Positions 1-64,000 of a stretch of DNA of 64,000 nucleotides are shown here, piece by piece. How positions within the stretch are numbered: the first letter of the stretch is position 1; each line of letters starts with the position of its first letter. This DNA comes from Ornatilinea apprima. Its GTDB lineage: Bacteria > Chloroflexota > Anaerolineae > Anaerolineales > Anaerolineaceae. The DNA is taken from assembly GCF_001306115.1 (NCBI RefSeq), contig NZ_LGCL01000023.1, positions 1 to 64,000 of the forward strand, in the 5' to 3' direction. A program made the translations under genes and the position numbers. The notes under the pieces were generated by a model. That model was not told the DNA's origin. It did no database searches and was given only the letters and a program-made list of their open reading frames with translations.

Positions 1-127
1 GTATCCATTCATCGTTGGGTTACCTGACACCTGCCGAGTTCGAAGCTGCTTGGCTGTCATCACAATCAGTGGTGGGTACCCCCTAAACTATCCCTGTTTT
101 TGTGTCCAGTTTTATGGGTCCACCACA
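1..127 (+). mobile_element. 3' end of an IS3-family insertion sequence (truncated)
   Basis: Frame 3 from base 3 to the TAA at 84-86 reads HSSLGYLTPAEFEAAW and a short tail, the typical carboxy end of IS3-type (rve) integrase-transposases. It is followed by the sequence GTGTCCAGTTTTATGGGTCC, resembling the terminal inverted repeat of IS3-group elements, ending near base 127. The rest of the element lies outside the window, so the family assignment rests on about 28 residues and the end sequence. Confidence 0.65.
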
Positions 128-385
128 ATGAAACTCTCACCCTAGTTCTTTTTGCACCATTCACTGGCAACCTGCTTACACGTGGCACGCCAATGCTATT
201 CGAGACCTCTCACAGCGCTGAGGCGGCATTCTTATCTATGAGGTTTGCCCTCAGGGTCGTACTCACCGGTCTTAGCTTCTCCAGAATATGAAGGTTTCGA
301 ATTTTTTTGCTATATTTGCCCTCAAAACAAAATCAAAAGGGATGATAAGGTTCAACGTAAGTAAATAGTCCAAGAGATTATCACG
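128..385. other. Intergenic stretch, no gene seen
   Basis: Short open frames exist here but none has a ribosome binding site or a recognisable product. The stretch lies between the insertion-sequence end and a small minus-strand gene and may include flanking DNA displaced by the element. Confidence 0.4.
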
Positions 386-604
386 TTATCTGGCACTAAT
401 GGTTCTTGCTGTAGCCAAGGCAGTGCTTAACCACTCAATTATTAATTCGCACTTTTCAGTATCAAAGAAAACCTCTGCATCACCACTTGATTCTTCAGAT
501 ATTCCTATTCCAATTGAATTATCGACAACCCGGACAACAATATAACTTAGTTCTCCTGACATCCTATCCTTAAATTGAACAGATCCAATGTTTACAATAT
601 CCAT
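386..604 (-). CDS. Small hypothetical protein (72 aa)
   Basis: I do not recognise this family. The protein is acidic, with an alternating beta-like pattern (SYIVVRVVDNSIGIGI) and a carboxy-terminal helix rich in Glu, Leu and Trp. The second of two possible ATG codons is chosen because GGAG lies about 6 bases before it; the upstream ATG at 616 would place that Shine-Dalgarno inside the gene. It stands alone between insertion-sequence debris and the opine dehydrogenase cluster. Confidence 0.55.
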   Translation of the reverse strand: MDIVNIGSVQFKDRMSGELSYIVVRVVDNSIGIGISEESSGDAEVFFDTEKCELIIEWLSTALATARTISAR

Positions 605-838
605 AGAAATCTCCATTTCATTTAGGCATTGGTTGCCCAGATAAATATGTCAGATGTTTCTATAATCCCGGCCATTCAATATGCCAACTAGCCCTTATGA
701 AATGCAGGTGCATCAAGGTAGTAAGGATGTTGCTCGTATGTAATCTTAATCCAAGTTGCCACCTTGGGATGAACTTTGAGAATTTGTGGGAGGTTGGTAT
801 AAGGCAAGGAATCTTTCACTCTCAGAGGAAATTGGTCA
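605..838. other. Intergenic stretch with a doubtful open frame
   Basis: A minus-strand frame of 67 codons spans 688-891, but its first third is the terminator hairpin at 839-884 and it has no convincing start. The remaining 47 residues have no recognised family. I treat it as non-coding or a gene remnant. Confidence 0.35.
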
Positions 839-884
839 TAAAACCAGTGTCTCCCCAATTCTCGAAGACACTGGTTTTTCTTTT
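839..884. terminator. Intrinsic terminator hairpin
   Basis: AAACCAGTGTCT (841-852) pairs perfectly with AGACACTGGTTT (866-877) around a 13-base loop. It lies 20 bases past the stop of the opine dehydrogenase gene. The U-rich tail is longer on the plus strand, so it may act in both directions, but the only adjacent gene it can serve is the minus-strand operon. Confidence 0.75.
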
Positions 885-902
885 CAAACATCCACTCGCC
901 AT

Positions 903-2021
903 CTAATCAAACATCTCATGGGGCGTGCCCTCATTCACTAAATACGTCAGCTCGCTGTCACTGAGGTGTCCAATCCCCAGCTTGTCGAGGGTGCGGCCGC
1001 GCCGCCAGTAATCCGTTTTGTGAATGATGCATGCCAGGCGGATAATTGAATCCATTGCCCGCACAGAAACGCCGAAGTGCTCGCCCAGTGACGCGATGGG
1101 AACCATGCTCATCGGCACGTCTTCAAAGATGTAGCGGTGATACAGGGTGGTTGGGGCCTTAATTCCATAATAGCCCGGCTGGTTATGGATGGCCTGGTGC
1201 AGGTCTTCGCCCACCGTGTCGTAAGCCAGCTTCAACCACTCCATGGCGGTTCGCCCGCGGATGCCCAGCGAAGCCGCCACAGTTACCCGTTCGCGGTCCA
1301 GCGCCTCCAGCACGCGCGCCACCGAGGTGGAAACACCATCAATATAAAACTCAAAATCGCCGTGGGTGGTTTCAATCCAACCCGCGTTGAGAATCGTCAG
1401 CGCCGGATGAAAAATGGCGCCCATATTGTTTAACCCGGTTTGCAGTACATTCACGCCATCAATGTATTGCGAATAGGCCTGGTGGATCATGTCCAGAACG
1501 CTTCGCGTGCGGGTGGCTGGCAATGCTGCCAGCGGTACGGCCTCTTTTATGCGGAAGATGCGCGCCTGAGCTGGGCCATCGGACCGCGAGGCATAAATGA
1601 ACGTTTCCGCTTCCGCGACGGTAACATCAGCCGTGCAGTGATTGTCGTGCAGCACTTTTTGGAATTCAATCGCCCCACAGGTGCGCCCGGGGTGCAAAAG
1701 CACAATCTGCCCATCCTTCAAGTAGGGCGCGCAGTTTTTGGCAATTTCGGCGTGCGCCGAAGACGGCACCACCACCATGATCATGTCGGCGTTTTCCAGC
1801 GCCTCGGCAATGTTGGAAGTCACGCAGGCCAGCTTACCAAAGCCGTGCGGTCCGCCTTCGCAGCATTCCAGGTCAATTCCACCCAATTCCTTGATCGCCG
1901 CGATATGGTCGGGTGTGCGATTATACAGCGTCGTCGGAAATTCCATCAACGCCAGGTGGGCTGCCATCGCTTTTCCCCCATGGCCCGCTCCAATTACAGT
2001 GAAATGAGTTTTTTGGGTCAC
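903..2021 (-). CDS. Opine (octopine/nopaline) dehydrogenase family protein
   Basis: The 372-residue protein has a Rossmann nucleotide-binding motif GAGHGG at residues 11-16. Its carboxy-terminal half matches the octopine dehydrogenase fold, with the conserved NNMGAIFHP segment at about 198-206 whose His205 corresponds to the catalytic histidine. Family members reduce the imine formed from an amino acid and a 2-oxo acid, or run in reverse, using NAD(P)H in the cytoplasm. The start is GTG at 2021, overlapping the TGA of the B12 protein gene by four bases, so the two are translationally coupled. Substrates cannot be read from the sequence; the neighbouring betaine/carnitine-type importer suggests an amine-derived compound. 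Confidence 0.8.
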   Translation of the reverse strand: MTQKTHFTVIGAGHGGKAMAAHLALMEFPTTLYNRTPDHIAAIKELGGIDLECCEGGPHGFGKLACVTSNIAEALENADMIMVVVPSSAHAEIAKNCAPYLKDGQIVLLHPGRTCGAIEFQKVLHDNHCTADVTVAEAETFIYASRSDGPAQARIFRIKEAVPLAALPATRTRSVLDMIHQAYSQYIDGVNVLQTGLNNMGAIFHPALTILNAGWIETTHGDFEFYIDGVSTSVARVLEALDRERVTVAASLGIRGRTAMEWLKLAYDTVGEDLHQAIHNQPGYYGIKAPTTLYHRYIFEDVPMSMVPIASLGEHFGVSVRAMDSIIRLACIIHKTDYWRRGRTLDKLGIGHLSDSELTYLVNEGTPHEMFD

Positions 2022-3664
2022 TTTGCTTCGCCTTTTTTCAACACAAACTCCAATCGTTCAGCCTCCGGCACAACTCTGCCCGACTGGTCAATACAATCAC
2101 AGCCACCATTAATGATTCTGGTACTGATCTGCCCGCGTCCAAAACGGTTGTTTTTGAGCTGCGGCGCGTCCATAATGCCGAGGGTAACCGCCCTGGCCAA
2201 CGTAGACGGGTCGGTTAATGGGTCTTCTCCTTTATTTTCCGAGATAGCCTGAATGGCGTGCAGGGTCTGAATTGCCTCACTGACCAGATGCTCTGCCCGC
2301 CGGTTCACCAGCGGATCGCTCACCATATCGGGGATTCCGCGTTGAGCGTTCTCGATTGCCCGGCGCGCCAGCTGGCAAGACTCAATCACATCCTCAGCCG
2401 TGGCGGCATGGTCCGCTTCGGTAAACCCGACCACATGCACAATATCAGGCTGGAGCGCCATTTGCAGGTAAACACTGGTGGCCAGATGAGCACGCGCTGC
2501 CGCCGGGTCTAAAGGATAACTCAACAACCCGGTGCGGGTCTGCTTCCAGATGCGAAAATCCGGCCCCGCGAGCGGCGCGACCATCCGCAGAATGGCCAGC
2601 ATTTTTGCCAGGTCCATGGCGTCGGAATGCCCGGGCGGGCTGTTGAACATGAACTGCGCGATATAGTCCTTCACCCCAAACGCGCGCGCGTTATAGGCTG
2701 AGAGATAAGCACTGACCACAAACACCACATCAGGCGCGTCGCGCATACCCCAATGATGCGGCTCATTCAACTCCACGGGCACGTTGCGCTGGCCATACCA
2801 TGCCATCACTTTTTGGTGCTCGCGGATCGATCCTTCCAGGTCCCACGGGCCGCGCCCGTCCATCTGATTGAACCAGAAGAGCGGAATCGCGCACCAGGCC
2901 AGGTGGATGGTTTCCAGGTACATTTCTGCCAGGGGGATAAAATCATCGGTGCCGGAATAGGTTCGCAGCAGTGGATAATTTCCGCTGCGGCTCGCCTGGT
3001 AGAGCTGTTGGTAATCCTCAGACGAGCGCACCGGCACGCCCCCCGCCCCTTTGCGGCGCGGATCTTGCCGCTCGGGGTGAAAGAAGTTCTCCTGCGCGTC
3101 CTGGTCAATCCCCAATGAAATCACATCCAGCACTTTGGCGTTGGCAATTTTGGCGATGCCCTCTACCGTGTCTTGCATGGTGGGCAGCCCAAAATGGTGG
3201 CGCAGCAGGGGAAAGGGAGATTTCCATTTCATGCGCTCGACGGTGGTTTGCGGCGGAATTTGCTCGGCCGCGCCGCCGCCCGCGTACCCCTTCAGGTAAG
3301 CAACCACCGCTTCAACCGGCTCAGAGCCGTCGAACACCGCCTCAAAGAATCCCAAGCGGCGCGCCTTCGCGGCAATCGGCGGTGTCCCGCCAAACGCGAA
3401 GCGCACCCCGGTGCTGTGCAGCTCGTCGGCCGCCTCGGCAAACTCTCCCAATAAGCGTTCGCCAGTCTCCGGGGTCAGGCGGTAAGAGACCCCCACCAAA
3501 TCCGCTTTTTCCTGGATGGCGGCCTCGATCACCTTTTCAATCGACACAGCCGGTCCAAGAAAAACCGTTCGCCAGCCGGCATTCTCCGCCAAACTAAGGA
3601 ATTTGGATATGCCGGCAACGTGGACGCATTCTCCTAATGCAGCCGCGATCACCGTTTTGGTCAT
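2018..3664 (-). CDS. Cobalamin-binding protein with mutase-like barrel
   Basis: Residues 1-130 form a B12-binding Rossmann-like domain: the segment ECVHVAG (12-18) aligns with the DxHxxG motif of glutamate mutase-type enzymes, with His15 as lower ligand but Cys in place of the usual Asp, and a GG pair follows near residue 93. Residues 150-548 resemble the barrel subunit of glutamate/methylaspartate mutase-type enzymes, ending in a Cys-containing segment INGGCDCID. The protein is therefore probably an adenosyl- or methylcobalamin-dependent rearrangement or transfer enzyme, but the reaction is unknown. The start has AGGAG about 6 bases upstream. It is followed with overlap by the opine dehydrogenase. 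Confidence 0.65.
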   Translation of the reverse strand: MTKTVIAAALGECVHVAGISKFLSLAENAGWRTVFLGPAVSIEKVIEAAIQEKADLVGVSYRLTPETGERLLGEFAEAADELHSTGVRFAFGGTPPIAAKARRLGFFEAVFDGSEPVEAVVAYLKGYAGGGAAEQIPPQTTVERMKWKSPFPLLRHHFGLPTMQDTVEGIAKIANAKVLDVISLGIDQDAQENFFHPERQDPRRKGAGGVPVRSSEDYQQLYQASRSGNYPLLRTYSGTDDFIPLAEMYLETIHLAWCAIPLFWFNQMDGRGPWDLEGSIREHQKVMAWYGQRNVPVELNEPHHWGMRDAPDVVFVVSAYLSAYNARAFGVKDYIAQFMFNSPPGHSDAMDLAKMLAILRMVAPLAGPDFRIWKQTRTGLLSYPLDPAAARAHLATSVYLQMALQPDIVHVVGFTEADHAATAEDVIESCQLARRAIENAQRGIPDMVSDPLVNRRAEHLVSEAIQTLHAIQAISENKGEDPLTDPSTLARAVTLGIMDAPQLKNNRFGRGQISTRIINGGCDCIDQSGRVVPEAERLEFVLKKGEAK

Positions 3665-4202
3665 AAGATGCTCCTGTTGTGGTGAGAATAAAGCTTCTCA
3701 AAAGGGGCTTTCATTTCTCAGAATGAAAATCAGCCAGGTCAGTTAAGAATTGAATCGGTCATCTGTGAGCTGGTACAGATAAGCCGTAAGGAATGGATCT
3801 TTCAATCCATTGGATAGTTTTGATATCGGTTGCAATCAATTGAAGTAATAGAATTGTAGCAAAGAATAAAAGCGATGGGAATAACTTCAGGGCGGATTCG
3901 ATATTTGAATCCACGAATTTCTCCGGGTTGCCATTTTTCGGATGCCACCCTGGAAAAAAATTGGAAGGGAAAAACCGGTCTATTAAGTGGACGCCAGCAC
4001 CAGGTTGATGCCCCGTTTGGCCAGGTCCAGGCGAAGTTGGCTTTCAGCGAATCGCCGGTGATCCATAGTTCAGGGGTGTTGGCTGTCCAGCGAATGGTCC
4101 CGCCAACACCCCTGCGTTCTTATCAACCTTGCTCACAAACTCCGCGGCAGACTGACTGCCCTTCCGAGCTTTTCATGGATGCTCAGAGACCTGTAATCCA
4201 CT
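3665..4202 (-). pseudogene. 540-base gap with a short-chain dehydrogenase remnant
   Basis: There is no intact gene here. On the minus strand around 3985-4070, two reading frames together resemble the amino end of a short-chain dehydrogenase: one gives WITGDSLKANF (TGxxxGIG region) and the other FAESQLRLDLAKRGINLVL, which matches the usual AxxLAxRGxNLVL helix-strand. The frame change and missing body indicate a decayed fragment. A 13-base perfect inverted repeat (4071-4083 with 4102-4114) lies just upstream of it. Confidence 0.4.
4071..4114. repeat. Perfect 13-bp inverted repeat
   Basis: CAGGGGTGTTGGC at 4071-4083 is the exact reverse complement of GCCAACACCCCTG at 4102-4114, with an 18-base loop. 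No U-tract follows on either strand, so it is not an ordinary terminator. It lies about 90 bases past the stop of the 3-hydroxyacyl-CoA dehydrogenase gene and may stabilise that transcript's 3' end. Confidence 0.6.
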
Positions 4203-5120
4203 CTATTCCTTATCGAGGTCCCCTTCCACAAAGCCAGGCATCATAAACTTTGGGTTCGGATAGGTATAGAAGCCGCGGCCGGTCTTAATCCCCAGCAACC
4301 CCCGGTCCACATAGGCCTTCAAATAATCCGCGTTCTTTTGCAATTCGGGATCATTCAACGTGGTGGCCCAGTATTGGTTGATATGATAAGCCGTTTCAAG
4401 CCCAACCTGATCAAGAATCCCAAACGGCCCCATCGGCGCTTTCATCACGCCCATCCAGGCCCGGTCAACATTTTCAAACGAAGTTACCTCATTCGCCGCC
4501 AGCGAGGTGGCCGTGCGCAACAACGCGTTCAGCATGGAATTGAGGACATAGCCGTAATGCTCCTTGCCCAGCCGGATCGGAATCTGTCCAATCCGCCTCG
4601 CGAAAGCCTCCAAGGTATCCAGCGTCTCTTCCGATGTGCCCGGGTGCGGCATAATGTCAACCACATTGGAAACCCACACATACCCATGAAAATGCAGCGC
4701 GGCGAAGCGGTCTGGCCGTCCGGTGGCTTCCGCGTACATGGATGGCAAGAGGGAGGAAGTGTTGGTGGTGAAAATGGTGTGTGCCGGGCAAAGCTGGTGA
4801 AATTGCGCGAAAACCTTGCCTTTCAACGCCGGGTCCTCCGGCACCGATTCACTCACCAGGTCTGCCTGCGCCGCGGCAGCCGCGTCGGTCATGGGATGAA
4901 TGCGCTCCAGAACCACCGGTTTGTGTTCTTTCGGAAACACCCCCTGCGCAATCAATCCGTCCAGATATCCCTCTATGGTGCGCATGCCGTTCTCCACCGA
5001 TTCGGCAGAAATATCATAAAGATGGACATTAAAACCGTGCATCGCGCATTGCAAACCAATCTGGCTGCCCATTGTGCCCGCGCCAATGACCAACACCGTG
5101 CGTAGATCTTCGATCCTCAT
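4203..5120 (-). CDS. 3-hydroxyacyl-CoA / L-carnitine-type dehydrogenase
   Basis: This 305-residue protein has the NAD-binding motif GAGTMG at 13-18 and the two-domain layout of 3-hydroxyacyl-CoA dehydrogenases, including NTSSLLPS near residue 119 and HFHGYVWVSNVVDIMP in place of the usual HFFNPV segment, with its catalytic-type histidine. The length and altered motif also fit L-carnitine dehydrogenases of the same superfamily. It should oxidise a 3-hydroxy group with NAD in the cytoplasm. It has a good AGGAG site before the ATG and lies just downstream of the betaine/carnitine-type importer, which favours a carnitine-like substrate, though this is inference. Confidence 0.75.
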   Translation of the reverse strand: MRIEDLRTVLVIGAGTMGSQIGLQCAMHGFNVHLYDISAESVENGMRTIEGYLDGLIAQGVFPKEHKPVVLERIHPMTDAAAAAQADLVSESVPEDPALKGKVFAQFHQLCPAHTIFTTNTSSLLPSMYAEATGRPDRFAALHFHGYVWVSNVVDIMPHPGTSEETLDTLEAFARRIGQIPIRLGKEHYGYVLNSMLNALLRTATSLAANEVTSFENVDRAWMGVMKAPMGPFGILDQVGLETAYHINQYWATTLNDPELQKNADYLKAYVDRGLLGIKTGRGFYTYPNPKFMMPGFVEGDLDKE

Positions 5121-5281
5121 CCTAGTTTCTCCTTATCATGAATTTGCCACGCACCCCTTTGAGGGGCGCGTTTTCCCACCCTGCATGCTTAATCATACCC
5201 GATCTCACGCCAGGAGAAATCGGGGTTTATGAGGAAAACTTCTCCGCTACAAAAAACTGAAGAAATCTCAAAAGGAATTGA
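5121..5281. other. Short gap with hairpin
   Basis: The imperfect hairpin ACGCACCCCT-TTG-AGGGGCGCGT followed by TTTT on the plus strand lies near 5152-5176. It stands downstream of the importer operon and upstream of the dehydrogenase gene. On the minus strand no U-run follows, so it is at best a weak terminator or processing stem for the operon. Confidence 0.35.
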
Positions 5282-5914
5282 TCAGGCGGTTTTCCCCCGA
5301 ATTACATTCTCCGCCCTGCGTTCCAGATAACGCAGCAGAAAATTGGCGCTGAAGGATAAAACGCTGGCAGCCAACCCCCCGGCGAAAATCTTTTCATAAT
5401 TCGCCGTGGTTACCCCCTGGAAGAGCAGCAGCCCCAGCCCACCCGCGTTGATGAAGGCTGCGATCATGCCAATCCCAATCGAAGAAAGCGACACCAGGCG
5501 AATGCCGGCCAGCAGCATCGGCATCGCCAGCGGAAGCTCCACCTGCCAGAAGCGCTGCCAGCCGTTCATGCCCATGCCGCGCGCAGCCTCAATAATCGCC
5601 GGGTCAATGGTGGTCAGCCCCACCAGCCAGTTACGCACCAGCAATAACTGGGCATAGGCCGTTAAAGCCACCACGGCCGGTCGGGTTCCCAGACCAAAAA
5701 GCGGGATCAACAAGACAAACAGCGACAGGCTCGGAATGGTGTAAATGACCCCAAGAACGCTCATCACCGGCCCGCGCAGCCAGGCCACACGCGCCAAAAG
5801 CAACCCCAAAGGCACCCCAATCAATAAGGAAAAGAAGAGCACCGTCAGGGTAAGCTGAACGTGCTGCAGAAATAACGGCGCCACCACTTCAAAATGATTG
5901 ATCAGGTAACTCAT
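5282..5914 (-). CDS. Osmoprotectant ABC transporter permease (OpuBB/OpuCB type)
   Basis: The 210-residue membrane protein has about five to six hydrophobic helices and the binding-protein-dependent permease EAA loop (IIEAARGMGMNGWQRFWQVELPLAMPMLLAG). It pairs with the other permease at 7947-8591 to form the channel for betaine-, choline- or carnitine-like solutes. Its ATG overlaps the TGA of the ATPase gene, so the two are translationally coupled. It is the last gene of the importer operon. Confidence 0.9.
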   Translation of the reverse strand: MSYLINHFEVVAPLFLQHVQLTLTVLFFSLLIGVPLGLLLARVAWLRGPVMSVLGVIYTIPSLSLFVLLIPLFGLGTRPAVVALTAYAQLLLVRNWLVGLTTIDPAIIEAARGMGMNGWQRFWQVELPLAMPMLLAGIRLVSLSSIGIGMIAAFINAGGLGLLLFQGVTTANYEKIFAGGLAASVLSFSANFLLRYLERRAENVIRGKTA

Positions 5915-6927
5915 TGGCAGTTCTTCTTTTTTGACGATGGTGCAGCAAACAACATCGAGCGTAAATCGCTAAACCCAACTTCACCCAATGGTATCCCAGA
6001 CGCGTTTTCCACCCGCAGCGTATCCCTGCCACTGCTCAACAGCAAAGACAGAGCCGAGCGCAAATCATCTTCCGGACGCAAAACAGCGGTCTCCTCTGCG
6101 TCCGCTTCGGGCAGCACCGCCGGTATGCCCATCTCTTCGCGGGCTTTCAGGATCGACTGCACATTCACCAGGCTCAACCGCCGCAGAAGATTGTTGGATC
6201 CCACCAGGTCTTCCACAAAGGCATCTGCCGGGTGGGTAACAATTTCGATAGGCGTGCCATATTGAACAACCTTGCCCGCCCGCATCACAATAATCTTGTC
6301 CGCCAAGCGAAAAGCCTCTTCCACATCGTGGGTAACAAATAAGATCGTCTTCGCCAGTTTGCAGTGCAGGCCCAGCAGCTCGCCCTGCAGCCGCTCGCGG
6401 TTGATCGCGTCCACGGCGGCAAAGGGCTCATCCATCAATAGAATGGAGGGGTCAGCCGCCAATGCCCTGGCCAGCCCCACCCGCTGCTGCTCTCCGCCCG
6501 AAAGCTGGCGGGGAAAGCGTGAAAGGTAGGAAGTCGGCAGGCCGATCAGGTCCAGCAGCTCTTCCACGCGGGCGTCAATTTTCTGATCATCCCACCCCAG
6601 CAAACGCGGCACAACGGCGATGTTCTTGCGGATGGTCATGTGCGGAAACAATCCGACCTGCTGAATCACATAACCGATATGGCGGCGCAGTTCATTGACC
6701 GGCAGAGTATGAATTTCTTGCCCGCCCAGCCAGATCTTTCCCTCGGTGGGGTCGTATAGGCGGTTAACCATCTTTAACAGCGTGGTTTTTCCGCAGCCAG
6801 ACGGCCCCAACAAAACGACCATGTTACCGGCCGCGACCCGGAAAGACACACCGTTCACGGCCGGTATTGATCCATCCGTAAATGACTTTGACACGCCTTC
6901 AAACACAATCTCACCCGATTGTGCCAT
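5911..6927 (-). CDS. Osmoprotectant ABC transporter ATP-binding protein
   Basis: A full ABC ATPase with Walker A GPSGCGKTT, Q-loop, signature LSGGEQQRVGLARAL, Walker B LLMDEPF and switch histidine. A carboxy-terminal extension of about 110 residues resembles the weak CBS region of OpuBA/OpuCA proteins, which senses ionic strength in characterised members. I choose the ATG at 6927 because GAGGA lies about 9 bases upstream; an ATG at 6975 lacks such a site. It energises import by the permeases on each side. Confidence 0.9.
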   Translation of the reverse strand: MAQSGEIVFEGVSKSFTDGSIPAVNGVSFRVAAGNMVVLLGPSGCGKTTLLKMVNRLYDPTEGKIWLGGQEIHTLPVNELRRHIGYVIQQVGLFPHMTIRKNIAVVPRLLGWDDQKIDARVEELLDLIGLPTSYLSRFPRQLSGGEQQRVGLARALAADPSILLMDEPFAAVDAINRERLQGELLGLHCKLAKTILFVTHDVEEAFRLADKIIVMRAGKVVQYGTPIEIVTHPADAFVEDLVGSNNLLRRLSLVNVQSILKAREEMGIPAVLPEADAEETAVLRPEDDLRSALSLLLSSGRDTLRVENASGIPLGEVGFSDLRSMLFAAPSSKKKNCQ

Positions 6928-6976
6928 CCGGCCATCCTCAAAAAGAGAAACACTGTTCGTCAAAGCGCCCGCCATT

Positions 6977-7903
6977 CTAATCTATCAAACCATTTTCCAC
7001 CAGAAAATCTCTGGCCACATCAGCCGGCTCTTTCTTTTCTGGTCCGTCCACCTGCCAGTTCAGCCCAGACATGATTTCATCCGTGAGCAGCGGTGACAGT
7101 TCATTGAGCAGGTCAGCGATTTGCGGGTAGGCTGTGAGCGTGTCCTGGCGAATCACCGGCGCAACATTGTAAATGGGGTAGAACACCTTATCATCCACCA
7201 GCAGCAGCAGATCATTGCCATTGATCGCGCCGTCTGTGCCGAAAGCCACCACCACATCCACCTGACCGGCCATGAGCGCCTCATACCGCAGGCTGCCCTT
7301 GCCCAATTGTTTCAACTCTTTGAACTCAAACCCACCATAAGCGCCTTGCAGTCCTTTAATCCCGTCTTCTCGCTCTGAAAATTCTGGCGGACCGCCCAGA
7401 ATCAGCTCAGGCGCGACTTTAGAAAGATCGGAATAGGTGGTGATACCGTATTTCGCGGCGACTTCTCTGGTCATCGCCAGAGCTTGCGAGTTGTTGAACG
7501 GCGAAGGTTCAAGCCAGGTCAGTCCATAATTTTCCTCATAGCCCTCTTTGACGGTGGTAAAAATCTGTTGGGCGTTCTGAATGGGACTCAGCTTCAACAC
7601 GGTCATTAATCCGGTGGATGTATATTCCGGGTAGAGTTGAATCTCATTGTTGATGATCGCCTGATGCGCAATCGGCGTGCCTCCCAGATTCAGCTTGCGC
7701 TCCACAGTGAAACCTGCGTTCTCTAATATTTGGGCGTACATTTCAGCAATGATATACTGCTCGGTAAAATCTTTCGAGCCGATGATCACCTTTCCAGCGC
7801 TCTCTGCTGGTTGGCTTCCAGCCGCGGGCGCGCAGGCGCTGACCAGCATCACAGCCGCCAGCAGAACAAAAAACAATTTATGCATCTTCTTAGACTTCAA
7901 CAT
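6977..7903 (-). CDS. Osmoprotectant-binding lipoprotein (OpuBC/OpuCC type)
   Basis: The protein begins with a lipoprotein signal ending in LVSAC, so it should be anchored on the outer face of the membrane. The mature part is a type-II binding fold of the OpuAC family (IIGSKDFTEQYI, LYPEYTSTG), known to bind glycine betaine, choline or carnitine in a cage of aromatic residues. The ATG at 7903 is preceded by a strong AGGAGG at 7 bases. It follows the first permease gene and precedes the ATPase, giving the usual permease-binding protein-ATPase-permease order. Confidence 0.9.
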   Translation of the reverse strand: MLKSKKMHKLFFVLLAAVMLVSACAPAAGSQPAESAGKVIIGSKDFTEQYIIAEMYAQILENAGFTVERKLNLGGTPIAHQAIINNEIQLYPEYTSTGLMTVLKLSPIQNAQQIFTTVKEGYEENYGLTWLEPSPFNNSQALAMTREVAAKYGITTYSDLSKVAPELILGGPPEFSEREDGIKGLQGAYGGFEFKELKQLGKGSLRYEALMAGQVDVVVAFGTDGAINGNDLLLLVDDKVFYPIYNVAPVIRQDTLTAYPQIADLLNELSPLLTDEIMSGLNWQVDGPEKKEPADVARDFLVENGLID

Positions 7904-7946
7904 CAACACACCTCCTTGAGCGCGTTATCCAAGCAATTGGATGAGG

Positions 7947-8591
7947 CTACTTTCCGATCGAAGGGTAAACCTTCAAAAATATCGACCAGAAGAATTCAGA
8001 CGATAAAGCCAGCAGCGCAATGGGGATCGCGCCCACCAGCATCACTGACACGCTGTACAAAGCGAACCCGCGGGTTACAAAATCCCCCAAACCTCCCCCA
8101 CCGATAAAGGATGCCAGGCTCGCGCTGGAAATGACTTCGACCGACGCGATGCGGATGCCGGTTACAATCGCGGGAACCGCCAGCGGCAGTTCGACCTTGC
8201 GCAGCACCTGCTGTGGGGTCATTCCCATACCCGCCGCCGCTTCAATGAGGAAGGGATCCACCCCGCGCAGACCAGTGTAGGTATTGATCAGCACGGGTGG
8301 AAAGGCCAGAATGGAAAGCGCGACCAGGGCAGGGACAAAACCCAGACCAAGGTAGGGCAGCGCCAGAAAAAGAATCGCCAGGCTGGGGATCACGCGAAAG
8401 GCCGTGAAGAAATTGATCACCGCCTGGGCAATTTTGGCGCGCTTCGCAATCCAAATCCCCGCTGGCAGCGCCACCAGCAGACTGATCCCCAACGCCGAAA
8501 AACTGAGCGCCAGGTGCTGCCGCACCGACTGCCAGAAGAAAGCTTGGTTTTCTAGAATGTATTGGTATGCACCTTGTAACGAATCCATCAT
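7947..8591 (-). CDS. Osmoprotectant ABC transporter permease (OpuBD/OpuCD type)
   Basis: A 214-residue permease with about six membrane helices and the EAA loop LIEAAAGMGMTPQQVLRKVELPLAVPAIVTG. It is the first gene of the importer operon. The start has two adjacent ATG codons (8591 and 8588). It is a homologue of the permease at 5282-5914; the two form a heterodimer in this family. Confidence 0.9.
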   Translation of the reverse strand: MMDSLQGAYQYILENQAFFWQSVRQHLALSFSALGISLLVALPAGIWIAKRAKIAQAVINFFTAFRVIPSLAILFLALPYLGLGFVPALVALSILAFPPVLINTYTGLRGVDPFLIEAAAGMGMTPQQVLRKVELPLAVPAIVTGIRIASVEVISSASLASFIGGGGLGDFVTRGFALYSVSVMLVGAIPIALLALSSEFFWSIFLKVYPSIGK

Positions 8592-8778
8592 ATCCGCCCC
8601 GCTGGGCTTTGCTTTCCTGACCCGTCTATCCTGGCAAAGAAGATCACCGTAAATATGTTAAATCCTATTGTGATCAAAACGGCCGATGATTGCAATACCA
8701 AGCATAACAAAACCGGGGGTTTGTAGAACATTTAATCAACAATCGGGCTCAAATTCGACCAAACCGGCCGAAGGACAT

Positions 8779-8825
8779 TAAAAAACCGCGCCTTCTCCAG
8801 AGAAACACTCTAGAAAAAGCGCGGT
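8779..8825 (-). terminator. Intrinsic terminator of the YibE/F gene
   Basis: On the minus strand ACCGCGC (8825-8819) pairs with GCGCGGT (8793-8787 region), followed by TTTTTT. It lies 20 bases beyond the YibE/F stop and separates that gene from the importer operon. Confidence 0.8.
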
Positions 8826-8844
8826 AGATGTAATAAACAACTGC

Positions 8845-10041
8845 CTAGCGATTCACTTCCGAATGGTTTAACAATGGCCCGAATACGCTCACCAGCTTTT
8901 CCAACCGCTCTGGCCTGTCAACCACCCAGCAGGCCATAAAGGTTGTGATGGGTACTGCCGCAAACAATCCAATTGTCCCCACCAGAGAGCGGACCATTTC
9001 TTCGGCCAGGTAATTGAGGTTGATGATATTCGAGAACTGCACATTGCTGTTGGAGAAAAGCAAGAACAGCGATAGGGATGCACCAAGATACGCCAGAACC
9101 AGCGTGTTGACCGTCGCCGCGATGTGATCTTTGCCCACATTCATCGAGCGTTTGAACCGTTCCGAAAAGTCCATCTCTGGGTTGGCCCGATAAATCTCAA
9201 TCACCGCCGAGGTCTGGCCCACCACCAGATCATCCAAAATTCCCAGCGCACCAATCACAATGCCGGCGATCAATAAGTTGCGCAAATTCATCTGATTGGA
9301 CTGCTGAAGCAGGTACATGGCGTTTTCATCTCCCATGCCATTCAGCCGCGCGAAGTCCACAAAGAAGACCGCGATCAAGCCGGTGATCAAGATCGACACC
9401 AGAATCCCGCTCAGCGCAATGTGCGTCTTCAAGGTCCAACCATAGACCAGGTATTGTGTAATGGTTAGAAACAGGAAAGATCCCAACAGGCTGATCAGAA
9501 TCGGGTTCTCGCCGTCCAGAATCTGCGGCACAATGTAGAAAATAATCACCAAAACGCTGACGCCAATCCCCAAAATACTGCGAATCCCCTGCCAGCCGCT
9601 TACCAGCACGCACACGCCCACAAACAGAATTCCCAAAACCAGCAGCGCGGGAGTGCGAATGAAGTCCACAAAATGAACATATACATTTCCATCATCCATC
9701 GAGGAAACCGAGACCAGAATCTTCTCGTTGGCTTGCAATACATGCGAGCTGGCCAGCAGATACTTCTTGCCATAATCAATGATGAATTGCTGCCCGGCAT
9801 ACTTCCCTTCCAGGATGCGAATATCCACCACCTGGTAAGGCTGGGTCGTCTCGCCCAACTGTGTGGTGCCCTGCTCTTTAATGGAAAGCACCTGGGCCTT
9901 AACAGTATCTGTGGTATACCCGACCTGCGTTTCCACTCCGCTGGGCGGCCGGTTCAGCGCCAGGATCAATGTGAGAATTAAACCGATGGCAACCATTAAC
10001 GTGATTTGTTTCGACCTTTGGTTGAGTTTTTCCCAAAACAT
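8845..10041 (-). CDS. YibE/F-like membrane protein
   Basis: The 398-residue protein matches the YibE/F family: one amino-terminal membrane helix (about 14-30), an extracytoplasmic beta-rich domain (about 40-130), then seven or more helices with the conserved GILDDLVVGQTSAVIEI segment. The biochemical role of the family is not established; it is common in Firmicutes and Chloroflexota. It has GGAG before its ATG and its own terminator, so it is a single-gene unit. Confidence 0.85.
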   Translation of the reverse strand: MFWEKLNQRSKQITLMVAIGLILTLILALNRPPSGVETQVGYTTDTVKAQVLSIKEQGTTQLGETTQPYQVVDIRILEGKYAGQQFIIDYGKKYLLASSHVLQANEKILVSVSSMDDGNVYVHFVDFIRTPALLVLGILFVGVCVLVSGWQGIRSILGIGVSVLVIIFYIVPQILDGENPILISLLGSFLFLTITQYLVYGWTLKTHIALSGILVSILITGLIAVFFVDFARLNGMGDENAMYLLQQSNQMNLRNLLIAGIVIGALGILDDLVVGQTSAVIEIYRANPEMDFSERFKRSMNVGKDHIAATVNTLVLAYLGASLSLFLLFSNSNVQFSNIINLNYLAEEMVRSLVGTIGLFAAVPITTFMACWVVDRPERLEKLVSVFGPLLNHSEVNR

Positions 10042-10264
10042 AAAAGCTCCAAACTGAATGCCGCAACCGGCTCTTCCGGCTGAGAATTAACCCGCTGTTC
10101 CTTTTTCTGACCACTTTAATGAATTTTCTCATTCTAACATACTTGCCGGAAACGCCATTTTGCTTGTGATGCACTGCAACCGGGTTGAATACGTTTCTCT
10201 ACATTTGGCGTGGTAAAATTTCCTTTAGAATGGTTTTGATCACTGACCGTTACATGGGGAGAAA

Positions 10265-11059
10265 ATGGCAAAGATTCTCAGCATAGTAGGCAGCTATCGA
10301 AAAAATGGCAACACCGCGCGCGTGCTGAATCTGCTGCATGAAGATATTCTGAACAAAGCCGAGCGCGAGAATATCTCCGTTGAAATTGAAACCGTATTCC
10401 TGGGTGAGTTTAACCTCAACCCATGCCGGGGCTGCCGCTGCTGCTTTGACCGCGGTGAAGACACCTGCCCTTTGGGCGACGATGATTTGAATACCCTTTT
10501 CAAAAAAATGCACGCCGCGGACGGGTTGATCATTGCCACCCCCGTTTATGTCAACGATGTATCTGGCCTTGTAAAAACCTGGATGGACCGCCTGGCCTTT
10601 GCCTGTCACCGGCCGCAGTTCCACGGAAAGTCCGCATTGGTGGTCAGCACAGTTGGAACCGGTATTCACGGCTATACGCAAGATGTGCTTGCCGCCGGCA
10701 TCACCAGTTGGGGTTACCATTTATCGGGAAAATTGGGCATTACCGGCGGTGCGCTCACCCCTCAGGCAGACCTGGCCGCCCGCTACCAGAAACCCATCCA
10801 CCGCGCGGCTGAAAAACTGGTTACCGATATTCAAAAGGAAAACCACCTGCGCCCCAGCTTGCGCTCTCTGGTCACTTTCGCCGTCCAGCAGGCCGTCTGG
10901 CAGCGCCACCAAGACGAAGACACGGTTGACGCGCGCTACTGGCATGAACAAGGCTGGACCAAACCCTCTACCAGGTTTTACCTGCCCCCTCGCACTCAAC
11001 CTATCGTCATCCTGCTAACGCGTGCCATTGGGAGAGCAATTGCCCGCTTTATCGCTTAA
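10265..11059 (+). CDS. Iron-sulfur flavoprotein / NADPH-dependent FMN reductase family
   Basis: The amino-terminal 180 residues form a flavodoxin-like FMN domain (VGSYRKNGNTARV phosphate-binding loop). The compact cysteine motif CRGCRCCFDRGEDTCP at about 54-69 is typical of iron-sulfur flavoproteins, which shuttle electrons between ferredoxin-like donors and oxidants. A carboxy-terminal extension of about 80 residues ends in a hydrophobic amphipathic helix, perhaps membrane-associated. The start has GGGGAGAAA directly upstream. Redox genes follow on the same strand. Confidence 0.8.
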   Translation: MAKILSIVGSYRKNGNTARVLNLLHEDILNKAERENISVEIETVFLGEFNLNPCRGCRCCFDRGEDTCPLGDDDLNTLFKKMHAADGLIIATPVYVNDVSGLVKTWMDRLAFACHRPQFHGKSALVVSTVGTGIHGYTQDVLAAGITSWGYHLSGKLGITGGALTPQADLAARYQKPIHRAAEKLVTDIQKENHLRPSLRSLVTFAVQQAVWQRHQDEDTVDARYWHEQGWTKPSTRFYLPPRTQPIVILLTRAIGRAIARFIA

Positions 11060-11146
11060 TCATACAAAGCACCGGCATTTTTCCTGAAACTTCGCCTTAA
11101 GTTATTCGTTTTTTCCCCCGGTAGCCTTTCTACATGTTTATACATG

Positions 11147-11196
11147 ATCTGATATTTCAGATATGACTTGACCAATTATGCTATCATATTAATAAT
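11147..11196 (+). promoter_or_regulatory. Candidate promoter with upstream inverted repeat
   Basis: TTGACC at 11168-11173 and AATAAT at 11191-11196 are 17 bases apart and precede the ferric-reductase-like gene by about 60 bases. The inverted repeat ATCTGA-TATT-TCAGAT (11147-11162) abuts the -35 element and could be an operator. This is pattern-based only. Confidence 0.4.
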
Positions 11197-11256
11197 TGAT
11201 CGCCGCTTTGCTGAACCGGTGAAAATCATAAATTAGATTCTCCAAAGGACGGTCTC

Positions 11257-12597
11257 ATGAAAAAAGAAACGCTTCGCCCTCTGCTTGTATTTCTGTTCTT
11301 TCTGTTGGTTTTTTCTCCCTTGCTGGTCATGCCTTTTGTCGAGCCCGGACTAAGCCGCGGCTGGCAGCGCGAATCCTCCATCATCCTTGGCTTTGTGGGC
11401 TTAACATTAGCTGGCTGGCAGCTGGCGCCCATCTCACGCTTCACACCCGCGCAAAAACTCTTTAATCTAGACCGCCTCTATACATTTCACCATATCCTTT
11501 CGGTGATGTCGGCGGTCTTCGTTACGGTGCATTATCTTCTGCTCCTGTTCAACTTCGAGGCCGGGTTTGGCATCAACAATTGGGCGCTTGGGTTGTTGAA
11601 CATTTTTACCGCACCGCTGCGCGCGCAGATGGGCGTCCTCAGTTTATTGGCCTATCTATTGATCACCATCACTTCCGTATTCCGCAAGCCGCTGCGTATG
11701 GATTACGATGTCTGGCGCATCCTTCACGATATTTTCACGCTCATTCTGGTTGCCGCCGGTCTGACCCATGCCTTGCTGGTTGGCAACTACACCGCCGCGC
11801 CAGCCATGAAAGCCCTGTTATGGTTTGAAACGGCGTTGTGGATTCTGGTGGCGCTGTACATTCGCGTCTTCAAACCGCTCGATCAACTGCGCCATCCATA
11901 CAATATTATTGAAGTGCGGGAGGAAGTGGAAAACGCATTTACTCTGGCATTAGAGCCACAGGGGTTTGCTTTGCCGGAATTCCACGCCGGGCAGGTTGCC
12001 TGGCTCACCGTGCGCCGCTCACCGTTCTCTCTGCGCCGCCATCCCTTCTCCGTTTCTTCCAGCACGCATAACCGCCAGCATATTGAATTTACCATCAAGG
12101 AATTGGGCGATTTCACCAGAACCGTTCGCAACCTGAAAGCAGGCGAGACCGTTTATATCGACGGGCCGTTCGGCTATCACAACATCACCCATCCCAACCA
12201 CAAGGGAATGGTTTTTCTGGTGGGTGGAATTGGGATTGCCCCGGCCATGAGCGCGCTGCGCAGCATGGCAGACGGGAACGACCCACGCCCGGTTTACCTG
12301 TTCTACGGCAACAACCACCTTGATCACCTGGTGTTTGGGGAAGAATTGAAACAGCTTGAAGCCAGGCTGCCCAACTTCAGGAACCATGTTGTCCTCGAAC
12401 ATCCCCCCGCGGACTGGCACGGGTATAAAGGCTTTATTACCAGCGATCTTGTTCGCAAAGAACTGCCGCAAAACTTCCGCGAACTAAACTTCTTCATCTG
12501 CGGGCCGCAGCCAATGATGAAGCCCATGCGCAAAATCCTCAAAACGTTGGAAGTGCCTGCCGGCAACGTCCATTTTGAAGAATTCAACATGGCCTGA
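11257..12597 (+). CDS. Ferric-reductase-like flavocytochrome
   Basis: The first 200 residues hold about six membrane helices with haem-ligand-type histidines (HH near 78-79, H near 92, later H in LHDIF and LTHALLV). Residues 210-446 form a ferredoxin-NADP reductase module with FAD motif RHPFSVSS, nucleotide motif VGGIGIAPAMSAL and CGPQPM. Such proteins move electrons from cytoplasmic NAD(P)H across the membrane to iron or oxygen, like NOX/FRE enzymes. AAGGAC precedes the ATG. It has its own promoter-like region and a terminator shared with the convergent polysaccharide locus. Confidence 0.85.
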   Translation: MKKETLRPLLVFLFFLLVFSPLLVMPFVEPGLSRGWQRESSIILGFVGLTLAGWQLAPISRFTPAQKLFNLDRLYTFHHILSVMSAVFVTVHYLLLLFNFEAGFGINNWALGLLNIFTAPLRAQMGVLSLLAYLLITITSVFRKPLRMDYDVWRILHDIFTLILVAAGLTHALLVGNYTAAPAMKALLWFETALWILVALYIRVFKPLDQLRHPYNIIEVREEVENAFTLALEPQGFALPEFHAGQVAWLTVRRSPFSLRRHPFSVSSSTHNRQHIEFTIKELGDFTRTVRNLKAGETVYIDGPFGYHNITHPNHKGMVFLVGGIGIAPAMSALRSMADGNDPRPVYLFYGNNHLDHLVFGEELKQLEARLPNFRNHVVLEHPPADWHGYKGFITSDLVRKELPQNFRELNFFICGPQPMMKPMRKILKTLEVPAGNVHFEEFNMA

Positions 12598-12619
12598 GCA
12601 GCCATTGCCTTTCAAAACA

Positions 12620-12658
12620 AAACCCGCTTTGATGAAGAAAAACTATCAAAGCGGGTTT
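12620..12658. terminator. Bidirectional terminator
   Basis: AAACCCGCTTTGAT (12620-12633) pairs exactly with ATCAAAGCGGGTTT (12645-12658). The U-rich side (TTTTGTTTT) is on the minus strand, ending the polysaccharide operon. It also stands 23 bases after the plus-strand flavocytochrome gene. Confidence 0.8.
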
Positions 12659-12677
12659 GTGATTCAACCAAAGCGGT

Positions 12678-14093
12678 TCAATCCCTGCCCATCAAAAGAT
12701 GGCGGGCGGTTGCCAGCATCACCGATCGATATTGGCCATTCTTGATCGCCCCCGGGCTATGTAAAAGCGCCCTGACCCCCTTCTCAAAGATTTGCGCGGG
12801 TGCATGCTCAAGGGAATGTTCATAAATTGTCCAGGAGGTAAAAAACCAGCCGCGAACATAACGTTCATCACCCGCAGACAGGCCTCGCGGCCAGAGGGCC
12901 AGCACCTGATCAATGAACTGCAGTTTCTCCTCCACCGGCAGCAACAGACAATAATGCACAATCAACGCCGTGTACGATGGGCGATGGTTGAATAAAGCCG
13001 GCTCTTGATCATAGGCGGCCTGCATATGCACATAAGCATTCTCCTGATCGCCGCGCGCCAGCGCGCGCAGCGCCAGCCCAAAATGAATCCGCGAGTAGAT
13101 GCGATTGCCAGCCTCACGAATCAACGCGCCGCCAGGCGGCAGGTGTTCAAGCAGGTCAGAGATAAACTGCTCCGGGTCATGAACCCGCACGCTGAGTGCG
13201 TCTTCGCACAACCGCTCAACCAGCGCATCGCGGTTCTGGAAAACCGGCGGATACCCTGTCAGTGCCGCCTCCAGGTTACGCTTCGCATCTTCCCACTGGT
13301 GGGAGGCGTAATACCGGCAGCTGAGGAAGAAGCGCATCCGCGCGAAGGCTTCATCCCGCAGCCCCAAAGAACTTGCCGGAAATTTGGGATGCGAGAAAAC
13401 CATTTCCAACAGCGGAATCACCCACTCTTCCAAACCTCTGACATTACTGATATCGCTGTGCGGCAAAATGCGGTATGCCCCCAATGGCTCTTGCACGCAG
13501 GCCACCGGGCGCCCCATCAGCCCCACCGCCAGAACGCGCGCCCAATCCGCCGAACACCAGAACAAACTGGTGGCAATTTCGGACTGGTCAATGCAGCTGC
13601 GCCGGATGAGCGGCGCTCCAGACCACATAAAATCACCGCGCAGCAGCTCGTCCAGCACATACCCTTCCGGTAGCGTTGTTATGGTCTCCAACAATTGGCC
13701 GTTTTCGTCAATGTGGTGATAACCGCAGTGCGCCATGCTGAGACGCTCATCAGCTTCCAACCGCTTAACCTGCCGGGCAATTTTTTGCGGGTACATCAAA
13801 TCATCGTGATCCAAAAAGTTGATGTACTTCCCTCGCGCGGCTGCCAGCCCGGTCAGAATCACCTGCTCGCCGCCCGTATTAACCGGTTCGCGAAGATAGC
13901 GCACGCGGTCGCCATAAGCAGCCATCACCTCTGGCGTATGGTCGGTGGACGCATCATCCGCCACAATCACCTCAATATTTGGATAGGTCTGCGCCAGCAC
14001 ACTCTCCACCGTCAGGCGTAAAAACTCCGGCCGGTTGTAGGTCGGAATAATCACCGAAACGAGAGGGAGAGGCGCGCTGCGATCAGACATCAT
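12678..14093 (-). CDS. GT2 family glycosyltransferase with helical C-terminal region
   Basis: Residues 10-110 carry the GT-A nucleotide-sugar fold: VSVIIPTYNRPEFL, VADDAS and the metal-binding FLDHDDL. The last 200 residues are a helical, TPR-like region seen in some Anaerolineae GT2 proteins. It should add one sugar to a growing lipid-linked glycan in the cytoplasm. It is the last gene of the surface-polysaccharide operon and lies 3 bases beyond the preceding GT2 gene. Confidence 0.85.
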   Translation of the reverse strand: MMSDRSAPLPLVSVIIPTYNRPEFLRLTVESVLAQTYPNIEVIVADDASTDHTPEVMAAYGDRVRYLREPVNTGGEQVILTGLAAARGKYINFLDHDDLMYPQKIARQVKRLEADERLSMAHCGYHHIDENGQLLETITTLPEGYVLDELLRGDFMWSGAPLIRRSCIDQSEIATSLFWCSADWARVLAVGLMGRPVACVQEPLGAYRILPHSDISNVRGLEEWVIPLLEMVFSHPKFPASSLGLRDEAFARMRFFLSCRYYASHQWEDAKRNLEAALTGYPPVFQNRDALVERLCEDALSVRVHDPEQFISDLLEHLPPGGALIREAGNRIYSRIHFGLALRALARGDQENAYVHMQAAYDQEPALFNHRPSYTALIVHYCLLLPVEEKLQFIDQVLALWPRGLSAGDERYVRGWFFTSWTIYEHSLEHAPAQIFEKGVRALLHSPGAIKNGQYRSVMLATARHLLMGRD

Positions 14094-14096
14094 TTT

Positions 14097-15239
14097 TCAC
14101 TTAAATAGCGCATGACCCAGCAAGGCCAACGTTCCCTTGTGTCGCACAATATTGGTGTTAGTACGGATAGCCTTAAGTACATTTTTAATCACATCTCCCC
14201 GATTTTTCTGATCGCGCGCCTGAAAAGCGCGGATCAAATACAGCTCAGCGAATAAATAAGAGCGCACATTCGGGTGCACCGGCTCAACCAAGACCTCATT
14301 GAGGAATCTTTCCTGGTGCTCATGGTCAATATTTTGAATCACATACAAAAATGGATCAAACGTATCGGGCCGCCAGCGAGAAATATCTGTTTGGTTTTCA
14401 AATGCCCGATGAGCATATTTTTTGGTAATCGCAATCTTTTCTTCTAATGCGTATTTATTACCCATTGCCAGACTGTAATTGATGTGCAGAAATACGCGCG
14501 CATAAATTTCATCTTTGTGCTCGGCTACACTTCTGGGTAAATTGGGATGGTTGAATACCTTTTCGAAAATCATCATCAAATACGGCTCAACCCGATCGAC
14601 TGCTCTGCCTTTGGATTGCTTTCCACTGCGGCTTACGCATAAGACTTCATCAATAAACCGGAATTGGAAACCGGCCAGCGCAATTTGCAGCCAGAAGTCC
14701 TGCTCTTCCCGCATCTTTAACCGCTCGTCAAAACCATTAACTTTTTCAAGGATTTTCCTACGAAACAAGGGCAAATTGGGTGGGAATAATCCACCGATAT
14801 CGGTCCACAAAATCCGGCTGACCAGATCAGTTACTTCAATGTTTTTTATTTCAACATCAACTTGCTTCTCTTCGTCAATATACCGGAACCCACACAGAAC
14901 CACATCCACATCGGGGTGGGCGCACAAATACTCTGCTTCCAGCCGGATTTTGTCCGGCAAGTAATAATCATCCGAATCGAGGAACGCAATAAACTCTCCG
15001 CTCGCAATTCCCAACCCCGTATTGCGAGCTTTGCCGGCGCCGCCATTCGTTTGGTAAACTGCGACAAGCCGGTTACCATATGTTTCCAAGACTTCCCGCG
15101 TCGCATCTGTTGAGCCATCATCCACAACAATCAATTCGATATTGGGATACGTCTGTGAAAGCACACTATCAATTGCTTTTTCCACCATTTGAGCCCGATT
15201 ATAGGTGGGTATGATTACCGATACTTTGGGCGTATTCAT
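14097..15239 (-). CDS. GT2 family glycosyltransferase
   Basis: The GT-A motifs VSVIIPTYNRAQMV, VVDDGSTDATRE and FLDSDDYY are intact. The carboxy-terminal part is helical and similar in plan to the neighbouring GT2 protein, suggesting an old duplication. I place the start at the ATG at 15239 (AGAGG about 9 bases upstream) rather than an in-frame GTG at 15266. It lies between the aminotransferase and the other GT2 gene. Confidence 0.85.
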   Translation of the reverse strand: MNTPKVSVIIPTYNRAQMVEKAIDSVLSQTYPNIELIVVDDGSTDATREVLETYGNRLVAVYQTNGGAGKARNTGLGIASGEFIAFLDSDDYYLPDKIRLEAEYLCAHPDVDVVLCGFRYIDEEKQVDVEIKNIEVTDLVSRILWTDIGGLFPPNLPLFRRKILEKVNGFDERLKMREEQDFWLQIALAGFQFRFIDEVLCVSRSGKQSKGRAVDRVEPYLMMIFEKVFNHPNLPRSVAEHKDEIYARVFLHINYSLAMGNKYALEEKIAITKKYAHRAFENQTDISRWRPDTFDPFLYVIQNIDHEHQERFLNEVLVEPVHPNVRSYLFAELYLIRAFQARDQKNRGDVIKNVLKAIRTNTNIVRHKGTLALLGHALFK

Positions 15240-15277
15240 AGGTTTTGCCTCTGCAATCCTGGGCACGATAAATCCTT

Positions 15278-16489
15278 TTACGAAGCAGCCGGTCGATTCC
15301 CCAGTTTTTCGCCAATCTGCTTGCTGTTCGCAATGGCCAGGCGTATGATGTTAGCTACTTCACTGATTTCCGCCGCACCCACAGCCGTACCAGTAGGTAA
15401 TGCCAAAACACGATCAGCCAACCGCTCAGTTTCCGGCAGCAACAGACCCGCATGCGGAAAATAAGACCGGTAAGGTTCCATTCGGTGGCAGCCCGGATAG
15501 AAATATCGGCGAGCTAAAATATTTTCAGACCAAAGAATGTCCTTAATCTCATCCCGGCTGATCCCGGTAACATCTTTGTCAATCTGAACAATAATATATT
15601 GATAATTACATTTTTCTCCTTCATTAAATTGAGCAAGGGTTACTCCGGGGATTCCGGATAACTCTTTTCGGTAATGGAAGTAATTCTGGCGATTGGTTTC
15701 TATAATTTCATCCAGACTTTCCAGAGAAGTGAGCCCCATCGCGGCCGAGAATTCGTTCATCTTTCCATTGGTGCCTATGTAAACCACCAGGTCCACATCT
15801 TCAAATCCAAAGTTCTTCATCCAGCGAATTTTCTGCGCCAGCTCATCATCGTTGGTCACCACCGCGCCACCCTCAGCGGAATTGAGGAACTTGGTAGCGT
15901 GAAAGCTGAACACTTCAGCATCACCAAAATTGCCAATCATTTTCCCGTTATAAGAACAGCCAAAAGCGTGCGCGGCGTCATAAATTAACTTCAGGTTGTG
16001 TTTTTGGGCAAGTTCTGCCAGGGCGTCAACATCGCACGGGCGGCTCCATAAGTGAACACCGATGATACCCGTCGTGCGCGGGGTGATCATTTGCTCGATC
16101 TTTTTCGGGTCAATATTGCAGGTAACCGGATCAATGTCGCAGAATACGGGTGTAATCTCCTGCCACTGCAAAGCATGCGCTGTGGCAACAAAGGTCATCG
16201 AGGGCACAATCACTTCTCCGGTCATTCCCGAAGCGCGAATGGCAATCTCCAGGGCAATGGTGGCATTGCACATGGCAATACAGTGCTTCACCCCCACAAT
16301 TTCGGCAATTCGCTGTTCAAATTCCTGAACAAAGGTCCCGTCATTGGTCAGCCAGCGTGAATCCAGAATATAATTAATTCGCTGCATCAACTTTTCACGG
16401 TTGCCAATATTGGGCCGGCCCACATGCAGACTTTTTGAAAACGCGGGGGGGGCCCCAAAAATAGCCAGATCGTCGATTGTTTTTTTCAT
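15278..16489 (-). CDS. DegT/DnrJ/EryC1 sugar aminotransferase
   Basis: A fold-type I PLP enzyme: SFHATKFLNSAEGGAVVTN holds the PLP lysine, and YDAAHAFGCS holds the cofactor aspartate. Members transfer an amino group to a nucleotide-linked keto-sugar, giving amino-deoxy sugars for surface glycans. The ATG at 16489 (GGGG about 8 bases upstream) is preferred to an in-frame GTG at 16501. The amino sugar it makes could be the acceptor for the acyl/aminoacyl transferases encoded in the same operon. Confidence 0.85.
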   Translation of the reverse strand: MKKTIDDLAIFGAPPAFSKSLHVGRPNIGNREKLMQRINYILDSRWLTNDGTFVQEFEQRIAEIVGVKHCIAMCNATIALEIAIRASGMTGEVIVPSMTFVATAHALQWQEITPVFCDIDPVTCNIDPKKIEQMITPRTTGIIGVHLWSRPCDVDALAELAQKHNLKLIYDAAHAFGCSYNGKMIGNFGDAEVFSFHATKFLNSAEGGAVVTNDDELAQKIRWMKNFGFEDVDLVVYIGTNGKMNEFSAAMGLTSLESLDEIIETNRQNYFHYRKELSGIPGVTLAQFNEGEKCNYQYIIVQIDKDVTGISRDEIKDILWSENILARRYFYPGCHRMEPYRSYFPHAGLLLPETERLADRVLALPTGTAVGAAEISEVANIIRLAIANSKQIGEKLGNRPAAS

Positions 16490-16519
16490 ATTGTGCCCCA
16501 CTTCTAGTAACGATTATGG

Positions 16520-17422
16520 TTAATATTCGCCTGCGCGGTAAGCCGGGAAGTAATTGGTCTGCGGCCCGTTCTTTATGCGCATTAATTCCTCGTACCGCTC
16601 CGCATTCAGAACCTTTCCGCAAAAATAACTGGTGCGAGTGTGGCTGGCCCAGGCGCTCTTATAGATACTCAAACCGTCCAGTTCTTCATCCGAAATGCCA
16701 ACTCCCCCACCCAGGTTTACCCAGCGCGCTTTGCCTTTGAAGTATTCAAAAGAGTAATAATCAATGGCATACGTGGCTTCCAGGTCGTATCCTTCTGGGC
16801 TGCACGCGCCCAGGTGCGCGTGAACCACATTCCCCTGGTATAGATAGACCTGAATTCCCACCGCTTTTCCATGATACAGCGCGCGGATCATCACCGCGCC
16901 TGGAATTTGAAACTGTTCCAAAAATGAAACGCGCGAGAATGCCCGGACGCCTTTAATCTGATGCTTTTCCATCAAGACTGCATACAGATCCATCCATTCA
17001 TCAAGATATTCGGCCGGCGACTCGCTGACCGCAATAGTCAGCTTGTTCAAGGCGCGGCGGGCATGCCTGCGCCGGCGCTTGCCCCCAATTTGCTCCAGGG
17101 GTATATCCAGGTCTACGGCGTAATGCTGCTTGAAAGGAAAAAAGCGGCTGTCAAAACAGGCTTGCATCTTTTCCAGGTCAAAATCCGCAAAGGGGTCCGT
17201 TACCATCGACACAGCCACCAGGTCCGAATCCAGATTGGAAATTTCCCCAGGGACTTTCTCCCAGTCTTCGCAGCTAAACAGCGGGTAAGGGCCCATGCAA
17301 TCGGTGTAGGCCATACCCGGCGTTTGTCGCTCCAGCAGCCAACCCCCGCTTTCTGGCAGGGCTCGCGGCGTCCCAAATTCAGACAACGACCGTATATATG
17401 CCGGGTGATGGTAACTATACAT
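16520..17422 (-). CDS. FemAB/GNAT-like transferase
   Basis: The 300-residue protein has a GNAT/FemAB-type fold (BioF2-like acetyltransferase family): a basic helix KRRRRHARRAL, then AVGIQVYLYQGNVVHAHLGACSPEG and a conserved terminal NLGGGVG loop. Family members transfer acyl or aminoacyl groups to amino sugars or peptides. The ATG at 17422 has GTAGGA upstream and gives the usual beginning; an in-frame TTG at 17458 is less likely. It probably modifies the amino sugar made by the adjacent aminotransferase. Confidence 0.65.
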   Translation of the reverse strand: MYSYHHPAYIRSLSEFGTPRALPESGGWLLERQTPGMAYTDCMGPYPLFSCEDWEKVPGEISNLDSDLVAVSMVTDPFADFDLEKMQACFDSRFFPFKQHYAVDLDIPLEQIGGKRRRRHARRALNKLTIAVSESPAEYLDEWMDLYAVLMEKHQIKGVRAFSRVSFLEQFQIPGAVMIRALYHGKAVGIQVYLYQGNVVHAHLGACSPEGYDLEATYAIDYYSFEYFKGKARWVNLGGGVGISDEELDGLSIYKSAWASHTRTSYFCGKVLNAERYEELMRIKNGPQTNYFPAYRAGEY

Positions 17423-17485
17423 TGTTCCTACCCTTTGATGACGCAAGCCAATATCCAATTCTCTTCAGCACAGACAAACGATTAC

Positions 17486-18697
17486 TTATCGCCAATGATA
17501 TTTGGGCAAGATTACGCCTTCCTCTCCATTTTTCATGTTGCCAATCAGCTGAAAGGGTTCTTCGCCAATTTTTGCGAGGAAATGACCGCTTTTTTGGTTT
17601 GCCAGAAATAGGTGTAAACTGTAGTAATCTGGCTGTAAGTGCAGCGGCTCTAAATCGAGCTCAAATTCATTGTTCCCCGACGCAATGGTTGAATATCGAT
17701 CTTCGCTGGTGAAAAGCGCGCATAACAATCCATCTGCTCTCCGAATTTGAACAACATAGAGGGAATCATGAACTGTATGGCTGCACCGATACTTACAAAA
17801 AATTTTGATTGGTTCTTCGGGTGAAAATTCTTTTGAAGGATTGCCATCTGTTTTCATAAACTCAATATGATCAAGCGCGACGGGCACATGCTCGTCCTGG
17901 GTTTTCGCGTGACCGTTTACCTTATCTTCAAACATCTTCACGGTGCGCTCGCGCTCTTCCTCCCGATAGATCTGTATGACGTCGCCGGGTAGCCCTTCGG
18001 CTGCGACTTTCCCGTGCTGCAACAAAATAGCCCGCCTGCAGAAACTGGAAACGCTGTAAAGGTTATGAGAAATGAACACAATCGTTGTGCCGCTGTCACG
18101 CAGTTCGTTCATTTTGGCCAGACATTTCAATTGAAACGACATATCCCCCACGGATAAGACCTCATCCACCAGCAACAGATCAGCCCGGACGTGTGAGGCC
18201 ACCGAAAAAGCCAGGCGCACATACATGCCCGAAGAATATCTTTTCACGGGGGTGTCGATAAATTGCTCCATCTCGGCAAACTCTACAATTTTGTCAAACG
18301 ATTCGTTAATCTCATCGCGTTTCAAACCTAAAATGGAGCCATTCAGATAAACGTTCTCCCGCCCAGTCAGGTCGGGGTGAAAGCCCGCCCCTAACTCAAT
18401 CAGAGCCGCCATTCTGCCGCGCGTGTGAATTTGCCCACTGGTCGGGAAAGTTACTTTGGAAAGCAGCTTGAGGGTTGTGCTTTTCCCGGCCCCGTTGTGG
18501 CCGATAATTCCCAGCACCTCACCTTCTTCCACATCAAAACTGACGTCATCCAGCGCCCAGAAAACTTCCTTCTCACGCGAACCGGTTTGGCGTCGCAAAA
18601 TTTTTCGCCCGCTTTCTGCCAGAGCCTCTCGCAGGCTGGTGCGATACGCGCCAAGCTGGTAGCTTTTTGATACATGGTTGAATTCAATCATTTTCAT
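17486..18697 (-). CDS. Polysaccharide ABC exporter ATPase (Wzt/TagH type)
   Basis: Residues 1-250 are the ABC ATPase: Walker A GHNGAGKST (66-74), signature YSSGMYVRLAF, Walker B LLVDEVLSVGD. Residues 270-403 match the Wzt carboxy-terminal carbohydrate-binding domain, a beta-sandwich that recognises the finished glycan. With the permease at 21321-22175 it exports a lipid-linked polysaccharide across the membrane. Its ATG lies 4 bases after the stop of the preceding gene, indicating one transcript. Confidence 0.9.
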   Translation of the reverse strand: MKMIEFNHVSKSYQLGAYRTSLREALAESGRKILRRQTGSREKEVFWALDDVSFDVEEGEVLGIIGHNGAGKSTTLKLLSKVTFPTSGQIHTRGRMAALIELGAGFHPDLTGRENVYLNGSILGLKRDEINESFDKIVEFAEMEQFIDTPVKRYSSGMYVRLAFSVASHVRADLLLVDEVLSVGDMSFQLKCLAKMNELRDSGTTIVFISHNLYSVSSFCRRAILLQHGKVAAEGLPGDVIQIYREEERERTVKMFEDKVNGHAKTQDEHVPVALDHIEFMKTDGNPSKEFSPEEPIKIFCKYRCSHTVHDSLYVVQIRRADGLLCALFTSEDRYSTIASGNNEFELDLEPLHLQPDYYSLHLFLANQKSGHFLAKIGEEPFQLIGNMKNGEEGVILPKYHWR

Positions 18698-18701
18698 AGT
18701 G

Positions 18702-19934
18702 CTATTTTATACCCTGTAATGATGATTTATCAGGCGCTTCAATGAATTTTTTCTGTTTGGGTTTCAAGACAACAATCCCATCCAGGCCGTCTCCAACAGC
18801 CCGGTCCAAATCTTTTGCATAGCCGTCATGAGCAAGGTCCTGGCTTTCATCAAGGATAACACCAAAGTGCTTTCCATTCTTTTCATAAATCCACCCAGTC
18901 TCATTCAACGCGCTCACCAGCCCGGCAGAAGGATGATTCATCAGAATCATACGGTTCGGGAAAATAAAGCGAGGTTGCGATTCGACCCGTGCGGTAAAAG
19001 ATTTCTTAAATCGAAAAATGCCATTGTTACGGCTTGCGTACGTGGTGCCCAAATCAAATCGCTTTGCGCCTTTCGCCAGCGCCCATTCAATGCAAGCCCA
19101 AAACATCAACGAATAAACATTTTTGGGGAGCAGATCTGGGTCTACATCCAGCACACCACCTTCCAAACCGATGGCAAAATCTTCCGCTGACTGCACCAAT
19201 GAACCGGCAATTGTCTGGTCATCCTTGCAAACCATAACCAATCCGCCTTTTTGGAACTCCTTCCATTGAGCTTCGTAGTCATTGATGTCCGCAAAATCGC
19301 CATGCCGTTTCTGAATATACGGTAAATACATATGATAGTGGAAGTTGTCGAAGTCCGATTTTTCCTGCGAAAAGCGATAGGTAATATTTGATCTCTGCGC
19401 CTGGTAAATCCTCCTGCGCAGCTCCCTAAATTTAGATCCACTCAAAAACGCCTCAGCTGAATCTGGCAGGTAAATGACTTGCTCAATAATAATGGGGGTT
19501 TTGATTTGATAATTCGTGTTAAAGGCAAGGGGATACGTTCTGCTCAAATCACAAACCACCGCGTCCACGCCTTCTGTCAGCCAACGATCAACCTGCTTTG
19601 GCAAAGCCCATAAATAGACTCTGCCAACAGGTTCAAGGTCAACGTCATTCAGTTCATGGTCGATCTGCCGCAGGAAGAGAACGCATTCAATTTTTTCAAC
19701 GCCCAGAAAGATAAATTTTCCGAGCGCGTGCTGGCATGTGTATGCTTCCAGACGGGGAAACTGCTTAACAAACAAGGCCAGGGATCCAATCCAGCGAAAG
19801 AAAGATATGACAATTCGCCGCAGCCGGGGCTGCCGGATAAGATTGAATTGGACCATTTTTTTGGAGCAAAACAGAATAACCCGGTCCATCCAGGCGTTTA
19901 CTTTAACCTTGAAAGACTGGTAAAAATTTTTCAT
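18702..19934 (-). CDS. FemAB-like GNAT protein (paralogue 1)
   Basis: A 410-residue protein with an amino-terminal basic, amphipathic stretch and a carboxy-terminal GNAT-type domain (about 180-360) containing DFDNFHYHMYLPYIQKRHG and FDLGTTYASRNNGIFRFK. It clearly shares these blocks with the next gene upstream (20039-21295). The specific reaction is unknown; the family transfers acyl or aminoacyl groups. Its place inside an exporter operon suggests glycan decoration. Confidence 0.6.
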   Translation of the reverse strand: MKNFYQSFKVKVNAWMDRVILFCSKKMVQFNLIRQPRLRRIVISFFRWIGSLALFVKQFPRLEAYTCQHALGKFIFLGVEKIECVLFLRQIDHELNDVDLEPVGRVYLWALPKQVDRWLTEGVDAVVCDLSRTYPLAFNTNYQIKTPIIIEQVIYLPDSAEAFLSGSKFRELRRRIYQAQRSNITYRFSQEKSDFDNFHYHMYLPYIQKRHGDFADINDYEAQWKEFQKGGLVMVCKDDQTIAGSLVQSAEDFAIGLEGGVLDVDPDLLPKNVYSLMFWACIEWALAKGAKRFDLGTTYASRNNGIFRFKKSFTARVESQPRFIFPNRMILMNHPSAGLVSALNETGWIYEKNGKHFGVILDESQDLAHDGYAKDLDRAVGDGLDGIVVLKPKQKKFIEAPDKSSLQGIK

Positions 19935-20038
19935 TGTTGAGTCCTGTTTTTTTCAAAGACGAACCTCAAGTTCTTTTGCTCGCGCTCTATGATCTTTCAT
20001 CCCAAATTATGAAGATTCGATTGTTTGACTGAGCCTGC

Positions 20039-21295
20039 CTAGCATAGATATTCCATCTTACCGGGTGAAACGCGCAAGATACCGGCTAATCCATCTTGAT
20101 GGGCAGTTTTTAGGTTACGCGCTATTTCAACTGCATCCGGTTCTTGGGCGCCCTCAAAAACCACCCCGTAGAATTGGTGTCGGTGCTCATGGATGATTCC
20201 CCATTCATTCAAATCGTTCAACAACGCGGGGCCCGGCTGCTCCAGATAAAACTGCCATTGGTTGCGAATGAATCCATAAAAATCTGTGACTATCGTGTTC
20301 CAAAAAGTCTTATATTGAAACACACCGTTCGAGCGAAAAGAATAGGTGCCTCCCATCTGGAACTTCCGGCAGCCCTGTGAGTTTCCCCATTGTGCTGTAC
20401 TCCAAACGGAAACCCGCGGAAAGCCAGCGGCGTGCAATTCAGGATTCCCATCCATCACCCCCGCTTCAGCCGCGTAGACCCATTTGCCGTTCTTGACCAC
20501 CAGCATCGCTGAAACGAGTTCGTCCTTGCAATTAACAAGGATCAAGCCCCCCTTCTTGAACCATTTGTAAAGGTATTCATACGGCTCAACATAGACAAAA
20601 GAACCATGCCGGTTCGAAACATAAGGGCGGTACATGCGATGGTAAAAAACATCGAAATCGGATACCTGCTCCGAATACCGAAAACCAATGCATCCCGCAT
20701 GATCGCGATATATCTTTCGCAGCGTTCTCATCTTGGGTCCGGCTGGCGGCTCATCGCAATTGTCAGGAATGGGAAAGTATTGCGAGATCCACTTGGGCGT
20801 GGTGGCCTGAAAAGCCGCTTTCGCCCGCCAGGGGAAGAAGCGGCTTACGCCGTGCACCACCATATCTACCCCACCAGCCAGCCATTCCTTCGTTTTTTTC
20901 GGAAGCTGCCATGACCACACGGAAATCGGTTCTTCCCGCTTCACCAGATCGCCAGAGAAAAACAAATGCGTGAACTCTTCCACTTCCCGGCCCACAAACA
21001 CCACCCGCGTTGTCTGACCCTCCAGAGAGTACGCCTTCGTCATGGGGAAGTCGCGAAGAACGAGAACCAAATCGCCGCTAAAGCGAATAGTCCGCAAGAG
21101 AAAAGTGCGCAAAGAGGGATTTCGCACAAATTCAGCCTGGAAGAGTGCTTCCTTCCAGATACCAAGGAGTTTTTCGGTAAACTCAGTATGGTCCAGAATG
21201 AATTCTTTAGCCCGCCAAAAAAAGCGCCGGATGGGCGCAGGAACTATTTTCTTTCCCATTTCTTTCACTTCGGCGAGAGCGGATTTACTGGACAC
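20039..21295 (-). CDS. FemAB-like GNAT protein (paralogue 2)
   Basis: This 418-residue protein parallels its neighbour at 18702-19934: DFDVFYHRMYRPYVSNRHG and FQMGGTYSFRSNGVFQYK are matching blocks. The start is GTG at 21295, supported by GAGAGG about 8 bases upstream. Two such paralogues in tandem suggest successive modification of two positions or two sugars. The gene follows the exporter permease by 25 bases. Confidence 0.6.
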   Translation of the reverse strand: MSSKSALAEVKEMGKKIVPAPIRRFFWRAKEFILDHTEFTEKLLGIWKEALFQAEFVRNPSLRTFLLRTIRFSGDLVLVLRDFPMTKAYSLEGQTTRVVFVGREVEEFTHLFFSGDLVKREEPISVWSWQLPKKTKEWLAGGVDMVVHGVSRFFPWRAKAAFQATTPKWISQYFPIPDNCDEPPAGPKMRTLRKIYRDHAGCIGFRYSEQVSDFDVFYHRMYRPYVSNRHGSFVYVEPYEYLYKWFKKGGLILVNCKDELVSAMLVVKNGKWVYAAEAGVMDGNPELHAAGFPRVSVWSTAQWGNSQGCRKFQMGGTYSFRSNGVFQYKTFWNTIVTDFYGFIRNQWQFYLEQPGPALLNDLNEWGIIHEHRHQFYGVVFEGAQEPDAVEIARNLKTAHQDGLAGILRVSPGKMEYLC

Positions 21296-21320
21296 AGAAT
21301 ACCTGACCTCTCACAATCCA

Positions 21321-22175
21321 TCAGATCAAGTCTGCAAACTGCCGCTCAGCGCGCTTGAAGTAAGGATATGTGAAAATAATTAGCACAATTGAAACAGCCG
21401 CCGCCAGCCCCAGGTAGCGCCAATCGGGCAGCTGCTGATACAAAACCACACGGCGATACGATTCTATGATCGTCGCCATTGGGTTTATGAAGTAGAACGG
21501 CTGCAACCATTCGGGCACCAGGTTTACCGGGTAAATAATAGGAGAAAGATACATCCAGATCTGCAGTACCAAGGGAATAACGAAACGCACATCTCGGTAA
21601 AAAACATTAATGGCCGAAGCCAAAAGGCTAATTCCGTAGGTTAAAACAAACTGGATGATTAAAATTACCGGCACCAGCAGGGTTGTCCAGCCGATCGGAA
21701 CACGATACCAGATCATCATCAATACAAAAATGGAGCAGGAAATCAAAAAGTCCAACAGGCATACCAGGATGGAAGATAATGGCAATATCTCTCTGGGAAA
21801 GAAGATCTTGCTCACCAGGTTCATATTATTTACCAGGCTAGGGATGGCAAACGTCAGGGAATTGGCGAAAAACGTCCAGGGCAGCAGGGCCACATAACTG
21901 AACAGCGGATATGGAATCCCATCGGTAGGTACGCGAATTATGTTGGAAAAAATAATACTGAAGACAACCATTAACGAAAAGGGCTGGATGATCGCCCAGG
22001 CCGCCCCCAGGATCGATTGGCTGTAGCGAACTTTGAAATCTCGCATGGTCCAGGTATATAACAATTCGCGAGAACGAAACAATTCTTTCATGTACGGAAT
22101 CATGGATTCTTCCCCGATCAATGTATAAACTTTAGGTCTTTTGTTTCTCTTGCGCAGACCAAAAAAATTCTTCAC
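21321..22175 (-). CDS. Polysaccharide ABC exporter permease (Wzm/TagG type)
   Basis: Six predicted membrane helices and the ABC2 permease landmarks (RELLYTWTMRDFKVRYSQSILGA, then WMYLSPIIYP) identify the channel subunit partnering the Wzt-type ATPase. The frame opens with GTG at 22175, but the ATG at 22103, with GGGGAAG upstream, is an alternative start that still leaves the conserved region complete. It is the first gene of the eight-gene polysaccharide operon. Confidence 0.88.
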   Translation of the reverse strand: MKNFFGLRKRNKRPKVYTLIGEESMIPYMKELFRSRELLYTWTMRDFKVRYSQSILGAAWAIIQPFSLMVVFSIIFSNIIRVPTDGIPYPLFSYVALLPWTFFANSLTFAIPSLVNNMNLVSKIFFPREILPLSSILVCLLDFLISCSIFVLMMIWYRVPIGWTTLLVPVILIIQFVLTYGISLLASAINVFYRDVRFVIPLVLQIWMYLSPIIYPVNLVPEWLQPFYFINPMATIIESYRRVVLYQQLPDWRYLGLAAAVSIVLIIFTYPYFKRAERQFADLI

Positions 22176-22297
22176 CCACTATTTAGCCATTATACGACAA
22201 GTTGCCAATATTGATAGCATCGCATCGATTGAATCCAAACAAACATCTTCCTCCCTCCCCCTCTGCTAAAATCACCATTTTTTGCTGCAAATGATTC

Positions 22298-25200
22298 TCA
22301 CTCATTCAGAGAATAGCGGAGCATATCGAGGAAAATTCGTACCACATCCGGGTCAAATAATACTCCGGCGTTATCTTGCAAATACCGCATCACCTCATCT
22401 TGCGGCCAGGCCGAGCGATAAGGGCGGTCATTGGAAAGCGCGTCCCACACATCGACCACGGCAAATATTCTGGCTGCCAGTGGAATCTCTCTACCCTTCA
22501 GCCCTCTGGGATATCCCGATCCATCCCAACGTTCATGATGGCTGTACGGGATGTCCAATGCGGGCACAAGATATGAAATCCTGGATAACCAATTGTACGC
22601 ATACAGAGGGTGCTGCCGCATAATCTTCCATTCTTCTTCATCCAGCGCCGCCGGTTTTAACAAAATCCGATCTGGAACCCCCAATTTTCCCATATCATGC
22701 AGCAGCGCCCCGCGACGGATGTGGATGATATCCTCCTCGCTGACCCCCACCAGGCGCGCTAATTGCAGAGTTAACTCGGTAACCCGCTCAGTGTGCCCTT
22801 CGGTTTCCTCATCGCGCAGGTCCATAGCGCGCGACCATCCCTCAATGGTGGCGTCATACGCCAGGGAAAGCTCAAGGTTCGAGCGCTGCAATCCTTCAAA
22901 GAGCTGGCTGTTATCGATGGCAATTGCAGTTTGGCCTGCCAGCATCTCCATGAAGTCCAGCCATTCTCGGCTGGCATCCAACGGGCTGCGGTGATAGACT
23001 TCCAGCACGCCTTTAATCTGGCCTTTCACGATCATCGGAGTTCCGTAGTAAGACACAAAACCTTCTCTGAGTGCCATGTCATAACGAACAAAATTTGTCT
23101 CACTGAGATGAACCAGGCCAATGGTCTTCTGCTCAAAGGCCACCGCGCCTAACACCCCCTCTCCCAACATCTCATTGGTTGATTCAATCATCCGCGTGCG
23201 AAAACCACGTCCTTCCGCGAATTGCAGCCGCAGCGTATAGGGATTGAACAAGTGAAAAGCGGCGGCGTCTGCATTGAGCTGCCTGGTCACATGCTCCAGA
23301 ATCAACTTGAAAATGATTTTGATATCCACGCCGCTCGCAAGCACCTGATCAATCGCCCGCAAGGTGGCAAGCCGATCCAATTGTTGTTGAGTGTCTTCAC
23401 GCAGCGTTTCTCTTTGTAAAATGTTCGCCATGAAGGCTGCTGCTGAATTGAGCAGGTGAATCTCCTCTTGCGTAAACTCGTGATTGCGGCCAACCAAAAG
23501 AGCGCCGATCGTCTGTGTTTCGACCTGCATAGGAACGCTCACAGCGGCATGGACAGTGTCCGATAAACCAATCCATTCCTTGAAGTCTTCATTGCTCGAA
23601 TCGCCAGTTACAATCGGTTTTCCAGTTTCCATCACCCACCTGGACATCTCCATCCCTGTCGGCAAATCATCAGGTTGGTCTGGTTTGAAGATTCCACTCG
23701 CTGCAAATAAGCCCCTTTCACCAGGAGTTTTTCCGCGCAGCCCAACTAACGAGCCATCTGCCTGAACAATTTGCAGAAGCTTTTCGGAAAGAATCGGAAG
23801 CATATCCGCCCGTCCAGAAGAAGATCTCAATGCCTCACTCATTGAGGCAATCATCTCAAATTCCTTTTCGCGCAGTTTCCGCTCGCTGATGTCTTGTTTT
23901 ACAGCAATAAAATGAGTGATTTCACCTTTTTCATTTTTTACTGGATTGATGGTCATTTCTTCATGGTAAATGCTGCCATCTTTCCTACGATTAACAATTT
24001 CCCCATGCCATGTTTCGCCTGCCAGGATCGTTTTCCACATGGTTTGGAAGAAGACGGGGGGATGCACGCCAGATACTAGCAGGCGCCCGGGTGTCTCTCC
24101 AATCACCTCCGACATCACGTAACCGGAAAGGGTTGTAAAAGCCGGATTCGCCCAGATAATTTTCCCATCGCGGTTTGTGATAATGATGGCATTCGAGGTG
24201 GATTGCAGCGCCGTGCTTTGCAGGTGAAGCGTTTCTTCTATCCATTTTCTCTCAGATATATCCAGCATGAAGCCCCGTAACCGGAAGGGGTTTCCATCCT
24301 TCAATTCAACGCTGATCACATCCTGAATCCATAAGTACACCCCATCCGGCCGCATAAATCGGTATTCGAAATAACTTTCTTGCGCCTCTTGAAGGCTAGC
24401 ATCATAGTTACGCAAAATCTCATCACGGTCCTCAGGGTGAATGCGGTCCGTCCAGAACTTCAAATTCGTCCATTCCTCCGGCTGCCAGCCGGTAAGGTCA
24501 ACGACTTGTGGGGCAATATAAACCCACCGGTCAGTCTTAGGATCATATTCCCACAACACGGCGCTGGTCGATTCTGCCAGCTCACGGTATTTCTGCTCAC
24601 TCTGATGCAATTCGGCTGTTCGCTCACTAACCAACTGCTCCAACACCCACTTACGCGTAACCAGAACGTCCAACACACTGGCTGCCAATAATGTGATCAC
24701 CACGCCGATTAGAGCTGTGAGCCACCCGGCGCGGATCGGGTAATCAAAAAAGAATTGAGCATTGGGATGCGCCACCACTATATAAATTTTTCCAAAAGCA
24801 TAAATCGGTTGGAGAAAAACCAGATCTTCATGTGGGTGAAGTCTCAAACGGTTTTCAATATGAGTTTGAATCAAAAAATCCGTGGAGTTACTGGCTAAAT
24901 ATACCGGCGTCATGTCTTCCTGCAGGGCATACATTTCCACATTCATCAATGAGTCATCGCCAGGTTTACCCCCCAATGCGTTGGTTAATAAATTTCCCAT
25001 GCGAAGAACAGCGATCAGAAATCCCTTTTGGCTGAACGGATCAGACGTGCCAAACACCGGTTTAAGAACCAGAATGCTGACCTGGTTCTCCGTCTCCTGT
25101 ACGATTTCAATCGGATCCGTCGCGGTAATCAGCTGGCTCTTCAATGCCGAGTCTATCGCCGCTTTTCTGATAGGTTCTGAATAAATATCAAACCCCCTGG

Positions 25201-26347
25201 CTGGCAAGTTGCCCATCACTGGCGAAAGATAAAGCACCGGGTAATACGTATCGCGCTCCAAAACAGGCACGCGTTCTCCATCCTGGCCTTTTTCCCATAC
25301 CTCGTAATCGGGCATCCCGTCCAACCTGGCTGAACGCACAAACTGATCAAGATCACCCCGAAAGACCGCTGGCGCCCACGCCCAAGCTTCCACTTTGGGA
25401 TCTTTCGCTACGGAAGCAGTGAAGGTCAGAAACTCCTTATGGGTTACATAATCGCTGGCCTCGAAGAAATTTGCCAGGTCTGAAAGGTGATAATTTTCCA
25501 GGTCGCGGAAATAACTGGTTATATAGTTAGCACTGGCGCTCGTCAGGCGATTAATCGTCTCTAATCGGGTTTGCCGCTCTTCGGTATGAGCCGACCAGGC
25601 AAGCAAAGCCGTTGTGGCTGCACCCAGCACGATCACAATGATCGCTTCTGCGTGCCGGTTCCAAAAAGATAGCTGATAGCGGTGGGGCATCCGGCCGCGA
25701 CGCAACAAAAACAGCAGCGAGCAAAGGATCAGCACTCCAATCAGGGTTGTCAGCACAATATGGATCGCCGCGCGTTCATTCACCTTTTGGCGCCACACCC
25801 CGGCATCAATATCCATGCCAAAAACAGTCACAACCTCTCCGGTAGTGGGATCGATCACGGGCACCAGCGCGCTCATCCAGGTTCCCCAACCGTCTGTCAG
25901 TGGTCCCTCGACGATGGCTACCCGGTCTTCAAATACTTGCCGCAAGTCGTCAGACGCTGGTTGGTAAATTTGCCCCGGTGGAGAAACCTGATCAGAATCG
26001 ACGGGTTCCGAATCAATGTAAAAGAAGATCGAGCCGTCCTGTTTTTCCCCCATTAAGTACAAAAAGCGGATATCGGGTAATGTAAGACGAAATAAAACCA
26101 GTTGTTGTTTCAGCCGCTGATATTCAGGTAAAGCCTGATCAGCCTCGCTGCCAGTAAGACGTTCAAATTCTCTCAAATTAATCGCCTGGGAAAACCGTTG
26201 AGCCTCATCCAGAAAATTGGTGCGCGAAAGCTGCTCAGCTCGGTTCCAAAACGCAAATGACACCAAACCAATAAAAAGAAGAACTATCGTTGAAAGGGCG
26301 ATATCAACAAGCCAAAATCGGATGTTTGATCTTTGTTGATTTTTCAT
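22298..26347 (-). CDS. CHASE-PAS-PAS-GAF-GAF-HD-GYP sensor protein
   Basis: This about 1349-residue protein has an amino-terminal membrane helix (12-34), a first sensor region (40-190), helices near 200-215 and 236-252, a CHASE domain (265-530), a further helix (543-563), two PAS domains (590-705, 710-825), two GAF domains (845-985, 1000-1150) and a complete HD-GYP domain (1165-1349) with LLHDMGK and HHERWDGSGYP. It should sense an external ligand and hydrolyse cyclic di-GMP. The ATG at 26347 is chosen over an in-frame TTG at 26356. It lies directly upstream of the polysaccharide operon, whose output it may influence. Confidence 0.9.
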   Translation of the reverse strand: MKNQQRSNIRFWLVDIALSTIVLLFIGLVSFAFWNRAEQLSRTNFLDEAQRFSQAINLREFERLTGSEADQALPEYQRLKQQLVLFRLTLPDIRFLYLMGEKQDGSIFFYIDSEPVDSDQVSPPGQIYQPASDDLRQVFEDRVAIVEGPLTDGWGTWMSALVPVIDPTTGEVVTVFGMDIDAGVWRQKVNERAAIHIVLTTLIGVLILCSLLFLLRRGRMPHRYQLSFWNRHAEAIIVIVLGAATTALLAWSAHTEERQTRLETINRLTSASANYITSYFRDLENYHLSDLANFFEASDYVTHKEFLTFTASVAKDPKVEAWAWAPAVFRGDLDQFVRSARLDGMPDYEVWEKGQDGERVPVLERDTYYPVLYLSPVMGNLPARGFDIYSEPIRKAAIDSALKSQLITATDPIEIVQETENQVSILVLKPVFGTSDPFSQKGFLIAVLRMGNLLTNALGGKPGDDSLMNVEMYALQEDMTPVYLASNSTDFLIQTHIENRLRLHPHEDLVFLQPIYAFGKIYIVVAHPNAQFFFDYPIRAGWLTALIGVVITLLAASVLDVLVTRKWVLEQLVSERTAELHQSEQKYRELAESTSAVLWEYDPKTDRWVYIAPQVVDLTGWQPEEWTNLKFWTDRIHPEDRDEILRNYDASLQEAQESYFEYRFMRPDGVYLWIQDVISVELKDGNPFRLRGFMLDISERKWIEETLHLQSTALQSTSNAIIITNRDGKIIWANPAFTTLSGYVMSEVIGETPGRLLVSGVHPPVFFQTMWKTILAGETWHGEIVNRRKDGSIYHEEMTINPVKNEKGEITHFIAVKQDISERKLREKEFEMIASMSEALRSSSGRADMLPILSEKLLQIVQADGSLVGLRGKTPGERGLFAASGIFKPDQPDDLPTGMEMSRWVMETGKPIVTGDSSNEDFKEWIGLSDTVHAAVSVPMQVETQTIGALLVGRNHEFTQEEIHLLNSAAAFMANILQRETLREDTQQQLDRLATLRAIDQVLASGVDIKIIFKLILEHVTRQLNADAAAFHLFNPYTLRLQFAEGRGFRTRMIESTNEMLGEGVLGAVAFEQKTIGLVHLSETNFVRYDMALREGFVSYYGTPMIVKGQIKGVLEVYHRSPLDASREWLDFMEMLAGQTAIAIDNSQLFEGLQRSNLELSLAYDATIEGWSRAMDLRDEETEGHTERVTELTLQLARLVGVSEEDIIHIRRGALLHDMGKLGVPDRILLKPAALDEEEWKIMRQHPLYAYNWLSRISYLVPALDIPYSHHERWDGSGYPRGLKGREIPLAARIFAVVDVWDALSNDRPYRSAWPQDEVMRYLQDNAGVLFDPDVVRIFLDMLRYSLNE

Positions 26348-26537
26348 AGAAACCAATGTTTAACTCAACCGTTGAACAGGCTTTTCTTAATTGTACGAAA
26401 ATATCATAAAAAAACCATGCCGTGTATGAGAACGGTTGGAGCCATTCAATATCTTCAACGCTGACCGGCACCATTCACCTGTGATATACTCACCATCAAC
26501 CTTTGTAAAGAATAACGGAACATCCCCAAGAGACTTT

Positions 26538-28442
26538 ATGCCATCCACTTCACAGCATACATTCAGATTGTTCACAGCCCTCAGCCTGGCTGCCGCCATT
26601 GAAGGTTTGATTGCCACCGTCTTTTTATTTCGCGTTCCCTCGTTGGAATCTTCAAATGGTTGGTTTGGATTCTCTGTCTCCAGGCTTGCCCTGGGAGCCG
26701 GCGCGATATTCCTGTCAATCCTGTTTTTTGCCCTGGGCATCATCCTGGCACGCCAGCCCGCCTGGCTGCAACACGCGGCAGCACGCTTTGAGAGCTTGCT
26801 GGCATCTCGTGAAAACCTGCTGGCGATCTTCTCTATTGGGCTATTTGGGCTGGTCTTCTTCGCCGGTATCATTCTGGCATTTTCCACCTCCCTCACCGCC
26901 GACCTCATTTCCACTCCACTCATCTATCAACGAATCTCTCCATTCCTCTTCTGGGGGTTTGCCATATTTCTCCAATCGCTCACCGCCTTTTCCCTTCGAT
27001 ACAAGGCCGCGCTGTTGGAGAAGACCCCTGTATCCGTTTGGAAAGTGCTCCGGCCTCTCGCCTGGCTGATCATGGCCGGCACGGTTGCGTTTGTTCTCGC
27101 CGACATTCTCGCCCACCTCAATATTACCAGGGAAATTGGTTTTCACTATGTGGCTTTCCTTTCTGCGCTGGCACTTTTTCTTTCTCTCTCCTATATAAAG
27201 GAAGAATACCAGGATCAAGCGTGGGCAAAAAAGGCCAGCGAGCTTTGCGGCGCCGGGTTGGTTTTTGTCTCCGCCTATTTTTTATATGTCTCTACGGCAG
27301 AATCAGTCAATTACATGCACACGCCTTCAAAAGCGTATTTCAACCATCTGGCCGAAGCCTTTCTGCAGGGACGGCTGTATTTAGAATCTCCCGATTCCAC
27401 CATGGACCTGACCTTCTTCAACGGCCAATGGTATGTGGCATTCCCACCTCTGGCAGCCATTCTGATGCTGCCCGGTGTAGCCCTCTTCGGCGCGAATGGG
27501 ATCAGCACAGTGGTGTTCACCATTTTCTTTGCTTCCATCAGCGTGATGCTGGTCTACCTGATTTTGAATGAACTGTCCGATCTGGCCTGGAGCCGCCTCA
27601 GCCGCGGCGACAACTTGTGGGTTTTGATTTTATTCGCGTTCAGCACAATTCACTGGTATATGGCCATCGCCGGGAAAGTCTGGTACATCAGCCGCATTCT
27701 GACGGTTACTTTCTTCAGTCTGGCAGCGCTGCTCGCCTTCAAGAAGAAAAGTCCCTTGCTGGTTGGCGCCGCGCTTGGAATTGCCATGACCGCCCGGCCC
27801 AATATCGTGCTCTTATGGCCGTTCCTCCTGAGTATTTACGCGCAGCATCTTCAGCAACGCAGCGAGCTGCGATTTTCCCGTCTTTTCAAATGGTCCGCCC
27901 TCACCGCCATCCCCATCGGTTTATGCGTGGGCAGTCTGCTGTGGTACAACTATATTCGTTTTGGAAACTTCCTGGATTTTGGCTATGCCACCATGAATGT
28001 CGGGCAAAACACAGCCACCGTTCAGACCTTTGGACAATTTCATCCAGCCTTTATTTTGTATAATCTGAAGTACATGCTTGTGAGCCTTCCCAAATGGAGT
28101 GCAAGCTGTGGGGGCAAACTCATTCCCGATCCTCAGGGCATCAGCATTTTCCTCACCACACCGGCGCTTTTCTATCTGTGGAAGAGTTTCAAGAAAGAAA
28201 TCTGGATCGCGGGAGCCTGGCTGGCCGTTTTGCTGCAGGTAGGTTTGCTGCTCATGCATACCGGTTCTGCCTGGGAATTTGGATACCGCTTTATTATGGA
28301 CTTCATGATCCCTCTGGTCCCCTTGTTGGCTGTCGCGGCCGGTCGGCGCGTCTCCTGGTTATTTAAGCTGTTGATCTTCCTGGGGATCGCGGTGAATTAC
28401 ATCGGCGTGCTATGGTATTTTGGCGTGTGGTGCCCGGCTTAG
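26538..28442 (+). CDS. GT-C-like integral membrane glycosyltransferase
   Basis: About 634 residues with many hydrophobic helices and a luminal-type loop FNHLAEAFLQGRLYLES, the beginning of which resembles GT-C enzymes of the PMT/ArnT kind. A second landmark is AMTARPNIVLLWPF. Such enzymes transfer sugars from polyprenyl-phosphate carriers on the outer face of the membrane. The ATG at 26538 with AAGAGA upstream is chosen; upstream in-frame codons are not convincing. It is divergently placed relative to the HD-GYP sensor. Confidence 0.6.
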   Translation: MPSTSQHTFRLFTALSLAAAIEGLIATVFLFRVPSLESSNGWFGFSVSRLALGAGAIFLSILFFALGIILARQPAWLQHAAARFESLLASRENLLAIFSIGLFGLVFFAGIILAFSTSLTADLISTPLIYQRISPFLFWGFAIFLQSLTAFSLRYKAALLEKTPVSVWKVLRPLAWLIMAGTVAFVLADILAHLNITREIGFHYVAFLSALALFLSLSYIKEEYQDQAWAKKASELCGAGLVFVSAYFLYVSTAESVNYMHTPSKAYFNHLAEAFLQGRLYLESPDSTMDLTFFNGQWYVAFPPLAAILMLPGVALFGANGISTVVFTIFFASISVMLVYLILNELSDLAWSRLSRGDNLWVLILFAFSTIHWYMAIAGKVWYISRILTVTFFSLAALLAFKKKSPLLVGAALGIAMTARPNIVLLWPFLLSIYAQHLQQRSELRFSRLFKWSALTAIPIGLCVGSLLWYNYIRFGNFLDFGYATMNVGQNTATVQTFGQFHPAFILYNLKYMLVSLPKWSASCGGKLIPDPQGISIFLTTPALFYLWKSFKKEIWIAGAWLAVLLQVGLLLMHTGSAWEFGYRFIMDFMIPLVPLLAVAAGRRVSWLFKLLIFLGIAVNYIGVLWYFGVWCPA

Positions 28443-28542
28443 TCGTCATCCCATCCGCCTCACTCTATTCAACCATTTGCTGTATCAACTATTGATAAGG
28501 ATTTCGCCCAACAGCTCTCACCTTGACGAGGTACATTCACCC

Positions 28543-29058
28543 ATGCCAGACACCTTATTAGTTGGATATGCCAGTCAGAGCGGCTCCACCGAAGAAGTAG
28601 CCGAGTTTATCGCCTTAAACCTGGCCGAACACGGTTATATGATCGATCTGCTTTCGGTGAACTACATTCGTAAGTTGACCGGGTATCGCCTCATCGTCTT
28701 GGGAGCGCCGCTTTATTATTCCCATTTGCATCGAGATATGCGCCGGTTCCTCAAGGCCCACCAGAGCGAGCTGACAGTGACACCGGTCGCTTTCTACGCG
28801 CTTGGGCCGGTGCATAAAACCGATGAAGAGTATAACGGTGCAAAGAACCAACTGGCAAAGGAGTTGGCAAAACTCAACTGGTTCAAACCCTTTGACGTGC
28901 AGTTATTTACCGGGATGATTGATCCGGCAAAATTGGGCTTTCCGTACAAGCTGATTCCCCGAATTCGCGAGTTGGAAATGACCGACGAAAGAAATTGGGA
29001 CCAGATTTCAGCCTGGGTGGAAAGCCTGGCAAAAAAGCTCGAAAATGACATCTTCTGA
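28543..29058 (+). CDS. Flavodoxin-domain protein
   Basis: A 171-residue flavodoxin fold with phosphate-binding loop GYASQSGSTEEVAE and APLYYSHLHRDMRRFL, similar to the HemG-like flavodoxin-domain family. It should bind FMN and transfer electrons in the cytoplasm; whether it oxidises protoporphyrinogen is not decidable. GAGGT lies 11 bases before the ATG. A terminator follows the stop. Confidence 0.75.
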   Translation: MPDTLLVGYASQSGSTEEVAEFIALNLAEHGYMIDLLSVNYIRKLTGYRLIVLGAPLYYSHLHRDMRRFLKAHQSELTVTPVAFYALGPVHKTDEEYNGAKNQLAKELAKLNWFKPFDVQLFTGMIDPAKLGFPYKLIPRIRELEMTDERNWDQISAWVESLAKKLENDIF

Positions 29059-29094
29059 TTGCGCTGATTCGCTGCCCCCCAACCAAAACAGTAG

Positions 29095-29148
29095 CGCCCT
29101 TAAAGCAGATCTGCAATAACCAGCCAGCTTTGAGGGCGTCTTTCTTTT
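29095..29148 (+). terminator. Intrinsic terminator
   Basis: CGCCCTTAAAGC (29095-29106) pairs with GCTTTGAGGGCG (29127-29138) with one wobble pair, followed by TCTTTCTTTT. It ends the flavodoxin transcript. Confidence 0.8.
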
Positions 29149-29167
29149 GCGTCCGGTTCGGACGGCA

Positions 29168-29866
29168 TCACCAAATGCCGGGGAACAAACGAAACCGCAC
29201 CTGCTCTGCATACTCGCGATAACCCACCAGGCGGTCTTGAAGTGTTTCATCTTCCAGGTGGGTGCGGATCACCAGCACGATACTCAGGAGAATTGCCGGA
29301 ATAAATGCCCAAACCGCGTCCAACAGCACAGGAGCGGCAATATAACTGACCAACGCGCCGGTGTAACCCGGATGCCGGATCCAGGCGTATGGACCGCTGC
29401 TAATAACCTTATGCCCGCGATCAGTTTGAATTCGCACCATTCCAGAAAAGAACCGGTTTTCGACCAGCGCGTATGAACCCAGCGCGAACCCTGCCAGCAT
29501 CAGCACCAGCGCGGCAATCTTCACCAGTATGGAAAAATTTGGAAGAGTGCTGAATAGCCCATCCAAACCGGCCGTCAAGGGAATCAAGCCGCCGCCCAGC
29601 CCCACCAAAGGGGCCAGCCAACGATCCCAGGGTTCCGGGTCATCATGGTGGAGCATACGCGCGCGCTCAGCAAGCAAATCGGGGTGCTTACGGCCGGCTA
29701 TTGCCCTGCTGGCGACAAAACCAAGGATGTTGATGGCGGCATACACCCAGGCTTCCCACCAACTCCAACGGCGTGTCATGAGGATCGGCAGTAGAGGAAT
29801 GATGAAAACAAAAATCAGAACCTGCAGCAAAACGCCTGGTGTCATGGATTTCTTTATATTTTCCAT
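29168..29866 (-). CDS. Isoprenylcysteine carboxyl methyltransferase-like membrane protein
   Basis: The 232-residue protein has about five membrane helices and the PEMT/ICMT signature SSGPYAWIRHPGYTGAL followed by HLEDETLQDRLVGYREYAEQV. Bacterial members methylate unknown small substrates or lipids using S-adenosylmethionine. The ATG at 29866 has AGGAAG just upstream; longer frames begin in non-coding DNA. Confidence 0.75.
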   Translation of the reverse strand: MENIKKSMTPGVLLQVLIFVFIIPLLPILMTRRWSWWEAWVYAAINILGFVASRAIAGRKHPDLLAERARMLHHDDPEPWDRWLAPLVGLGGGLIPLTAGLDGLFSTLPNFSILVKIAALVLMLAGFALGSYALVENRFFSGMVRIQTDRGHKVISSGPYAWIRHPGYTGALVSYIAAPVLLDAVWAFIPAILLSIVLVIRTHLEDETLQDRLVGYREYAEQVRFRLFPGIW

Positions 29867-30332
29867 TTGCTTCCTACCCGCTCCTTTCCTCATTATACGG
29901 ACGGATCCCAACTGCCGGAAGAGCACTTTGTCAAATTTGCTATATTGGGCGCATTTCTACGTTGCATTGCACCAGCATCGACTAGGCTTAATTGATCATG
30001 CGGACAAGCTTGTTCTTTGCGGCTGAGTCTTTCAGCGCCAATCTCTATGCAAGCTTTTTCACCGATTACCAACGAAAAGAGGGTATTCATTTGAAAAACG
30101 GCTATTTGGATGAGAAGTTCAGCAAAATCATCGAGTTTGTGAGGCAGATAATTCGTCATTTAGGAATAAGGAAGATCAAGATTTCCTTCGTACGAATGTC
30201 ATTTTCATGCACGCTGAGAGAAAACCTTTTTGGAAATTCACCTTAATGTTAATTGAAACTGAATCCTCGAAAATCATTTATGGCGAGGATGTGTATCAAG
30301 TTATATTCACATCAGGGCTTGAGTCAAAAATC
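29867..30332. other. Intergenic stretch, no gene seen
   Basis: Frames of up to 88 codons exist on both strands but overlap each other, lack Shine-Dalgarno sites and show no family resemblance. A hairpin-like end for the proton ATPase gene was not found. The stretch probably carries the promoter of the methyltransferase-like gene. Confidence 0.35.
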
Positions 30333-32690
30333 TCAAATAGAAGGTTTTTCCAATCCTAAAATTCCCGTAACTCGATAATACTGCACCTTCAGACCATCTA
30401 AGATTAGCATGGCGAAGAGTGTAATAACCAATAATATTAAGATGGATTGGAGAGAAACCGCGGCCATCACCCAGCCAAAGGCAGCCATGAGTGTAGCAAC
30501 AACGATATTGACAGCAATCATACCGGCAACCCATTTGCTGGGTGCAAATGACCAGAATTGATCCCTGGTCCGGGTCATAAAGATGGTCGCCATCGCCGAA
30601 TAGATCAGATACAGAAACATCAAGGAACTAATCTGTTCAGGATGTAAATTTTGAACCATTTGGTAAAACCAGAGGAGCCCAAGGCCGAGGGCCAGCCAGC
30701 CGATGGTGAAAATCGCTGATATTTTGGCCAGTTGGGGCATGTTCCAATTTTCAGGGACAGAAGTAGGCCATGCATTGTCTGTCCCTAATGTTAGGGTAAC
30801 TATATCATTCATCACAACAATGAATACAATCAAGCTTAATGAAACGGGGAAAAATCCGGCAAAGATCAATCCAAAGGTTAATAACGCAGCTAACTCGGCT
30901 GTGCGAGCCAATTTTGTAATGGTCCACGTCATCATTCGCCGATAAACGCGGTGGCCGCTATCAATCACCTTGGTGATGTCAGATAATTTAGGCTCAGTTA
31001 AGACAACCCTGGCTGCTGATTTGGCAACATCAGTGGCAGTACTGACGGCAATCCCCACATCCGCTTGCTTCAGCGCTGGTGCATCGTTGATGCCGTCTCC
31101 GGTCATTCCAACAACCATTCCTAATTTCTGTATCACCTGGACAATCCTGTATTTATCCTCGGGGTAAACATTTGCAAATCCGTCAAAATCTAATGGATTA
31201 GATAATGCGTCTTCCAATATCCCAATTCGGCTGCCAATTCCAACTTGCTTAGCAATTGCCCTTGCGGTACCGACCGTATCTCCCGTTAGCATGATGATAC
31301 GGATACCTAATTTTTTGATGCTCGCAATGGATTCCTTGGCATCTTCCCGTGGTGAATCTGCTAATGCAATAAGTCCCTGACAGACCAATTGCTCGTTTTC
31401 TCCGGAAGCAACTGCCAGAACCCTGGATCCTTTCGAACTCAGAAAATCAACCTGGTCTACGTAATTGTCTGGAACTGCTGCAATTTCGCTGATGACTGTA
31501 GGTGAGCCGAGAACTACATTCAAGAGGTTTCCACTTTGGGTGATCTGAGCCTTGGATACTTTGTGGACAGGATCAAAAGCGGTGAAAGATGTTCTCTGAG
31601 GCATGACTAAGTTTTGCGCTTTTAATGCCCCAAGGATTGCCTTGTTGATGGAATCGTTGGATGTATCGTCGCTCGCAGCCGCTGCTAACTTCAGAAGTTC
31701 AGCTTCTTCCAACTGCTCAAATGGAACCAGATCGGCGATTTCAGGGCGATTATTGGTCAAGGTTCCCGTTTTATCAACAAGCAAAACATTCATACTGGCG
31801 GCTTCCTGAATACCGGTCAGTCCCGTTACCAGCACATGTTCTTTGGCTAAATTTTTCGCTTCCAGCGAATTTGCAACGACAAAGCTGGAAGGCATGGAGA
31901 TAGGAATGGTAGCAATGAATAAGATAACTAAGAACGGCAGTAATTCCTGCCAGGGGGTTCCCCGAATAACCGCAGTAACCACAAGGATAACGGCGAGGAT
32001 AACATCTACATACGCAAGGTAGCGGACAATGGTGAACAGTAAGGCTTGCAGCCGCCCCGGAGCTTCTGCGATACGAACCAATTCTGCGGTCTTTCCATAG
32101 GAGCTCTTTGTCCCAATGGCTGATACGCGAGCAATTACCTCACCGTGGTTAATCGTGGATGCAGAAAAAATTGTTTCACCAACTTCCTTGGTTACATCAA
32201 TCGATTCACCTGTAAGCGCTGACTCATCAACACTGACTGTCCCATTGATAATTTCCATATCCGCTGGCACAATATCCCCAACCTTCACGTGCACAATATC
32301 TCCAGGGACCAGCTCACGAGACAGCAATTGCAGCCATTTTCCATTTCTCAAAGTGCGAGCACTGATTTGCAGTTGCTGATGCAAGTACCCAATGGCCTTC
32401 TTGGCTCGATTCTCTTGAATTTGTCCGATCACCGCGGAAAAAATAAGCAACAAAAAAACAACAGCTGCTTGAACCCCCTTACCCAGGATCAATTCAAATA
32501 TCATGGCCGCCTCTAGCAGCCAAGGAATTGGTCCCCACATCCTTTGCAAAATGCCCATGACCGGACCAACATGCTTTTCCGGAATTTCATTGAAACCGTA
32601 TTGTTTTCGTATGGCTTGAAGATCGGCTTCGTTTATACCAGTTCCTTGGTATGTATTTTCAATACCTCCCGTATCCTTATTTAGAAGCAT
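30333..32690 (-). CDS. P3A-type proton-translocating P-type ATPase
   Basis: A complete 785-residue P-type ATPase: LTGES actuator loop near 160, phosphorylation motif DKTGTLT near 306-312, TGDGINDAPALKQADVGIAV hinge, and about ten membrane helices. The amino-terminal WGPIPWLLEAA and overall length match the plasma-membrane H+-ATPase (PMA) group, which pumps protons out. The ATG at 32690 is favoured, since GGAGGA lies 7 bases upstream of it but abuts the ATG at 32696. It lies downstream of a long leader containing a candidate degenerate fluoride aptamer, and beside two fluoride-controlled operons, suggesting a role in surviving HF-driven acidification. Confidence 0.85.
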   Translation of the reverse strand: MLLNKDTGGIENTYQGTGINEADLQAIRKQYGFNEIPEKHVGPVMGILQRMWGPIPWLLEAAMIFELILGKGVQAAVVFLLLIFSAVIGQIQENRAKKAIGYLHQQLQISARTLRNGKWLQLLSRELVPGDIVHVKVGDIVPADMEIINGTVSVDESALTGESIDVTKEVGETIFSASTINHGEVIARVSAIGTKSSYGKTAELVRIAEAPGRLQALLFTIVRYLAYVDVILAVILVVTAVIRGTPWQELLPFLVILFIATIPISMPSSFVVANSLEAKNLAKEHVLVTGLTGIQEAASMNVLLVDKTGTLTNNRPEIADLVPFEQLEEAELLKLAAAASDDTSNDSINKAILGALKAQNLVMPQRTSFTAFDPVHKVSKAQITQSGNLLNVVLGSPTVISEIAAVPDNYVDQVDFLSSKGSRVLAVASGENEQLVCQGLIALADSPREDAKESIASIKKLGIRIIMLTGDTVGTARAIAKQVGIGSRIGILEDALSNPLDFDGFANVYPEDKYRIVQVIQKLGMVVGMTGDGINDAPALKQADVGIAVSTATDVAKSAARVVLTEPKLSDITKVIDSGHRVYRRMMTWTITKLARTAELAALLTFGLIFAGFFPVSLSLIVFIVVMNDIVTLTLGTDNAWPTSVPENWNMPQLAKISAIFTIGWLALGLGLLWFYQMVQNLHPEQISSLMFLYLIYSAMATIFMTRTRDQFWSFAPSKWVAGMIAVNIVVATLMAAFGWVMAAVSLQSILILLVITLFAMLILDGLKVQYYRVTGILGLEKPSI

Positions 32691-33123
32691 TGCCATTCCT
32701 CCTTTTTTTCATTACCTTACTGTAAGTATTTTCCAGTGAATATTTTCGATCGATAGAAACCTTTTAAAACAGATTTTTCCGAAAGTATAAGTAGAAGCAC
32801 TCAGCCAATTCTGGCGGATCCCCGACCTTTCCGAGGAGCGGCAAGCTTCATCGCTATGAAAAAAAGCTTCTCCCAACGGGAAAGTTGCAAAACCGCGCAG
32901 GGTCAGGCAATTAGCATAAGGCTGGTCTGCAAGGATCTTATTCGCTTTACTAGTTTCAGGGACAGCATCCCCGCTCATAATGCACCACGAGCAGCGTTCG
33001 GTGATGATGCCCTTCGGGTTAGCCGTGCAGTAGTTGCCGCGCGCTGCAATATCACCACGATAAATGTACACGCCCACTCCCAACACTTATAAAACGCCGC
33101 GTCCAACTTGGTTCACCGATGGG
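32691..33123 (-). promoter_or_regulatory. 430-base leader of the proton ATPase gene
   Basis: No plausible protein is encoded in this stretch. On the minus strand it contains a possible stem GGTGAT...ATCACC near 33004-33057, a terminator-like hairpin CTTTCCC-GTT-GGGAGAAG followed by seven T residues near 32866-32890, and then the aptamer-like segment at 32791-32855. This order suggests a structured RNA leader, but I do not recognise a known class in its first 200 bases. Confidence 0.4.
32791..32855 (-). promoter_or_regulatory. Candidate degenerate fluoride riboswitch
   Basis: Read on the minus strand it begins AGCGATGAAGCTTGC and CGCT and ends GCC-AGAATT-GGCTGA, then GTGCTTCTAC. The order matches a crcB-motif aptamer: P1 pairing AGCG/CGCT, P3 pairing GCC/GGC, and a GAAGC/GCTTC pairing that replaces GAGGC/GCCTC of the two clear copies in this window, a compensated change. 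The conserved AAAC joint is absent and about 20 extra bases sit between the stems, so it may be degenerate or unrelated. Confidence 0.35.
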
Positions 33124-34617
33124 TTATTGGTCATCTTGAAAAACGATATGATATACATCTTCGCCGAAACTGGTCGGCAATGGTTTCGCTTCGATCAATT
33201 TATACGTTCGCTCTCCATCCTCTTTTCTCTCTGCCCGGAGAAAAATGGCATTTTCCAGCCCTCTATCAAAAAATGAATGTGCGAGATCGTATTGATGGGT
33301 CACAAAGAAGACTTTAACATCCTGTTCTAACAATGCGCTGGTAATTTGCCTGCTGATCTCTGAGCCTTCCCTTTCGTTGGTGGCTGCAAAGGATTCATTA
33401 AACAGGATTAACGAGTTGGATGAAATCGTATCAGCAATATCATCCATCCGGCTCAACTCCTCATCCAGCTTCCCGCTGGTCATGGTCTTGTCTTCTTCTC
33501 TTTTATAATGGGTAAAGACACCCGTACAGAGATTGGCTGTAAAATCGTCGGCGGGTGTAAACATTCCGCTCTGCATCATCAACTGTGCCAGGCCGATGCT
33601 GCGCAGGAAGGTAGATTTACCTCCTTGATTCGCGCCTGTGATCATCACTAAATCTTTCTGATCAGCGTTCACCTCATTACCAACGATCTTTTGTTTCTTC
33701 GTCAAAGCCAGGCAAATATCATATAAACCGTGAAACGAGTGTCTTCGCTCGTTGGTTGGCGCGGGCAAAGGAAGGCAAGTGGCACACCCCATTTGTGCAA
33801 GCTGCTCGTGAAGATTGATGCAGCCGATATAAAAACCTAATTCGATTTGCAACATCTTAAAAAAGTTATCAATATGATCCGCGGATTGTGCGAGCGCATT
33901 GGCGACCAGATCAACACCCGTATCCTTTAGCTCACCCAATGCCCGAGCACCAGCGTCATCCCGATCGGCAATATATATGGAGTAAGCTTCGTTCTCCCGG
34001 ATGAAAATTTCCTTCCACCATTTTGTGCTGAGAGGTTTTCGCAAGATATAATTTGTTCCCTCATTGCCCTGCCCCAGATCTACACTAATCATCACACCTT
34101 CACGGAACTTCAGTTCTTTCAGATGATTTTCGGCAATAGCAAAATAGTTGTCATCCAGTTCTTGCTGGATCATTGCGAAAAATCGTTTGAATCCTTCCGA
34201 CTCGAATAGCGCCGCATTATCATCTGCAATGCCTCTTAATCGCTTCAACAACTCGAAAAGCATTTTTATAAATTCATGAGAACCGCTGAGGATGGCAGTC
34301 GGATAGTGTCCATAGATTCCCAACCATCCCTTTTGTTTGTTGGTCTTTGCTTCAATTGGGAGTTGATAGATTTCTCGGATGACAGAGGGGTATTTTAAGC
34401 AATCCTTAAGAATATCTTGTCGGTAGAGGATGGTATCTATGTCTTCCGTACCAGACAGAATGGAGGTCCTGGCAATATCAAACACAAAATTGTCGCCCTG
34501 CGCCATGGCGTCAAACAGTGTTTTTAATTCCAGGTCTTGGACCAATGCTTTTGCTTGTAGAGGTAAAGGGCAATGCGGGCCAAAATCCTGGTCGCGAAAC
34601 ATAAGGAAAGCTTTCAT
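33124..34617 (-). CDS. MutS-like ATPase, second of a pair
   Basis: The 497-residue protein ends in a MutS domain V ATPase: Walker A TGANQGGKSTFLRSIG at about 335-350, and a Walker-B-type SLILFNESFAATN where Asn/Glu replace the usual DE. Upstream is a helical MutS III/IV-like core. The amino-terminal mismatch-recognition domain of MutS1 is absent, so ordinary mismatch repair is unlikely; the layout is closer to MutS-related proteins of unknown function. Its ATG overlaps the TGA of its partner gene by four bases, so the two are probably made in equal amounts and may form a heterodimer. Control by the fluoride riboswitch upstream is inferred from position. Confidence 0.8.
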   Translation of the reverse strand: MKAFLMFRDQDFGPHCPLPLQAKALVQDLELKTLFDAMAQGDNFVFDIARTSILSGTEDIDTILYRQDILKDCLKYPSVIREIYQLPIEAKTNKQKGWLGIYGHYPTAILSGSHEFIKMLFELLKRLRGIADDNAALFESEGFKRFFAMIQQELDDNYFAIAENHLKELKFREGVMISVDLGQGNEGTNYILRKPLSTKWWKEIFIRENEAYSIYIADRDDAGARALGELKDTGVDLVANALAQSADHIDNFFKMLQIELGFYIGCINLHEQLAQMGCATCLPLPAPTNERRHSFHGLYDICLALTKKQKIVGNEVNADQKDLVMITGANQGGKSTFLRSIGLAQLMMQSGMFTPADDFTANLCTGVFTHYKREEDKTMTSGKLDEELSRMDDIADTISSNSLILFNESFAATNEREGSEISRQITSALLEQDVKVFFVTHQYDLAHSFFDRGLENAIFLRAERKEDGERTYKLIEAKPLPTSFGEDVYHIVFQDDQ

Positions 34618-36149
34618 CGTTTGATGCGCTCCTTTAACAGGTCATGCGTCAGATGATATTTCTCAGCGATATTAAGCGCATACGCCAGGCCGTCGGCGCG
34701 CCTCCGAATAACCTTGAAAGTGCGCAAAGCGGGGTTTTTCGGCACGATCGTGCTGACCATGCTAACCGTTTTTCCGTTTAATGATGCCAGTTCATCAAGA
34801 AACGTCACACAGACACATAACAGATCCAACTGGATAATCTTCTCCATAACCTTGTTGCTCAAATAAACAGCATCCTTCAACGTAGTGGAAGTGAAAACCT
34901 CGTTCATGATGACGATACTTGCCGGTGTTGCCTGTTTCAGAATCTTATGCATTCTTACCAGATCATCCTGTAGTTTGCCGCGTAGATTCTGGATATTCTC
35001 TTCTTTTTCAAAATGGGTGAACAGGTTATCAAATAAGAAGAGCCGGGCATGCCTGCCTGGAACAGGCAGCCCTAGACTGCCCAGGTAATGGATTTGACCG
35101 AACATGCGCGCGAAGGTTGTTTTCCCGCCCTGGTTGGGACCGGAAACGATGATGATCCGCTCTTTACCTGTCAGAAAAATATCGTTGCATATAACCGCCG
35201 CATTTTCTCCGGTCAGCTTATTGGCCAAAGCGATATCAAATCCATCCACTTCGGAAATTTCTTTGCTTACAGCAGAAACCTCAGGATAACAAAATTTCAA
35301 ACCGGCCAACTTGATTTTCTGAATAAATTCCAAATACGCCACATAAAACTGGACTTCCTGATCAAAAACGCGGATGGTCTCATCCAGAAAATTTTGATGC
35401 ATTTTACAGTACTGATCAAGATCCGCGAATGGCTCTGGATGCAACCTTGCGACATAATCAAGAATCTGACCTTCTACATGATTCATGCCAGATGCCTTCC
35501 TAAGCTTGGATCGGTAATCCTTCACAGCACCTTGTTTGAATTTTTCGAATGTCCGCTCAACCTCCCTGCTGTAGTTGATTTCCGATTGATATCTGCGAAC
35601 AATGATTTTTCGATCTTTGATAATGAGCGTGTAGCGAATGGTTGATAAGGCTGCCTTGCGCTGTTCCGTCTCGGTTCGAAGTGTATGGTAATAGGGCGAA
35701 TGCACATAATTATTCAGATATTCTCGAAAGGCGATAAAGCCCCGAGACTTTATTGGAGCCCGCGACAAATCCTCTGCCAGATCGCTGACCGCTTCGCAGT
35801 AAACAAGGGCGGCCTCTAAAAACCATCCTTCTCTGTGGTAGTGAAATTCAAGCTTTTCTACCAGACCGAGATACCGGCGCATCATGATCATTTTTTCCGC
35901 AAAGGTTTTGATGCTTTCAAATACAGAATTATTTTCCAGATCCCGGGCTACTTCCTGGCGATACCTGACCGTCTCGACATCCTTCAAAGGGGAATAGAAG
36001 AACGGCCTAAGGTTATATTCACGCCTGCCAAAGACAATCGCATCGATCACTTGATCCAGGTTCAGATCAGGAAAATATGGAGGCATGATCGCCGATCCAA
36101 TTTGCGTGTGGTCAGGTTGCTGTTCAAACAGGATACTTTGAAAGGTCAT
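34614..36149 (-). CDS. MutS-like ATPase, first of a pair
   Basis: A 511-residue homologue of its neighbour. The ATPase motif is SGPNQGGKTTFARMFG near residue 345, followed by SIVIMNEVFTSTT as the Walker B region. Residues 1-330 form a helical core/clamp-like region. It lacks the MutS mismatch-binding domain. The gene begins about 87 bases after the terminator of a fluoride riboswitch, and MutS-like genes are among those known downstream of this riboswitch class. The role in fluoride stress is unknown; it may act on nucleic acid or simply as a paired ATPase machine. Confidence 0.8.
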   Translation of the reverse strand: MTFQSILFEQQPDHTQIGSAIMPPYFPDLNLDQVIDAIVFGRREYNLRPFFYSPLKDVETVRYRQEVARDLENNSVFESIKTFAEKMIMMRRYLGLVEKLEFHYHREGWFLEAALVYCEAVSDLAEDLSRAPIKSRGFIAFREYLNNYVHSPYYHTLRTETEQRKAALSTIRYTLIIKDRKIIVRRYQSEINYSREVERTFEKFKQGAVKDYRSKLRKASGMNHVEGQILDYVARLHPEPFADLDQYCKMHQNFLDETIRVFDQEVQFYVAYLEFIQKIKLAGLKFCYPEVSAVSKEISEVDGFDIALANKLTGENAAVICNDIFLTGKERIIIVSGPNQGGKTTFARMFGQIHYLGSLGLPVPGRHARLFLFDNLFTHFEKEENIQNLRGKLQDDLVRMHKILKQATPASIVIMNEVFTSTTLKDAVYLSNKVMEKIIQLDLLCVCVTFLDELASLNGKTVSMVSTIVPKNPALRTFKVIRRRADGLAYALNIAEKYHLTHDLLKERIKR

Positions 36150-36236
36150 AAAGGTCTCTTCTCTTGCGATTGTGGCTGGTTCAACATAAACTCCTCAAAC
36201 ATACTCTTATTGCTTAGCCTTAGAAAGGCCATTGCC

Positions 36237-36318
36237 CAAAATAAATAGCCTCTACTGGAGCAAGCGCTCAGTAGAGGCCATCAGTCGGGTGACAGTTTTA
36301 GCGAGCCTCATCGCCATA
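36237..36318 (-). promoter_or_regulatory. Fluoride riboswitch (crcB motif) with terminator, copy 1
   Basis: On the minus strand the aptamer (36315-36269) reads GGCGATGAGGCTCGCT, AAAAC, a GTC/GAC stem, then TGATGGCCTCTACTG, almost identical to the structurally known Thermotoga fluoride aptamer. The 3' strand CCTCTACTG also forms the terminator stem with CAGTAGAGG (36249-36257 with 36269-36277), followed by ATTTATTTT. Fluoride binding should favour the aptamer, block the terminator and turn on the MutS-like pair. Confidence 0.93.
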
Positions 36319-36337
36319 TTATTGAAAAAGCCTATAT

Positions 36338-36343
36338 ATTATA
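36338..36343 (-). promoter_or_regulatory. Promoter -10 box of the MutS-like operon
   Basis: TATAAT lies on the minus strand 22 bases before the fluoride aptamer. A -35 element is weak (TTTCGC or nearby). The position allows transcription to begin just before the aptamer. Confidence 0.5.
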
Positions 36344-36760
36344 TCCGAAAATTCTTGCGAAATCGTTTTCGTACGAGTGGGTAAGGGCCTCTGGGTTTTG
36401 TCACGGCAGTTCCTCAAGAGCCATACTAGATCCTTTCCACTGTTCGAAAACCCTCCACCTTTTTGCGATCCCGGATACCTATACTCCAAACACTTTCTCA
36501 ATATCGAATTAGGATAAATTGATACTTTTTATATTTCAGGTAGTTCTCACTCACAGTGGTTATTGTGGTCATTCCATGGAGAATTACAAAAGGCATATCT
36601 CAATCCGAACGGATTTATAATTCCATCTCCTCAGGCAGGTTCTGGTTGTCAAATGGAAAGTGCTTTCCAGTTTTTCGAGTTAAATTCTACGATCAACACT
36701 TAGCGAGGTTATACTTTCGATTTTCCGCTAAACTTTCCGCTTTTTTTGAAAATGATCTGA
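36344..36760. other. Intergenic stretch, no intact gene
   Basis: It separates the MutS-like operon promoter from the 3' end of the truncated P-type ATPase. A minus-strand frame of 60 codons near 36319-36501 overlaps the promoter and has no family. The AT-rich part at 36500-36760 may be the decayed 3' part of the P-type ATPase gene. Confidence 0.35.
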
Positions 36761-37564
36761 TTATAAAAATTTTGAACCAACCCAAAAATACAAATAGATG
36801 AAGGAAAATACAATGATTAAAATCCTGCCTAATTTACATTGCCTGACTCTATTTTTTATCCTAAAAGCCCCGTCAAGAATTGTGATCAAATCGGTCAGAT
36901 CATTAATCAGGATTTGTGAAAGTTTTCTTGCGATGGAGGAGCTATTGTTCACAAGAGAGATTCCAACATCTGCCACTTTGAGGGCAATTCCATCGTTCGG
37001 TCCATCTCCAACCATTGCAACGGTATTACCTGCTTTTTGAAGCTGTCTGACTAAGATCCCTTTTTGGGAAGGTGTTAATCTCGCAAACACAGAACAATAT
37101 GAGGCTTGCCTGATTACTTCCGCCCATTCCATCCTATCAATGATCCTGCCCGTTAATGCAGCCTTTTGACCAGCAGTTATACCGCTTTCAGCGCCAATGC
37201 GGACCGCGGTTTCTGCTTTATCGCCAGTCAACAACAGACTCCGAATTCCTTTTTGAGCAAATTGTCGAATGATTTCTTGCGTTCCAGGTTGTAATGAATT
37301 TTCCAATTGAAGTAAGCAGAGGAAAGAATATTCTTTCGGAGAATCGTCAAAATTGCCGGATGCGTATGCTAAAGCAATTGCGGTATCTCCATTTTGAGCA
37401 ATAGCCTCGATTTGAGATTTACAAGTCAACCAAAACCCAAAATCATTATTTTCAAGAGACCCGCTCGACGTAAAATGACGATTACACAACTTGTAAATAA
37501 CCTCTGGGTCTCCTTTTGCGAAATAGAAACTACCTGCTGTACTTGTTTCAAATCCACAAGCCAT
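36761..37564 (-). pseudogene. Truncated P-type ATPase, second part (after in-frame stop)
   Basis: This part continues, in the same frame, the fragment at 37589-38455. The PFDSEHRYMACGFE segment of the nucleotide-binding domain follows directly after the stop, then LTGDKAETAVRIG and VGDGPNDGIALKVADVGISL, where the usual TGDGVNDAPALK has changed. Only one membrane helix (near the end) remains of the normal six carboxy-terminal ones. It is either a decayed gene or a soluble-domain remnant expressed separately from an internal start. Confidence 0.7.
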
Positions 37565-37588
37565 ATATCGGTGCTCAGAGTCAAAGGG

Positions 37589-38455
37589 TTAGTCGTAAAT
37601 TCGTTTGTATTGTAATAACAGTTCATTTACATCGATGCGATTTTTTTGAGCAAACCTGATAAGCGCTAAATCAATCGGATTTGCCAGAATGGTTTTCTGA
37701 AAAAACAAAACATCGTTACATAATGCGCAAGCCTTGTAAACCAGTTGAGCTACAGATTCTTCAATATTTTTTGTTCCATTCTCAGTTTCAATAATCAGAT
37801 CCGGGAAATATACTTTCTTGATATCCATTTGCCTCGTCGTAAGCACACCTGTCTTATCAAAACAGACAAGGTTTATATCTCCCATATGTTCCAAAGCGCG
37901 AATATCACGGATTTGTACATGTGCGCGTTTGAGCCTTTTTGATTCGTTCGAAATAATCAGGTACCTGCATAGGTTGTCATTCTGTAGCAAATTGAGGACG
38001 AAAGAAAAGAACAAGAAAATGATCAGCAAGGTAAGATCATAGGATTGAACAAACAAAAGCACAAATACGGGTAAAAACAAAATGATGGTCCATAAATTTT
38101 CCTTGTCGATAATGCGGAACGTATACGGCTGATTCTGTTGACCCTCTTGGCTTAAAACCTTCCCATATTCTGTTTGTTCACCGGTAGAAAGTACTACTCC
38201 TTTCCCGTACCCTCTGATTACTCGACTACCGTGATATGCGATTACGTCATCTTTGGCAATTTTTTTCTCGACCGGTAATAGTTCACCTGTGATCTCAAAT
38301 TCATCGATCTCTAACCCCCTGAATTCAATGAGTCGTAGGTCGGCAGGGACAATATCTCCTGTTTGAATGATAACCAGATCAGAAATACGCAAATCTTTTT
38401 CATCGATATTGGTGAGCTTCCCATCAATTTCAATCGTAACAAGGTTTGCGTTCAT
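37589..38455 (-). pseudogene. Truncated P-type ATPase, first part
   Basis: The 288 residues start in the actuator domain (IIQTGDIVPADLRL), with TGEL in place of TGES, then two membrane helices and FDKTGVLTTRQM in place of DKTGTLT. The first two membrane helices of a normal ATPase are missing, and no ATG, GTG or TTG precedes the ATG at 38455 before a TAA. The frame ends at TAA 37589-37591 and resumes at once in the same frame, so a single nonsense change splits the gene. It follows a CBS-domain gene in a fluoride-riboswitch operon. Confidence 0.75.
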
Positions 38456-38560
38456 GACATTACTCTTTAGTCCTGTTAATGATACATTTCCTCCGGAATA
38501 TCTGGTTGAATTGAATTAATGATCCGGTTTCGCCTTCATCCTTGATTCTTATTATGCTTT

Positions 38561-38995
38561 CTACTCTGATGCGCTTGCACCTAACCCAAGGAGGTATTTT
38601 ACAATGTCGATCCTGTCAATAATACCAACTATCTTTTGATCTTTGGTCACCGCCAAGGGATGCTTGCCCTGGTTGATCATTAATGTGGCAGCTGACATTA
38701 ACGGCGATTCTTCTGTGACGCCGAGAACATACGGAGTCATTAAATTCTCGACGGGTGCATTATCCCACTTCTGAATTAAGGTGTTTTCAATTTGTCGCTG
38801 CATTGGCCTCCCATAACTGGCTGGCACCGGTGAAGTAAAAAGGTCTCTAATACCAATAGCACCAACGAGTTGCTCACCATTAACCACAAATAGAGTTTCT
38901 ACTCCTTCCCTAACCATGATCTCGGCTGCCAAACGTAAGCTCGATTTTGGAGAAATGCACAAAAACTTTGAGCGCATTACATCCTTAACAATCAT
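38561..38995 (-). CDS. CBS-domain protein
   Basis: A 144-residue protein made only of two CBS motifs (about 5-60 and 80-140), e.g. VKDVMRSKFLCISP and GIIDRIDIVKYL. Such modules bind adenine nucleotides or related ligands and regulate partner transporters. AGGAGG precedes the ATG. It is the first gene after the second fluoride riboswitch and is followed by the split P-type ATPase, so it may have been that pump's regulator. Confidence 0.85.
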   Translation of the reverse strand: MIVKDVMRSKFLCISPKSSLRLAAEIMVREGVETLFVVNGEQLVGAIGIRDLFTSPVPASYGRPMQRQIENTLIQKWDNAPVENLMTPYVLGVTEESPLMSAATLMINQGKHPLAVTKDQKIVGIIDRIDIVKYLLGLGASASE

Positions 38996-39070
38996 TGACC
39001 TTACCTCCTGAATTCCTTATCTTCTTTTATTGGGTCAGAATAATTTTCCTTGATAGAACGAATTTAATAG

Positions 39071-39154
39071 ATAAAAAAACCTCTACCAAGGTGAACCTGG
39101 TAGAGGCCATTAGCTGTTTGAGCGATTTATATCTTTTGAGCGAGCCTCATCGCT
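39071..39154 (-). promoter_or_regulatory. Fluoride riboswitch (crcB motif) with terminator, copy 2
   Basis: On the minus strand the aptamer (39154-39099) reads AGCGATGAGGCTCGCT, an unusually long joint, CAAAC, then AGCTAATGGCCTCTACC. P1 is AGCG/CGCT and the GAGGC/GCCTC long-range pairing is kept. The 3' strand CCTCTACCA pairs with TGGTAGAGG to make a terminator followed by TTTTTTT. The segment CGCTCAAA occurs twice, so the aptamer seems to carry an internal duplication. It should control the CBS protein and the split ATPase. Confidence 0.85.
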
Positions 39155-39161
39155 TATTGAT

Positions 39162-39167
39162 ATTATA
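39162..39167 (-). promoter_or_regulatory. Promoter -10 box of the CBS/ATPase operon
   Basis: TATAAT lies on the minus strand 7 bases before the aptamer, so the transcript should begin almost exactly at P1, as in many fluoride riboswitches. The -35 region is weak. Confidence 0.5.
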
Positions 39168-39206
39168 AGCCCATCATAACAAATCGTCCAGCTAAAAATT
39201 CCAAGA

Positions 39207-41027
39207 TTAATGGATAAGTTCTTTCAGGTTTTCCAACAGGATAAAAATTCCAACGGCGATGATGGAGAAGACCACAAAATACCAAAAATAGTGAAACAGA
39301 ATCAACAAAAACGCCGCAGCCGCCAGTCCAATTGCCAGGCTGTTGATCAACCGGGAGAGCGTGCGCCTGAAACTCGACTCAATGAAAACGAATAAGGCGA
39401 TCATCACGGAAGTGCCAAATACAATGTGCTGGCGGCTGAAGATCATCAGCAGCACAAACCCAAACAGCATAAGCGCCACGCTGGCAGCCGCCCACCACTC
39501 TTCAACACGCCCGGAATTTCCCTCGGCGGGGAGCGCGGGGGTGTGAGCGCGTTGAATATGATTGCGAAATGCGGGAGAACCAGCCTGTGCCGGCTGGGTC
39601 AGGTAGCGATCCAATGCCGAAATCTCCAGATCAATGGCGGCTGCCTCCCTTCGTAAGCCGGCCAACTCGTCGGAGAGATCATCCAACTTCTTCTCAGTCG
39701 TTTGCATCAGGGGAGATAAGCCAGCCTCATTCTGAAAAGCCTGATAGGACACACCCGTCCCCTGCAGCTCACCGCTCTTCTGGTCAATTAAACCATTCAA
39801 CTCTTCCAGGCGAGATATCAACGTCTGTTTTTGCTGGTTAATCACATGCGGGGTGTTCGCTTGTGTGGGCACTTTATCTACCCCAGCCCAACCCAAAGGG
39901 TTATACCAGGCGCTGCGTAAGGCGCCGTTGCGCTGGTACATTGGGCCGGAAGGCGCGTTTTCCCCGGATGCCGGATCTTGCGCATACAGGCCCCACAACC
40001 CGCGATATTCGCTGACCCATTGAGGTGTCGGATCGAGCAGGATGGGCGGAGCCCAACTAATATATTGTCCCTCGCCAACCGAAAAACCATCACCGCGGGC
40101 GTAATCCACAAAGGGAATGCGCAAAATGTTGCCTCTATTTTCATTTTCAGTACTGCCAGAGCCAGTCAAAGACTGCCATCTGCGCTGAATGAATTCCACC
40201 ACGCGGTAAATGGGCGCAAGAAAGGGTACATCCAGTTCCATCAGGTATTCACCGGGTAAAAAATAGCCGGCATGCGAACCGGCACCCACAAAGACGACCG
40301 GGTGATCGCCCACTTTTTGAACCTCAGGGTCATTCCAATGCCGGCGCAAATCATCTCCCGAAAATTCATGACAGGCATACGCCAGCCATTCGGGCTGCCA
40401 GCTGCCGTCTTGTTCGCTGAGATAAATATTGACCATTTCCCAATCGGCTTCATGGTCGTTGAGTCCAAAATATCCAGAGCGCCAATTGTTAAACGCGTAG
40501 AAATACCAGTATTGCAGCACCAGCCAATCATTTTGCCGGACGACCCTGGCGTAATAAGAATACACCGGGTTTCTTTCCAGAATGCGCCGGTATTCCAGAG
40601 TGGCCGCCATGCTGGTATCCCCCGAGACGCGGCCGCGCGCCAGCAAGGTGAGAGAAAAGAGCAAATCCACAAAGCGCGAGAGATACCCCACCCGCGACAG
40701 GCGGCCTTTTCCCGGGTGAAAGCGAAAGTCATCTTTTTGCCGAATTTGCTCCTGGAGATACTCGAGCAGCTCTGGCAAGTCAACCGGCTCTATAAATTTT
40801 AGAAACTGCAATGCATCCGGCGGGAGCGCGATGCTGCCATCCAGCTTGTCCACATCCAGGCTTCCTTGTGGAACGAGGCAAACTTCTGCCCCCTCGCGAA
40901 GCCGCGCCCAAAGGCTGGAACTGCGAAGATATTCATCCACCCGCATCGGGTAGAACTTTTCGCCGCGCGTGAATTTTAGAACGGGCGCGTACTGCCGGAT
41001 CAGTTCATATTCCTCATTCTTATCCAC
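39207..41027 (-). CDS. Vps62-like protein with coiled coil and C-terminal membrane helices
   Basis: The 606-residue protein begins with YAPVLKFTRGEKFYP and contains VLQYWYFYAFNNW, DHEADWEMVNIYL and GSHAGYF, landmarks of the Vps62/NPP1-like fold found in bacterial proteins of unknown function. Residues 390-470 are helical, probably coiled coil, and about four membrane helices fill 510-606. The start is GTG at 41027 with AGGA upstream. It lies just upstream of the second fluoride riboswitch but is a separate unit. Confidence 0.65.
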   Translation of the reverse strand: MDKNEEYELIRQYAPVLKFTRGEKFYPMRVDEYLRSSSLWARLREGAEVCLVPQGSLDVDKLDGSIALPPDALQFLKFIEPVDLPELLEYLQEQIRQKDDFRFHPGKGRLSRVGYLSRFVDLLFSLTLLARGRVSGDTSMAATLEYRRILERNPVYSYYARVVRQNDWLVLQYWYFYAFNNWRSGYFGLNDHEADWEMVNIYLSEQDGSWQPEWLAYACHEFSGDDLRRHWNDPEVQKVGDHPVVFVGAGSHAGYFLPGEYLMELDVPFLAPIYRVVEFIQRRWQSLTGSGSTENENRGNILRIPFVDYARGDGFSVGEGQYISWAPPILLDPTPQWVSEYRGLWGLYAQDPASGENAPSGPMYQRNGALRSAWYNPLGWAGVDKVPTQANTPHVINQQKQTLISRLEELNGLIDQKSGELQGTGVSYQAFQNEAGLSPLMQTTEKKLDDLSDELAGLRREAAAIDLEISALDRYLTQPAQAGSPAFRNHIQRAHTPALPAEGNSGRVEEWWAAASVALMLFGFVLLMIFSRQHIVFGTSVMIALFVFIESSFRRTLSRLINSLAIGLAAAAFLLILFHYFWYFVVFSIIAVGIFILLENLKELIH

Positions 41028-41039
41028 GAGAGATCCTTT

Positions 41040-41558
41040 TTACTTGTTGGCCATAAGCTGCTGAAATGCCGCCCGGATATCATATAAATTCAAATACACC
41101 ACCTGAAAAACGCTGGCCGCCATCAACGGGTAAAGATACTCGGCCGGATGATTGAAATGCAGATACATGCACAGCGTTAAAATGAGCACTTGCAGCATCA
41201 AGGCCATCGTCCAGGCGCGGCGGCGGCGCAGCCAGAAGGTCAGCACAATGGGAACGGCAAAGAAAGCGAAGGGAATAAACAGGGCACTCAAAACCTGCGC
41301 TTTTGGAATGGTAACCGTCTGCGAATTGAATAAAAAAGTGAGATGGTCGGCTGCGGGGCGGTTCAGCGCTGACAGAATTTGCGAGCCGGGTTGGGTGAGA
41401 TCATCGTAGATTTCGGTGATCGAAATGGAAAATGTCTGCATCTGCAACCCAATCAACAGCGGGAACATGAGCAGATTCAACGCTGCTTGCATGAATAAGA
41501 AAACACCCGCCGCAAAAATTGGTAATCGGCGGTAAGCAGGAGCGGAAGTTGTTTGCAT
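41040..41558 (-). CDS. Hypothetical membrane protein (about 172 aa)
   Basis: I do not recognise the family. The protein has four predicted membrane helices and no charged catalytic motif. The longest frame begins inside a hairpin at 41585-41620, so the start is probably one of the later ATG codons (41570 or 41558), neither with a strong Shine-Dalgarno. It lies 13 bases upstream of the Vps62-like gene and is probably co-transcribed with it. Confidence 0.6.
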   Translation of the reverse strand: MQTTSAPAYRRLPIFAAGVFLFMQAALNLLMFPLLIGLQMQTFSISITEIYDDLTQPGSQILSALNRPAADHLTFLFNSQTVTIPKAQVLSALFIPFAFFAVPIVLTFWLRRRRAWTMALMLQVLILTLCMYLHFNHPAEYLYPLMAASVFQVVYLNLYDIRAAFQQLMANK

Positions 41559-41584
41559 TCTTTGGAGCATGGCAATTAAATCAT

Positions 41585-41620
41585 GGCGCATTCCGCCAGC
41601 GTATGCAAGCGGAATGCGCC
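41585..41620. terminator. Inverted repeat, probable terminator
   Basis: GGCGCATTCCGC (41585-41596) is the exact reverse complement of GCGGAATGCGCC (41609-41620). It lies 12 bases after the stop of the AIM24-like gene on the minus strand. The U-tract is poor (ATGATTTAATT), so termination may be weak and allow read-through to the next genes. Confidence 0.55.
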
Positions 41621-41631
41621 TCTGAGGTCAA

Positions 41632-42315
41632 TTAGCTGTTAGAAGACGGAGTGGGAAGGTGAGGCGTGAGCCAGGCAATGAAAGCATCCGTGGAGCGCGT
41701 TTGCATCAGCACACGCCCCGGTCCGGTCAGATCTACCACCAGGCCTTCACCGCTGAACAGAGTGGACTTAATCCCGCCAATGCTGCGCACGTGAAAACCC
41801 ATCCCTTCGGTGAAAGCAACCAGATGCCCCGTATCCACGGTGTATGATTGACCGGCTGCCAAAACCATTTCATGGATCGCGCCGTAAGAGGATAAGACCA
41901 CTTTGCCCCTGCCAGACACGTTCAGCATAATAAAGCCTTCCGAAGCAAAAAAAGTCTTCGCCCCGCTCCACTTGGTGTTGACTTGAATGGTTGATTCGGA
42001 TGCCACATACGAACCAGACTGCACAAGCAGGCTTTCTCCATTCAAGTCCAGCGTGACCAGGTCGCCAGGCAGCGCCGGCGCCACCATCACCTCACCCCCT
42101 TGGGCTGAAGCGGTATAGGTGTTGACAAAGAAACTCTCCCCTCCCAGCAGCGCCCGGCCAAGCGACTTGAGAAGGCCGCCCGATGCGCGCGTTTCCACCT
42201 GCACACCCGGCGACATGCTGACCATCGATCCGCCTTCCACCTGCACCCCTTCACCGCCATTCAGGCGAATCACTCCCATCGAATACGATGGGCGATAAAG
42301 AATTTCAATGTTCAT
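41632..42315 (-). CDS. AIM24/TIGR00266 family protein
   Basis: A 227-residue all-beta protein of the AIM24 family: VQVEGGSMVSMSPGVQVETRASGG near the start, GEVMVAPALPGDLVTLDL in the middle and VDLTGPGRVLMQTR at the end. The family forms a double beta-barrel; its role is not established. The ATG at 42315 is divergent from the NUDIX gene, so both share the region 42316-42449. Confidence 0.85.
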   Translation of the reverse strand: MNIEILYRPSYSMGVIRLNGGEGVQVEGGSMVSMSPGVQVETRASGGLLKSLGRALLGGESFFVNTYTASAQGGEVMVAPALPGDLVTLDLNGESLLVQSGSYVASESTIQVNTKWSGAKTFFASEGFIMLNVSGRGKVVLSSYGAIHEMVLAAGQSYTVDTGHLVAFTEGMGFHVRSIGGIKSTLFSGEGLVVDLTGPGRVLMQTRSTDAFIAWLTPHLPTPSSNS

Positions 42316-42449
42316 CCGTTTACCTTTCTATGATGGATGGATATGCCTTATTATCTTTACGAAAATACCTGGCGCGAGTCGCAAATGAGAATTGCCTGCA
42401 CAAAGGCGAAAGAGTACAATTCAGTATCCATATCATCAGGGAGTTTTCC

Positions 42450-42914
42450 ATGCCGCTCTTAAAATATACGCTGTGTTTCTTAACCCATCAAGACTCAATC
42501 CTGATGCTCAAACGCAACCGGCCGCCCAACCGCGGATTATGGAACGGCGTTGGCGGGCATATTGAAGCCGGTGAAACGCCTTCCCAGAGCATTCTGCGCG
42601 AGGTGAAAGAAGAAACTGGCATTGAGATTCCTGCGGCGCGCTATGCCGGGATTCTTACCTGGTCTGGTTTTGAAATCGAGGACGGCGGGCTGTATATCTT
42701 CACCGCTCAAGCGCCTTCATTTAATATACAACAATCCGAAGAAGGCTGGCTGGCCTGGAAACCCAAAGATTGGGTTTTTACTTCGCCGGAGGTTGTATCC
42801 AATATTCACGTTTTTGGCCCAGAAGTGTTTCAGAATTCACACACGCGCCAGTACCATTTTATTTATGACCGGGGGCAAATTAAAGAATACTCCTTTCGCG
42901 AGCTGCCCGAATGA
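42450..42914 (+). CDS. NUDIX hydrolase
   Basis: A 154-residue enzyme with a complete Nudix box: GHIEAGETP then SILREVKEETGIEI, containing the metal-binding REVKEETG core. It cleaves a nucleoside diphosphate linked to another group; the sequence (NGVGGHIEAGE) resembles MutT/8-oxo-dGTPase-like members. The ATG at 42450 is preceded by GGGAG. Longer upstream frames overlap the divergent AIM24-like gene and are not used. Confidence 0.85.
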   Translation: MPLLKYTLCFLTHQDSILMLKRNRPPNRGLWNGVGGHIEAGETPSQSILREVKEETGIEIPAARYAGILTWSGFEIEDGGLYIFTAQAPSFNIQQSEEGWLAWKPKDWVFTSPEVVSNIHVFGPEVFQNSHTRQYHFIYDRGQIKEYSFRELPE

Positions 42915-43002
42915 GCAAAGGCAGTTTAGCATGGCACAAACCAGCGTGTTTAATTACCCGCACATTAAGAGGCGAACAACTTAAGGAAATTATAGAAATC
43001 TG

Positions 43003-43524
43003 TTATCCAATATACGTCAGATGTTGGTTTTGATCCTTTGGATGGATTGTGTGATAAATCCGCCGGTGCTGCTTTTGAAGCGCGTCCAGAATGGGAGTAG
43101 GCTCAAAGTTGGAAACCAACAAAATGTGCCGGCCAGGCGTAAGCTGGCTCAGCAGTTCATTCACTCTTTTCAGCGGCACTTCCCCGCGTTTCAGCATTTC
43201 CGTCCCGTCGAGCGTAAATTGGGGCTTACCAACAATCCACTCAGGGTCAGAACCCGCGCTAGAGGGCAATCCCGCCGAAGATTCAGCTGGCCCGGCGCTC
43301 AAATCCGCTTGCCCAACCGAGCGGCGCAGCGCATTGACAAATTCAATCGCATCCACCCCACCCACCTGCGCCACCTTCTCCAATGTGGCAAGTTTTCCTA
43401 ACGTGCGGCGCAGCAGCGGGTTCTTTAAGTTTTTGAATGCAGGAGCGTAGTCAATAATTTGCACTTCCAAGAACGGGAAGGCCTGCAAAACGTCGAACAG
43501 CTTGCTTTCACGGGTAATTTGCAT
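43003..43524 (-). CDS. DUF1858/DUF2249 two-domain protein
   Basis: The first 65 residues match DUF1858 (VLQAFPFLEVQIIDYAPAF), and after a Ser/Ala-rich linker residues 100-173 match DUF2249 (LDGTEMLKRGEVPLKRVNELLS). These small domains often occur beside redox or denitrification proteins, with unknown function. The ATG at 43524 is chosen because GAGGAGA lies 7 bases upstream. It is convergent with the NUDIX gene. Confidence 0.8.
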   Translation of the reverse strand: MQITRESKLFDVLQAFPFLEVQIIDYAPAFKNLKNPLLRRTLGKLATLEKVAQVGGVDAIEFVNALRRSVGQADLSAGPAESSAGLPSSAGSDPEWIVGKPQFTLDGTEMLKRGEVPLKRVNELLSQLTPGRHILLVSNFEPTPILDALQKQHRRIYHTIHPKDQNQHLTYIG

Positions 43525-43804
43525 GGAGAGTCTCCTCATAGTCGAATCAAACAAATCTCTCCATCCCTAATTGAGGATTTGATCATTCATTTGAAGCCAA
43601 TCCCATTGAAAACAATTTGAATCCAATGTCAACAATGATTAATTGATATTATCATACCCGAAAATTTTAATGGACCCATACAACATCAGCAGAGAATACT
43701 GGCAGCTCATTTAGCCTTCGCAGTGGTCGAACGCAGCTCGATAAAGAAGAAAACGGATCTTCGACATGGATTTGTCAAAGATCCGTTTCTCATTTCACCA
43801 GTTA
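43525..43804. terminator. Gap with terminator hairpin (43751-43788)
   Basis: AAACGGATCTTCGACA pairs with TGTCAAAGATCCGTTT (one mismatch) around a six-base loop. The minus-strand tail TTTTCTTCTTT is U-rich, so it ends a minus-strand transcript coming from the region of 44022-45032 or the remnant beside it. The rest of the gap shows no gene. Confidence 0.7.
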
Positions 43805-44015
43805 TCAGGTATCAATCAAATAGATTTCTTTACCTTCGAGAATCCGCACTGCTTGTCCCGGAACGAGTCGTTCTAATGTCCGCTTCGACGCTGCCTGAAT
43901 TTGTACTATGGTTCCCCTTGGGCTCTCTTTCTCCAAGAGTTAATGTGGCAATCTCATCTTGACAAAATGGATTTTTTTCTACCCTTAGCTTGATGCCCAA
44001 GGGGTTCAATTTCAA
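43805..44015 (-). pseudogene. Frame-shifted gene remnant
   Basis: Two overlapping minus-strand frames read as one broken protein: the upstream part gives LGIKLRVEKNPFCQDEIATL and the downstream part, shifted by one, gives SPRGTIVQIQAASKRTLERL then VPGQAVRILEGKEIYLIDT before a stop at 43805-43807. The carboxy-terminal residues look like a real protein end. I cannot name the family. A terminator follows directly, supporting a former gene here. Confidence 0.45.
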
Positions 44016-44021
44016 ATTGCT

Positions 44022-45032
44022 CTATGCAATACCCATCTGCATGGGGTAACTTGCCAGATACTCCAAAAGGTCATCAGGAAGTTCGATCTTTAACACCTGC
44101 CGGATCATCTCATGGTGAAAAAAACTGTAGATCAACTGGCGATTAATATCCGTAGAATACTCCGTGAAATGAGAACGTAGATTGCCGTCAATGTGTTGCT
44201 GTAAATCAAAAGAAAATGAAGCAGCTTTGTCGGAAAAATCAAACTCGGTTAAGTTTATCCATTTCTCACTACGATCCCATTGAGTCTTAATGTGAATTGT
44301 CAATGAAATTGGATCATAAATGATTTTCCAGATGGTATCTGGGCGTTGAGCCGCATCAAGGATTTTATATAAATCAGATACTTGTGGTTTGCTGCCATTA
44401 TCCATCTGTTCCAACAAACTGGCAGTTACGCAAAACCTTTCTACAGAATTTTTAGCATACTCATCCAGAAATGCAGGGAGTTTATTGCCGTTGGAATTCA
44501 GGAAATTGAGTGCTTCAGTATAGATGGTATTGGTCAGGACAGGTACAGGCATGCAATCATCCTCAAAGACTTGCATGTGTCCATTCAAATATTCAACGAT
44601 GGCAGAATTGCCTTTTCGATCCAGCAGGATATATTGAATGGTTGAAGTTGTTTGGGAAATCCTAACTTCAGCAAGCGATTTCAATGCCTGGGGCACCGTT
44701 TCACAAGTATCCAATAAAAACTGGATAACCTGTAATTCCTTGACCGCAGGGCGTGAATCCAACGATGGATATTGGGTCTCGCGCAGCGTTGTTTGTTCGA
44801 CAATAAGGCCAACTTCATTCATCCCGCCTGATGGAAATTCTTTTCCAGATTGGCTAAAAACCACACTTCCGTAACAGGAAAGCCATTGAAGGGGTACCTC
44901 AGGGGGCATGAGCAGGGCAGTTTTGTGAATCCCGCGCTGGTTGGTGAATAACATGCCGCTAGGCAGAAAAATATCTTCGTTATTCGCCAAGAAAAACTGA
45001 TCTCCAGATTCACAAATAAAAGTGGTACACAT
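44022..45032 (-). CDS. Choloylglycine-hydrolase-like linear amide hydrolase
   Basis: After removal of Met1 the chain starts with Cys (MCTTFICES), the N-terminal nucleophile of the Ntn family. Residues ANNEDIFLPSG correspond to the Asp/Asn region used in catalysis, and GGMNEVGLIVEQ and LTN are further landmarks. The family cleaves amide bonds in bile salts, penicillin V or acyl-homoserine lactones; a soil or reactor bacterium may use it on the last group or another amide. The ATG at 45032 is chosen over an in-frame TTG at 45035. The length of 336 residues is usual. Confidence 0.8.
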   Translation of the reverse strand: MCTTFICESGDQFFLANNEDIFLPSGMLFTNQRGIHKTALLMPPEVPLQWLSCYGSVVFSQSGKEFPSGGMNEVGLIVEQTTLRETQYPSLDSRPAVKELQVIQFLLDTCETVPQALKSLAEVRISQTTSTIQYILLDRKGNSAIVEYLNGHMQVFEDDCMPVPVLTNTIYTEALNFLNSNGNKLPAFLDEYAKNSVERFCVTASLLEQMDNGSKPQVSDLYKILDAAQRPDTIWKIIYDPISLTIHIKTQWDRSEKWINLTEFDFSDKAASFSFDLQQHIDGNLRSHFTEYSTDINRQLIYSFFHHEMIRQVLKIELPDDLLEYLASYPMQMGIA

Positions 45033-45081
45033 CAAATTTTCTCCGTATCCTCAATTAAGTTATTACAGTTTCCGAATGCTC

Positions 45082-45486
45082 TTATGGTCTGAATGCTTCG
45101 CCTGCGAGATATGTATCGAAAAATTCCTGAAATTTCGTGACTTTACCAGCCTCGATTGTCACCAAATGGACAAAGTCTGATTCATAGGTCTTGCCCGTTG
45201 GGAGCGCAAGGCATTTCATGGTGCCCACAACGGCAACTGAGTCATGATCGGTCAACATTTTGATTGGTTGCAACACCAAAATTTCCTCCGACTGCCGCCC
45301 AATGTTTGCCCATTCCAAAAAGCCAGCATGCCCGTGGTGAGTTCCACCTGCCGGATTGAACGGATTGGAAGGCTCCCCCCATTCAACATCTGGGTGGAGC
45401 ATTGCGAGAATTCGATTAATATCGCGTTTGCCAAATGCCTCATACAGGCTCTTTACAATGTTGATGTTTTCTTCTTGTATATTCAT
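45082..45486 (-). CDS. SnoaL-like protein (NTF2 fold)
   Basis: A 134-residue cone-shaped NTF2-like fold: VKSLYEAFGKRDINRILAMLHPDVEWGEPSNP near the start and VTKFQEFFDTYLAGEAF at the end. SnoaL-like proteins are often small isomerases or stress-related enzymes, but the reaction here is unknown. It lies between the amide hydrolase and a membrane protein gene. Confidence 0.75.
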   Translation of the reverse strand: MNIQEENINIVKSLYEAFGKRDINRILAMLHPDVEWGEPSNPFNPAGGTHHGHAGFLEWANIGRQSEEILVLQPIKMLTDHDSVAVVGTMKCLALPTGKTYESDFVHLVTIEAGKVTKFQEFFDTYLAGEAFRP

Positions 45487-45568
45487 TCCTAAATCCTCTT
45501 ATTCTTGGGAGAATTGGTACAACGATATGTAAATTTGTTTTGTTCTGTATCTGTGGGCCGCCAGAAGG

Positions 45569-46162
45569 CTACGCGCCGGGTGTAGCACGGGATCGTGTTC
45601 TCACCACAATTTTCCTGATCGCCGCATAGATACCCAAAACGGCAAGCAGGGCAAGGATGATGAAATAGACAACCCATTTCGCAATCGTTATTGTACTGGC
45701 AATGTTCACCAACAATTCCAGGCGCACCGGATAGCTAAAAAGCAGTGTCAGGAGCAGGCCATTTTCCAACAGGTCCAGCCCACTACGCGCAACCGGCAGC
45801 AAATTTAGTAAAATCCATTGCTTGCCAATTCCTGACCCGCGCAGCAGAAGCGTGGTCAGCAACGAGAGCAGGCACATATATACCAGCGCGAAAACAATAT
45901 CCAGACCAAGCAACTGGGCGTAGCCAATTCTGCCCGCTTCCCCAATACGCTCGAACATGCTGTAAACGAGCGAAGAAGAATACCCACCAGATAGCATGTC
46001 GAGCATTCCTACTCCGTTGCTGATGTTCCTGAGATGGATCGAACCGAAGGGGCAAACCTCCATCGTCCCGGTAACGAGGACAAACAGAACCAGCATCACC
46101 ACGAAATTGCGGATATTGGTGTACTCTTCAATCAGGACTGAAAGTTTTCTGAGTGAGTTCAT
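45569..46162 (-). CDS. Hypothetical membrane protein (197 aa)
   Basis: I do not recognise the family. About four to five membrane helices are predicted, including FVVMLVLFVLVTGTMEVCPF near residue 20 and VVYFIILALLAVLGIYAAI near the end. The ATG at 46162 lies one base after the stop of the CPBP-like gene, so the two are co-translated and probably act together. The first periplasmic loop is short and lacks obvious motifs. Confidence 0.6.
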   Translation of the reverse strand: MNSLRKLSVLIEEYTNIRNFVVMLVLFVLVTGTMEVCPFGSIHLRNISNGVGMLDMLSGGYSSSLVYSMFERIGEAGRIGYAQLLGLDIVFALVYMCLLSLLTTLLLRGSGIGKQWILLNLLPVARSGLDLLENGLLLTLLFSYPVRLELLVNIASTITIAKWVVYFIILALLAVLGIYAAIRKIVVRTRSRATPGA

Positions 46163-46163
46163 T

Positions 46164-46976
46164 TTATTCACTCCCCACAGGTAATATCGTAATTGGAAGC
46201 TGCGTATGTGTCTGGTGATATTGCCCTGCCACGCGAACCAGCCCCAACATAAGAAGCCAAACCCCAAACAAGCCGAGGACAGCAGGCATCGAGATGGTCC
46301 TTCCATCGTTGATCAAACTGATCAGGATGCGCATGGGCAGAAAGACAGGCCAGATGATCAAGACATTGCTGGTCAGGCGGAAAACAATGCTGTACAAGAG
46401 ACCAGCCAGGAATAGAGAAAGGAGGTCTACCAGAGATGCGCCATAGGCAAGGTAATGCAAGGCGTACAACGCGGCGCTCAGAACTACCGATGGGAGAATC
46501 CCGAAGGCCGCTTCAAGCCGCGTTTGCACCCATCCACGCCAAAAGACGGTCTCAAAGAATCCGATGAACATGGCCAGACCAATCAGGGGCAGCAATTGCG
46601 CGAGGGGCGGAAACTGGACTTTTCCCATGATGCCAGCAAATTGCAGAATAACAAAAATCAATTGAATAAAATGACTTCTGCGCAACCATTTTCGGGTCAT
46701 TCCCAGAGATTCTAATGAGCGATGGCGAATAAATACTGTCCAGTACAAGGGGAGGGCCACCCCGCAGAGCGCTGCCGTGATAACCGCGTACACGATGAAA
46801 TAAGGGATGCCCCCTCTATCTTGTTGCCCGTTGATATTTGTCGCGATAGAGATACCGCCCATCACCAGCAATACGGTAACGGCAACAGCAATTAGATCTT
46901 TGTTGGGATTCCAGTGAAAAGTAAAAATTTGCTTGAGCGTTTCTTGCATAACGTGTATAGATATTTTGCGATTCAT
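46164..46976 (-). CDS. CPBP-like intramembrane protease with degraded active site
   Basis: The 270-residue protein has about eight membrane helices and the region of the CPBP family. The first motif, normally EExxxR, reads ETVFWR here, so the second glutamate is Thr; the FxxxH motif is kept as LYALHY, but the third HxxxN/D motif is replaced by WPVFLP. It may therefore be a non-peptidase homologue. The start has GGAG upstream. It is followed directly by a small membrane protein gene. Confidence 0.65.
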   Translation of the reverse strand: MNRKISIHVMQETLKQIFTFHWNPNKDLIAVAVTVLLVMGGISIATNINGQQDRGGIPYFIVYAVITAALCGVALPLYWTVFIRHRSLESLGMTRKWLRRSHFIQLIFVILQFAGIMGKVQFPPLAQLLPLIGLAMFIGFFETVFWRGWVQTRLEAAFGILPSVVLSAALYALHYLAYGASLVDLLSLFLAGLLYSIVFRLTSNVLIIWPVFLPMRILISLINDGRTISMPAVLGLFGVWLLMLGLVRVAGQYHQTHTQLPITILPVGSE

Positions 46977-47059
46977 ACTTCATTCTCCATAAACGGACAG
47001 AGACGTTGATGTGTTGGCCTTCATCTCCAGGGCAAAGATGTGTGCCGGTCGGGTGGATC

Positions 47060-49096
47060 CTATTTTGCCGAGCGCAAGCCGATGATATTCCCTTCCGTGT
47101 CCTGGATCAGGCAAATGTACCCCAGTTGTCCCATTTCAAATTTGGGCTGCAAGACGATGCCGCCAGCGGCCTGGACACGGCTGATAGCCTGGTCCAAATC
47201 ATTCAACTGAAAGTAAACAACTGTTCCCTGTCCCGAAGGCTGGCTATTTTCGTTTTGGATCAGCCAACCCGCAGCACCGGAGGCATTACTTTTTTCTGGA
47301 AAGGCTGCAAATTTGACATCCCCAAAACTCATGGCGAATAAATTGGTACCCAAGACCTGTTCATAAAAGGCTCTGGCGCGGTCAAGATCCTGAACCGGGA
47401 TATCCAACCAGGTGACCACGTTCTGGCCCTTGGTTTCAGGTTTCTCTTTGGACGGGTCATGAACCGAGCGCAAGCCGATGATGTTCCCTTCCGTGTCTTG
47501 GATCAGGCAGATGTACCCCAGTTGCCCCATTTCAAATTTGGGCTGCAAGACGATGCCGCCAGCGGCCTGCACGCGGCTGATGGCCTGGTCCAAATCATCC
47601 ACCTGAAAATAGACAACTGTTCCCTGTCCCGTAGGCTGGTTATTTTCGTTTTGGATCAGCCAACCCGCAGCACCGGAGGCATTACTTTTTTCTGGAAAGG
47701 CTGCAAATTTGACCTCACCGAAACTCATCCCGAATAATTTGATATCCAAGACCTGTTCATAAAAAGCTTTGGCGCGGTCAAGATCCTGAACCGGGATATC
47801 GAACCAGGTAACCACATTCTGGCCCTTGGTTTCAGGTTTCTCTTTGGACGGGTCGTAAACAATTTTCCCCGATTGAAAAACATAGACAATTCTGCGAATT
47901 TCTGAGATGTTGCTGGTCGGGTCGCCATCCACCAGAACCAAATCAGCGATTTTTCCTTGTTCAATCGTGCCAATCTCATTTGCTAGTCCCAGGTGTTGAG
48001 CGGCATTGCTGGTCGCCGCGATGATAATCTGCATCGGGGTCATGCCTGCCTGCTGCATCAACTCCATTTCCTCAATCTCGGCCGCGCCGCCAGTTTGGAA
48101 GGAGCAGTTCATATCGGTGCCCATCGCAATCGAAACACCCGCATCAGAAAAATCTTTCAGGTTTTGCATGGAGATGGGAAGTTTTTGCGCATCGGTCGAG
48201 GTTTGCAGGATTTGCAGCGTGGGCACAAAGAAAGCTTGTTTCTCGATGAGCAACTGCGGCAAGGCATCGCCTGTCAGGCGCATCCCCACCAGACCATGCT
48301 CGATGCCGTCGGCCCCGGCTTCCAGTGCCTCCATCGCGTCCTGCTCATACCAGACATGCACGGTAGCGCGCAGGTTTTGTTTGTGCGCCTCATCGATGAC
48401 GGCTCGCAACACCTCTTCAGAGAGTTTTTGAACCACAACCGGCTGGTCAAAAGTCTCCATCTCGCCGCCCTGATAAGACAGCTTGATGGCATCAATCTTC
48501 CTGGCGGCCAATTCGCGTACCTTTTCCCGGGCAATCTCGGCGTCGTCCACTTCAATGGACATCTGCGCGCGCGACCAGGGATCATCGGCAGTCAGGGTCA
48601 GCGCGGGATGCCCGTCTGGGGCGGTGAAATTGGGGCCAACAGTGAGCAGCCGCGGGCCAGGAATTTTCTGATCTTGCAGTTGTTGTCGTAATTCCAGAAC
48701 AATGTCGAGCGGGTCATTCAGTGACTTGATCGTAGTGACCCCATGTTTCAAGAAGTTATTCATCTGTGTGGGAATCTGGTTCTCCAGCAATGCGCGGTAA
48801 GCCGCTTCGCCTTTGTCAAAGCTGTAGAAAATATGCAAATGAGCATCAATGAGACCCGGCATCAGGCTTTTTCCGGTGCCATCAATGATCTGCGCACCGC
48901 TGATGTTCACCGCCTCGGTCGAAATGGTTTGAATAAGGCCATCCTTAATCACAACCGAGGCTGTTGGCAAAATTTTTCCATTGCCGACGATGACGCGAAC
49001 ATTCTTTATAACGATTGTTTCCGGAGTTCCTGATGAACAGCCTGCCATTCCAAAAGTGAAGGCAAATATAAGTAAGATGGGAATAAATTTTTTCAT
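47060..49096 (-). CDS. Lipoprotein amidohydrolase fused to two glyoxalase-like domains
   Basis: Residues 1-20 form a lipoprotein signal ending FGMAGC. Residues 30-410 are an amidohydrolase barrel with DAHLHIF, KLSYQGG, ATVHVWYE, GIEHGL and GTDMN, giving a usual two-metal site. From about 415 there are two copies of a VOC/glyoxalase domain (WFDIPVQDLDRAKAFYEQVL) of 132 residues each, almost identical to each other. Both carry the NASGAAGWLIQ block. Such domains bind metals or small ligands. The two copies arise from an exact-length 396 bp tandem duplication. The start has AAGGAG upstream. Substrate is unknown. Confidence 0.8.
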   Translation of the reverse strand: MKKFIPILLIFAFTFGMAGCSSGTPETIVIKNVRVIVGNGKILPTASVVIKDGLIQTISTEAVNISGAQIIDGTGKSLMPGLIDAHLHIFYSFDKGEAAYRALLENQIPTQMNNFLKHGVTTIKSLNDPLDIVLELRQQLQDQKIPGPRLLTVGPNFTAPDGHPALTLTADDPWSRAQMSIEVDDAEIAREKVRELAARKIDAIKLSYQGGEMETFDQPVVVQKLSEEVLRAVIDEAHKQNLRATVHVWYEQDAMEALEAGADGIEHGLVGMRLTGDALPQLLIEKQAFFVPTLQILQTSTDAQKLPISMQNLKDFSDAGVSIAMGTDMNCSFQTGGAAEIEEMELMQQAGMTPMQIIIAATSNAAQHLGLANEIGTIEQGKIADLVLVDGDPTSNISEIRRIVYVFQSGKIVYDPSKEKPETKGQNVVTWFDIPVQDLDRAKAFYEQVLDIKLFGMSFGEVKFAAFPEKSNASGAAGWLIQNENNQPTGQGTVVYFQVDDLDQAISRVQAAGGIVLQPKFEMGQLGYICLIQDTEGNIIGLRSVHDPSKEKPETKGQNVVTWLDIPVQDLDRARAFYEQVLGTNLFAMSFGDVKFAAFPEKSNASGAAGWLIQNENSQPSGQGTVVYFQLNDLDQAISRVQAAGGIVLQPKFEMGQLGYICLIQDTEGNIIGLRSAK
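47070..47861. repeat. Tandem duplication of 396 bp
   Basis: The block beginning GAGCGCAAGCCGATGAT at 47070 recurs at 47466, exactly 396 bases later, with high identity across about 390 bases. The period of 132 codons keeps the reading frame and duplicates one glyoxalase-like domain. The few differences suggest a recent event with some drift. Confidence 0.85.
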
Positions 49097-49358
49097 TTTA
49101 ATGACTCCTTATTATGTAATCATAACGGTGAAGCGGATAATGCCCACTATACCATTGGAGAATTATCGACTGGTCAGTAGGTCAGTCCTGTTGAGCGTTT
49201 TTCCAATCGGATTTACAAATTCAATGACAAGTCATTAACCAAGTACTCCTCAAATAAGCGAAGAACCATATCAGAACACCCTTGATTGAAATTTGAGTTA
49301 ATGTTTTCATTATTTTCGTCTTAACCGATTGGATGATTGGCTGAGAGTCTTGTTCAGA

Positions 49359-49589
49359 TTAATGGTTGGTCACCTGTCGGACCGAGAGGAGCTGAAGTCC
49401 CAAGTCACGGATCCGTTCTAATACTCCGTGAAGTTCGGCCTGGTCGATTACCGGCCCAACCATGATGGTGTTGCCGTTCTCATCCGAACTCAAGTCAAAA
49501 CCGGCAAACCAATCCGACCAGGCAGGTGCCAGTGAACCTTTGACTTGGATTTCGAAGATTGCTACTGAATCTGTGTGAGATATTGTCAT
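49359..49589 (-). CDS. Small conserved-looking protein (76 aa)
   Basis: I do not recognise the family with confidence. The chain has a beta-alpha-beta look (IFEIQVKGSLAPAWSDWF, then NGNTIMVGPVIDQAELHGVL and IRDLGLQLLSV), as in small ligand-binding or anti-sigma-like proteins. A strong AGGAGA lies 7 bases before the ATG. It is followed by an open region and the MalT-like regulator gene upstream, which may be related. Confidence 0.65.
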   Translation of the reverse strand: MTISHTDSVAIFEIQVKGSLAPAWSDWFAGFDLSSDENGNTIMVGPVIDQAELHGVLERIRDLGLQLLSVRQVTNH

Positions 49590-49726
49590 AAACTCTCCTG
49601 GAAAATGCTTTTGCTCTACTTAACAAATCTTTATTGATTGGATTATAGAAAATGCTCCCTGTCTTGTCGTCCACCTGAAACGGGTGAAAGAGCCTGCGCG
49701 GGTGTATTTTCGGGTGTATTTGCGCA

Positions 49727-49760
49727 ATAAAAAACCGGCGGACGGAAATGCCCACCGGTT
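49727..49760 (-). terminator. Intrinsic terminator of the MalT-like regulator
   Basis: On the minus strand AACCGGTGGGCA pairs with TCCGCCGGTT around a short loop, followed by TTTTTTATT. It lies 31 bases after the stop of the regulator gene. Confidence 0.75.
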
Positions 49761-49790
49761 GAAGAAAACGTGTATTCCTGAGAGAAGGAT

Positions 49791-52544
49791 TTAGAGAATG
49801 CCCAACTTTCGGGCTTCAATAATGGCTTTCGCGCGACTGGTCACGCCCAGTTTGGCAAAAACATGATTGATATGCCGTTTGACCGTGCTGACGGCCACGA
49901 CAAGTTGGCCTGCAATTTCGGAATTCGTCATCCCTCGCGCCAGACAAACCAACACTTCCATCTCGCGCTCGGTCAGTGGTTCAACCAAACTGCCAACAGA
50001 CCCGGCTTCCGCAACAGTCAATCCAGCCGCCGGAACTCCTGAGAGCTGAATGGTATGAGTATGAGGATCCACCGTATAACCCATCGCCGAGAGCAGCCGG
50101 ATAGCATAGTTCAGGTGTGCTGTTTGATGCCGCGTCACCATTTCCACCAGCAAGGCGGCCACCCCAGCCCCCTCATCAATAATTGAGCGCACGTATTCTT
50201 CTGGTTCGGCAAGCGCCAGCGCCTGATCCAGGATTTTCAAGGCGGCTTGATTCTCACCCAGACCACTCCGAGCCAATGCTTGCAAAACCCATATCTGAAT
50301 CTGTGCGCCAACCCGGCCGCTATCTTGGGTTGATGTGTGCAGACGCTCTAATAGCTCCAGCGCAGCTTTCTCGCGTCCTGCCGCCACCCAAACTCGCGCA
50401 ATGGCAATATTTCCAACTTCGCGCAGGTAGGGTAATGGTTCGTTAATATTAATTTTTTCCTGCTCCTTTTCTGCCCAACGAAGAGCAGCCGCCAGGTTGC
50501 TGATGCCAGGATGCAACCACAAACGAACCCGGCACCGTTTTGCATTCGCATCGTGCCAGTCAGGCAGATGATAGAACCGGACAAATTCATCGGCTTTATC
50601 ACAGGTTGTTTGGGCCGCGGAGAGATCCCCCTGTGCCAGGCAAACCTGGCATAATGCCTGGTAGGCTTGGGTTGCAGCCGCTGTGTTTCCCCACCCACCC
50701 TCTTGAGCACAACCCTCCTGGGCAAATTGCCTGGCAAGATCCAGGTGATTCCACTCATAATGGAGTTCGCTTAAAGCCGCCAGGGGACGCATGGAAAGAG
50801 GCAATCGATGGCCGTCGGAATCAATCGCCAATTGCAGAGCCTCGTGGAAAGTTTTCTCTGCCTGGTGTAAACGACCAAGCGCCATCTCTTGTACACCCAG
50901 GGAAGTCAGAGAGGGCACTGCTACATTAAGGTTATGCGACATCGCCCCCAGCCGACCAGACTCTCTTAATGCCTGGCACGCACTCGGCAAATCATTGACC
51001 ATCAAGGAGGCCACCCCCAGGTTGTAGTAAGCGGTGGCCCGCAAAAAAACATTTTCTTCACTGATGATTGCAAGGGCATTTTGTGCCGCTTCAATGGCTC
51101 TCGGAGCGTCCAGAGTCTTGCCTGCCATAAAAGCGCGGATGGCCGCCACGGTCTCACGCAAGAGTTGACTGTTATTCGGTTCTCCTTTCAGATGGTGCTC
51201 GACGGCACTTAAATAGGTCTCAACCGGCTGAGCCTCGCCAGTCAAAACCAGGTACCAGGCTTGATAAAGGCTCAACAAAGGCCGGGCGAGTACAAGATCA
51301 TCGGGCACCGCCGCCAACCACTCTCCGATTCTCACGATATAACCCTGTAAAATCAAATCATGTGCCCTGGTTTCGATCAAATCAGCTGCCCGGTTATAGT
51401 CGTTTGCCCGAATAGCATGCCAGAGCGCTTCCGAGATTAAACCTTGCTGCTCAAACCAACAACTTGCGCGCTGGTGTAAGTCATCGACCTGGTTCCCCAT
51501 CGATCGTGCTAATTGGTGGCGCAAAAGATCAGCAAAAAGGTGATGGTAGCGAAACCATCGGCGTTCATCATCCAGCGATATTAAGAATAAATTGTTGCGG
51601 TTGATATAAGCTAAGCAGTCTTCAGAAGAGCGAATACCCTGAGATGGCGTCTCTTGAGGCTTCCATACCGCATCGCAAAGCGAAGCCGACATACGGTTCA
51701 AGATGGATGTTTGCAAAAGGAATGCCTGAATCTCTGGAGGTTGACGCTGAAGAACCTCATCGATTAAATAGTCGAGAATATAGAGATGGCTCCCTGAAAA
51801 TGCTTGCACAAATCCATCAGGGTCGCTGGCGCCTCGCAGCGAGAGACCTGCAAGCTGCAATCCCACAATCCAGCCCTCGGTTCGCTTCTCTAATAAGGCC
51901 AGCATGTCGCTCGAAAGGTTCAAACCCATCACTTCCGATAAGAACTCCTCGGCTTCCGAGCGGCTAAACCGAAGCTGCGCCGACCGTACCTCGGTGAGCC
52001 AGAGACGGCTCCGTAGACGCGGCAACCCCAGGGGCGGGTCTGATCGGGTCGCGATGACCAGATGGATTTGTGATGGAAGATGCTCAATTAAAAAATTTAT
52101 AGCAGTGTGAATCGTTTCCAGCTTGATTACATGATAATCATCAAGTACGATGATCAACTCTTCTCGTCGTTCGACCAATTCATTGACCAGCCAGGCCAGA
52201 ATGGATTCGGTGGGAGGTGGTTGGGCTAAACGAATCGCGGCAATGATCGTCTCACCAAAATCTGGCCAGGCGATTTGAATGGTTGTCACAAGATACGCTA
52301 GAAAGCGGTTGATCTCGTTATCATTTTCATCCAACGATAACCATACAGCCGGCAGCTTGACCTGTCCCAGCCACTCAACCAAGAGCGTGGTCTTTCCGGA
52401 CCCAGCCTGAGCGGAGAGCAGGATCAGCGAGCTATTCAACCCCGCATTTAATTGATTGATCAAAGCTGGACGCGCCAGGGTTTTGTGCCGTGGCCGAGGT
52501 ATAAAGAGTTTCGTTTTAATTAATGCGTTAACAAACCGTTCCAT
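49791..52544 (-). CDS. MalT-like LuxR-family transcription activator (LAL/STAND)
   Basis: The 917-residue protein has a STAND NTPase with Walker A AQAGSGKTT (45-53) and Walker B IIVLDDYH near 130, a winged-helix region near 270-330, a long helical TPR-like sensor (about 420-800) and a LuxR-type HTH (850-915) with LTEREMEVLVCLARGMTNSEIA. Such regulators bind an inducer and ATP, oligomerise and activate promoters. The target is unknown; the small protein at 49359-49589 and the lipoprotein amidohydrolase lie immediately downstream. Confidence 0.88.
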   Translation of the reverse strand: MERFVNALIKTKLFIPRPRHKTLARPALINQLNAGLNSSLILLSAQAGSGKTTLLVEWLGQVKLPAVWLSLDENDNEINRFLAYLVTTIQIAWPDFGETIIAAIRLAQPPPTESILAWLVNELVERREELIIVLDDYHVIKLETIHTAINFLIEHLPSQIHLVIATRSDPPLGLPRLRSRLWLTEVRSAQLRFSRSEAEEFLSEVMGLNLSSDMLALLEKRTEGWIVGLQLAGLSLRGASDPDGFVQAFSGSHLYILDYLIDEVLQRQPPEIQAFLLQTSILNRMSASLCDAVWKPQETPSQGIRSSEDCLAYINRNNLFLISLDDERRWFRYHHLFADLLRHQLARSMGNQVDDLHQRASCWFEQQGLISEALWHAIRANDYNRAADLIETRAHDLILQGYIVRIGEWLAAVPDDLVLARPLLSLYQAWYLVLTGEAQPVETYLSAVEHHLKGEPNNSQLLRETVAAIRAFMAGKTLDAPRAIEAAQNALAIISEENVFLRATAYYNLGVASLMVNDLPSACQALRESGRLGAMSHNLNVAVPSLTSLGVQEMALGRLHQAEKTFHEALQLAIDSDGHRLPLSMRPLAALSELHYEWNHLDLARQFAQEGCAQEGGWGNTAAATQAYQALCQVCLAQGDLSAAQTTCDKADEFVRFYHLPDWHDANAKRCRVRLWLHPGISNLAAALRWAEKEQEKININEPLPYLREVGNIAIARVWVAAGREKAALELLERLHTSTQDSGRVGAQIQIWVLQALARSGLGENQAALKILDQALALAEPEEYVRSIIDEGAGVAALLVEMVTRHQTAHLNYAIRLLSAMGYTVDPHTHTIQLSGVPAAGLTVAEAGSVGSLVEPLTEREMEVLVCLARGMTNSEIAGQLVVAVSTVKRHINHVFAKLGVTSRAKAIIEARKLGIL

Positions 52545-52945
52545 GACGATTCTCGCTCTTTAAGCGCTAGTCAAGTGGGTGGGTTCTTGCCCATGAATTT
52601 AATTATCAGGACAAAACAAGGGATTCTTACTGACGGAAAAATGTCCAAGTAGAGCAGCAACTAGAGCTCCGTCTGAAGATACCGTCGATTATATATTTGA
52701 AGTATATTTAATTATTCCTGAAATGCAAATGAGAATTCCATATTGGGTTGTTTGTCATTTTCCATATGGTCATGTCAGGTTTCATCCCACCATGGCTAGA
52801 TTTTCGATTCGACTTCAACCAGAAATAATCGATCCTTTGTATGGTTCCTAATCATGCAAAACCTATCGGAATCTCCACGGGTTGGAATACTACTGACAAA
52901 TCGAATTTGATATAAACAGCTGCTTTCAAGAGTTGTGTTCCAGGT
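52545..52945. other. Intergenic stretch, no gene seen
   Basis: This 400-base region separates the regulator gene from DUF4386 membrane genes. An open plus-strand frame near 52660-52850 lacks an ATG in a sensible place and has no family. It probably holds the regulator's promoter. Confidence 0.4.
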
Positions 52946-53641
52946 CTATATACGATGGCTAGCCGAAGGATTGAATCCCTTCACAATCAGCCAAACCGCC
53001 ATGACCATTTCCTGCAAGAAGATCGGGAAATTCAAAGCGAATTGAACCGGTGACATGGGATCAATCATCGCAAACAGACCCAATAAACCAGTAGAAATCA
53101 GATGCATCAGCACAGCAATGATTCCCCACACAGATAACCACCGTGGGATAAGTCTTTGTTGGAACAATCCATAGTAGAAGAGCAGCGCGCCCAAAGGAAA
53201 GACGATGGCGGTCAATTGGGAACTAATCTCGGCTTCTTTGAGCAGCATATTTCCCAGCACTTCAAAACTTGCGGCGTTTACAGGGCTTGCCTGTAGATAA
53301 GCCTGGCTGAGGGCGACCAGCATTAGCCAGCCGATAGCACCTCCCAAATAAGTGACTGTCTCCAACGCCCCTCTGATAATCAGGTAGCCAAGCGCGACAA
53401 TTTCATTGCGCTTCTTGAACACAGGAAACATCATCACCGGCACAAAGGCAAGAGCAAAACTCATCACCAACACCAACAAGGAGCCAAGAATCAATTGGTT
53501 CTGCTTCTCGGCGATTTTCACCAGATAATCCGGGGCATTCAATACAGGACCGGTCACCAGAAGACTCAATACACCCGCAACCGTCCCGATGATAAACAAA
53601 ACACCAACCATAAAAGCAGTTTTTCGGTTTTCTTCCATCAT
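52946..53641 (-). CDS. DUF4386 membrane protein
   Basis: About 231 residues with six predicted helices and the DUF4386 pattern (ALGYLIIRGALETVTYLGGAI, then LFYYGLFQQRLIPRWLS). The function of this family is unknown. Two adjacent ATG codons occur at 53641 and 53638. The next gene upstream is another membrane protein of similar plan, so the two probably form a unit. Confidence 0.75.
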   Translation of the reverse strand: MMEENRKTAFMVGVLFIIGTVAGVLSLLVTGPVLNAPDYLVKIAEKQNQLILGSLLVLVMSFALAFVPVMMFPVFKKRNEIVALGYLIIRGALETVTYLGGAIGWLMLVALSQAYLQASPVNAASFEVLGNMLLKEAEISSQLTAIVFPLGALLFYYGLFQQRLIPRWLSVWGIIAVLMHLISTGLLGLFAMIDPMSPVQFALNFPIFLQEMVMAVWLIVKGFNPSASHRI

Positions 53642-53663
53642 GACCTCACATTGAGAAAAATGG

Positions 53664-54326
53664 TTATGAATCAAATACATTGGAATTTTTCTGAAGCAAA
53701 GTGATTCCCAACCCGATGAACCACACCAACTGGGTAAGACCAAACACAGCGGTCAGATCATTGAGCGGCGGCACAGCAGAGAGCAAACCAACAAAACCGA
53801 CGGCCAATCCCAGATAATTGAGCGCTTTCGGCAGCCGGGCAGAGCGCAAAGCGGCCAGGCTGACCAGCAGTGTCCATAAACCACCCAGAATTTCCCCATT
53901 ACCGCTGCTCAATCCGGAAGATACCGATTCAATCGTCAACCAGATGGTTAATGCCTGACCTGCATCTTTTGGGTAGAGATCCAGCACGGTTTTCATTCCC
54001 ATGGTAAAGACCATTCCGCTGGCAATTAAGGTCCCCGCCCAGATCAATCCCAGAGCGGCAGCCGTTTGCATGACGGCCGGCGACCCGGTTTTCAAACGGT
54101 CGTACAGCGCCAGGTTCAGCACGACCAGCGCAAGACCAAAAACCACATAGGCGGCTGTGTACATGCCATACATACCCAGTTGGTTTTCAAGAAGAAATGC
54201 TAATTTTTCGTGAGGGTCGGTGATGCTGGGATAATTAGCGATGAAAAGAAAGAACACAATAGCTGCCAGATAAGCGGCTGCTTGGTACAGAGCGGCCGCG
54301 CCGCCCCATTTTTGTAACTTTTTCAT
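53664..54326 (-). CDS. DUF4386-like membrane protein
   Basis: A 220-residue protein with about six helices, similar in layout to its downstream neighbour: helix one near 12-30, then LALVVLNLALYDRL and LPKALNYLGLAVGFVGLL. The family is likely DUF4386 or a relative, with no known function. The ATG at 54326 has AAGGAG about 8 bases upstream. Confidence 0.65.
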   Translation of the reverse strand: MKKLQKWGGAAALYQAAAYLAAIVFFLFIANYPSITDPHEKLAFLLENQLGMYGMYTAAYVVFGLALVVLNLALYDRLKTGSPAVMQTAAALGLIWAGTLIASGMVFTMGMKTVLDLYPKDAGQALTIWLTIESVSSGLSSGNGEILGGLWTLLVSLAALRSARLPKALNYLGLAVGFVGLLSAVPPLNDLTAVFGLTQLVWFIGLGITLLQKNSNVFDS

Positions 54327-54485
54327 TTTTACTCCTTATGTAGATTGTGATTATTCCGGTTGATAACAACATGAAGCCAACTGCCTGCCAGCTGTTGGCG
54401 GCGTTCCTGAGTGGGCCGGATGACTTCTGCGGCCCTCGCTTATTCAATTGAATCAGATGGGGATTACGTAAGAAAGGTGTAACGA

Positions 54486-54716
54486 TTATCCAGTAGAGTC
54501 CTCCTCGCTGGTGTATGAGAACACCTCCTCCAGCGGCGCGCCAAACACAAGGGCGATTCGAAATGCCAGTTCCAATGAAGGGGCGTATTTCGCGCTTTCA
54601 ATCGCGTTGATCGTTTGGCGGGTAACACCCACCGCTTCAGCCAACTGCTCCTGGGTCATTTCGTTATGAAGAAAACGCAGCTTGCGAATATTGTTGCGAA
54701 CCTTACGTTTTTCCAT
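54486..54716 (-). CDS. XRE-family regulator (small HTH protein)
   Basis: A 76-residue Cro/C1-type HTH: MTQEQLAEAVGVTRQTINAIE is the classic helix-turn-helix, followed by a short dimer helix. The ATG at 54716 lies one base after the stop of the upstream membrane-protein gene. This regulator/membrane-protein pair is common; the regulator probably represses its own operon by binding the two ACAATATGT repeats around the promoter at 55224-55279. Confidence 0.85.
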   Translation of the reverse strand: MEKRKVRNNIRKLRFLHNEMTQEQLAEAVGVTRQTINAIESAKYAPSLELAFRIALVFGAPLEEVFSYTSEEDSTG

Positions 54717-54717
54717 T

Positions 54718-55179
54718 CTAGAATCCCCTTCGATATAAAACCATCTGAGAGATATCGCCAGCGATTTCAGCCACAATCGAAGACAAAATAAGCAGGCTGA
54801 ACATCACCAACGGGGGCTGACCAAAGGCGAAGGTGAGCATGGCTGCCAGCACACCAAAAGAGAAGGTTATATAGGTTACGCGCGTGCCTTTCAGAGAAAT
54901 CAGTTTGTCGCGCTCGTCTTCAATAAATTCAGAGGCAGGTGGTTCTTCCGCGCGCTGGGTCTTCACCGCATGGAAAATTGCGAGCAATATATTCGTGAGG
55001 ATATTGCCGATGATGTTAACAATAATCAGCGTGACGATGACCAATGCCCATAATGCAAAAATCCGGGTCGCAACCAGCTCGCCATTTCTCATCATTTGAA
55101 ACAGGTTGATCAGAAAGTAACCTAGAATCAAAATGTGGCTCATAAACGAGACAGCAATGGTTTTTTCTTGTTGAGACAT
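54718..55179 (-). CDS. Membrane protein paired with the XRE regulator
   Basis: A 153-residue protein with four helices in two pairs separated by an acidic loop ASEFIEDERDKLISLKG, typical of DUF2178-like proteins coupled to XRE regulators. Its role is unknown; it may sense membrane stress and release the regulator. The ATG at 55179, with AGAGG 7 bases upstream, is preferred over an in-frame GTG at 55185. Confidence 0.7.
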   Translation of the reverse strand: MSQQEKTIAVSFMSHILILGYFLINLFQMMRNGELVATRIFALWALVIVTLIIVNIIGNILTNILLAIFHAVKTQRAEEPPASEFIEDERDKLISLKGTRVTYITFSFGVLAAMLTFAFGQPPLVMFSLLILSSIVAEIAGDISQMVLYRRGF

Positions 55180-55223
55180 ATTCACCTCTTCTTATTCTTT
55201 ACCAGTTTCATTGCGTAAACTTC

Positions 55224-55279
55224 ATTATACATATTGTATATATATCTTTACTATTTGTCAAGTATTTTTTACATATTGT
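55224..55279 (-). promoter_or_regulatory. Strong promoter with ACAATATGT direct repeats
   Basis: On the minus strand TTGACA (55261-55256) and TACAAT (55238-55233) are separated by exactly 17 bases and precede the membrane-protein/XRE pair by about 45 bases. The nine-base sequence ACAATATGT occurs at 55279-55271 (upstream of -35) and at 55237-55229 (over the -10 region), 42 bases apart. They are likely operators for the XRE regulator. Confidence 0.65.
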
Positions 55280-55392
55280 AAATAAAGTTTTACTTTTCTA
55301 ATCAATCTTATGCGACAATAAAACGGCCGCAAGGCGACCGTTTTCCTCTTGATGAAACTGAATTGGATGAGAAAGCCTGGCGTATGTTTCAC

Positions 55393-56787
55393 TCAGCGAT
55401 TCAAGTTGGCGGATTCAATTACCTTTTGGGCTGGTTGCACCATTTGGCGTGTGATCTGTTGGTTAAAACCCTTACGGAAGGGTGGTATACGTAGTAAACC
55501 AAGCATGATGGAATTGGTGATTCGCGAAAGCCAATTGCGCTGTGGAAAGGTCTTATAAAAGCCCAATCGTTGGTACGCGTGGTGATCAGCCCGGAAAACC
55601 ATACGCAGGCGGCCCCAAATATCATCACGGAAGACCTTCAACCCACCTTCCCCAAGAAACGTCATCGGGCGGGTAGCGCGTGCCTCCGCCATTTGCACTG
55701 CAGAAACCATCAGCTGTTGCAGCAGCCGCTCGATTTCAGATGCATCACCATATTCATCACTGACCAGACCAACAATATTAGCCTGCTGAAATTCGGCGTA
55801 TCCATATAAAATTTCTTGTAGGTTTGGCAACTGGCTGACGGGACCGGAAATTACATAAGCAAGTTGTTTTCCAATCAACACCGGGGTGTGGGTATTGAAG
55901 AAAGAACGGTCAAAAAAAGTTTTCCAACGAGAGGAAAGGTAGCGATCAACAACCGTCCCCGCGTAGACCAGCACATCCGCAGTCATAATCGTTGTGCGAT
56001 AGAACTCGGTAAAACTGTCTTTCCCCTCAAACGAACAAACATTGTTGTACCCACAATGCAAGCATCCCTGGCAGCTGGATTTAATCTCAACCTGGTTAAG
56101 GTCAATTACCTGCACATTTCCAGAAATCGCCGCCTGGCATGTTTTAACCATTTCCTCGATGTTGCTGCCTGGCCGTCCGCCATCGTACACAATTACCACC
56201 TTCTTTTCTCCCGCATCAAGCATCGCGGATATCAGTGATGCCTTGTAGAGAAATTCACGTTGAGATAGGGGTGGATATTGCCGCTGTGTCAACGCCCTGG
56301 ATTCAATAGCGTGGAGAAACCGCTGCCCAAACTGTTTCAATTGGGTTCGGCCTTTTTCCTCAAGGAGATCAACCATATCGGGTGAAAATGCTTCAATATA
56401 CCGCATACCCCAATCGTCACAGATACCATGAATGTAGTTATGAGCAGTATGGTCAAAGAAATGAATGCTGGTAAAAAGTGAAGCGGCGTATTTTCCAGCG
56501 AAAGCATCCATCACTCCCCGTTCATTCACCAATTCAATAAAACGCTTGTAATGAGCATGCACAATGAGTATGTAGAGGGGAAATGCCCACAAAACTCCAT
56601 CCGCTAAACGCACGCGGGATATGATTTTGTCAAACTCCTGGGGGTCGGTCTCTATCTTTCGAATCTGTTGGGCAATATTTACCGATTCAAAAGAAACTTC
56701 AGGGTGAATCTTTTGCAGGTAATTTACATACTGCATGGTCACACTGATGCCCCCTTTGGGGCTTCCGTTCAACACGAGGATTTTCAT
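55393..56787 (-). CDS. Tandem flavodoxin-type NAD(P)H oxidoreductase
   Basis: The 464-residue protein contains two FMN-reductase-like domains: one at 1-190 (LVLNGSPKGGIS, WAFPLYILIVHAHYKRF) and another at about 195-380 with CQGCLHCGYNNVC, an iron-sulfur-flavoprotein type cysteine motif. The rest is a helical tail. It should accept electrons from NAD(P)H and pass them by flavin and perhaps an iron-sulfur cluster. GGAAAGGAA precedes the ATG. A PadR box lies about 30 bases upstream of its start, and the divergent-side PadR gene is its likely regulator. Confidence 0.8.
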   Translation of the reverse strand: MKILVLNGSPKGGISVTMQYVNYLQKIHPEVSFESVNIAQQIRKIETDPQEFDKIISRVRLADGVLWAFPLYILIVHAHYKRFIELVNERGVMDAFAGKYAASLFTSIHFFDHTAHNYIHGICDDWGMRYIEAFSPDMVDLLEEKGRTQLKQFGQRFLHAIESRALTQRQYPPLSQREFLYKASLISAMLDAGEKKVVIVYDGGRPGSNIEEMVKTCQAAISGNVQVIDLNQVEIKSSCQGCLHCGYNNVCSFEGKDSFTEFYRTTIMTADVLVYAGTVVDRYLSSRWKTFFDRSFFNTHTPVLIGKQLAYVISGPVSQLPNLQEILYGYAEFQQANIVGLVSDEYGDASEIERLLQQLMVSAVQMAEARATRPMTFLGEGGLKVFRDDIWGRLRMVFRADHHAYQRLGFYKTFPQRNWLSRITNSIMLGLLRIPPFRKGFNQQITRQMVQPAQKVIESANLNR

Positions 56788-56814
56788 AAGAGGTTCCTTT
56801 CCTTTATATCAATC

Positions 56815-56830
56815 ATGTCATTACTAACAT
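56815..56830 (-). promoter_or_regulatory. PadR box upstream of the flavodoxin gene
   Basis: ATGT-N8-ACAT, the consensus half-site arrangement bound by PadR repressors, lies at 56815-56830. It is 28 bases upstream of the flavodoxin ATG and downstream of the PadR gene's stop, so it can block the flavodoxin promoter. Confidence 0.6.
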
Positions 56831-56861
56831 GTAATTTATGACATAATAAGACAAAAAAATA

Positions 56862-57404
56862 TTAAAGCGATTCAACCATCTGAATGGTTTCATCCAGCCA
56901 TTCCAAATAAGCCTTTTCATATCGCAAGCCAAGCTGTATCGTCGCATGCCAAAACCGGGATTCGCGTTCCAGTTCTATTGGCTTCTTTTCGTCACCCATA
57001 CGGACAGTTATATTTTCATACTCTTTCAGGCGTTGCAAGTGTAACCTGCGTTGGTGCTGAAGTTCGGCAATAATTTGATGCGATTCGCGCTGTCCAGAGA
57101 AAAACAATCTCACCAGCAGTTCCTCTTTGATCGGGCTCATCTCCTGCATAGGCCGGTCCAACCATCCTTTTAGGGCGGCTTTTCCCATCTCAGTTACATG
57201 ATAAATCCGCCGGTTTGGTTGTCCTTCCTCCTGGATAAACTGCGAGGTCACCAGACCTTCTTCTTCCATCTGGCGCAGATTGGTGTAAATTTGACTGTGA
57301 TGCGCGTGCCAGAAATGCGCTGTGGAATGGTCCAGTATTTGTTTTAAATCATAGCCCGACATAGGCTTGTAATTGAGAAAACCTAATAAGATGAAACGGA
57401 TCAT
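56862..57404 (-). CDS. PadR-family transcription regulator
   Basis: A 180-residue PadR-type protein: winged helix at 1-80 (ILGFLNYKPMSGYDLKQILD, MEEEGLVTSQF) and a Vir-type helical carboxy domain at 90-180. It should dimerise and repress by binding ATGT-N8-ACAT. Its ATG is 28 bases from a perfect such box at 57433-57448, implying autoregulation. A second box stands before the flavodoxin gene immediately downstream. Confidence 0.85.
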   Translation of the reverse strand: MIRFILLGFLNYKPMSGYDLKQILDHSTAHFWHAHHSQIYTNLRQMEEEGLVTSQFIQEEGQPNRRIYHVTEMGKAALKGWLDRPMQEMSPIKEELLVRLFFSGQRESHQIIAELQHQRRLHLQRLKEYENITVRMGDEKKPIELERESRFWHATIQLGLRYEKAYLEWLDETIQMVESL

Positions 57405-57426
57405 GTTTTAAGTATAGCAAGATTAA

Positions 57427-57453
57427 ATATATATGTCAATAATGACATATATA
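57427..57453. promoter_or_regulatory. PadR box in a long palindrome upstream of padR-like gene
   Basis: TATATATGTCA-ATAA-TGACATATATA is a perfect inverted repeat with 11-base arms, and contains ATGT-N8-ACAT at 57433-57448. It lies between the PadR gene and the divergent PPDK-regulator-like gene, so it may affect both. It overlaps the expected promoter of the PadR gene. Confidence 0.7.
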
Positions 57454-57538
57454 AGCATTGACATATAGGTCATCCAAAAAAGCTTGCGATTTTCATGAAA
57501 TTAATATGGATTCAGAATTCAAAATATATAATGGAATT

Positions 57539-58369
57539 ATGGAAGAACAGGCTACGCCATCCATCTTCATTGTCTCAGGCGGGGTGGGCGCCAGCGGTGA
57601 ACAATTAATCCACACCATGCTGGCGCAATTTCCCGATGATGCTGTGAATGTAGTCACTGTGGGGAATATTCGCCAGTCAGAGCAAATTGATGAAGTGCTG
57701 CAAAAAGCCCTGCTGTCAGATGGGTTGATCGTCTCCACCCTGGTCGATTCTCATCTTAATAACCATCTCAACCGTGAAGCCGCCCGTTTAAACGTGGCAT
57801 CTTTCGATCTGATGGGGCCTCTCATTCAATGGGTTTCACAAAAGACGGGAACGGAGCCGCTCGGCCAGCCGGGGCTATACCGCAAACTTCACCGCGTTTA
57901 CTATGACCGTGTGGCAGCCATCGATTTTGCCATGGCGCATGACGATGGAAAAAACCCGGAGGACTGGCCGCAAGCGGAAGCAGTCATTGTGGGCGTATCG
58001 CGGGTGGGCAAAACACCTCTGAGCCTGTATCTGGCGGTTTTGGGTTGGAAGGTGGCGAACTACCCGCTTGTTCCCCAATTAGCCATCCCGTCCACTCTGT
58101 TCAGTCTGGAACCCCACCGCGTTTTTGGGCTTACTATCGATCCTCACGCTTTGGTCAATTTTCGCCTGCGGCGTCAGAGACACATCGGCGCGCCCGGTTC
58201 TTCTTCGTACACCGACCCGGTCGCTGTGTATGAAGAAATCCAAGACGCGCTGAAATTGTTCCGGCAAAATGGATTTACCGTGATTAACATGACCAACAAA
58301 ACCATCGAATTGGGGGCGGACGAAATCATCCACCATCTCAGCCAGTCATCCGGCCAAACATCCACCTGA
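57539..58369 (+). CDS. PPDK regulatory protein (DUF299 kinase/pyrophosphorylase)
   Basis: A 276-residue homologue of the bifunctional regulator that phosphorylates and dephosphorylates pyruvate phosphate dikinase or PEP synthase with ADP/Pi: amino-terminal FIVSGGVGASGEQ, then P-loop VGVSRVGKTPLSLYL near 155-170 and LTIDPHALVNFR. The ATG at 57539 gives the usual start just before the first strand; in-frame ATG codons at 57506 and earlier give only extra non-conserved residues. The target enzyme is not in the window. Confidence 0.85.
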   Translation: MEEQATPSIFIVSGGVGASGEQLIHTMLAQFPDDAVNVVTVGNIRQSEQIDEVLQKALLSDGLIVSTLVDSHLNNHLNREAARLNVASFDLMGPLIQWVSQKTGTEPLGQPGLYRKLHRVYYDRVAAIDFAMAHDDGKNPEDWPQAEAVIVGVSRVGKTPLSLYLAVLGWKVANYPLVPQLAIPSTLFSLEPHRVFGLTIDPHALVNFRLRRQRHIGAPGSSSYTDPVAVYEEIQDALKLFRQNGFTVINMTNKTIELGADEIIHHLSQSSGQTST

Positions 58370-58395
58370 CCAAGACAGACCAGATAAATAGGCCT

Positions 58396-60015
58396 CTATT
58401 CAGGCCTGGTTGCCGGATTCTCTCCCATGCCCCACCCCACCGGGTAGAGCCCCTCAATGGAAACGGGTAAGCGCCCGCTGATTTTGATGATCCCAAACAA
58501 TGCTTTTGCCAGCGCCCGCATGGAAGGCTCTTGAATACCGTAAGTGCATACAAACACAGGCGCTTCGGGGAAAGCGGTGAGATCGTATGGCAGGCGCAGC
58601 GCCGCGACCACGGTTGGTAATTCCAGTTTTAATGCCTGGCGCACCAATTCCGATTGCCCCTCAGAAGCAAACGCGTTCAGCGTGCCTATCACCAGCACAT
58701 CATACGGCCGCAGTCGTTCCAACAAGTCCGTGATTTCGCGCTCATCCGGATTCATCGGCACAATCCACTCATCCACCGCCGGGTGGTACAAGCGCAGCGC
58801 GGCGGCCAGACCAGGGGTGATATAAGATGAAGTATCCGCGGGGGTCAGATCGGCCGGTTTGAACTGCATCACCGCCACACGCTGATCAGGTCGCAGCCGC
58901 AACGGCAGCAGACGGTGCTGGTCACGAACCAGGGTAATGGATTTTTCCGCGATTGCATCCGCCACTGCCAGGTGATCCGCGCAGCCCACCACGCTCAAGT
59001 CGGGCTGCGAAAAACCCGCCAGCCAGCGCTTGAGTGAGAGGATGCGGTCAATGGATTTCATTGTCTCTTCAGCGTCCAGCGCGCCCTCTTGCGCTGCCGT
59101 TTGCAGGCTGGTGAACACGCGGCGCTGATCCGCTGGATCGGACGTAAGCAACAACAAATCCACTCCCGCGGCAACCGCGCGCAGCGCGTCTTCGCCCAGC
59201 GCCTCGCCCTGGCGGATCGCCTTCATGTCCATCGCGTCGGTTACAATCACACCGTCAAAACCCAACTCTTCGCGGAGAAGCCCCCGCAAAATGCGCTGGG
59301 AAAGCGTGGCGGGGGGCGCGTCTGGCCCGTCGAGCGCTGGCAGCGCCAGGTGCGCGCTCATGACCATCTGCACACCGCCCGCGATCGCATTCTTAAAGGG
59401 AAGAAACTCAACCCGTCTGAGGCGGTCAAGCGCGTGCGGAACGGAAGAAAGCCCATGATGTGAATCGCTGGCCGTATCACCGTGACCGGGGAAATGCTTG
59501 GCGGTGGCGGCAACCCCCTGTGATTGGATGCCGCGAATCATGGCGCTGGCCAGCCGGCCCACCTCTTCCGGGTTTTCCCCAAAAGAGCGGATGCCAATCA
59601 CCGGGTTGCGCGGGTTAATGTTGACATCGCACACCGGCGCGTAATTAACATTCACACCCATCGCCAGCAGTTCCCGGCCCAGCACTTCACCAGCCTGAAC
59701 CGCCAGCGCTTCCGATCCACCTCCCCCCAGCGCCATATTGCCCGGCAGCGGGGTGCATTCCCCGCCAATCGCCATTAGCTGGCCGCCTTCCTGGTCTGCC
59801 GCGATCAGCAGCGGCGGCAGCCCCCGCGCTCGCGCGATGGATTGCAGTGCGGCGGTCAGCTCGCGCAGTTGAGCAGGGCTATCCACATTCAATGAGCGAA
59901 AAAGCGTCAGCCCGGCGGGAGCGTACTCTCGTATCGCTGTTTCCACTTGCGACGTCATGCTCTTGCCTGTGAACGCCAGCAGCAGTTTTTGTCCGATCAA
60001 TGAAGAAGCTTCCAC
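58396..60015 (-). CDS. GH3 beta-N-acetylhexosaminidase (NagZ-like)
   Basis: A 539-residue glycoside hydrolase family 3 enzyme: ADQEGGQ, KHFPGHGDT with the catalytic dyad region near 185, SAHLALPALD, and the nucleophile motif VTDAMDM near 260. The GHGDT loop is the mark of N-acetylhexosaminidases such as NagZ. A carboxy-terminal GH3_C-like half follows. No signal peptide is seen, so it probably acts in the cytoplasm on imported sugar. The GTG start at 60015 follows the permease stop by 3 bases. It is the last gene of the amino-sugar operon. Confidence 0.85.
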   Translation of the reverse strand: MEASSLIGQKLLLAFTGKSMTSQVETAIREYAPAGLTLFRSLNVDSPAQLRELTAALQSIARARGLPPLLIAADQEGGQLMAIGGECTPLPGNMALGGGGSEALAVQAGEVLGRELLAMGVNVNYAPVCDVNINPRNPVIGIRSFGENPEEVGRLASAMIRGIQSQGVAATAKHFPGHGDTASDSHHGLSSVPHALDRLRRVEFLPFKNAIAGGVQMVMSAHLALPALDGPDAPPATLSQRILRGLLREELGFDGVIVTDAMDMKAIRQGEALGEDALRAVAAGVDLLLLTSDPADQRRVFTSLQTAAQEGALDAEETMKSIDRILSLKRWLAGFSQPDLSVVGCADHLAVADAIAEKSITLVRDQHRLLPLRLRPDQRVAVMQFKPADLTPADTSSYITPGLAAALRLYHPAVDEWIVPMNPDEREITDLLERLRPYDVLVIGTLNAFASEGQSELVRQALKLELPTVVAALRLPYDLTAFPEAPVFVCTYGIQEPSMRALAKALFGIIKISGRLPVSIEGLYPVGWGMGENPATRPE

Positions 60016-60018
60016 GCC

Positions 60019-60861
60019 TTAACCTTTCAATCCAGAAACGACCACCCCTTCCAGAATGAAGCGCTGGGCAAAGAAGAAGACCACCATCAGCGGTACCGTG
60101 GTGAGCACCGCGGCGGCCATAATGGTGGGCCACTGCTGGACGGTCAAATTGATGTTATACAGCGTGGATACATACACAGGCAGCGTATACAGGTCCACGG
60201 TTTGCAAATACATTAATGGCGCCAGCAGGCTGTTCCACAACCCGACGAACAGAAAAGTAGCCACGGTTGCCAGCGGCGCTTTCACCAGCGGCATCACCAC
60301 TTCCCAGAAAATCTGGATGTGATTGGCCCCATCCACAAAAGCGGATTCATCCAGCTCTTTGGGAATCTGCGACATGGATTGGCGCAACAAAAAGACCATT
60401 GCCGCGCCGCCCGCGAAATAACCGGGGATGATAATCGGGTTGAAGGTTCCGATCCAATCCAGCTTGTTGAAGAAAACATACTGCGGAACGATCAGCGCCT
60501 GAGGTGGGATCATCATGGTAGCCAGCATCAGGAAGAAGACAAAATTACGGCCCGGCCAATCAATGCGGCTGAAAGCGTACGCCACCACCGCAATGGAAAA
60601 GAGCGTACCCACCAGCGCCAGGGTGACAAAAAAAACGGTGTTAAAGTAGGCGCGCAGAAAGTCGCTGTTTTGGAAGATTGCCAGGTAAGTGTTTAACGAA
60701 GGATTCTCAGGCAGCCAGACAATCCCCGCCGCGTTGGTCTCTTCCAGTGTCTTTAAGGAAGAAGAGATCATCCAAAACAGCGGGAAGCTCATAACCAGGG
60801 TAGCACCAGTTAGAAGAAAGTAAAGCAAGATTTTTTTAATAATTTCCCAAGACTCACGCAT
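60019..60861 (-). CDS. Sugar ABC transporter permease (MalG type)
   Basis: A 280-residue permease with six membrane helices and the EAA loop LDESAFVDGANHIQIFWEVVMPLVKAPLATVATFLF. It forms a heterodimer with the permease encoded just upstream. No ATPase gene is present here, as is usual for such CUT1 systems that share an MsmK-like ATPase. The genes fit uptake of an oligosaccharide. Confidence 0.9.
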   Translation of the reverse strand: MRESWEIIKKILLYFLLTGATLVMSFPLFWMISSSLKTLEETNAAGIVWLPENPSLNTYLAIFQNSDFLRAYFNTVFFVTLALVGTLFSIAVVAYAFSRIDWPGRNFVFFLMLATMMIPPQALIVPQYVFFNKLDWIGTFNPIIIPGYFAGGAAMVFLLRQSMSQIPKELDESAFVDGANHIQIFWEVVMPLVKAPLATVATFLFVGLWNSLLAPLMYLQTVDLYTLPVYVSTLYNINLTVQQWPTIMAAAVLTTVPLMVVFFFAQRFILEGVVVSGLKG

Positions 60862-60870
60862 GAGAATCTC

Positions 60871-62025
60871 CTAATACAAGTCGTAAGTGACCCAGCGGTC
60901 TTGCATTTTGAATTGAATGGCGGTGACGATAAGAATGATGATCAGGATCAGCCAGGAGATGGCCGAACCATAGCCAATCTCAAAATGGCGGAAGCTGGCC
61001 TGCCACAGGTAATACACCATTGAAATTGCCGAAGGCACCAACGGCTGATTATCCCGGTACAGCACAAAAATCGGCTCAAAGATTTGCAGGGAATTGATCA
61101 ACCCCACCACCAGGTTATAGAAAATATAAGGGGTGAGCAGCGGAAAAGAAATTTTCCAAAAGCGACGCCAGGCGGTGGCGCCGTCAACTTCGGCGGCCTC
61201 ATGCAGTTCGCGGGGAATATTCTTTAACCCCGCCAGGAAGATCAACATCATCGCGCCGCAACCCCAGATCATCAACAACACCACCGACATTTTTGACCAT
61301 AACGGACTTTGCACCCATAGCGGAACGCGATTGGCCGCCGGGAAGCCGGTTTCCCAAACTTTGGTCAGCAAATTGAACTTTCCGTTGCTGATCCCCAGGA
61401 AGAACGCGCTGGAGAGTTCAACCACAAAAACCAGGGCGCGATTGACATATCCAAGGGCGGGTATAGCGGTGGTGATGGCGCGGATCAACTGGTTGATAAT
61501 ACCTGTGCCGGTGTTCAACATCAAACGCCAGGCCAGCAGCACAGCCGTGTTGAAGCCCAAAATCACCGGTAAATAGAAAGCCATTCGGAAGACCTTCTGA
61601 CCGGGCAGTTTCTCGTTCAACAGCACCGCCAGCAGCAAGGCAAAACCCATCTGAAGCGGCAAGCCGATGAAGGTCAAATACAGGGTATTGACAATCGAAG
61701 CGCGGAAACCGGAATCTTTTAAGATCAACTGGGCATAATTTTCCAGGCCAATCCAATTGGCCGGCTCGTTGGAGACCACGCGGTAATCGGTGAAACTCCA
61801 ATAAATTGAGAAACCCAGCGGAATAATCACAAAAATCAGGAAGCCAACGATCCAGGGCGCGGCAAACAAGTAGCCGGCGAAGGTGTTTTGCTGTTTTCTT
61901 TGCGAAGCCCCAAACAATTTGGCAACCAAACGCGCCAGCGCACCCAGGCCAAAGCTGGAAATAATAATGAAGATGATTGCTGCTACAGCCGTAAGTAGCG
62001 CGTCAAGATATGGATTCTCAATCAT
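60871..62025 (-). CDS. Sugar ABC transporter permease (MalF type, extended)
   Basis: A 384-residue permease with six transport helices plus an extra amino-terminal helix (residues 8-30) seen in some Anaerolineae MalF homologues. The EAA loop LHEAAEVDGATAWRRFWKISFPLLTPYIF is present near 290. It partners the MalG-type permease at 60019-60861, 10 bases downstream. Its gene follows the sugar-binding lipoprotein gene after a stable hairpin. Confidence 0.9.
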   Translation of the reverse strand: MIENPYLDALLTAVAAIIFIIISSFGLGALARLVAKLFGASQRKQQNTFAGYLFAAPWIVGFLIFVIIPLGFSIYWSFTDYRVVSNEPANWIGLENYAQLILKDSGFRASIVNTLYLTFIGLPLQMGFALLLAVLLNEKLPGQKVFRMAFYLPVILGFNTAVLLAWRLMLNTGTGIINQLIRAITTAIPALGYVNRALVFVVELSSAFFLGISNGKFNLLTKVWETGFPAANRVPLWVQSPLWSKMSVVLLMIWGCGAMMLIFLAGLKNIPRELHEAAEVDGATAWRRFWKISFPLLTPYIFYNLVVGLINSLQIFEPIFVLYRDNQPLVPSAISMVYYLWQASFRHFEIGYGSAISWLILIIILIVTAIQFKMQDRWVTYDLY

Positions 62026-62052
62026 GCTTACTCCAAACTGGTAAGGATGAAG

Positions 62053-62084
62053 AAGTTGGATGGGAGTTTCCCCCCATCCAACTT
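62053..62084 (-). promoter_or_regulatory. Intercistronic hairpin between binding protein and permease genes
   Basis: AAGTTGGATGGG (62053-62064) pairs with CCCATCCAACTT (62073-62084), a perfect 12-bp stem with an 8-base loop. It lies between the binding-protein stop and the permease start on the minus strand, with no long U-run on that strand. Such stems protect the upstream message, giving more binding protein than permease. Confidence 0.65.
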
Positions 62085-62105
62085 TCCTTTTATTTCGTGC
62101 GAGTG

Positions 62106-63491
62106 TTATTTGCCCAACGCGGTGGTGTATTCTTCTTGAATCTTAGCCACTACATCTTCGGGAGTCAATTCTTCGGTGATGAGTTTGCCCAACGCGTCCT
62201 GCATGATCGTGGAGAGCTTGGCAGCTTCCTCGATACCGGCAAAACCAACACCATACTGGGAAGCCAATTCGGCTTCTCGTGCAAGCTGCGGAGAGTCTGC
62301 CACGTAGCCATACTGAGCGTCGTTGCGCGCCGGGATCAGGCTCATGGTCTCATTCCATTTGTGGTTGGCTTCTTTGCTGAAGGCCATCTTCAGCCATTCG
62401 GCGGCCAGCTCTTTGTTGGGGCTGTAATCGGCAACGGCCAGCCAGTCATTGAAGGCCAACACAACCGGTTTGCTGTTGGGGAAGTTCGCGGGATCGCCAA
62501 AGAACGGATCGATGCTGACGTTCTCCCACACGGGGCGGTCGAAGGCCGGGGCAGCCCAACCAGAGTGAGCCAGGCAGACCGCGCCGTTATCCACACCGGT
62601 TTCGTCGTTCACATCAATGACCGAACCCTGTCCGGTGGGCAGAGCACCAACCGCGTCCGCGGCCGGGCCGTAGATCGCCTGGCGCATGTCCAGCATGAAC
62701 TGGGTGGTCGCCAGCGCTTCGGGTGAGTCAAAGTTGGGGGTTCCGTCGGCTTTGTAAAGCTCGCCGCCCAGGGAGTAGTACACCAACAGCCACCACTGCC
62801 AGTCCGCCATCGAACCAGCATCCACCGGCACTAAAGCCTGCTGCACCAGCGAGTTGGTTGCAGGGTCAATTTTAGAGGCCTTGCCAGCAAAGTCTACCCA
62901 CTCAGCGAAGTTTTGGGGGGTGCCAGTGGTCCAACCCGAAGCTTCCATCAAGTCGGTGCGGCAGAAAACGTAGCGAGGCGCGGTGAAAATGGGCAGACCG
63001 CGCAGTTTGCCATCGTATTTGGCGTTTTCAAGCGCCGGACCAAAATTGGCAATATCCGGCCAGGCTGCTTCGCCCAGGTACTCTTCCATATCCGCCAAGC
63101 TCTCGCCGTAGAGGGTGTTCATTTCAGAGCCGAGGTTGATGATGTCGGGGCCTTCACCAGCGGCGAAGAAACCGCTGAAGGTAGTGTCCCAACCGCTCCA
63201 GGTGCCTTCGGTGATTTCAACGGTTACGCCGGGATGGGCGGCTTCAAAAGCGGGGTTGATATCGCTCTTCAGCCAGGCGATCGTATCGGGGGTGTAATCC
63301 AGAAGGTAAACCTTCAAGGTTTTCGCTTCCGCGGCAGCCGGGGCTTCTACAGCAGCCGGTGCTTCCGTCGCGGCAGGGGCTTCAGCAGCAGGGGCCTCAG
63401 GGACAGCTGCTTCCTGGGTCGCCGCCGGGGCAGCGCAGGCGCTCAAGACAATGCTGAGCAGCATCAACACAACAAACAACTTAGTACGCAT
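62106..63491 (-). CDS. Sugar ABC transporter binding lipoprotein
   Basis: A 461-residue extracellular binding protein: signal ending IVLSAC at residue 19, an Ala/Pro/Glu-rich linker (20-55), then a CUT1 type-1 fold with NLGSEMNTL, PNKELAAEWLKMAFS and a short helical end. The long flexible linker reaches out from the membrane. It is the first of the transport genes in the amino-sugar operon. Confidence 0.9.
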   Translation of the reverse strand: MRTKLFVVLMLLSIVLSACAAPAATQEAAVPEAPAAEAPAATEAPAAVEAPAAAEAKTLKVYLLDYTPDTIAWLKSDINPAFEAAHPGVTVEITEGTWSGWDTTFSGFFAAGEGPDIINLGSEMNTLYGESLADMEEYLGEAAWPDIANFGPALENAKYDGKLRGLPIFTAPRYVFCRTDLMEASGWTTGTPQNFAEWVDFAGKASKIDPATNSLVQQALVPVDAGSMADWQWWLLVYYSLGGELYKADGTPNFDSPEALATTQFMLDMRQAIYGPAADAVGALPTGQGSVIDVNDETGVDNGAVCLAHSGWAAPAFDRPVWENVSIDPFFGDPANFPNSKPVVLAFNDWLAVADYSPNKELAAEWLKMAFSKEANHKWNETMSLIPARNDAQYGYVADSPQLAREAELASQYGVGFAGIEEAAKLSTIMQDALGKLITEELTPEDVVAKIQEEYTTALGK

Positions 63492-63629
63492 GGATTCTTC
63501 TCCTTCTCAGAGTTTTGATCAAATTGAACAACCATTGATTCAGCCGATGAATAACTTCCGATTTTCTATTTTTTGATCCAGAGATACTCCTTTCTTTCAG
63601 AGATCCAATGGCTTCTCATTGGGATTGGA

Positions 63630-64000
63630 TTAACTCATTCGCTGTATCCTTTGGGATACATCGCTCGAAAAGCGTTGGATGTAGGTTTCCACATAGGCTG
63701 CCGGGGACAAATGAAGGTCGGTGAGCAGCGGGCTCAGATCCATAGCGAAGGACAAGCCGGTGGATACATCTACTCCGTGCGATTCTGAATAGGTGGCATT
63801 GGCCCGGCGGCGGGCCAGCGAGGCCAGGTCGTAGCGTTTTCCGCCGCTGATTTGCGAGTCAAACACGCCCAACAATGCCGCTTGCAGGTTCTCTTGCTCC
63901 GAAAGCTCAAAATTGACTTTGTCGCTGTCCAGCATCCAGTCCAGTGAGCGCCAGACCTCACAGCCGTACAGCTTGCGCGGCCGCTCCTCGGAGGGCAGGC
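63630..64000 (-). CDS. PIG-L family deacetylase, carboxy-terminal part (truncated by window end)
   Basis: The frame is open to the right window edge (first complete codon at 63998). It reads KLYGCEVWRSLDWM, FDSQISGGKRYDLASLARRR and SLSPLLTDLHL-type endings, matching the carboxy part of PIG-L/LmbE-type deacetylases, which remove acetyl groups from N-acetylglucosamine-containing substrates using zinc. Its position upstream of a sugar importer and GH3 hexosaminidase fits amino-sugar degradation. The amino-terminal catalytic motifs lie outside the window. Confidence 0.7.
   Translation of the reverse strand, partial: LPSEERPRKLYGCEVWRSLDWMLDSDKVNFELSEQENLQAALLGVFDSQISGGKRYDLASLARRRANATYSESHGVDVSTGLSFAMDLSPLLTDLHLSPAAYVETYIQRFSSDVSQRIQRMS

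Follow-up and report, generated by a model that had tools for sequence, protein, structure and literature searches.

Among the genes known to accompany fluoride riboswitches of the RF01734 class are crcB, DUF190, enolase, phosphoglycerate mutase, UspA and the Na+/H+ antiporters, which PMC11139923 places directly behind exporters in frequency among riboswitch-associated classes. In Enterobacter cloacae FRM the fluoride operon ppaC-uspA-eno-gpmA-crcB-orf5249 was shown by experiment to raise fluoride resistance; its last frame, orf5249, has a length of only 261 bp and carries the annotation of a divalent cation transporting ATPase (PMC5533749). An association of crcB-motif RNAs with 'mutS' was printed as early as 2010 by Weinberg et al., who supposed a DNA-repair role for these genes (PMC2864571), and the label has steered ideas towards DNA damage. 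This was the only pertinent paper among those listed by a literature search for fluoride switches in combination with MutS, with most subscription journals outside its coverage. A precedent of another kind is provided by MutS2, an ATPase with the same core, which in B. subtilis uses its ATPase to split stalled ribosomes (PMC10897456).

The locus described here lies in a 64-kb window, i.e. the whole stretch of DNA that was analysed. A first-pass annotation had read two of its leaders as crcB-motif fluoride aptamers, each with an overlapping terminator and an upstream TATAAT box, and all three elements were recovered in both leaders (see table). In an Rfam covariance search both aptamers scored above the gathering threshold of 34 bits (E = 3.5e-6 for aptamer 1 and 6.5e-6 for aptamer 2), and they constitute the only Rfam matches above gathering within the window. 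The local RNA model R2 gave 55.4 and 61.8 bits, respectively, with both aptamers in its training set; R2 as well as R3 were trained partly on loci that were later scanned, and the independent searches are those made with Rfam. RNAalifold had taken the pseudoknot and left P1 out of the first model (R1), and R2 was therefore designed to include both helices, P1 and P2. Across an alignment of 27 aptamers (26 distinct), made up of both leaders and 25 aptamers from the same and related genomes, 98.5% of the cells in P1, P2 and the pseudoknot were paired, both-sided changes were observed at 8 of the 13 pairs of these elements among the distinct sequences, and the covariation score was reached by none of 500 shuffles, although the alignment leans towards the RF01734 structure because its members were chosen by RF01734 searches.

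Features of the fluoride-switch block, with positions in the 64-kb window
Feature	Position	Strand	Basis or remark
Fluoride riboswitch aptamer 1	39094..39163	(-)	Leader of CBS / mini-P-type ATPase operon; RF01734 35.6 bits
-10 box TATAAT of leader 1	39162..39167	(-)	Promoter scan, 10/12 consensus matches
Intrinsic terminator of leader 1	39078..39108	(-)	Terminator scan and folding, z -4.2
Two-CBS-domain protein, 144 aa	38561..38995	(-)	Pfam PF00571, 1.1e-20
Mini-P-type ATPase frame	36761..38455	(-)	Pfam, NCBIfam, alignment
-10-like TATAAT of leader 2	36338..36343	(-)	Read by eye
Fluoride riboswitch aptamer 2	36265..36324	(-)	Leader of MutS-like pair; RF01734 34.8 bits
Terminator-like hairpin of leader 2	36248..36278	(-)	Overlaps aptamer 2; folding z -5.4
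MutS-like subunit A, 511 aa	34614..36149	(-)	PF00488, 1.8e-17; MutS domains III-V
MutS-like subunit B, 497 aa	33124..34617	(-)	PF00488, 3.8e-20
Degenerate fluoride aptamer upstream of H+-ATPase	32785..32864	(-)	Local models R2, R3
P3A-like plasma-membrane H+-ATPase, 787 aa, open frame	30333..32696	(-)	TIGR01647 590.3 bits

The hairpins of both leaders overlap the 3' strand of the pseudoknot, so that the expression platform and the aptamer compete. In leader 1 the 5' arm of the terminator is itself the 3' pseudoknot strand, and the promoter is completed by TGGACG, which starts at 39190, 17 nt upstream of the TATAAT; judged from its sequence, the architecture is that of a terminator-type ON switch. 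The hairpin of leader 2 is followed by TATTTATTTT, read from the sequence; the terminator scan lists 39108-39078 alone and not this hairpin, and the TATAAT of leader 2 is likewise absent from the promoters listed by the promoter scan. We regard it as very probable that both predicted switches work, and from their architecture we infer a fluoride response of the block.

Pfam confirms the P-type ATPases and the CBS protein assigned earlier, and it identifies the two MutS-like ATPases as proteins with MutS domain V. The start of subunit B overlaps the stop of subunit A by 4 nt, an arrangement found in 55 of 59 pairs, and PF00488, covering ATPase domain V, is above its cut-off for both chains. Subunit A carries the Walker A motif GPNQGGKT and a Walker B motif MNE. 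The predicted models (pLDDT 86.5 for A and 85.2 for B) match E. coli MutS from about residue 257 to 765-792 in most of the E. coli rows of the fold comparison, with a few beginning earlier (e.g. 7ai7 and 1ng9). As in these rows the chains of 497-511 aa are filled by MutS residues from about 257 onwards, no room is left for the mismatch-binding domain I or the connector domain II. Pfam also finds domain V alone, but adds little on the absence of domains I-II since it misses domain III as well. A and B form two clades in the tree, each with a support of 100/100; 6 of the 12 comparison loci were without a usable ORF and went unused, so that E. coli, which sits on a long branch, is the sole representative of MutS1. 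The "twin MutS-like ATPases" of the first-pass annotation are paralogues of each other built on a MutS core (domains III-V), and not ordinary mismatch-repair proteins.

The MutS core can encircle DNA. If the pair were a sliding clamp derived from MutS that guards or mends DNA during fluoride stress, this would agree with the suggestion already in print (PMC2864571) and with the MutS core and ATPase regions recognisable in the models of both subunits. However, most E. coli rows leave space for neither a mismatch-binding nor a connector domain, the cut-offs of the MutS and MutS2 equivalogs are missed by a factor of at least 5 (NF003810: A 82.7 and B 65.7 bits, cut-off 480; TIGR01070: 63.9 and 62.9 bits, cut-off 641.7; MutS2 TIGR01069: 61.8 and 66.5 bits, cut-off 400), and two frames of the same genome, of 806 and 860 aa, encode further members of the MutS family. 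In addition, the Walker B Asp is replaced by Asn, giving Asn-Glu, in 63/63 A and 75/76 B sequences, at the position of D693 in the Asp-Glu (D693-E694) of E. coli MutS. We therefore consider such a DNA-protecting clamp rather unlikely, while DNA binding by the pair is possible; its role is quite probably other than mismatch repair, that of a clamp or remodeller being the most likely. E. coli MutS D693N is, by its title, the subject of structure 3k0s. The Asn was also considered as a fluoride-specific adaptation, and this was rejected because all 7 members of a related single-copy family have it too, with a riboswitch in 0/7 of their loci.

The fold comparison bears equally on the idea that the pair, like the MutS2 core, splits ribosomes stalled under fluoride, for example when GTPases are trapped with fluoride-metal-GDP complexes. 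The best fold matches include MutS2 cores (7vuk_B, Z 28.1 for B and 26.9 for A), and B. subtilis MutS2 splits stalled ribosomes, as cited above. MutS2 is recruited to collided ribosomes by its KOW and Smr domains. The chain lengths of the pair, however, leave no space for either domain, Smr is absent from A and B in Pfam with the chains ending at the ATPase domain, MutS1 structures match A and B equally well, and there is no translation gene among the named neighbour families, several clusters being unnamed. A ribosome-rescue function accordingly appears improbable, to much the same degree as a DNA-protecting one.

Two further candidates were rejected. The best NCBIfam match of subunit B is KamC, the lysine 5,6-aminomutase reactivase ATPase (NF052383), at 74.5 bits (A, 47.5 bits) against a cut-off of 300 bits that was exceeded in 0/151 genomes. 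The relation to a KamC-type enzyme reactivase is not special, because other Chloroflexota MutS-family frames (648-1046 aa in the rows used) reach about 180-227 bits with the same model among the matches listed, far above the 47-80 bits of the pairs; a search found no paper on KamC, which is a precedent by name only. Likewise, PADLOC returned weak ATPase matches only, and no meaningful match, for the four proteins considered with respect to anti-phage defence.

The link between the pair and the riboswitch extends well beyond this locus. Relatives of subunit B number at least 583 among genome contigs, with titles from many phyla, culturable carriers such as Anaerolinea thermolimosa, Moorella sulfitireducens and Variovorax sp. 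Sphag1AA among them, and 80 loci with the pair were kept for the survey; RF01734 was above its cut-off in 20/20 genomes picked from these. Among 301 Chloroflexota genomes, RF01734 was matched at E ≤ 0.001 in 28/34 with the pair vs 67/267 without it, leaving 6 of the 34 with a pair and no detected riboswitch and 67 riboswitch-bearing genomes without a pair. In a separate Rfam search at E ≤ 0.01, RF01734 was matched in 30/33 genomes with the pair and in 1/7 with the single-copy family only, 19 of these 40 genomes passing the RF01734 cut-off. A riboswitch was located on the same strand within 600 nt upstream of the pair in 39/69 genome-contig loci and in 20/34 Chloroflexota loci (the two pairs of the present genome included), and anywhere in the locus in 60/78 and 30/35, respectively. 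For these tallies 2 of the 80 genome-contig loci were left out as lacking an assigned ORF, and 9 of the remaining 78 had less than 300 nt upstream; weak R2 matches were kept to E 0.04 while two of L154 (E 0.06-0.07) were dropped, Rfam matches of L147 and L152 were entered manually, and genes were called by script as the longest conserved ORFs rather than taken from an annotation. The pair was the first gene behind 50 of the 138 riboswitch sites having a gene within 700 nt, nearly all of those loci having been fetched for the pair. Across many phyla, then, fluoride switches are found together with this coupled pair, whose truncated MutS-core ATPases are widespread.

The genes adjoining the pair on the same strand include an MFS transporter (8 loci), enolase (6/113), CrcB (5), a dynamin-like GTPase (4) and a hydrogenase-like cluster (4), and enolase is found anywhere in the locus in 24/113 cases. 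These named neighbours are mixed, a point against the remodeller reading preferred below. The same islands contain a small helical protein, fused to enolase in one genome (L117:5448-7214), for which neither Pfam nor NCBIfam gave a match.

The operon behind leader 1 opens with the CBS protein, and a protein of the same cluster is present in the fluoride operon of another locus (L132); the literature search, with the coverage given above, found no CBS protein tied to a fluoride riboswitch. The P-type ATPase that follows had been described as split, and it is indeed interrupted, but as a single reading frame broken by one in-frame TAA at 37589-37591. Relatives have whole open frames of 563-653 aa in five genomes, and 6 of the 7 family members are on contigs carrying fluoride riboswitches. 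The A, P and N domains are present, whereas M1-M2 and any helices past one C-terminal segment are missing, and hydropathy indicates 2-4 hydrophobic segments across the seven rows, i.e. fewer than six membrane helices. The motifs common to P-type ATPases are retained in the seven-member alignment (TGE in the A domain, the DKTG phosphorylation motif, KG[DE]P and GDGxND), GDGxND being missing from the incomplete L127 row. The best NCBIfam match is the PMR1-type Ca2+ ATPase, at 241.7 bits against a cut-off of 798.3, and we could not match this mini-P-type family to any described one.

The second P-type ATPase of the block, a P3A-like H+-ATPase whose frame starts 427 nt downstream of the pair, matches TIGR01647 across the full model, slightly below the cut-off of 615.5 bits. 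Its leader had been flagged as suspicious and does resemble the aptamer (R2 24.3 bits, E 2.6e-5; R3 18.7 bits), but it is degenerate: the Rfam search gave no RF01734 match even at E ≤ 1, let alone at gathering, no terminator was seen, and there is no excess folding (z -0.64). It is probably a decayed, dead fluoride riboswitch. This weighs on the proposal of pH homeostasis, in which the P-type ATPases of the block would expel HF-released protons with the MutS-like pair as a passenger. The open H+-ATPase frame behind an aptamer relic speaks for such a function, and Na+/H+ antiporter clusters, found in 10/113 loci with the pair and in keeping with the rank of this class among riboswitch-associated genes, make it plausible for other islands. 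Within the window, on the other hand, the basis is thin, consisting of an H+-ATPase with a decayed switch and a mini-P-type ATPase with a stop and few of the transmembrane helices, and the frequent position of the pair as first gene behind a riboswitch, albeit in loci mostly fetched for it, does not suit a passenger. We consider pH homeostasis a very improbable explanation of the block.

The earlier statement that the block lacks a fluoride exporter is right for the window, in which no CrcB or CLC match was found, but it goes no further, since the genome has a CrcB (PF02537, G000:C19:9204-9539, 102.3 bits, above cut-off) directly behind a 42-bit fluoride riboswitch. CrcB and CLC matches are confined to contigs C19 and C7, and the CLC-family protein is classed by family match, which does not imply fluoride specificity. 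In total RF01734 is matched six times in the genome, five times above its cut-off. One match precedes crcB and another a second MutS-like pair, two are in the window, and two belong to an enolase block divergent from that second pair. An extra enolase is also encoded near fluoride switches. The genome bin has a contamination of 8.7%, so that C19 and C34 may come from a different cell than the window. The earlier view of a fluoride-response module reaching beyond export is nevertheless supported.

We slightly favour the reading that a fluoride regulon spans the genome, that the block is its local portion, and that it includes an ATP-driven remodeller of a poisoned target. Upon entry of fluoride into the cell, both aptamers would fold and prevent the overlapping terminators from forming, which would switch on the coupled MutS-core ATPase pair and, as a second unit, the operon of the CBS protein and the mini-P-type ATPase, the latter stop-interrupted in this genome. 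Export would fall to CrcB, encoded elsewhere behind its own switch, and a second enolase copy behind a switch would offset the fluoride-inhibited enzyme. The MutS-like pair would form a heterodimeric clamp driven by ATP, which takes hold of a target poisoned during fluoride stress and remodels it; of the earlier "repair or remodelling", DNA repair is made less likely by the absent domains I-II and the missed cut-offs, and remodelling is preferred. That the target is a fluoride-poisoned protein is proposed tentatively, at somewhat less than even chances; the best single candidate is a protein of the enolase kind, and a ribosome or nucleic-acid target is possible. A more detailed version appears distinctly unlikely, namely a fluoride-induced enzyme reactivase that removes the dead-end complex of Mg, fluoride and phosphate, most likely from enolase, with the helical protein as its adaptor or as a shield for enolase and the mini-P-type ATPase as a fluoride-responsive aspartyl-phosphatase or phosphate-analogue trap; the same low estimate applies to its details taken jointly (heterodimeric clamp, glycolytic metalloenzyme target, lost ion path of the mini-P-type ATPase). 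If true, it would give the MutS fold a new job.

In the response of bacteria to fluoride, export is only one component. Why fluoride should call for MutS becomes directly testable, since promoter and inducer are at hand and there are hosts that can be cultured. Two families that we could not match to a described one, the mini-P-type ATPase and the enolase-linked helical protein, are likewise flagged for testing.

In comparison with described systems, the locus shares with RF01734 regulons the aptamer, the pseudoknot and the terminator-type ON switch, and the mini-P-type ATPase is an addition not met in the accessible parts of the regulon accounts cited. Whereas P-type ion pumps have six to ten helices, the chain of this protein opens with the A domain, and a single hydrophobic segment follows the P domain before the C-terminus. 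The E. cloacae FRM operon is similar in being an island under riboswitch control, with eno, uspA, crcB and a phosphoglycerate mutase gene, but neither a MutS-like pair nor a CBS protein is among its six genes. The MutS2 cores of Thermus thermophilus (7vuk), Thermotoga maritima (9kce) and B. subtilis (7qv3) resemble A and B in having no mismatch domain and match them with Z 26-28 over about 350-420 residues; in contrast to MutS2, the pair is without KOW or Smr, consists of two coupled paralogues instead of one gene, and has NE rather than DE in Walker B. What the RF01734 literature labels 'mutS' is here not mutS but a coupled pair of truncated paralogues with an altered Walker B motif.

Fluoride enters the cell as HF, and in riboswitches of this class the aptamer binds fluoride together with Mg, so that terminators are not formed and the operons are read. 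The two minus-strand leaders assigned to the class in the first-pass annotation both exceed the Rfam gathering threshold and are oriented towards the genes named there; no other Rfam match above its gathering score occurs within the window. In both leaders a strong hairpin with a T-rich tail takes up the 3' pseudoknot strand of the aptamer, and this overlap is, as predicted from sequence, an ON-switch layout; a separate terminator pattern scan lists the hairpin of the 39094-39163 leader only. Across an alignment of 27 aptamers (the two of the window and 25 from this and other Chloroflexota genomes), 98.5% of the cells of P1, P2 and the pseudoknot are paired, and 8 of 13 pairs have changed on both sides. 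The leader of the H+-ATPase, previously called suspicious, does hold an aptamer-like copy according to a local covariance model built on these 27 aptamers (24.3 bits, E 2.6e-5), but this copy is degenerate and has no Rfam match even at E ≤ 1; no terminator was seen in the leader, which folds no better than shuffles, and the likeliest reading is that a riboswitch has decayed here. A weak match to the local model inside an open reading frame (16.4 bits, E 0.0055) is probably due to chance. Elsewhere in the window lies an amidohydrolase-like protein whose C-terminal half contains a tandem pair of almost identical domains (glyoxalase/VOC-like on visual inspection).

Features of the window and fluoride riboswitch (RF01734) matches of its genome
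Feature	Position	Strand	Remarks
Fluoride riboswitch aptamer	39094-39163	-	Rfam 35.6 bits, threshold 34; hairpin z against shuffles -4.2
Fluoride riboswitch aptamer	36265-36324	-	Rfam 34.8 bits, threshold 34; hairpin z against shuffles -5.4
Degenerate aptamer copy	32785-32864	-	upstream of H+-ATPase
Weak aptamer-model match	55694-55758	-	probably chance
Amidohydrolase-like protein	47060-49096	-	
MutS-like subunit A	34614-36149	-	
MutS-like subunit B	33124-34617	-	
Mini-P-type ATPase	36761-38455	-	TAA at 37589-37591
RF01734 match	contig C19 (locus L008)		precedes crcB and DUF190 (by Pfam)
RF01734 match	contig C34		precedes second MutS-like pair
RF01734 match			precedes 169-aa unknown protein divergent from second MutS-like pair
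RF01734 match	contig C34 (locus L007)		precedes 163-aa unknown protein and enolase

The genome as a whole carries six RF01734 matches, five of them above cut-off; the four outside the window are tabulated with their genes. Three belong to a second fluoride block (L007:6589-9839, contig C34), in which a second MutS-like pair faces both an extra enolase and small unknown proteins. The earlier statement that no exporter is present holds for the window, but CrcB is encoded elsewhere in the genome, as a single copy directly behind its riboswitch. One of the two enolase copies lies near a riboswitch, and one CLC-family protein is encoded elsewhere. Given a stated bin contamination of 8.7%, the contigs may differ in origin. 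In the proposed scheme, intracellular fluoride would be bound by the window aptamers, preventing the terminators and allowing both operons to be read; CrcB would export fluoride, and the extra enolase would offset fluoride inhibition, an argument made for E. cloacae FRM (PMC5533749).

The proteins annotated as twin MutS-like ATPases are indeed two MutS-core ATPases. Pfam finds MutS domain V in both A (511 aa) and B (497 aa) and no other MutS domain at E ≤ 0.1, and the curated cut-offs for MutS and MutS2 are widely missed. The AlphaFold models (pLDDT 86.5 and 85.2) match MutS structures over nearly the whole chain, with Z of 26-30 in the best rows, and match the MutS2 core in full. Since the span matched in E. 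coli MutS runs, in most rows, from residue ~257 to 765-792, both proteins lack the mismatch-binding and connector domains. Asparagine takes the place of the Walker B aspartate (E. coli D693) in 63/63 A and 75/76 B sequences, and the glutamate after it is invariant. The two genes share 4 nt in 55 of the 59 pairs, an arrangement suggestive of coupled translation. A and B each make up one clade (100/100) in a 50-sequence tree, apart from MutS and MutS2, the deep order being unsure as long branches meet near these two families. The pair would most likely be an ATP-driven remodelling clamp acting on a target that fluoride stress has poisoned, a reading based on the missing mismatch domains, the other MutS-family proteins encoded in the genome, the fluoride context and the precedent of MutS2, whose MutS-core ATPase pulls a complex apart (PMC10897456). 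The curated cut-off for KamC is widely missed too; the failed relation to KamC counts against the proposed reading.

At least 583 relatives of B were found among genome contigs. The record titles of the best 80, which were kept, span Chloroflexi, Clostridia, Proteobacteria, Spirochaetes, Acidobacteria, Bacteroidetes, Caldatribacterium and others, although many are metagenome bins whose taxon titles may err. All 20 genomes chosen from these 80 carry RF01734 above cut-off. On the strand of the pair, the first 600 nt upstream include a riboswitch in 39/69 contig and 20/34 Chloroflexota loci, and one occurs anywhere in the locus in 60/78 and 30/35, counts that derive partly from models trained on those very loci. 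A more independent test is the comparison of 301 Chloroflexota genomes (pair called at E below 1e-50), where RF01734 (E ≤ 0.001) occurs in 28/34 genomes with the pair vs 67/267 without (Fisher p 1.1e-10, ignoring kinship among genomes). Against the proposed reading count the six of 34 pair-bearing genomes in which the riboswitch went undetected, the loci L107, L120, L124, L139, L156 and L158, which have no switch at all despite long upstream flanks, and the Asn-Glu Walker B common to a non-fluoride sister family. This divergent single-copy MutS-like family (L072-L078, ~550-600 aa) occurs in other Chloroflexota, with a riboswitch in 0/7 loci. Separately, ten RF01734 matches, six below gathering score, crowd into 30 kb at G116:C30:185935-215361 (partly L043), which makes this fluoride island very dense.

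In the 113 loci that hold a pair member (ORF clusters named from single representatives or by eye), the neighbours include MFS transporters (32), enolase (24), dynamin-like GTPases (21; e.g. L101:6292-8028), CrcB (14), phosphoglycerate-mutase-like proteins (11), a CBS cluster (11), and Na+/H+ antiporters, UspA, soluble HAD proteins and the helical cluster X14 (10 each). Directly adjoining the pair on the same strand are MFS (8), enolase (6), CrcB (5), dynamin-like (4) and a hydrogenase-like cluster (4), enolase, a candidate target of the clamp, being the adjoining enzyme most frequent among named clusters. A DUF190-like stretch begins 10 of the 11 CBS members; L040:12383-13849 and its cluster have DUF190 followed by CBS domains behind crcB or the pair (Pfam for L040 alone), and DUF190 follows crcB also in the genome of the window. 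X14 has no Pfam or NCBIfam match (one member scanned). In L117:5448-7214 (-) it forms the N-terminal part of a fusion with a complete enolase, where Enolase_N starts at residue 166 and the X14 part matches stand-alone X14 proteins; as one case in one bin, this fusion is a lead, not proof.

The P-type ATPase described as split is a single frame broken by one TAA. Relatives at E ≤ 1e-70 occur in 5 of 298 genomes of the class, four without stops and that of the window with one. One stop-free relative is from the genome behind locus L123; with two further copies, one in L079 and a truncated one in L127, the members number seven. At the stop position the other six have a variable residue (Q, L, L, K, L, K), and the TAA therefore stems either from a nonsense mutation that arose recently or from an error in the assembly. 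The open frames of the five genomes span 563-653 aa. The proteins begin at the A domain and keep TGE and DKTG, without M1-M2 and without helices past one C-terminal segment; an ion-pump role is unlikely, and a regulatory or phosphatase role is our guess. Six of the seven lie on contigs bearing fluoride riboswitches, and in L164 a riboswitch (958-1039) directly precedes the gene (match from 1143). No riboswitch was found on the 9-kb contig of L123, nor at E ≤ 0.01 in its genome G450 (75% complete). Ten pair loci (L130:5930-6400 and nine others) carry a small soluble HAD protein that looks like a P-type ATPase P domain on its own, which suggests a theme shared with the mini-P-type ATPases.

Already described (PMC2864571, PMC11139923) are the riboswitch and its ligand, as well as crcB, enolase, antiporters and, downstream of the motif, a "mutS" gene. 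In the literature searched, no mention was met of this gene as a coupled, truncated pair, of the spread of the pair, or of the mini-P-type ATPase.

Follow-up and report, generated by a model that had tools for sequence, protein, structure and literature searches.

A predicted lipoprotein amidohydrolase with a tandem, in-frame pair of VOC domains in Ornatilinea apprima

INTRODUCTION

Metal-dependent amidohydrolases of the Cc2672 carboxypeptidase and Xaa-Pro dipeptidase-like type (PDB 3mtw, 2qs8, and 3feq) consist of chains of 403 to 426 residues without a VOC tail. In turn, two babbb motifs are present in a single glyoxalase or bleomycin-resistance monomer, which functions as a dimer (PMC3143149), and two VOC domains within one chain are found in proteins of the Rv0577 type (PDB 3oxh). 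On fusions of amidohydrolases with glyoxalases, our literature search returned no relevant paper.

Here, we describe a gene of Ornatilinea apprima, located in a window of 64,000 nucleotides (the whole stretch of DNA analyzed), whose product shares the fold and the HxH, K, H, H, D residues of the Cc2672-type enzymes but carries a VOC tail, with two VOC domains in one chain as in Rv0577-type proteins. Our preferred reading, to which we assign a probability of roughly 45%, is that of a surface hydrolase with a substrate-binding tail, in which the tandem VOC pair would imitate the usual VOC homodimer.

RESULTS

Gene layout and domain architecture

The features of the gene are listed in Table 1. 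The open reading frame begins with an ATG codon downstream of a ribosome-binding site and lies in the interior of a 178,321-base contig. A Pfam search of the 678-aa protein returned Amidohydro_1 (1.4e-36) and Glyoxalase (PF00903; E 9.2e-22), the latter in two stretches, with a full-domain match in each VOC copy. The N-terminal sequence IFAFTFGMAGC matches the lipobox pattern of bacterial lipoproteins, with the cysteine at C20. Judging by this lipobox, the protein is probably membrane anchored and would be located at the surface, and the VOC pair would fold outside the cytoplasm. The initial annotation had called the protein a lipoprotein, an amidohydrolase, and an unusual fusion; the lipobox match and the Amidohydro_1 match bear out the first two designations, and the third holds as well. 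No second amidohydrolase-VOC fusion was found in roughly 800 related genomes or in the best 80 loci of a scan of 84,980 species. The domain architecture is new and the combination unusual, while the component families are known and ordinary.

TABLE 1 Positions, in the window, of the gene and its parts
Feature	Position	Strand	Basis
Whole gene (678 aa; lipoprotein amidohydrolase ending in two VOC domains)	47060..49096	minus	ORF, Pfam, AAGGAG
Predicted lipoprotein signal peptide (residues 1-20, lipobox GMAGC, C20)	49037..49096	minus	PROSITE-type lipobox pattern match
Amidohydrolase domain (residues ~25-414)	47855..49024	minus	Pfam, conserved metal-centre residues, AlphaFold2, Foldseek
VOC copy 1 (residues 415-546, opening with the linker DPSKEKPETKGQ)	47459..47854	minus	Tandem Repeats Finder, Pfam Glyoxalase 431-540, codon comparison
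VOC copy 2 (residues 547-678)	47063..47458	minus	Tandem Repeats Finder, Pfam, codon comparison
Left edge of the repeat unit (VYD, the final amidohydrolase residues)	47849..47860	minus	GTTTACGACCCG vs GTTCATGACCCG

The amidohydrolase domain retains an intact metal centre

As in the Cc2672-like group, whose metal centre comprises HxH, a bridging Lys, two His, and an Asp, all six residues are kept in the amidohydrolase domain (H86, H88, K205, H247, H267, and D328), and these are conserved in 58 to 59 of the 59 aligned sequences. The AlphaFold2 model of this domain, with pLDDT mostly >90, has the barrel fold and small beta domain of that group, and its best Foldseek match was Cc2672 (3mtw; E 1.9e-31, TM-score 0.82 by target length). 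The closest structures, Cc2672 and Xaa-Pro dipeptidase-like enzymes, share about 25% identity with the domain, and the next-best matches include ochratoxinases and molinate hydrolase. Against the NCBIfam model for Xaa-Pro dipeptidase (NF051886), the protein scored 182.4 bits, short of the curated equivalog cutoff of 500. By family membership, the enzyme would cut an amide or peptide bond.

Both VOC copies are probably constrained

The strongest array in the window by a wide margin, as reported by Tandem Repeats Finder, has a period of 396 bases (2.0 copies, 93% matches, 0% indels, score 1392). Each unit corresponds to 132 codons, and the two units, residues 415 to 546 and 547 to 678, are in frame. 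With the last two codons left out, the copies differ at 26 of 390 nucleotides (93.3% identity) and at 11 of 130 residues; in all, 27 codons differ, 14 synonymously and 13 nonsynonymously, the final two codons being among the 13. Thus, the repeat finder, the open reading frame, and the codon comparison agree with the earlier claim that one VOC domain was doubled in frame by 396 bases (132 codons), but the doubling, which had also been called recent, is not very recent, given 7% divergence and a dS of ~0.2.

Third positions account for 18 of the 26 differences between the copies (P = 0.0002), the dN/dS ratio was estimated at ~0.22 (dN 0.047, dS 0.215) by NG86 and at ~0.31 (0.052/0.166) by YN00, and none of the 11 internal replacements fell on the 19 positions that are invariant in the VOC subfamily. 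These results indicate that both copies have probably been under selection since the duplication. The longest identical run between them, 73 nt, gave no significant sign of gene conversion (P = 0.10).

These data bear on two other explanations of the tail. It might be a passenger that arose by chance fusion, was doubled by unequal crossing over, and was kept since it folds harmlessly; tandem duplication is a common neutral event, and among related genomes and the best 80 loci of a scan of 84,980 species, the architecture was found in one genome only. However, the synonymous bias and dN/dS values of ~0.2 to 0.3 at a dS of ~0.2 speak for constraint on both copies, and the invariant residues of the VOC family are intact, so that we regard a passenger as rather unlikely. 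Alternatively, two alleles of a single-copy domain might have been joined in tandem during assembly of a mixed genome bin, the genome comprising 45 contigs, with contamination estimated at 8.7%, and the same gene having been found in no second genome among those searched. The 7% divergence, which extends over the whole unit, and the constraint on both copies argue against such an artefact, as do the exact retention of frame and linker and the position of the gene inside a 178-kb contig; we consider it extremely improbable.

The fusion probably preceded the duplication

The repeat unit starts within the last strand of the amidohydrolase, where GTTTACGACCCG, encoding VYD, is matched by GTTCATGACCCG, encoding VHD, at the join between the copies. 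Identity falls off immediately upstream of this left edge, and VYD fits the amidohydrolase end in relatives (GKVVYS and GEIVVD). Since the repeat edge lies inside the amidohydrolase end, an amidohydrolase with one VOC domain probably came first, and the VOC part was then doubled together with the linker. Base composition gave no sign of foreign origin, as GC content is 51.5% and 51.0% and third-position GC is alike for both parts.

Each VOC copy is a whole domain that lacks the glyoxalase I ligands

VOC copy 2 alone matched PF00903 over positions 4 to 119 of 121 (E 1.9e-10), and the VOC subfamily profile aligned to residues 8 to 126 of the 135 residues of E. coli glyoxalase I (1f9z, with the identity of the sequence checked; ligands H5, E56, H74, and E122). 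Since one copy spans nearly all of glyoxalase I and monomers of this kind hold two babbb motifs (PMC3143149), a 132-aa copy on its own amounts to a full VOC domain, both babbb modules included, and the pair corresponds to the dimer. The duplication thus completed nothing, contrary to the earlier suggestion of a closed site formed by doubling.

The metal site that had been suggested fared no better. H5 and E122 are replaced in both copies by W and G, residues that occupy these positions in 22 and 24, respectively, of 26 VOC subfamily sequences; in the profile alignment, V and W/A stand opposite H74 and E56, respectively, an assignment that is less certain since the multiple alignment is gapped there. 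With the glyoxalase I ligands replaced in both copies, a metal site of the known kind is unlikely. The copies are also matched by Pfam Ble-like_N, which is compatible with metal-free binding. AlphaFold2 models of the VOC pair reached a pLDDT of only ~30 to 65 in two runs, in which the VOC part of the alignments consisted of the window's own two copies only. The two copies may share a metal-free pocket, and it is more likely that the domains bind a small molecule than that they form a new metal site.

The same residues weigh on the idea that the VOC pair is a second enzyme, similar in type to a glyoxalase, a dioxygenase, or an epimerase, whose metal site lies where the copies meet. Metalloenzymes with sites at subunit interfaces are common among VOC proteins (PMC3143149), and the two copies have been kept under constraint; yet the canonical ligand positions read W, W/A, V, and G in both, and the prevalence of W and G across the subfamily points the same way, which makes a second enzyme very improbable.

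Relatives and distribution

Whole-protein searches of roughly 800 genomes, drawn from the family, order, class, and phylum of O. apprima, found no other amidohydrolase-VOC fusion, although the two large searches of this kind scored only two candidates per genome and could have missed one. None was found either when related genomes were searched with the VOC part only or in searches of plasmids and phages. Close-relative scans of genome contigs and viral contigs with the whole protein as the query gave no match, nor did VOC alignments against viral contigs. In a scan with the amidohydrolase alignment across 84,980 species, each represented by one genome, a VOC tail was present in none of the best 80 loci, and a search of the organism's own genome found no further close copy of either part.

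Among these best 80 loci, the nearest amidohydrolases were from rumen Clostridia (L076 to L083), with 41 to 44% identity, and in the tree they form the sister clade of the window's amidohydrolase with a support of 100/96. In all eight, the N terminus carries a hydrophobic, transmembrane-like segment and the C terminus a different domain, of ~220 aa, whereas actinobacterial relatives have neither the membrane segment nor the C-terminal domain. This pattern suggests a lineage in which membrane-anchored amidohydrolases gained different tails, and it is on these grounds that we read the VOC pair as a binding module. The clostridial C-terminal domain (L076, 2773-4728, and L077 to L083) is itself conserved and nearly unannotated, with a weak match to YjbF/GfcB. 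A search of one clostridial order, that surrounding the nearest relative, added a single amidohydrolase, which is more distant and whose length of 408 aa leaves no room for a VOC tail.

The nearest VOC proteins each consist of one free-standing domain, with identity reaching ~45% in L158. The best PDB match of a VOC copy was 3oxh, both domains of which align. In four genomes of one genus of the same class, two different VOC genes lie head to tail and almost touch (L023, 1492-2301; L032, 1489-2283; also L171 and L181), resembling an unfused VOC pair.

Gene neighbourhood

The neighbouring genes, encoding CAAX-protease-like, SnoaL-like, and AAT-family proteins and a LuxR/MalT-type regulator, indicate no single pathway. 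Two overlapping open reading frames on the minus strand (45569-46306 and 46164-46976) encode a CAAX-protease-like membrane protein and a second membrane protein that has no Pfam match and probably starts further downstream. Downstream of the amidohydrolase gene, at 44022-45486 on the minus strand, an AAT/choloylglycine-hydrolase-family protein, which is another amide hydrolase of a different fold, adjoins the SnoaL-like protein.

A special case of the substrate-binding tail is a surface drug-modifying lipoprotein, in which the VOC pair would bind a toxic compound protectively and the amidohydrolase would then degrade it. The Ble-like_N match and the ochratoxin and molinate hydrolases among the amidohydrolase relatives fit this proposal, but there is no resistance context among the neighbouring genes, and we hold it to be quite unlikely.

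DISCUSSION

In the preferred reading, a surface hydrolase with a substrate-binding tail, the catalytic part would be a metal-dependent amidohydrolase of the carboxypeptidase/prolidase-like group, related to Cc2672 and ochratoxinase, and its probable reaction, on the outer side of the membrane, would be the cleavage of an amide or peptide bond in a small molecule. Fusion to a C-terminal VOC domain would have come first, followed by the in-frame doubling of that domain and its linker. Most likely, the two copies would pack against each other within one chain, in the manner of the usual VOC homodimer. The pair may form metal-free ligand-binding clefts, as in bleomycin-resistance proteins, and these clefts may hold or select the substrate of the amidohydrolase. 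We infer the substrate class, the pairing of the copies, and the binding role, and we consider the binding role and the intramolecular dimer plausible. A broader proposal, which we regard as unlikely, is that this amidohydrolase lineage carries exchangeable C-terminal modules for ligand binding at the surface and that in this case it recruited a formerly cytosolic VOC domain, whose doubling built an intramolecular dimer pocket feeding the hydrolase, that is, an extracytoplasmic VOC substrate-binding module.

If the preferred reading is true, the gene would represent a traceable case (dS ~0.2) of a normally homodimeric domain becoming a tandem pair within one chain, with the tandem pairing caught after fusion to another enzyme, and it would suggest that VOC domains can act as surface binding modules. 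At present, the gene is a combination of known parts in one genome.

With the amidohydrolases of rumen Clostridia, the protein has in common a motif of the PNFTAPDGHP type and N-terminal membrane attachment, but their anchor is a transmembrane segment rather than a lipobox, and their C-terminal domain, with its weak YjbF match, is not a VOC domain. The single-domain VOC proteins that carry NWFEIP and EGNxxGLHS motifs (e.g., L158 and L159; 38 to 45% identity in the close set) share the invariant residues and the missing metal ligands of the window's VOC copies; they have neither signal peptide nor amidohydrolase, whereas the copies described here are fused to both. Finally, while the two domains of Rv0577 are far diverged, those of the present protein are ~91% identical and fused to a hydrolase.
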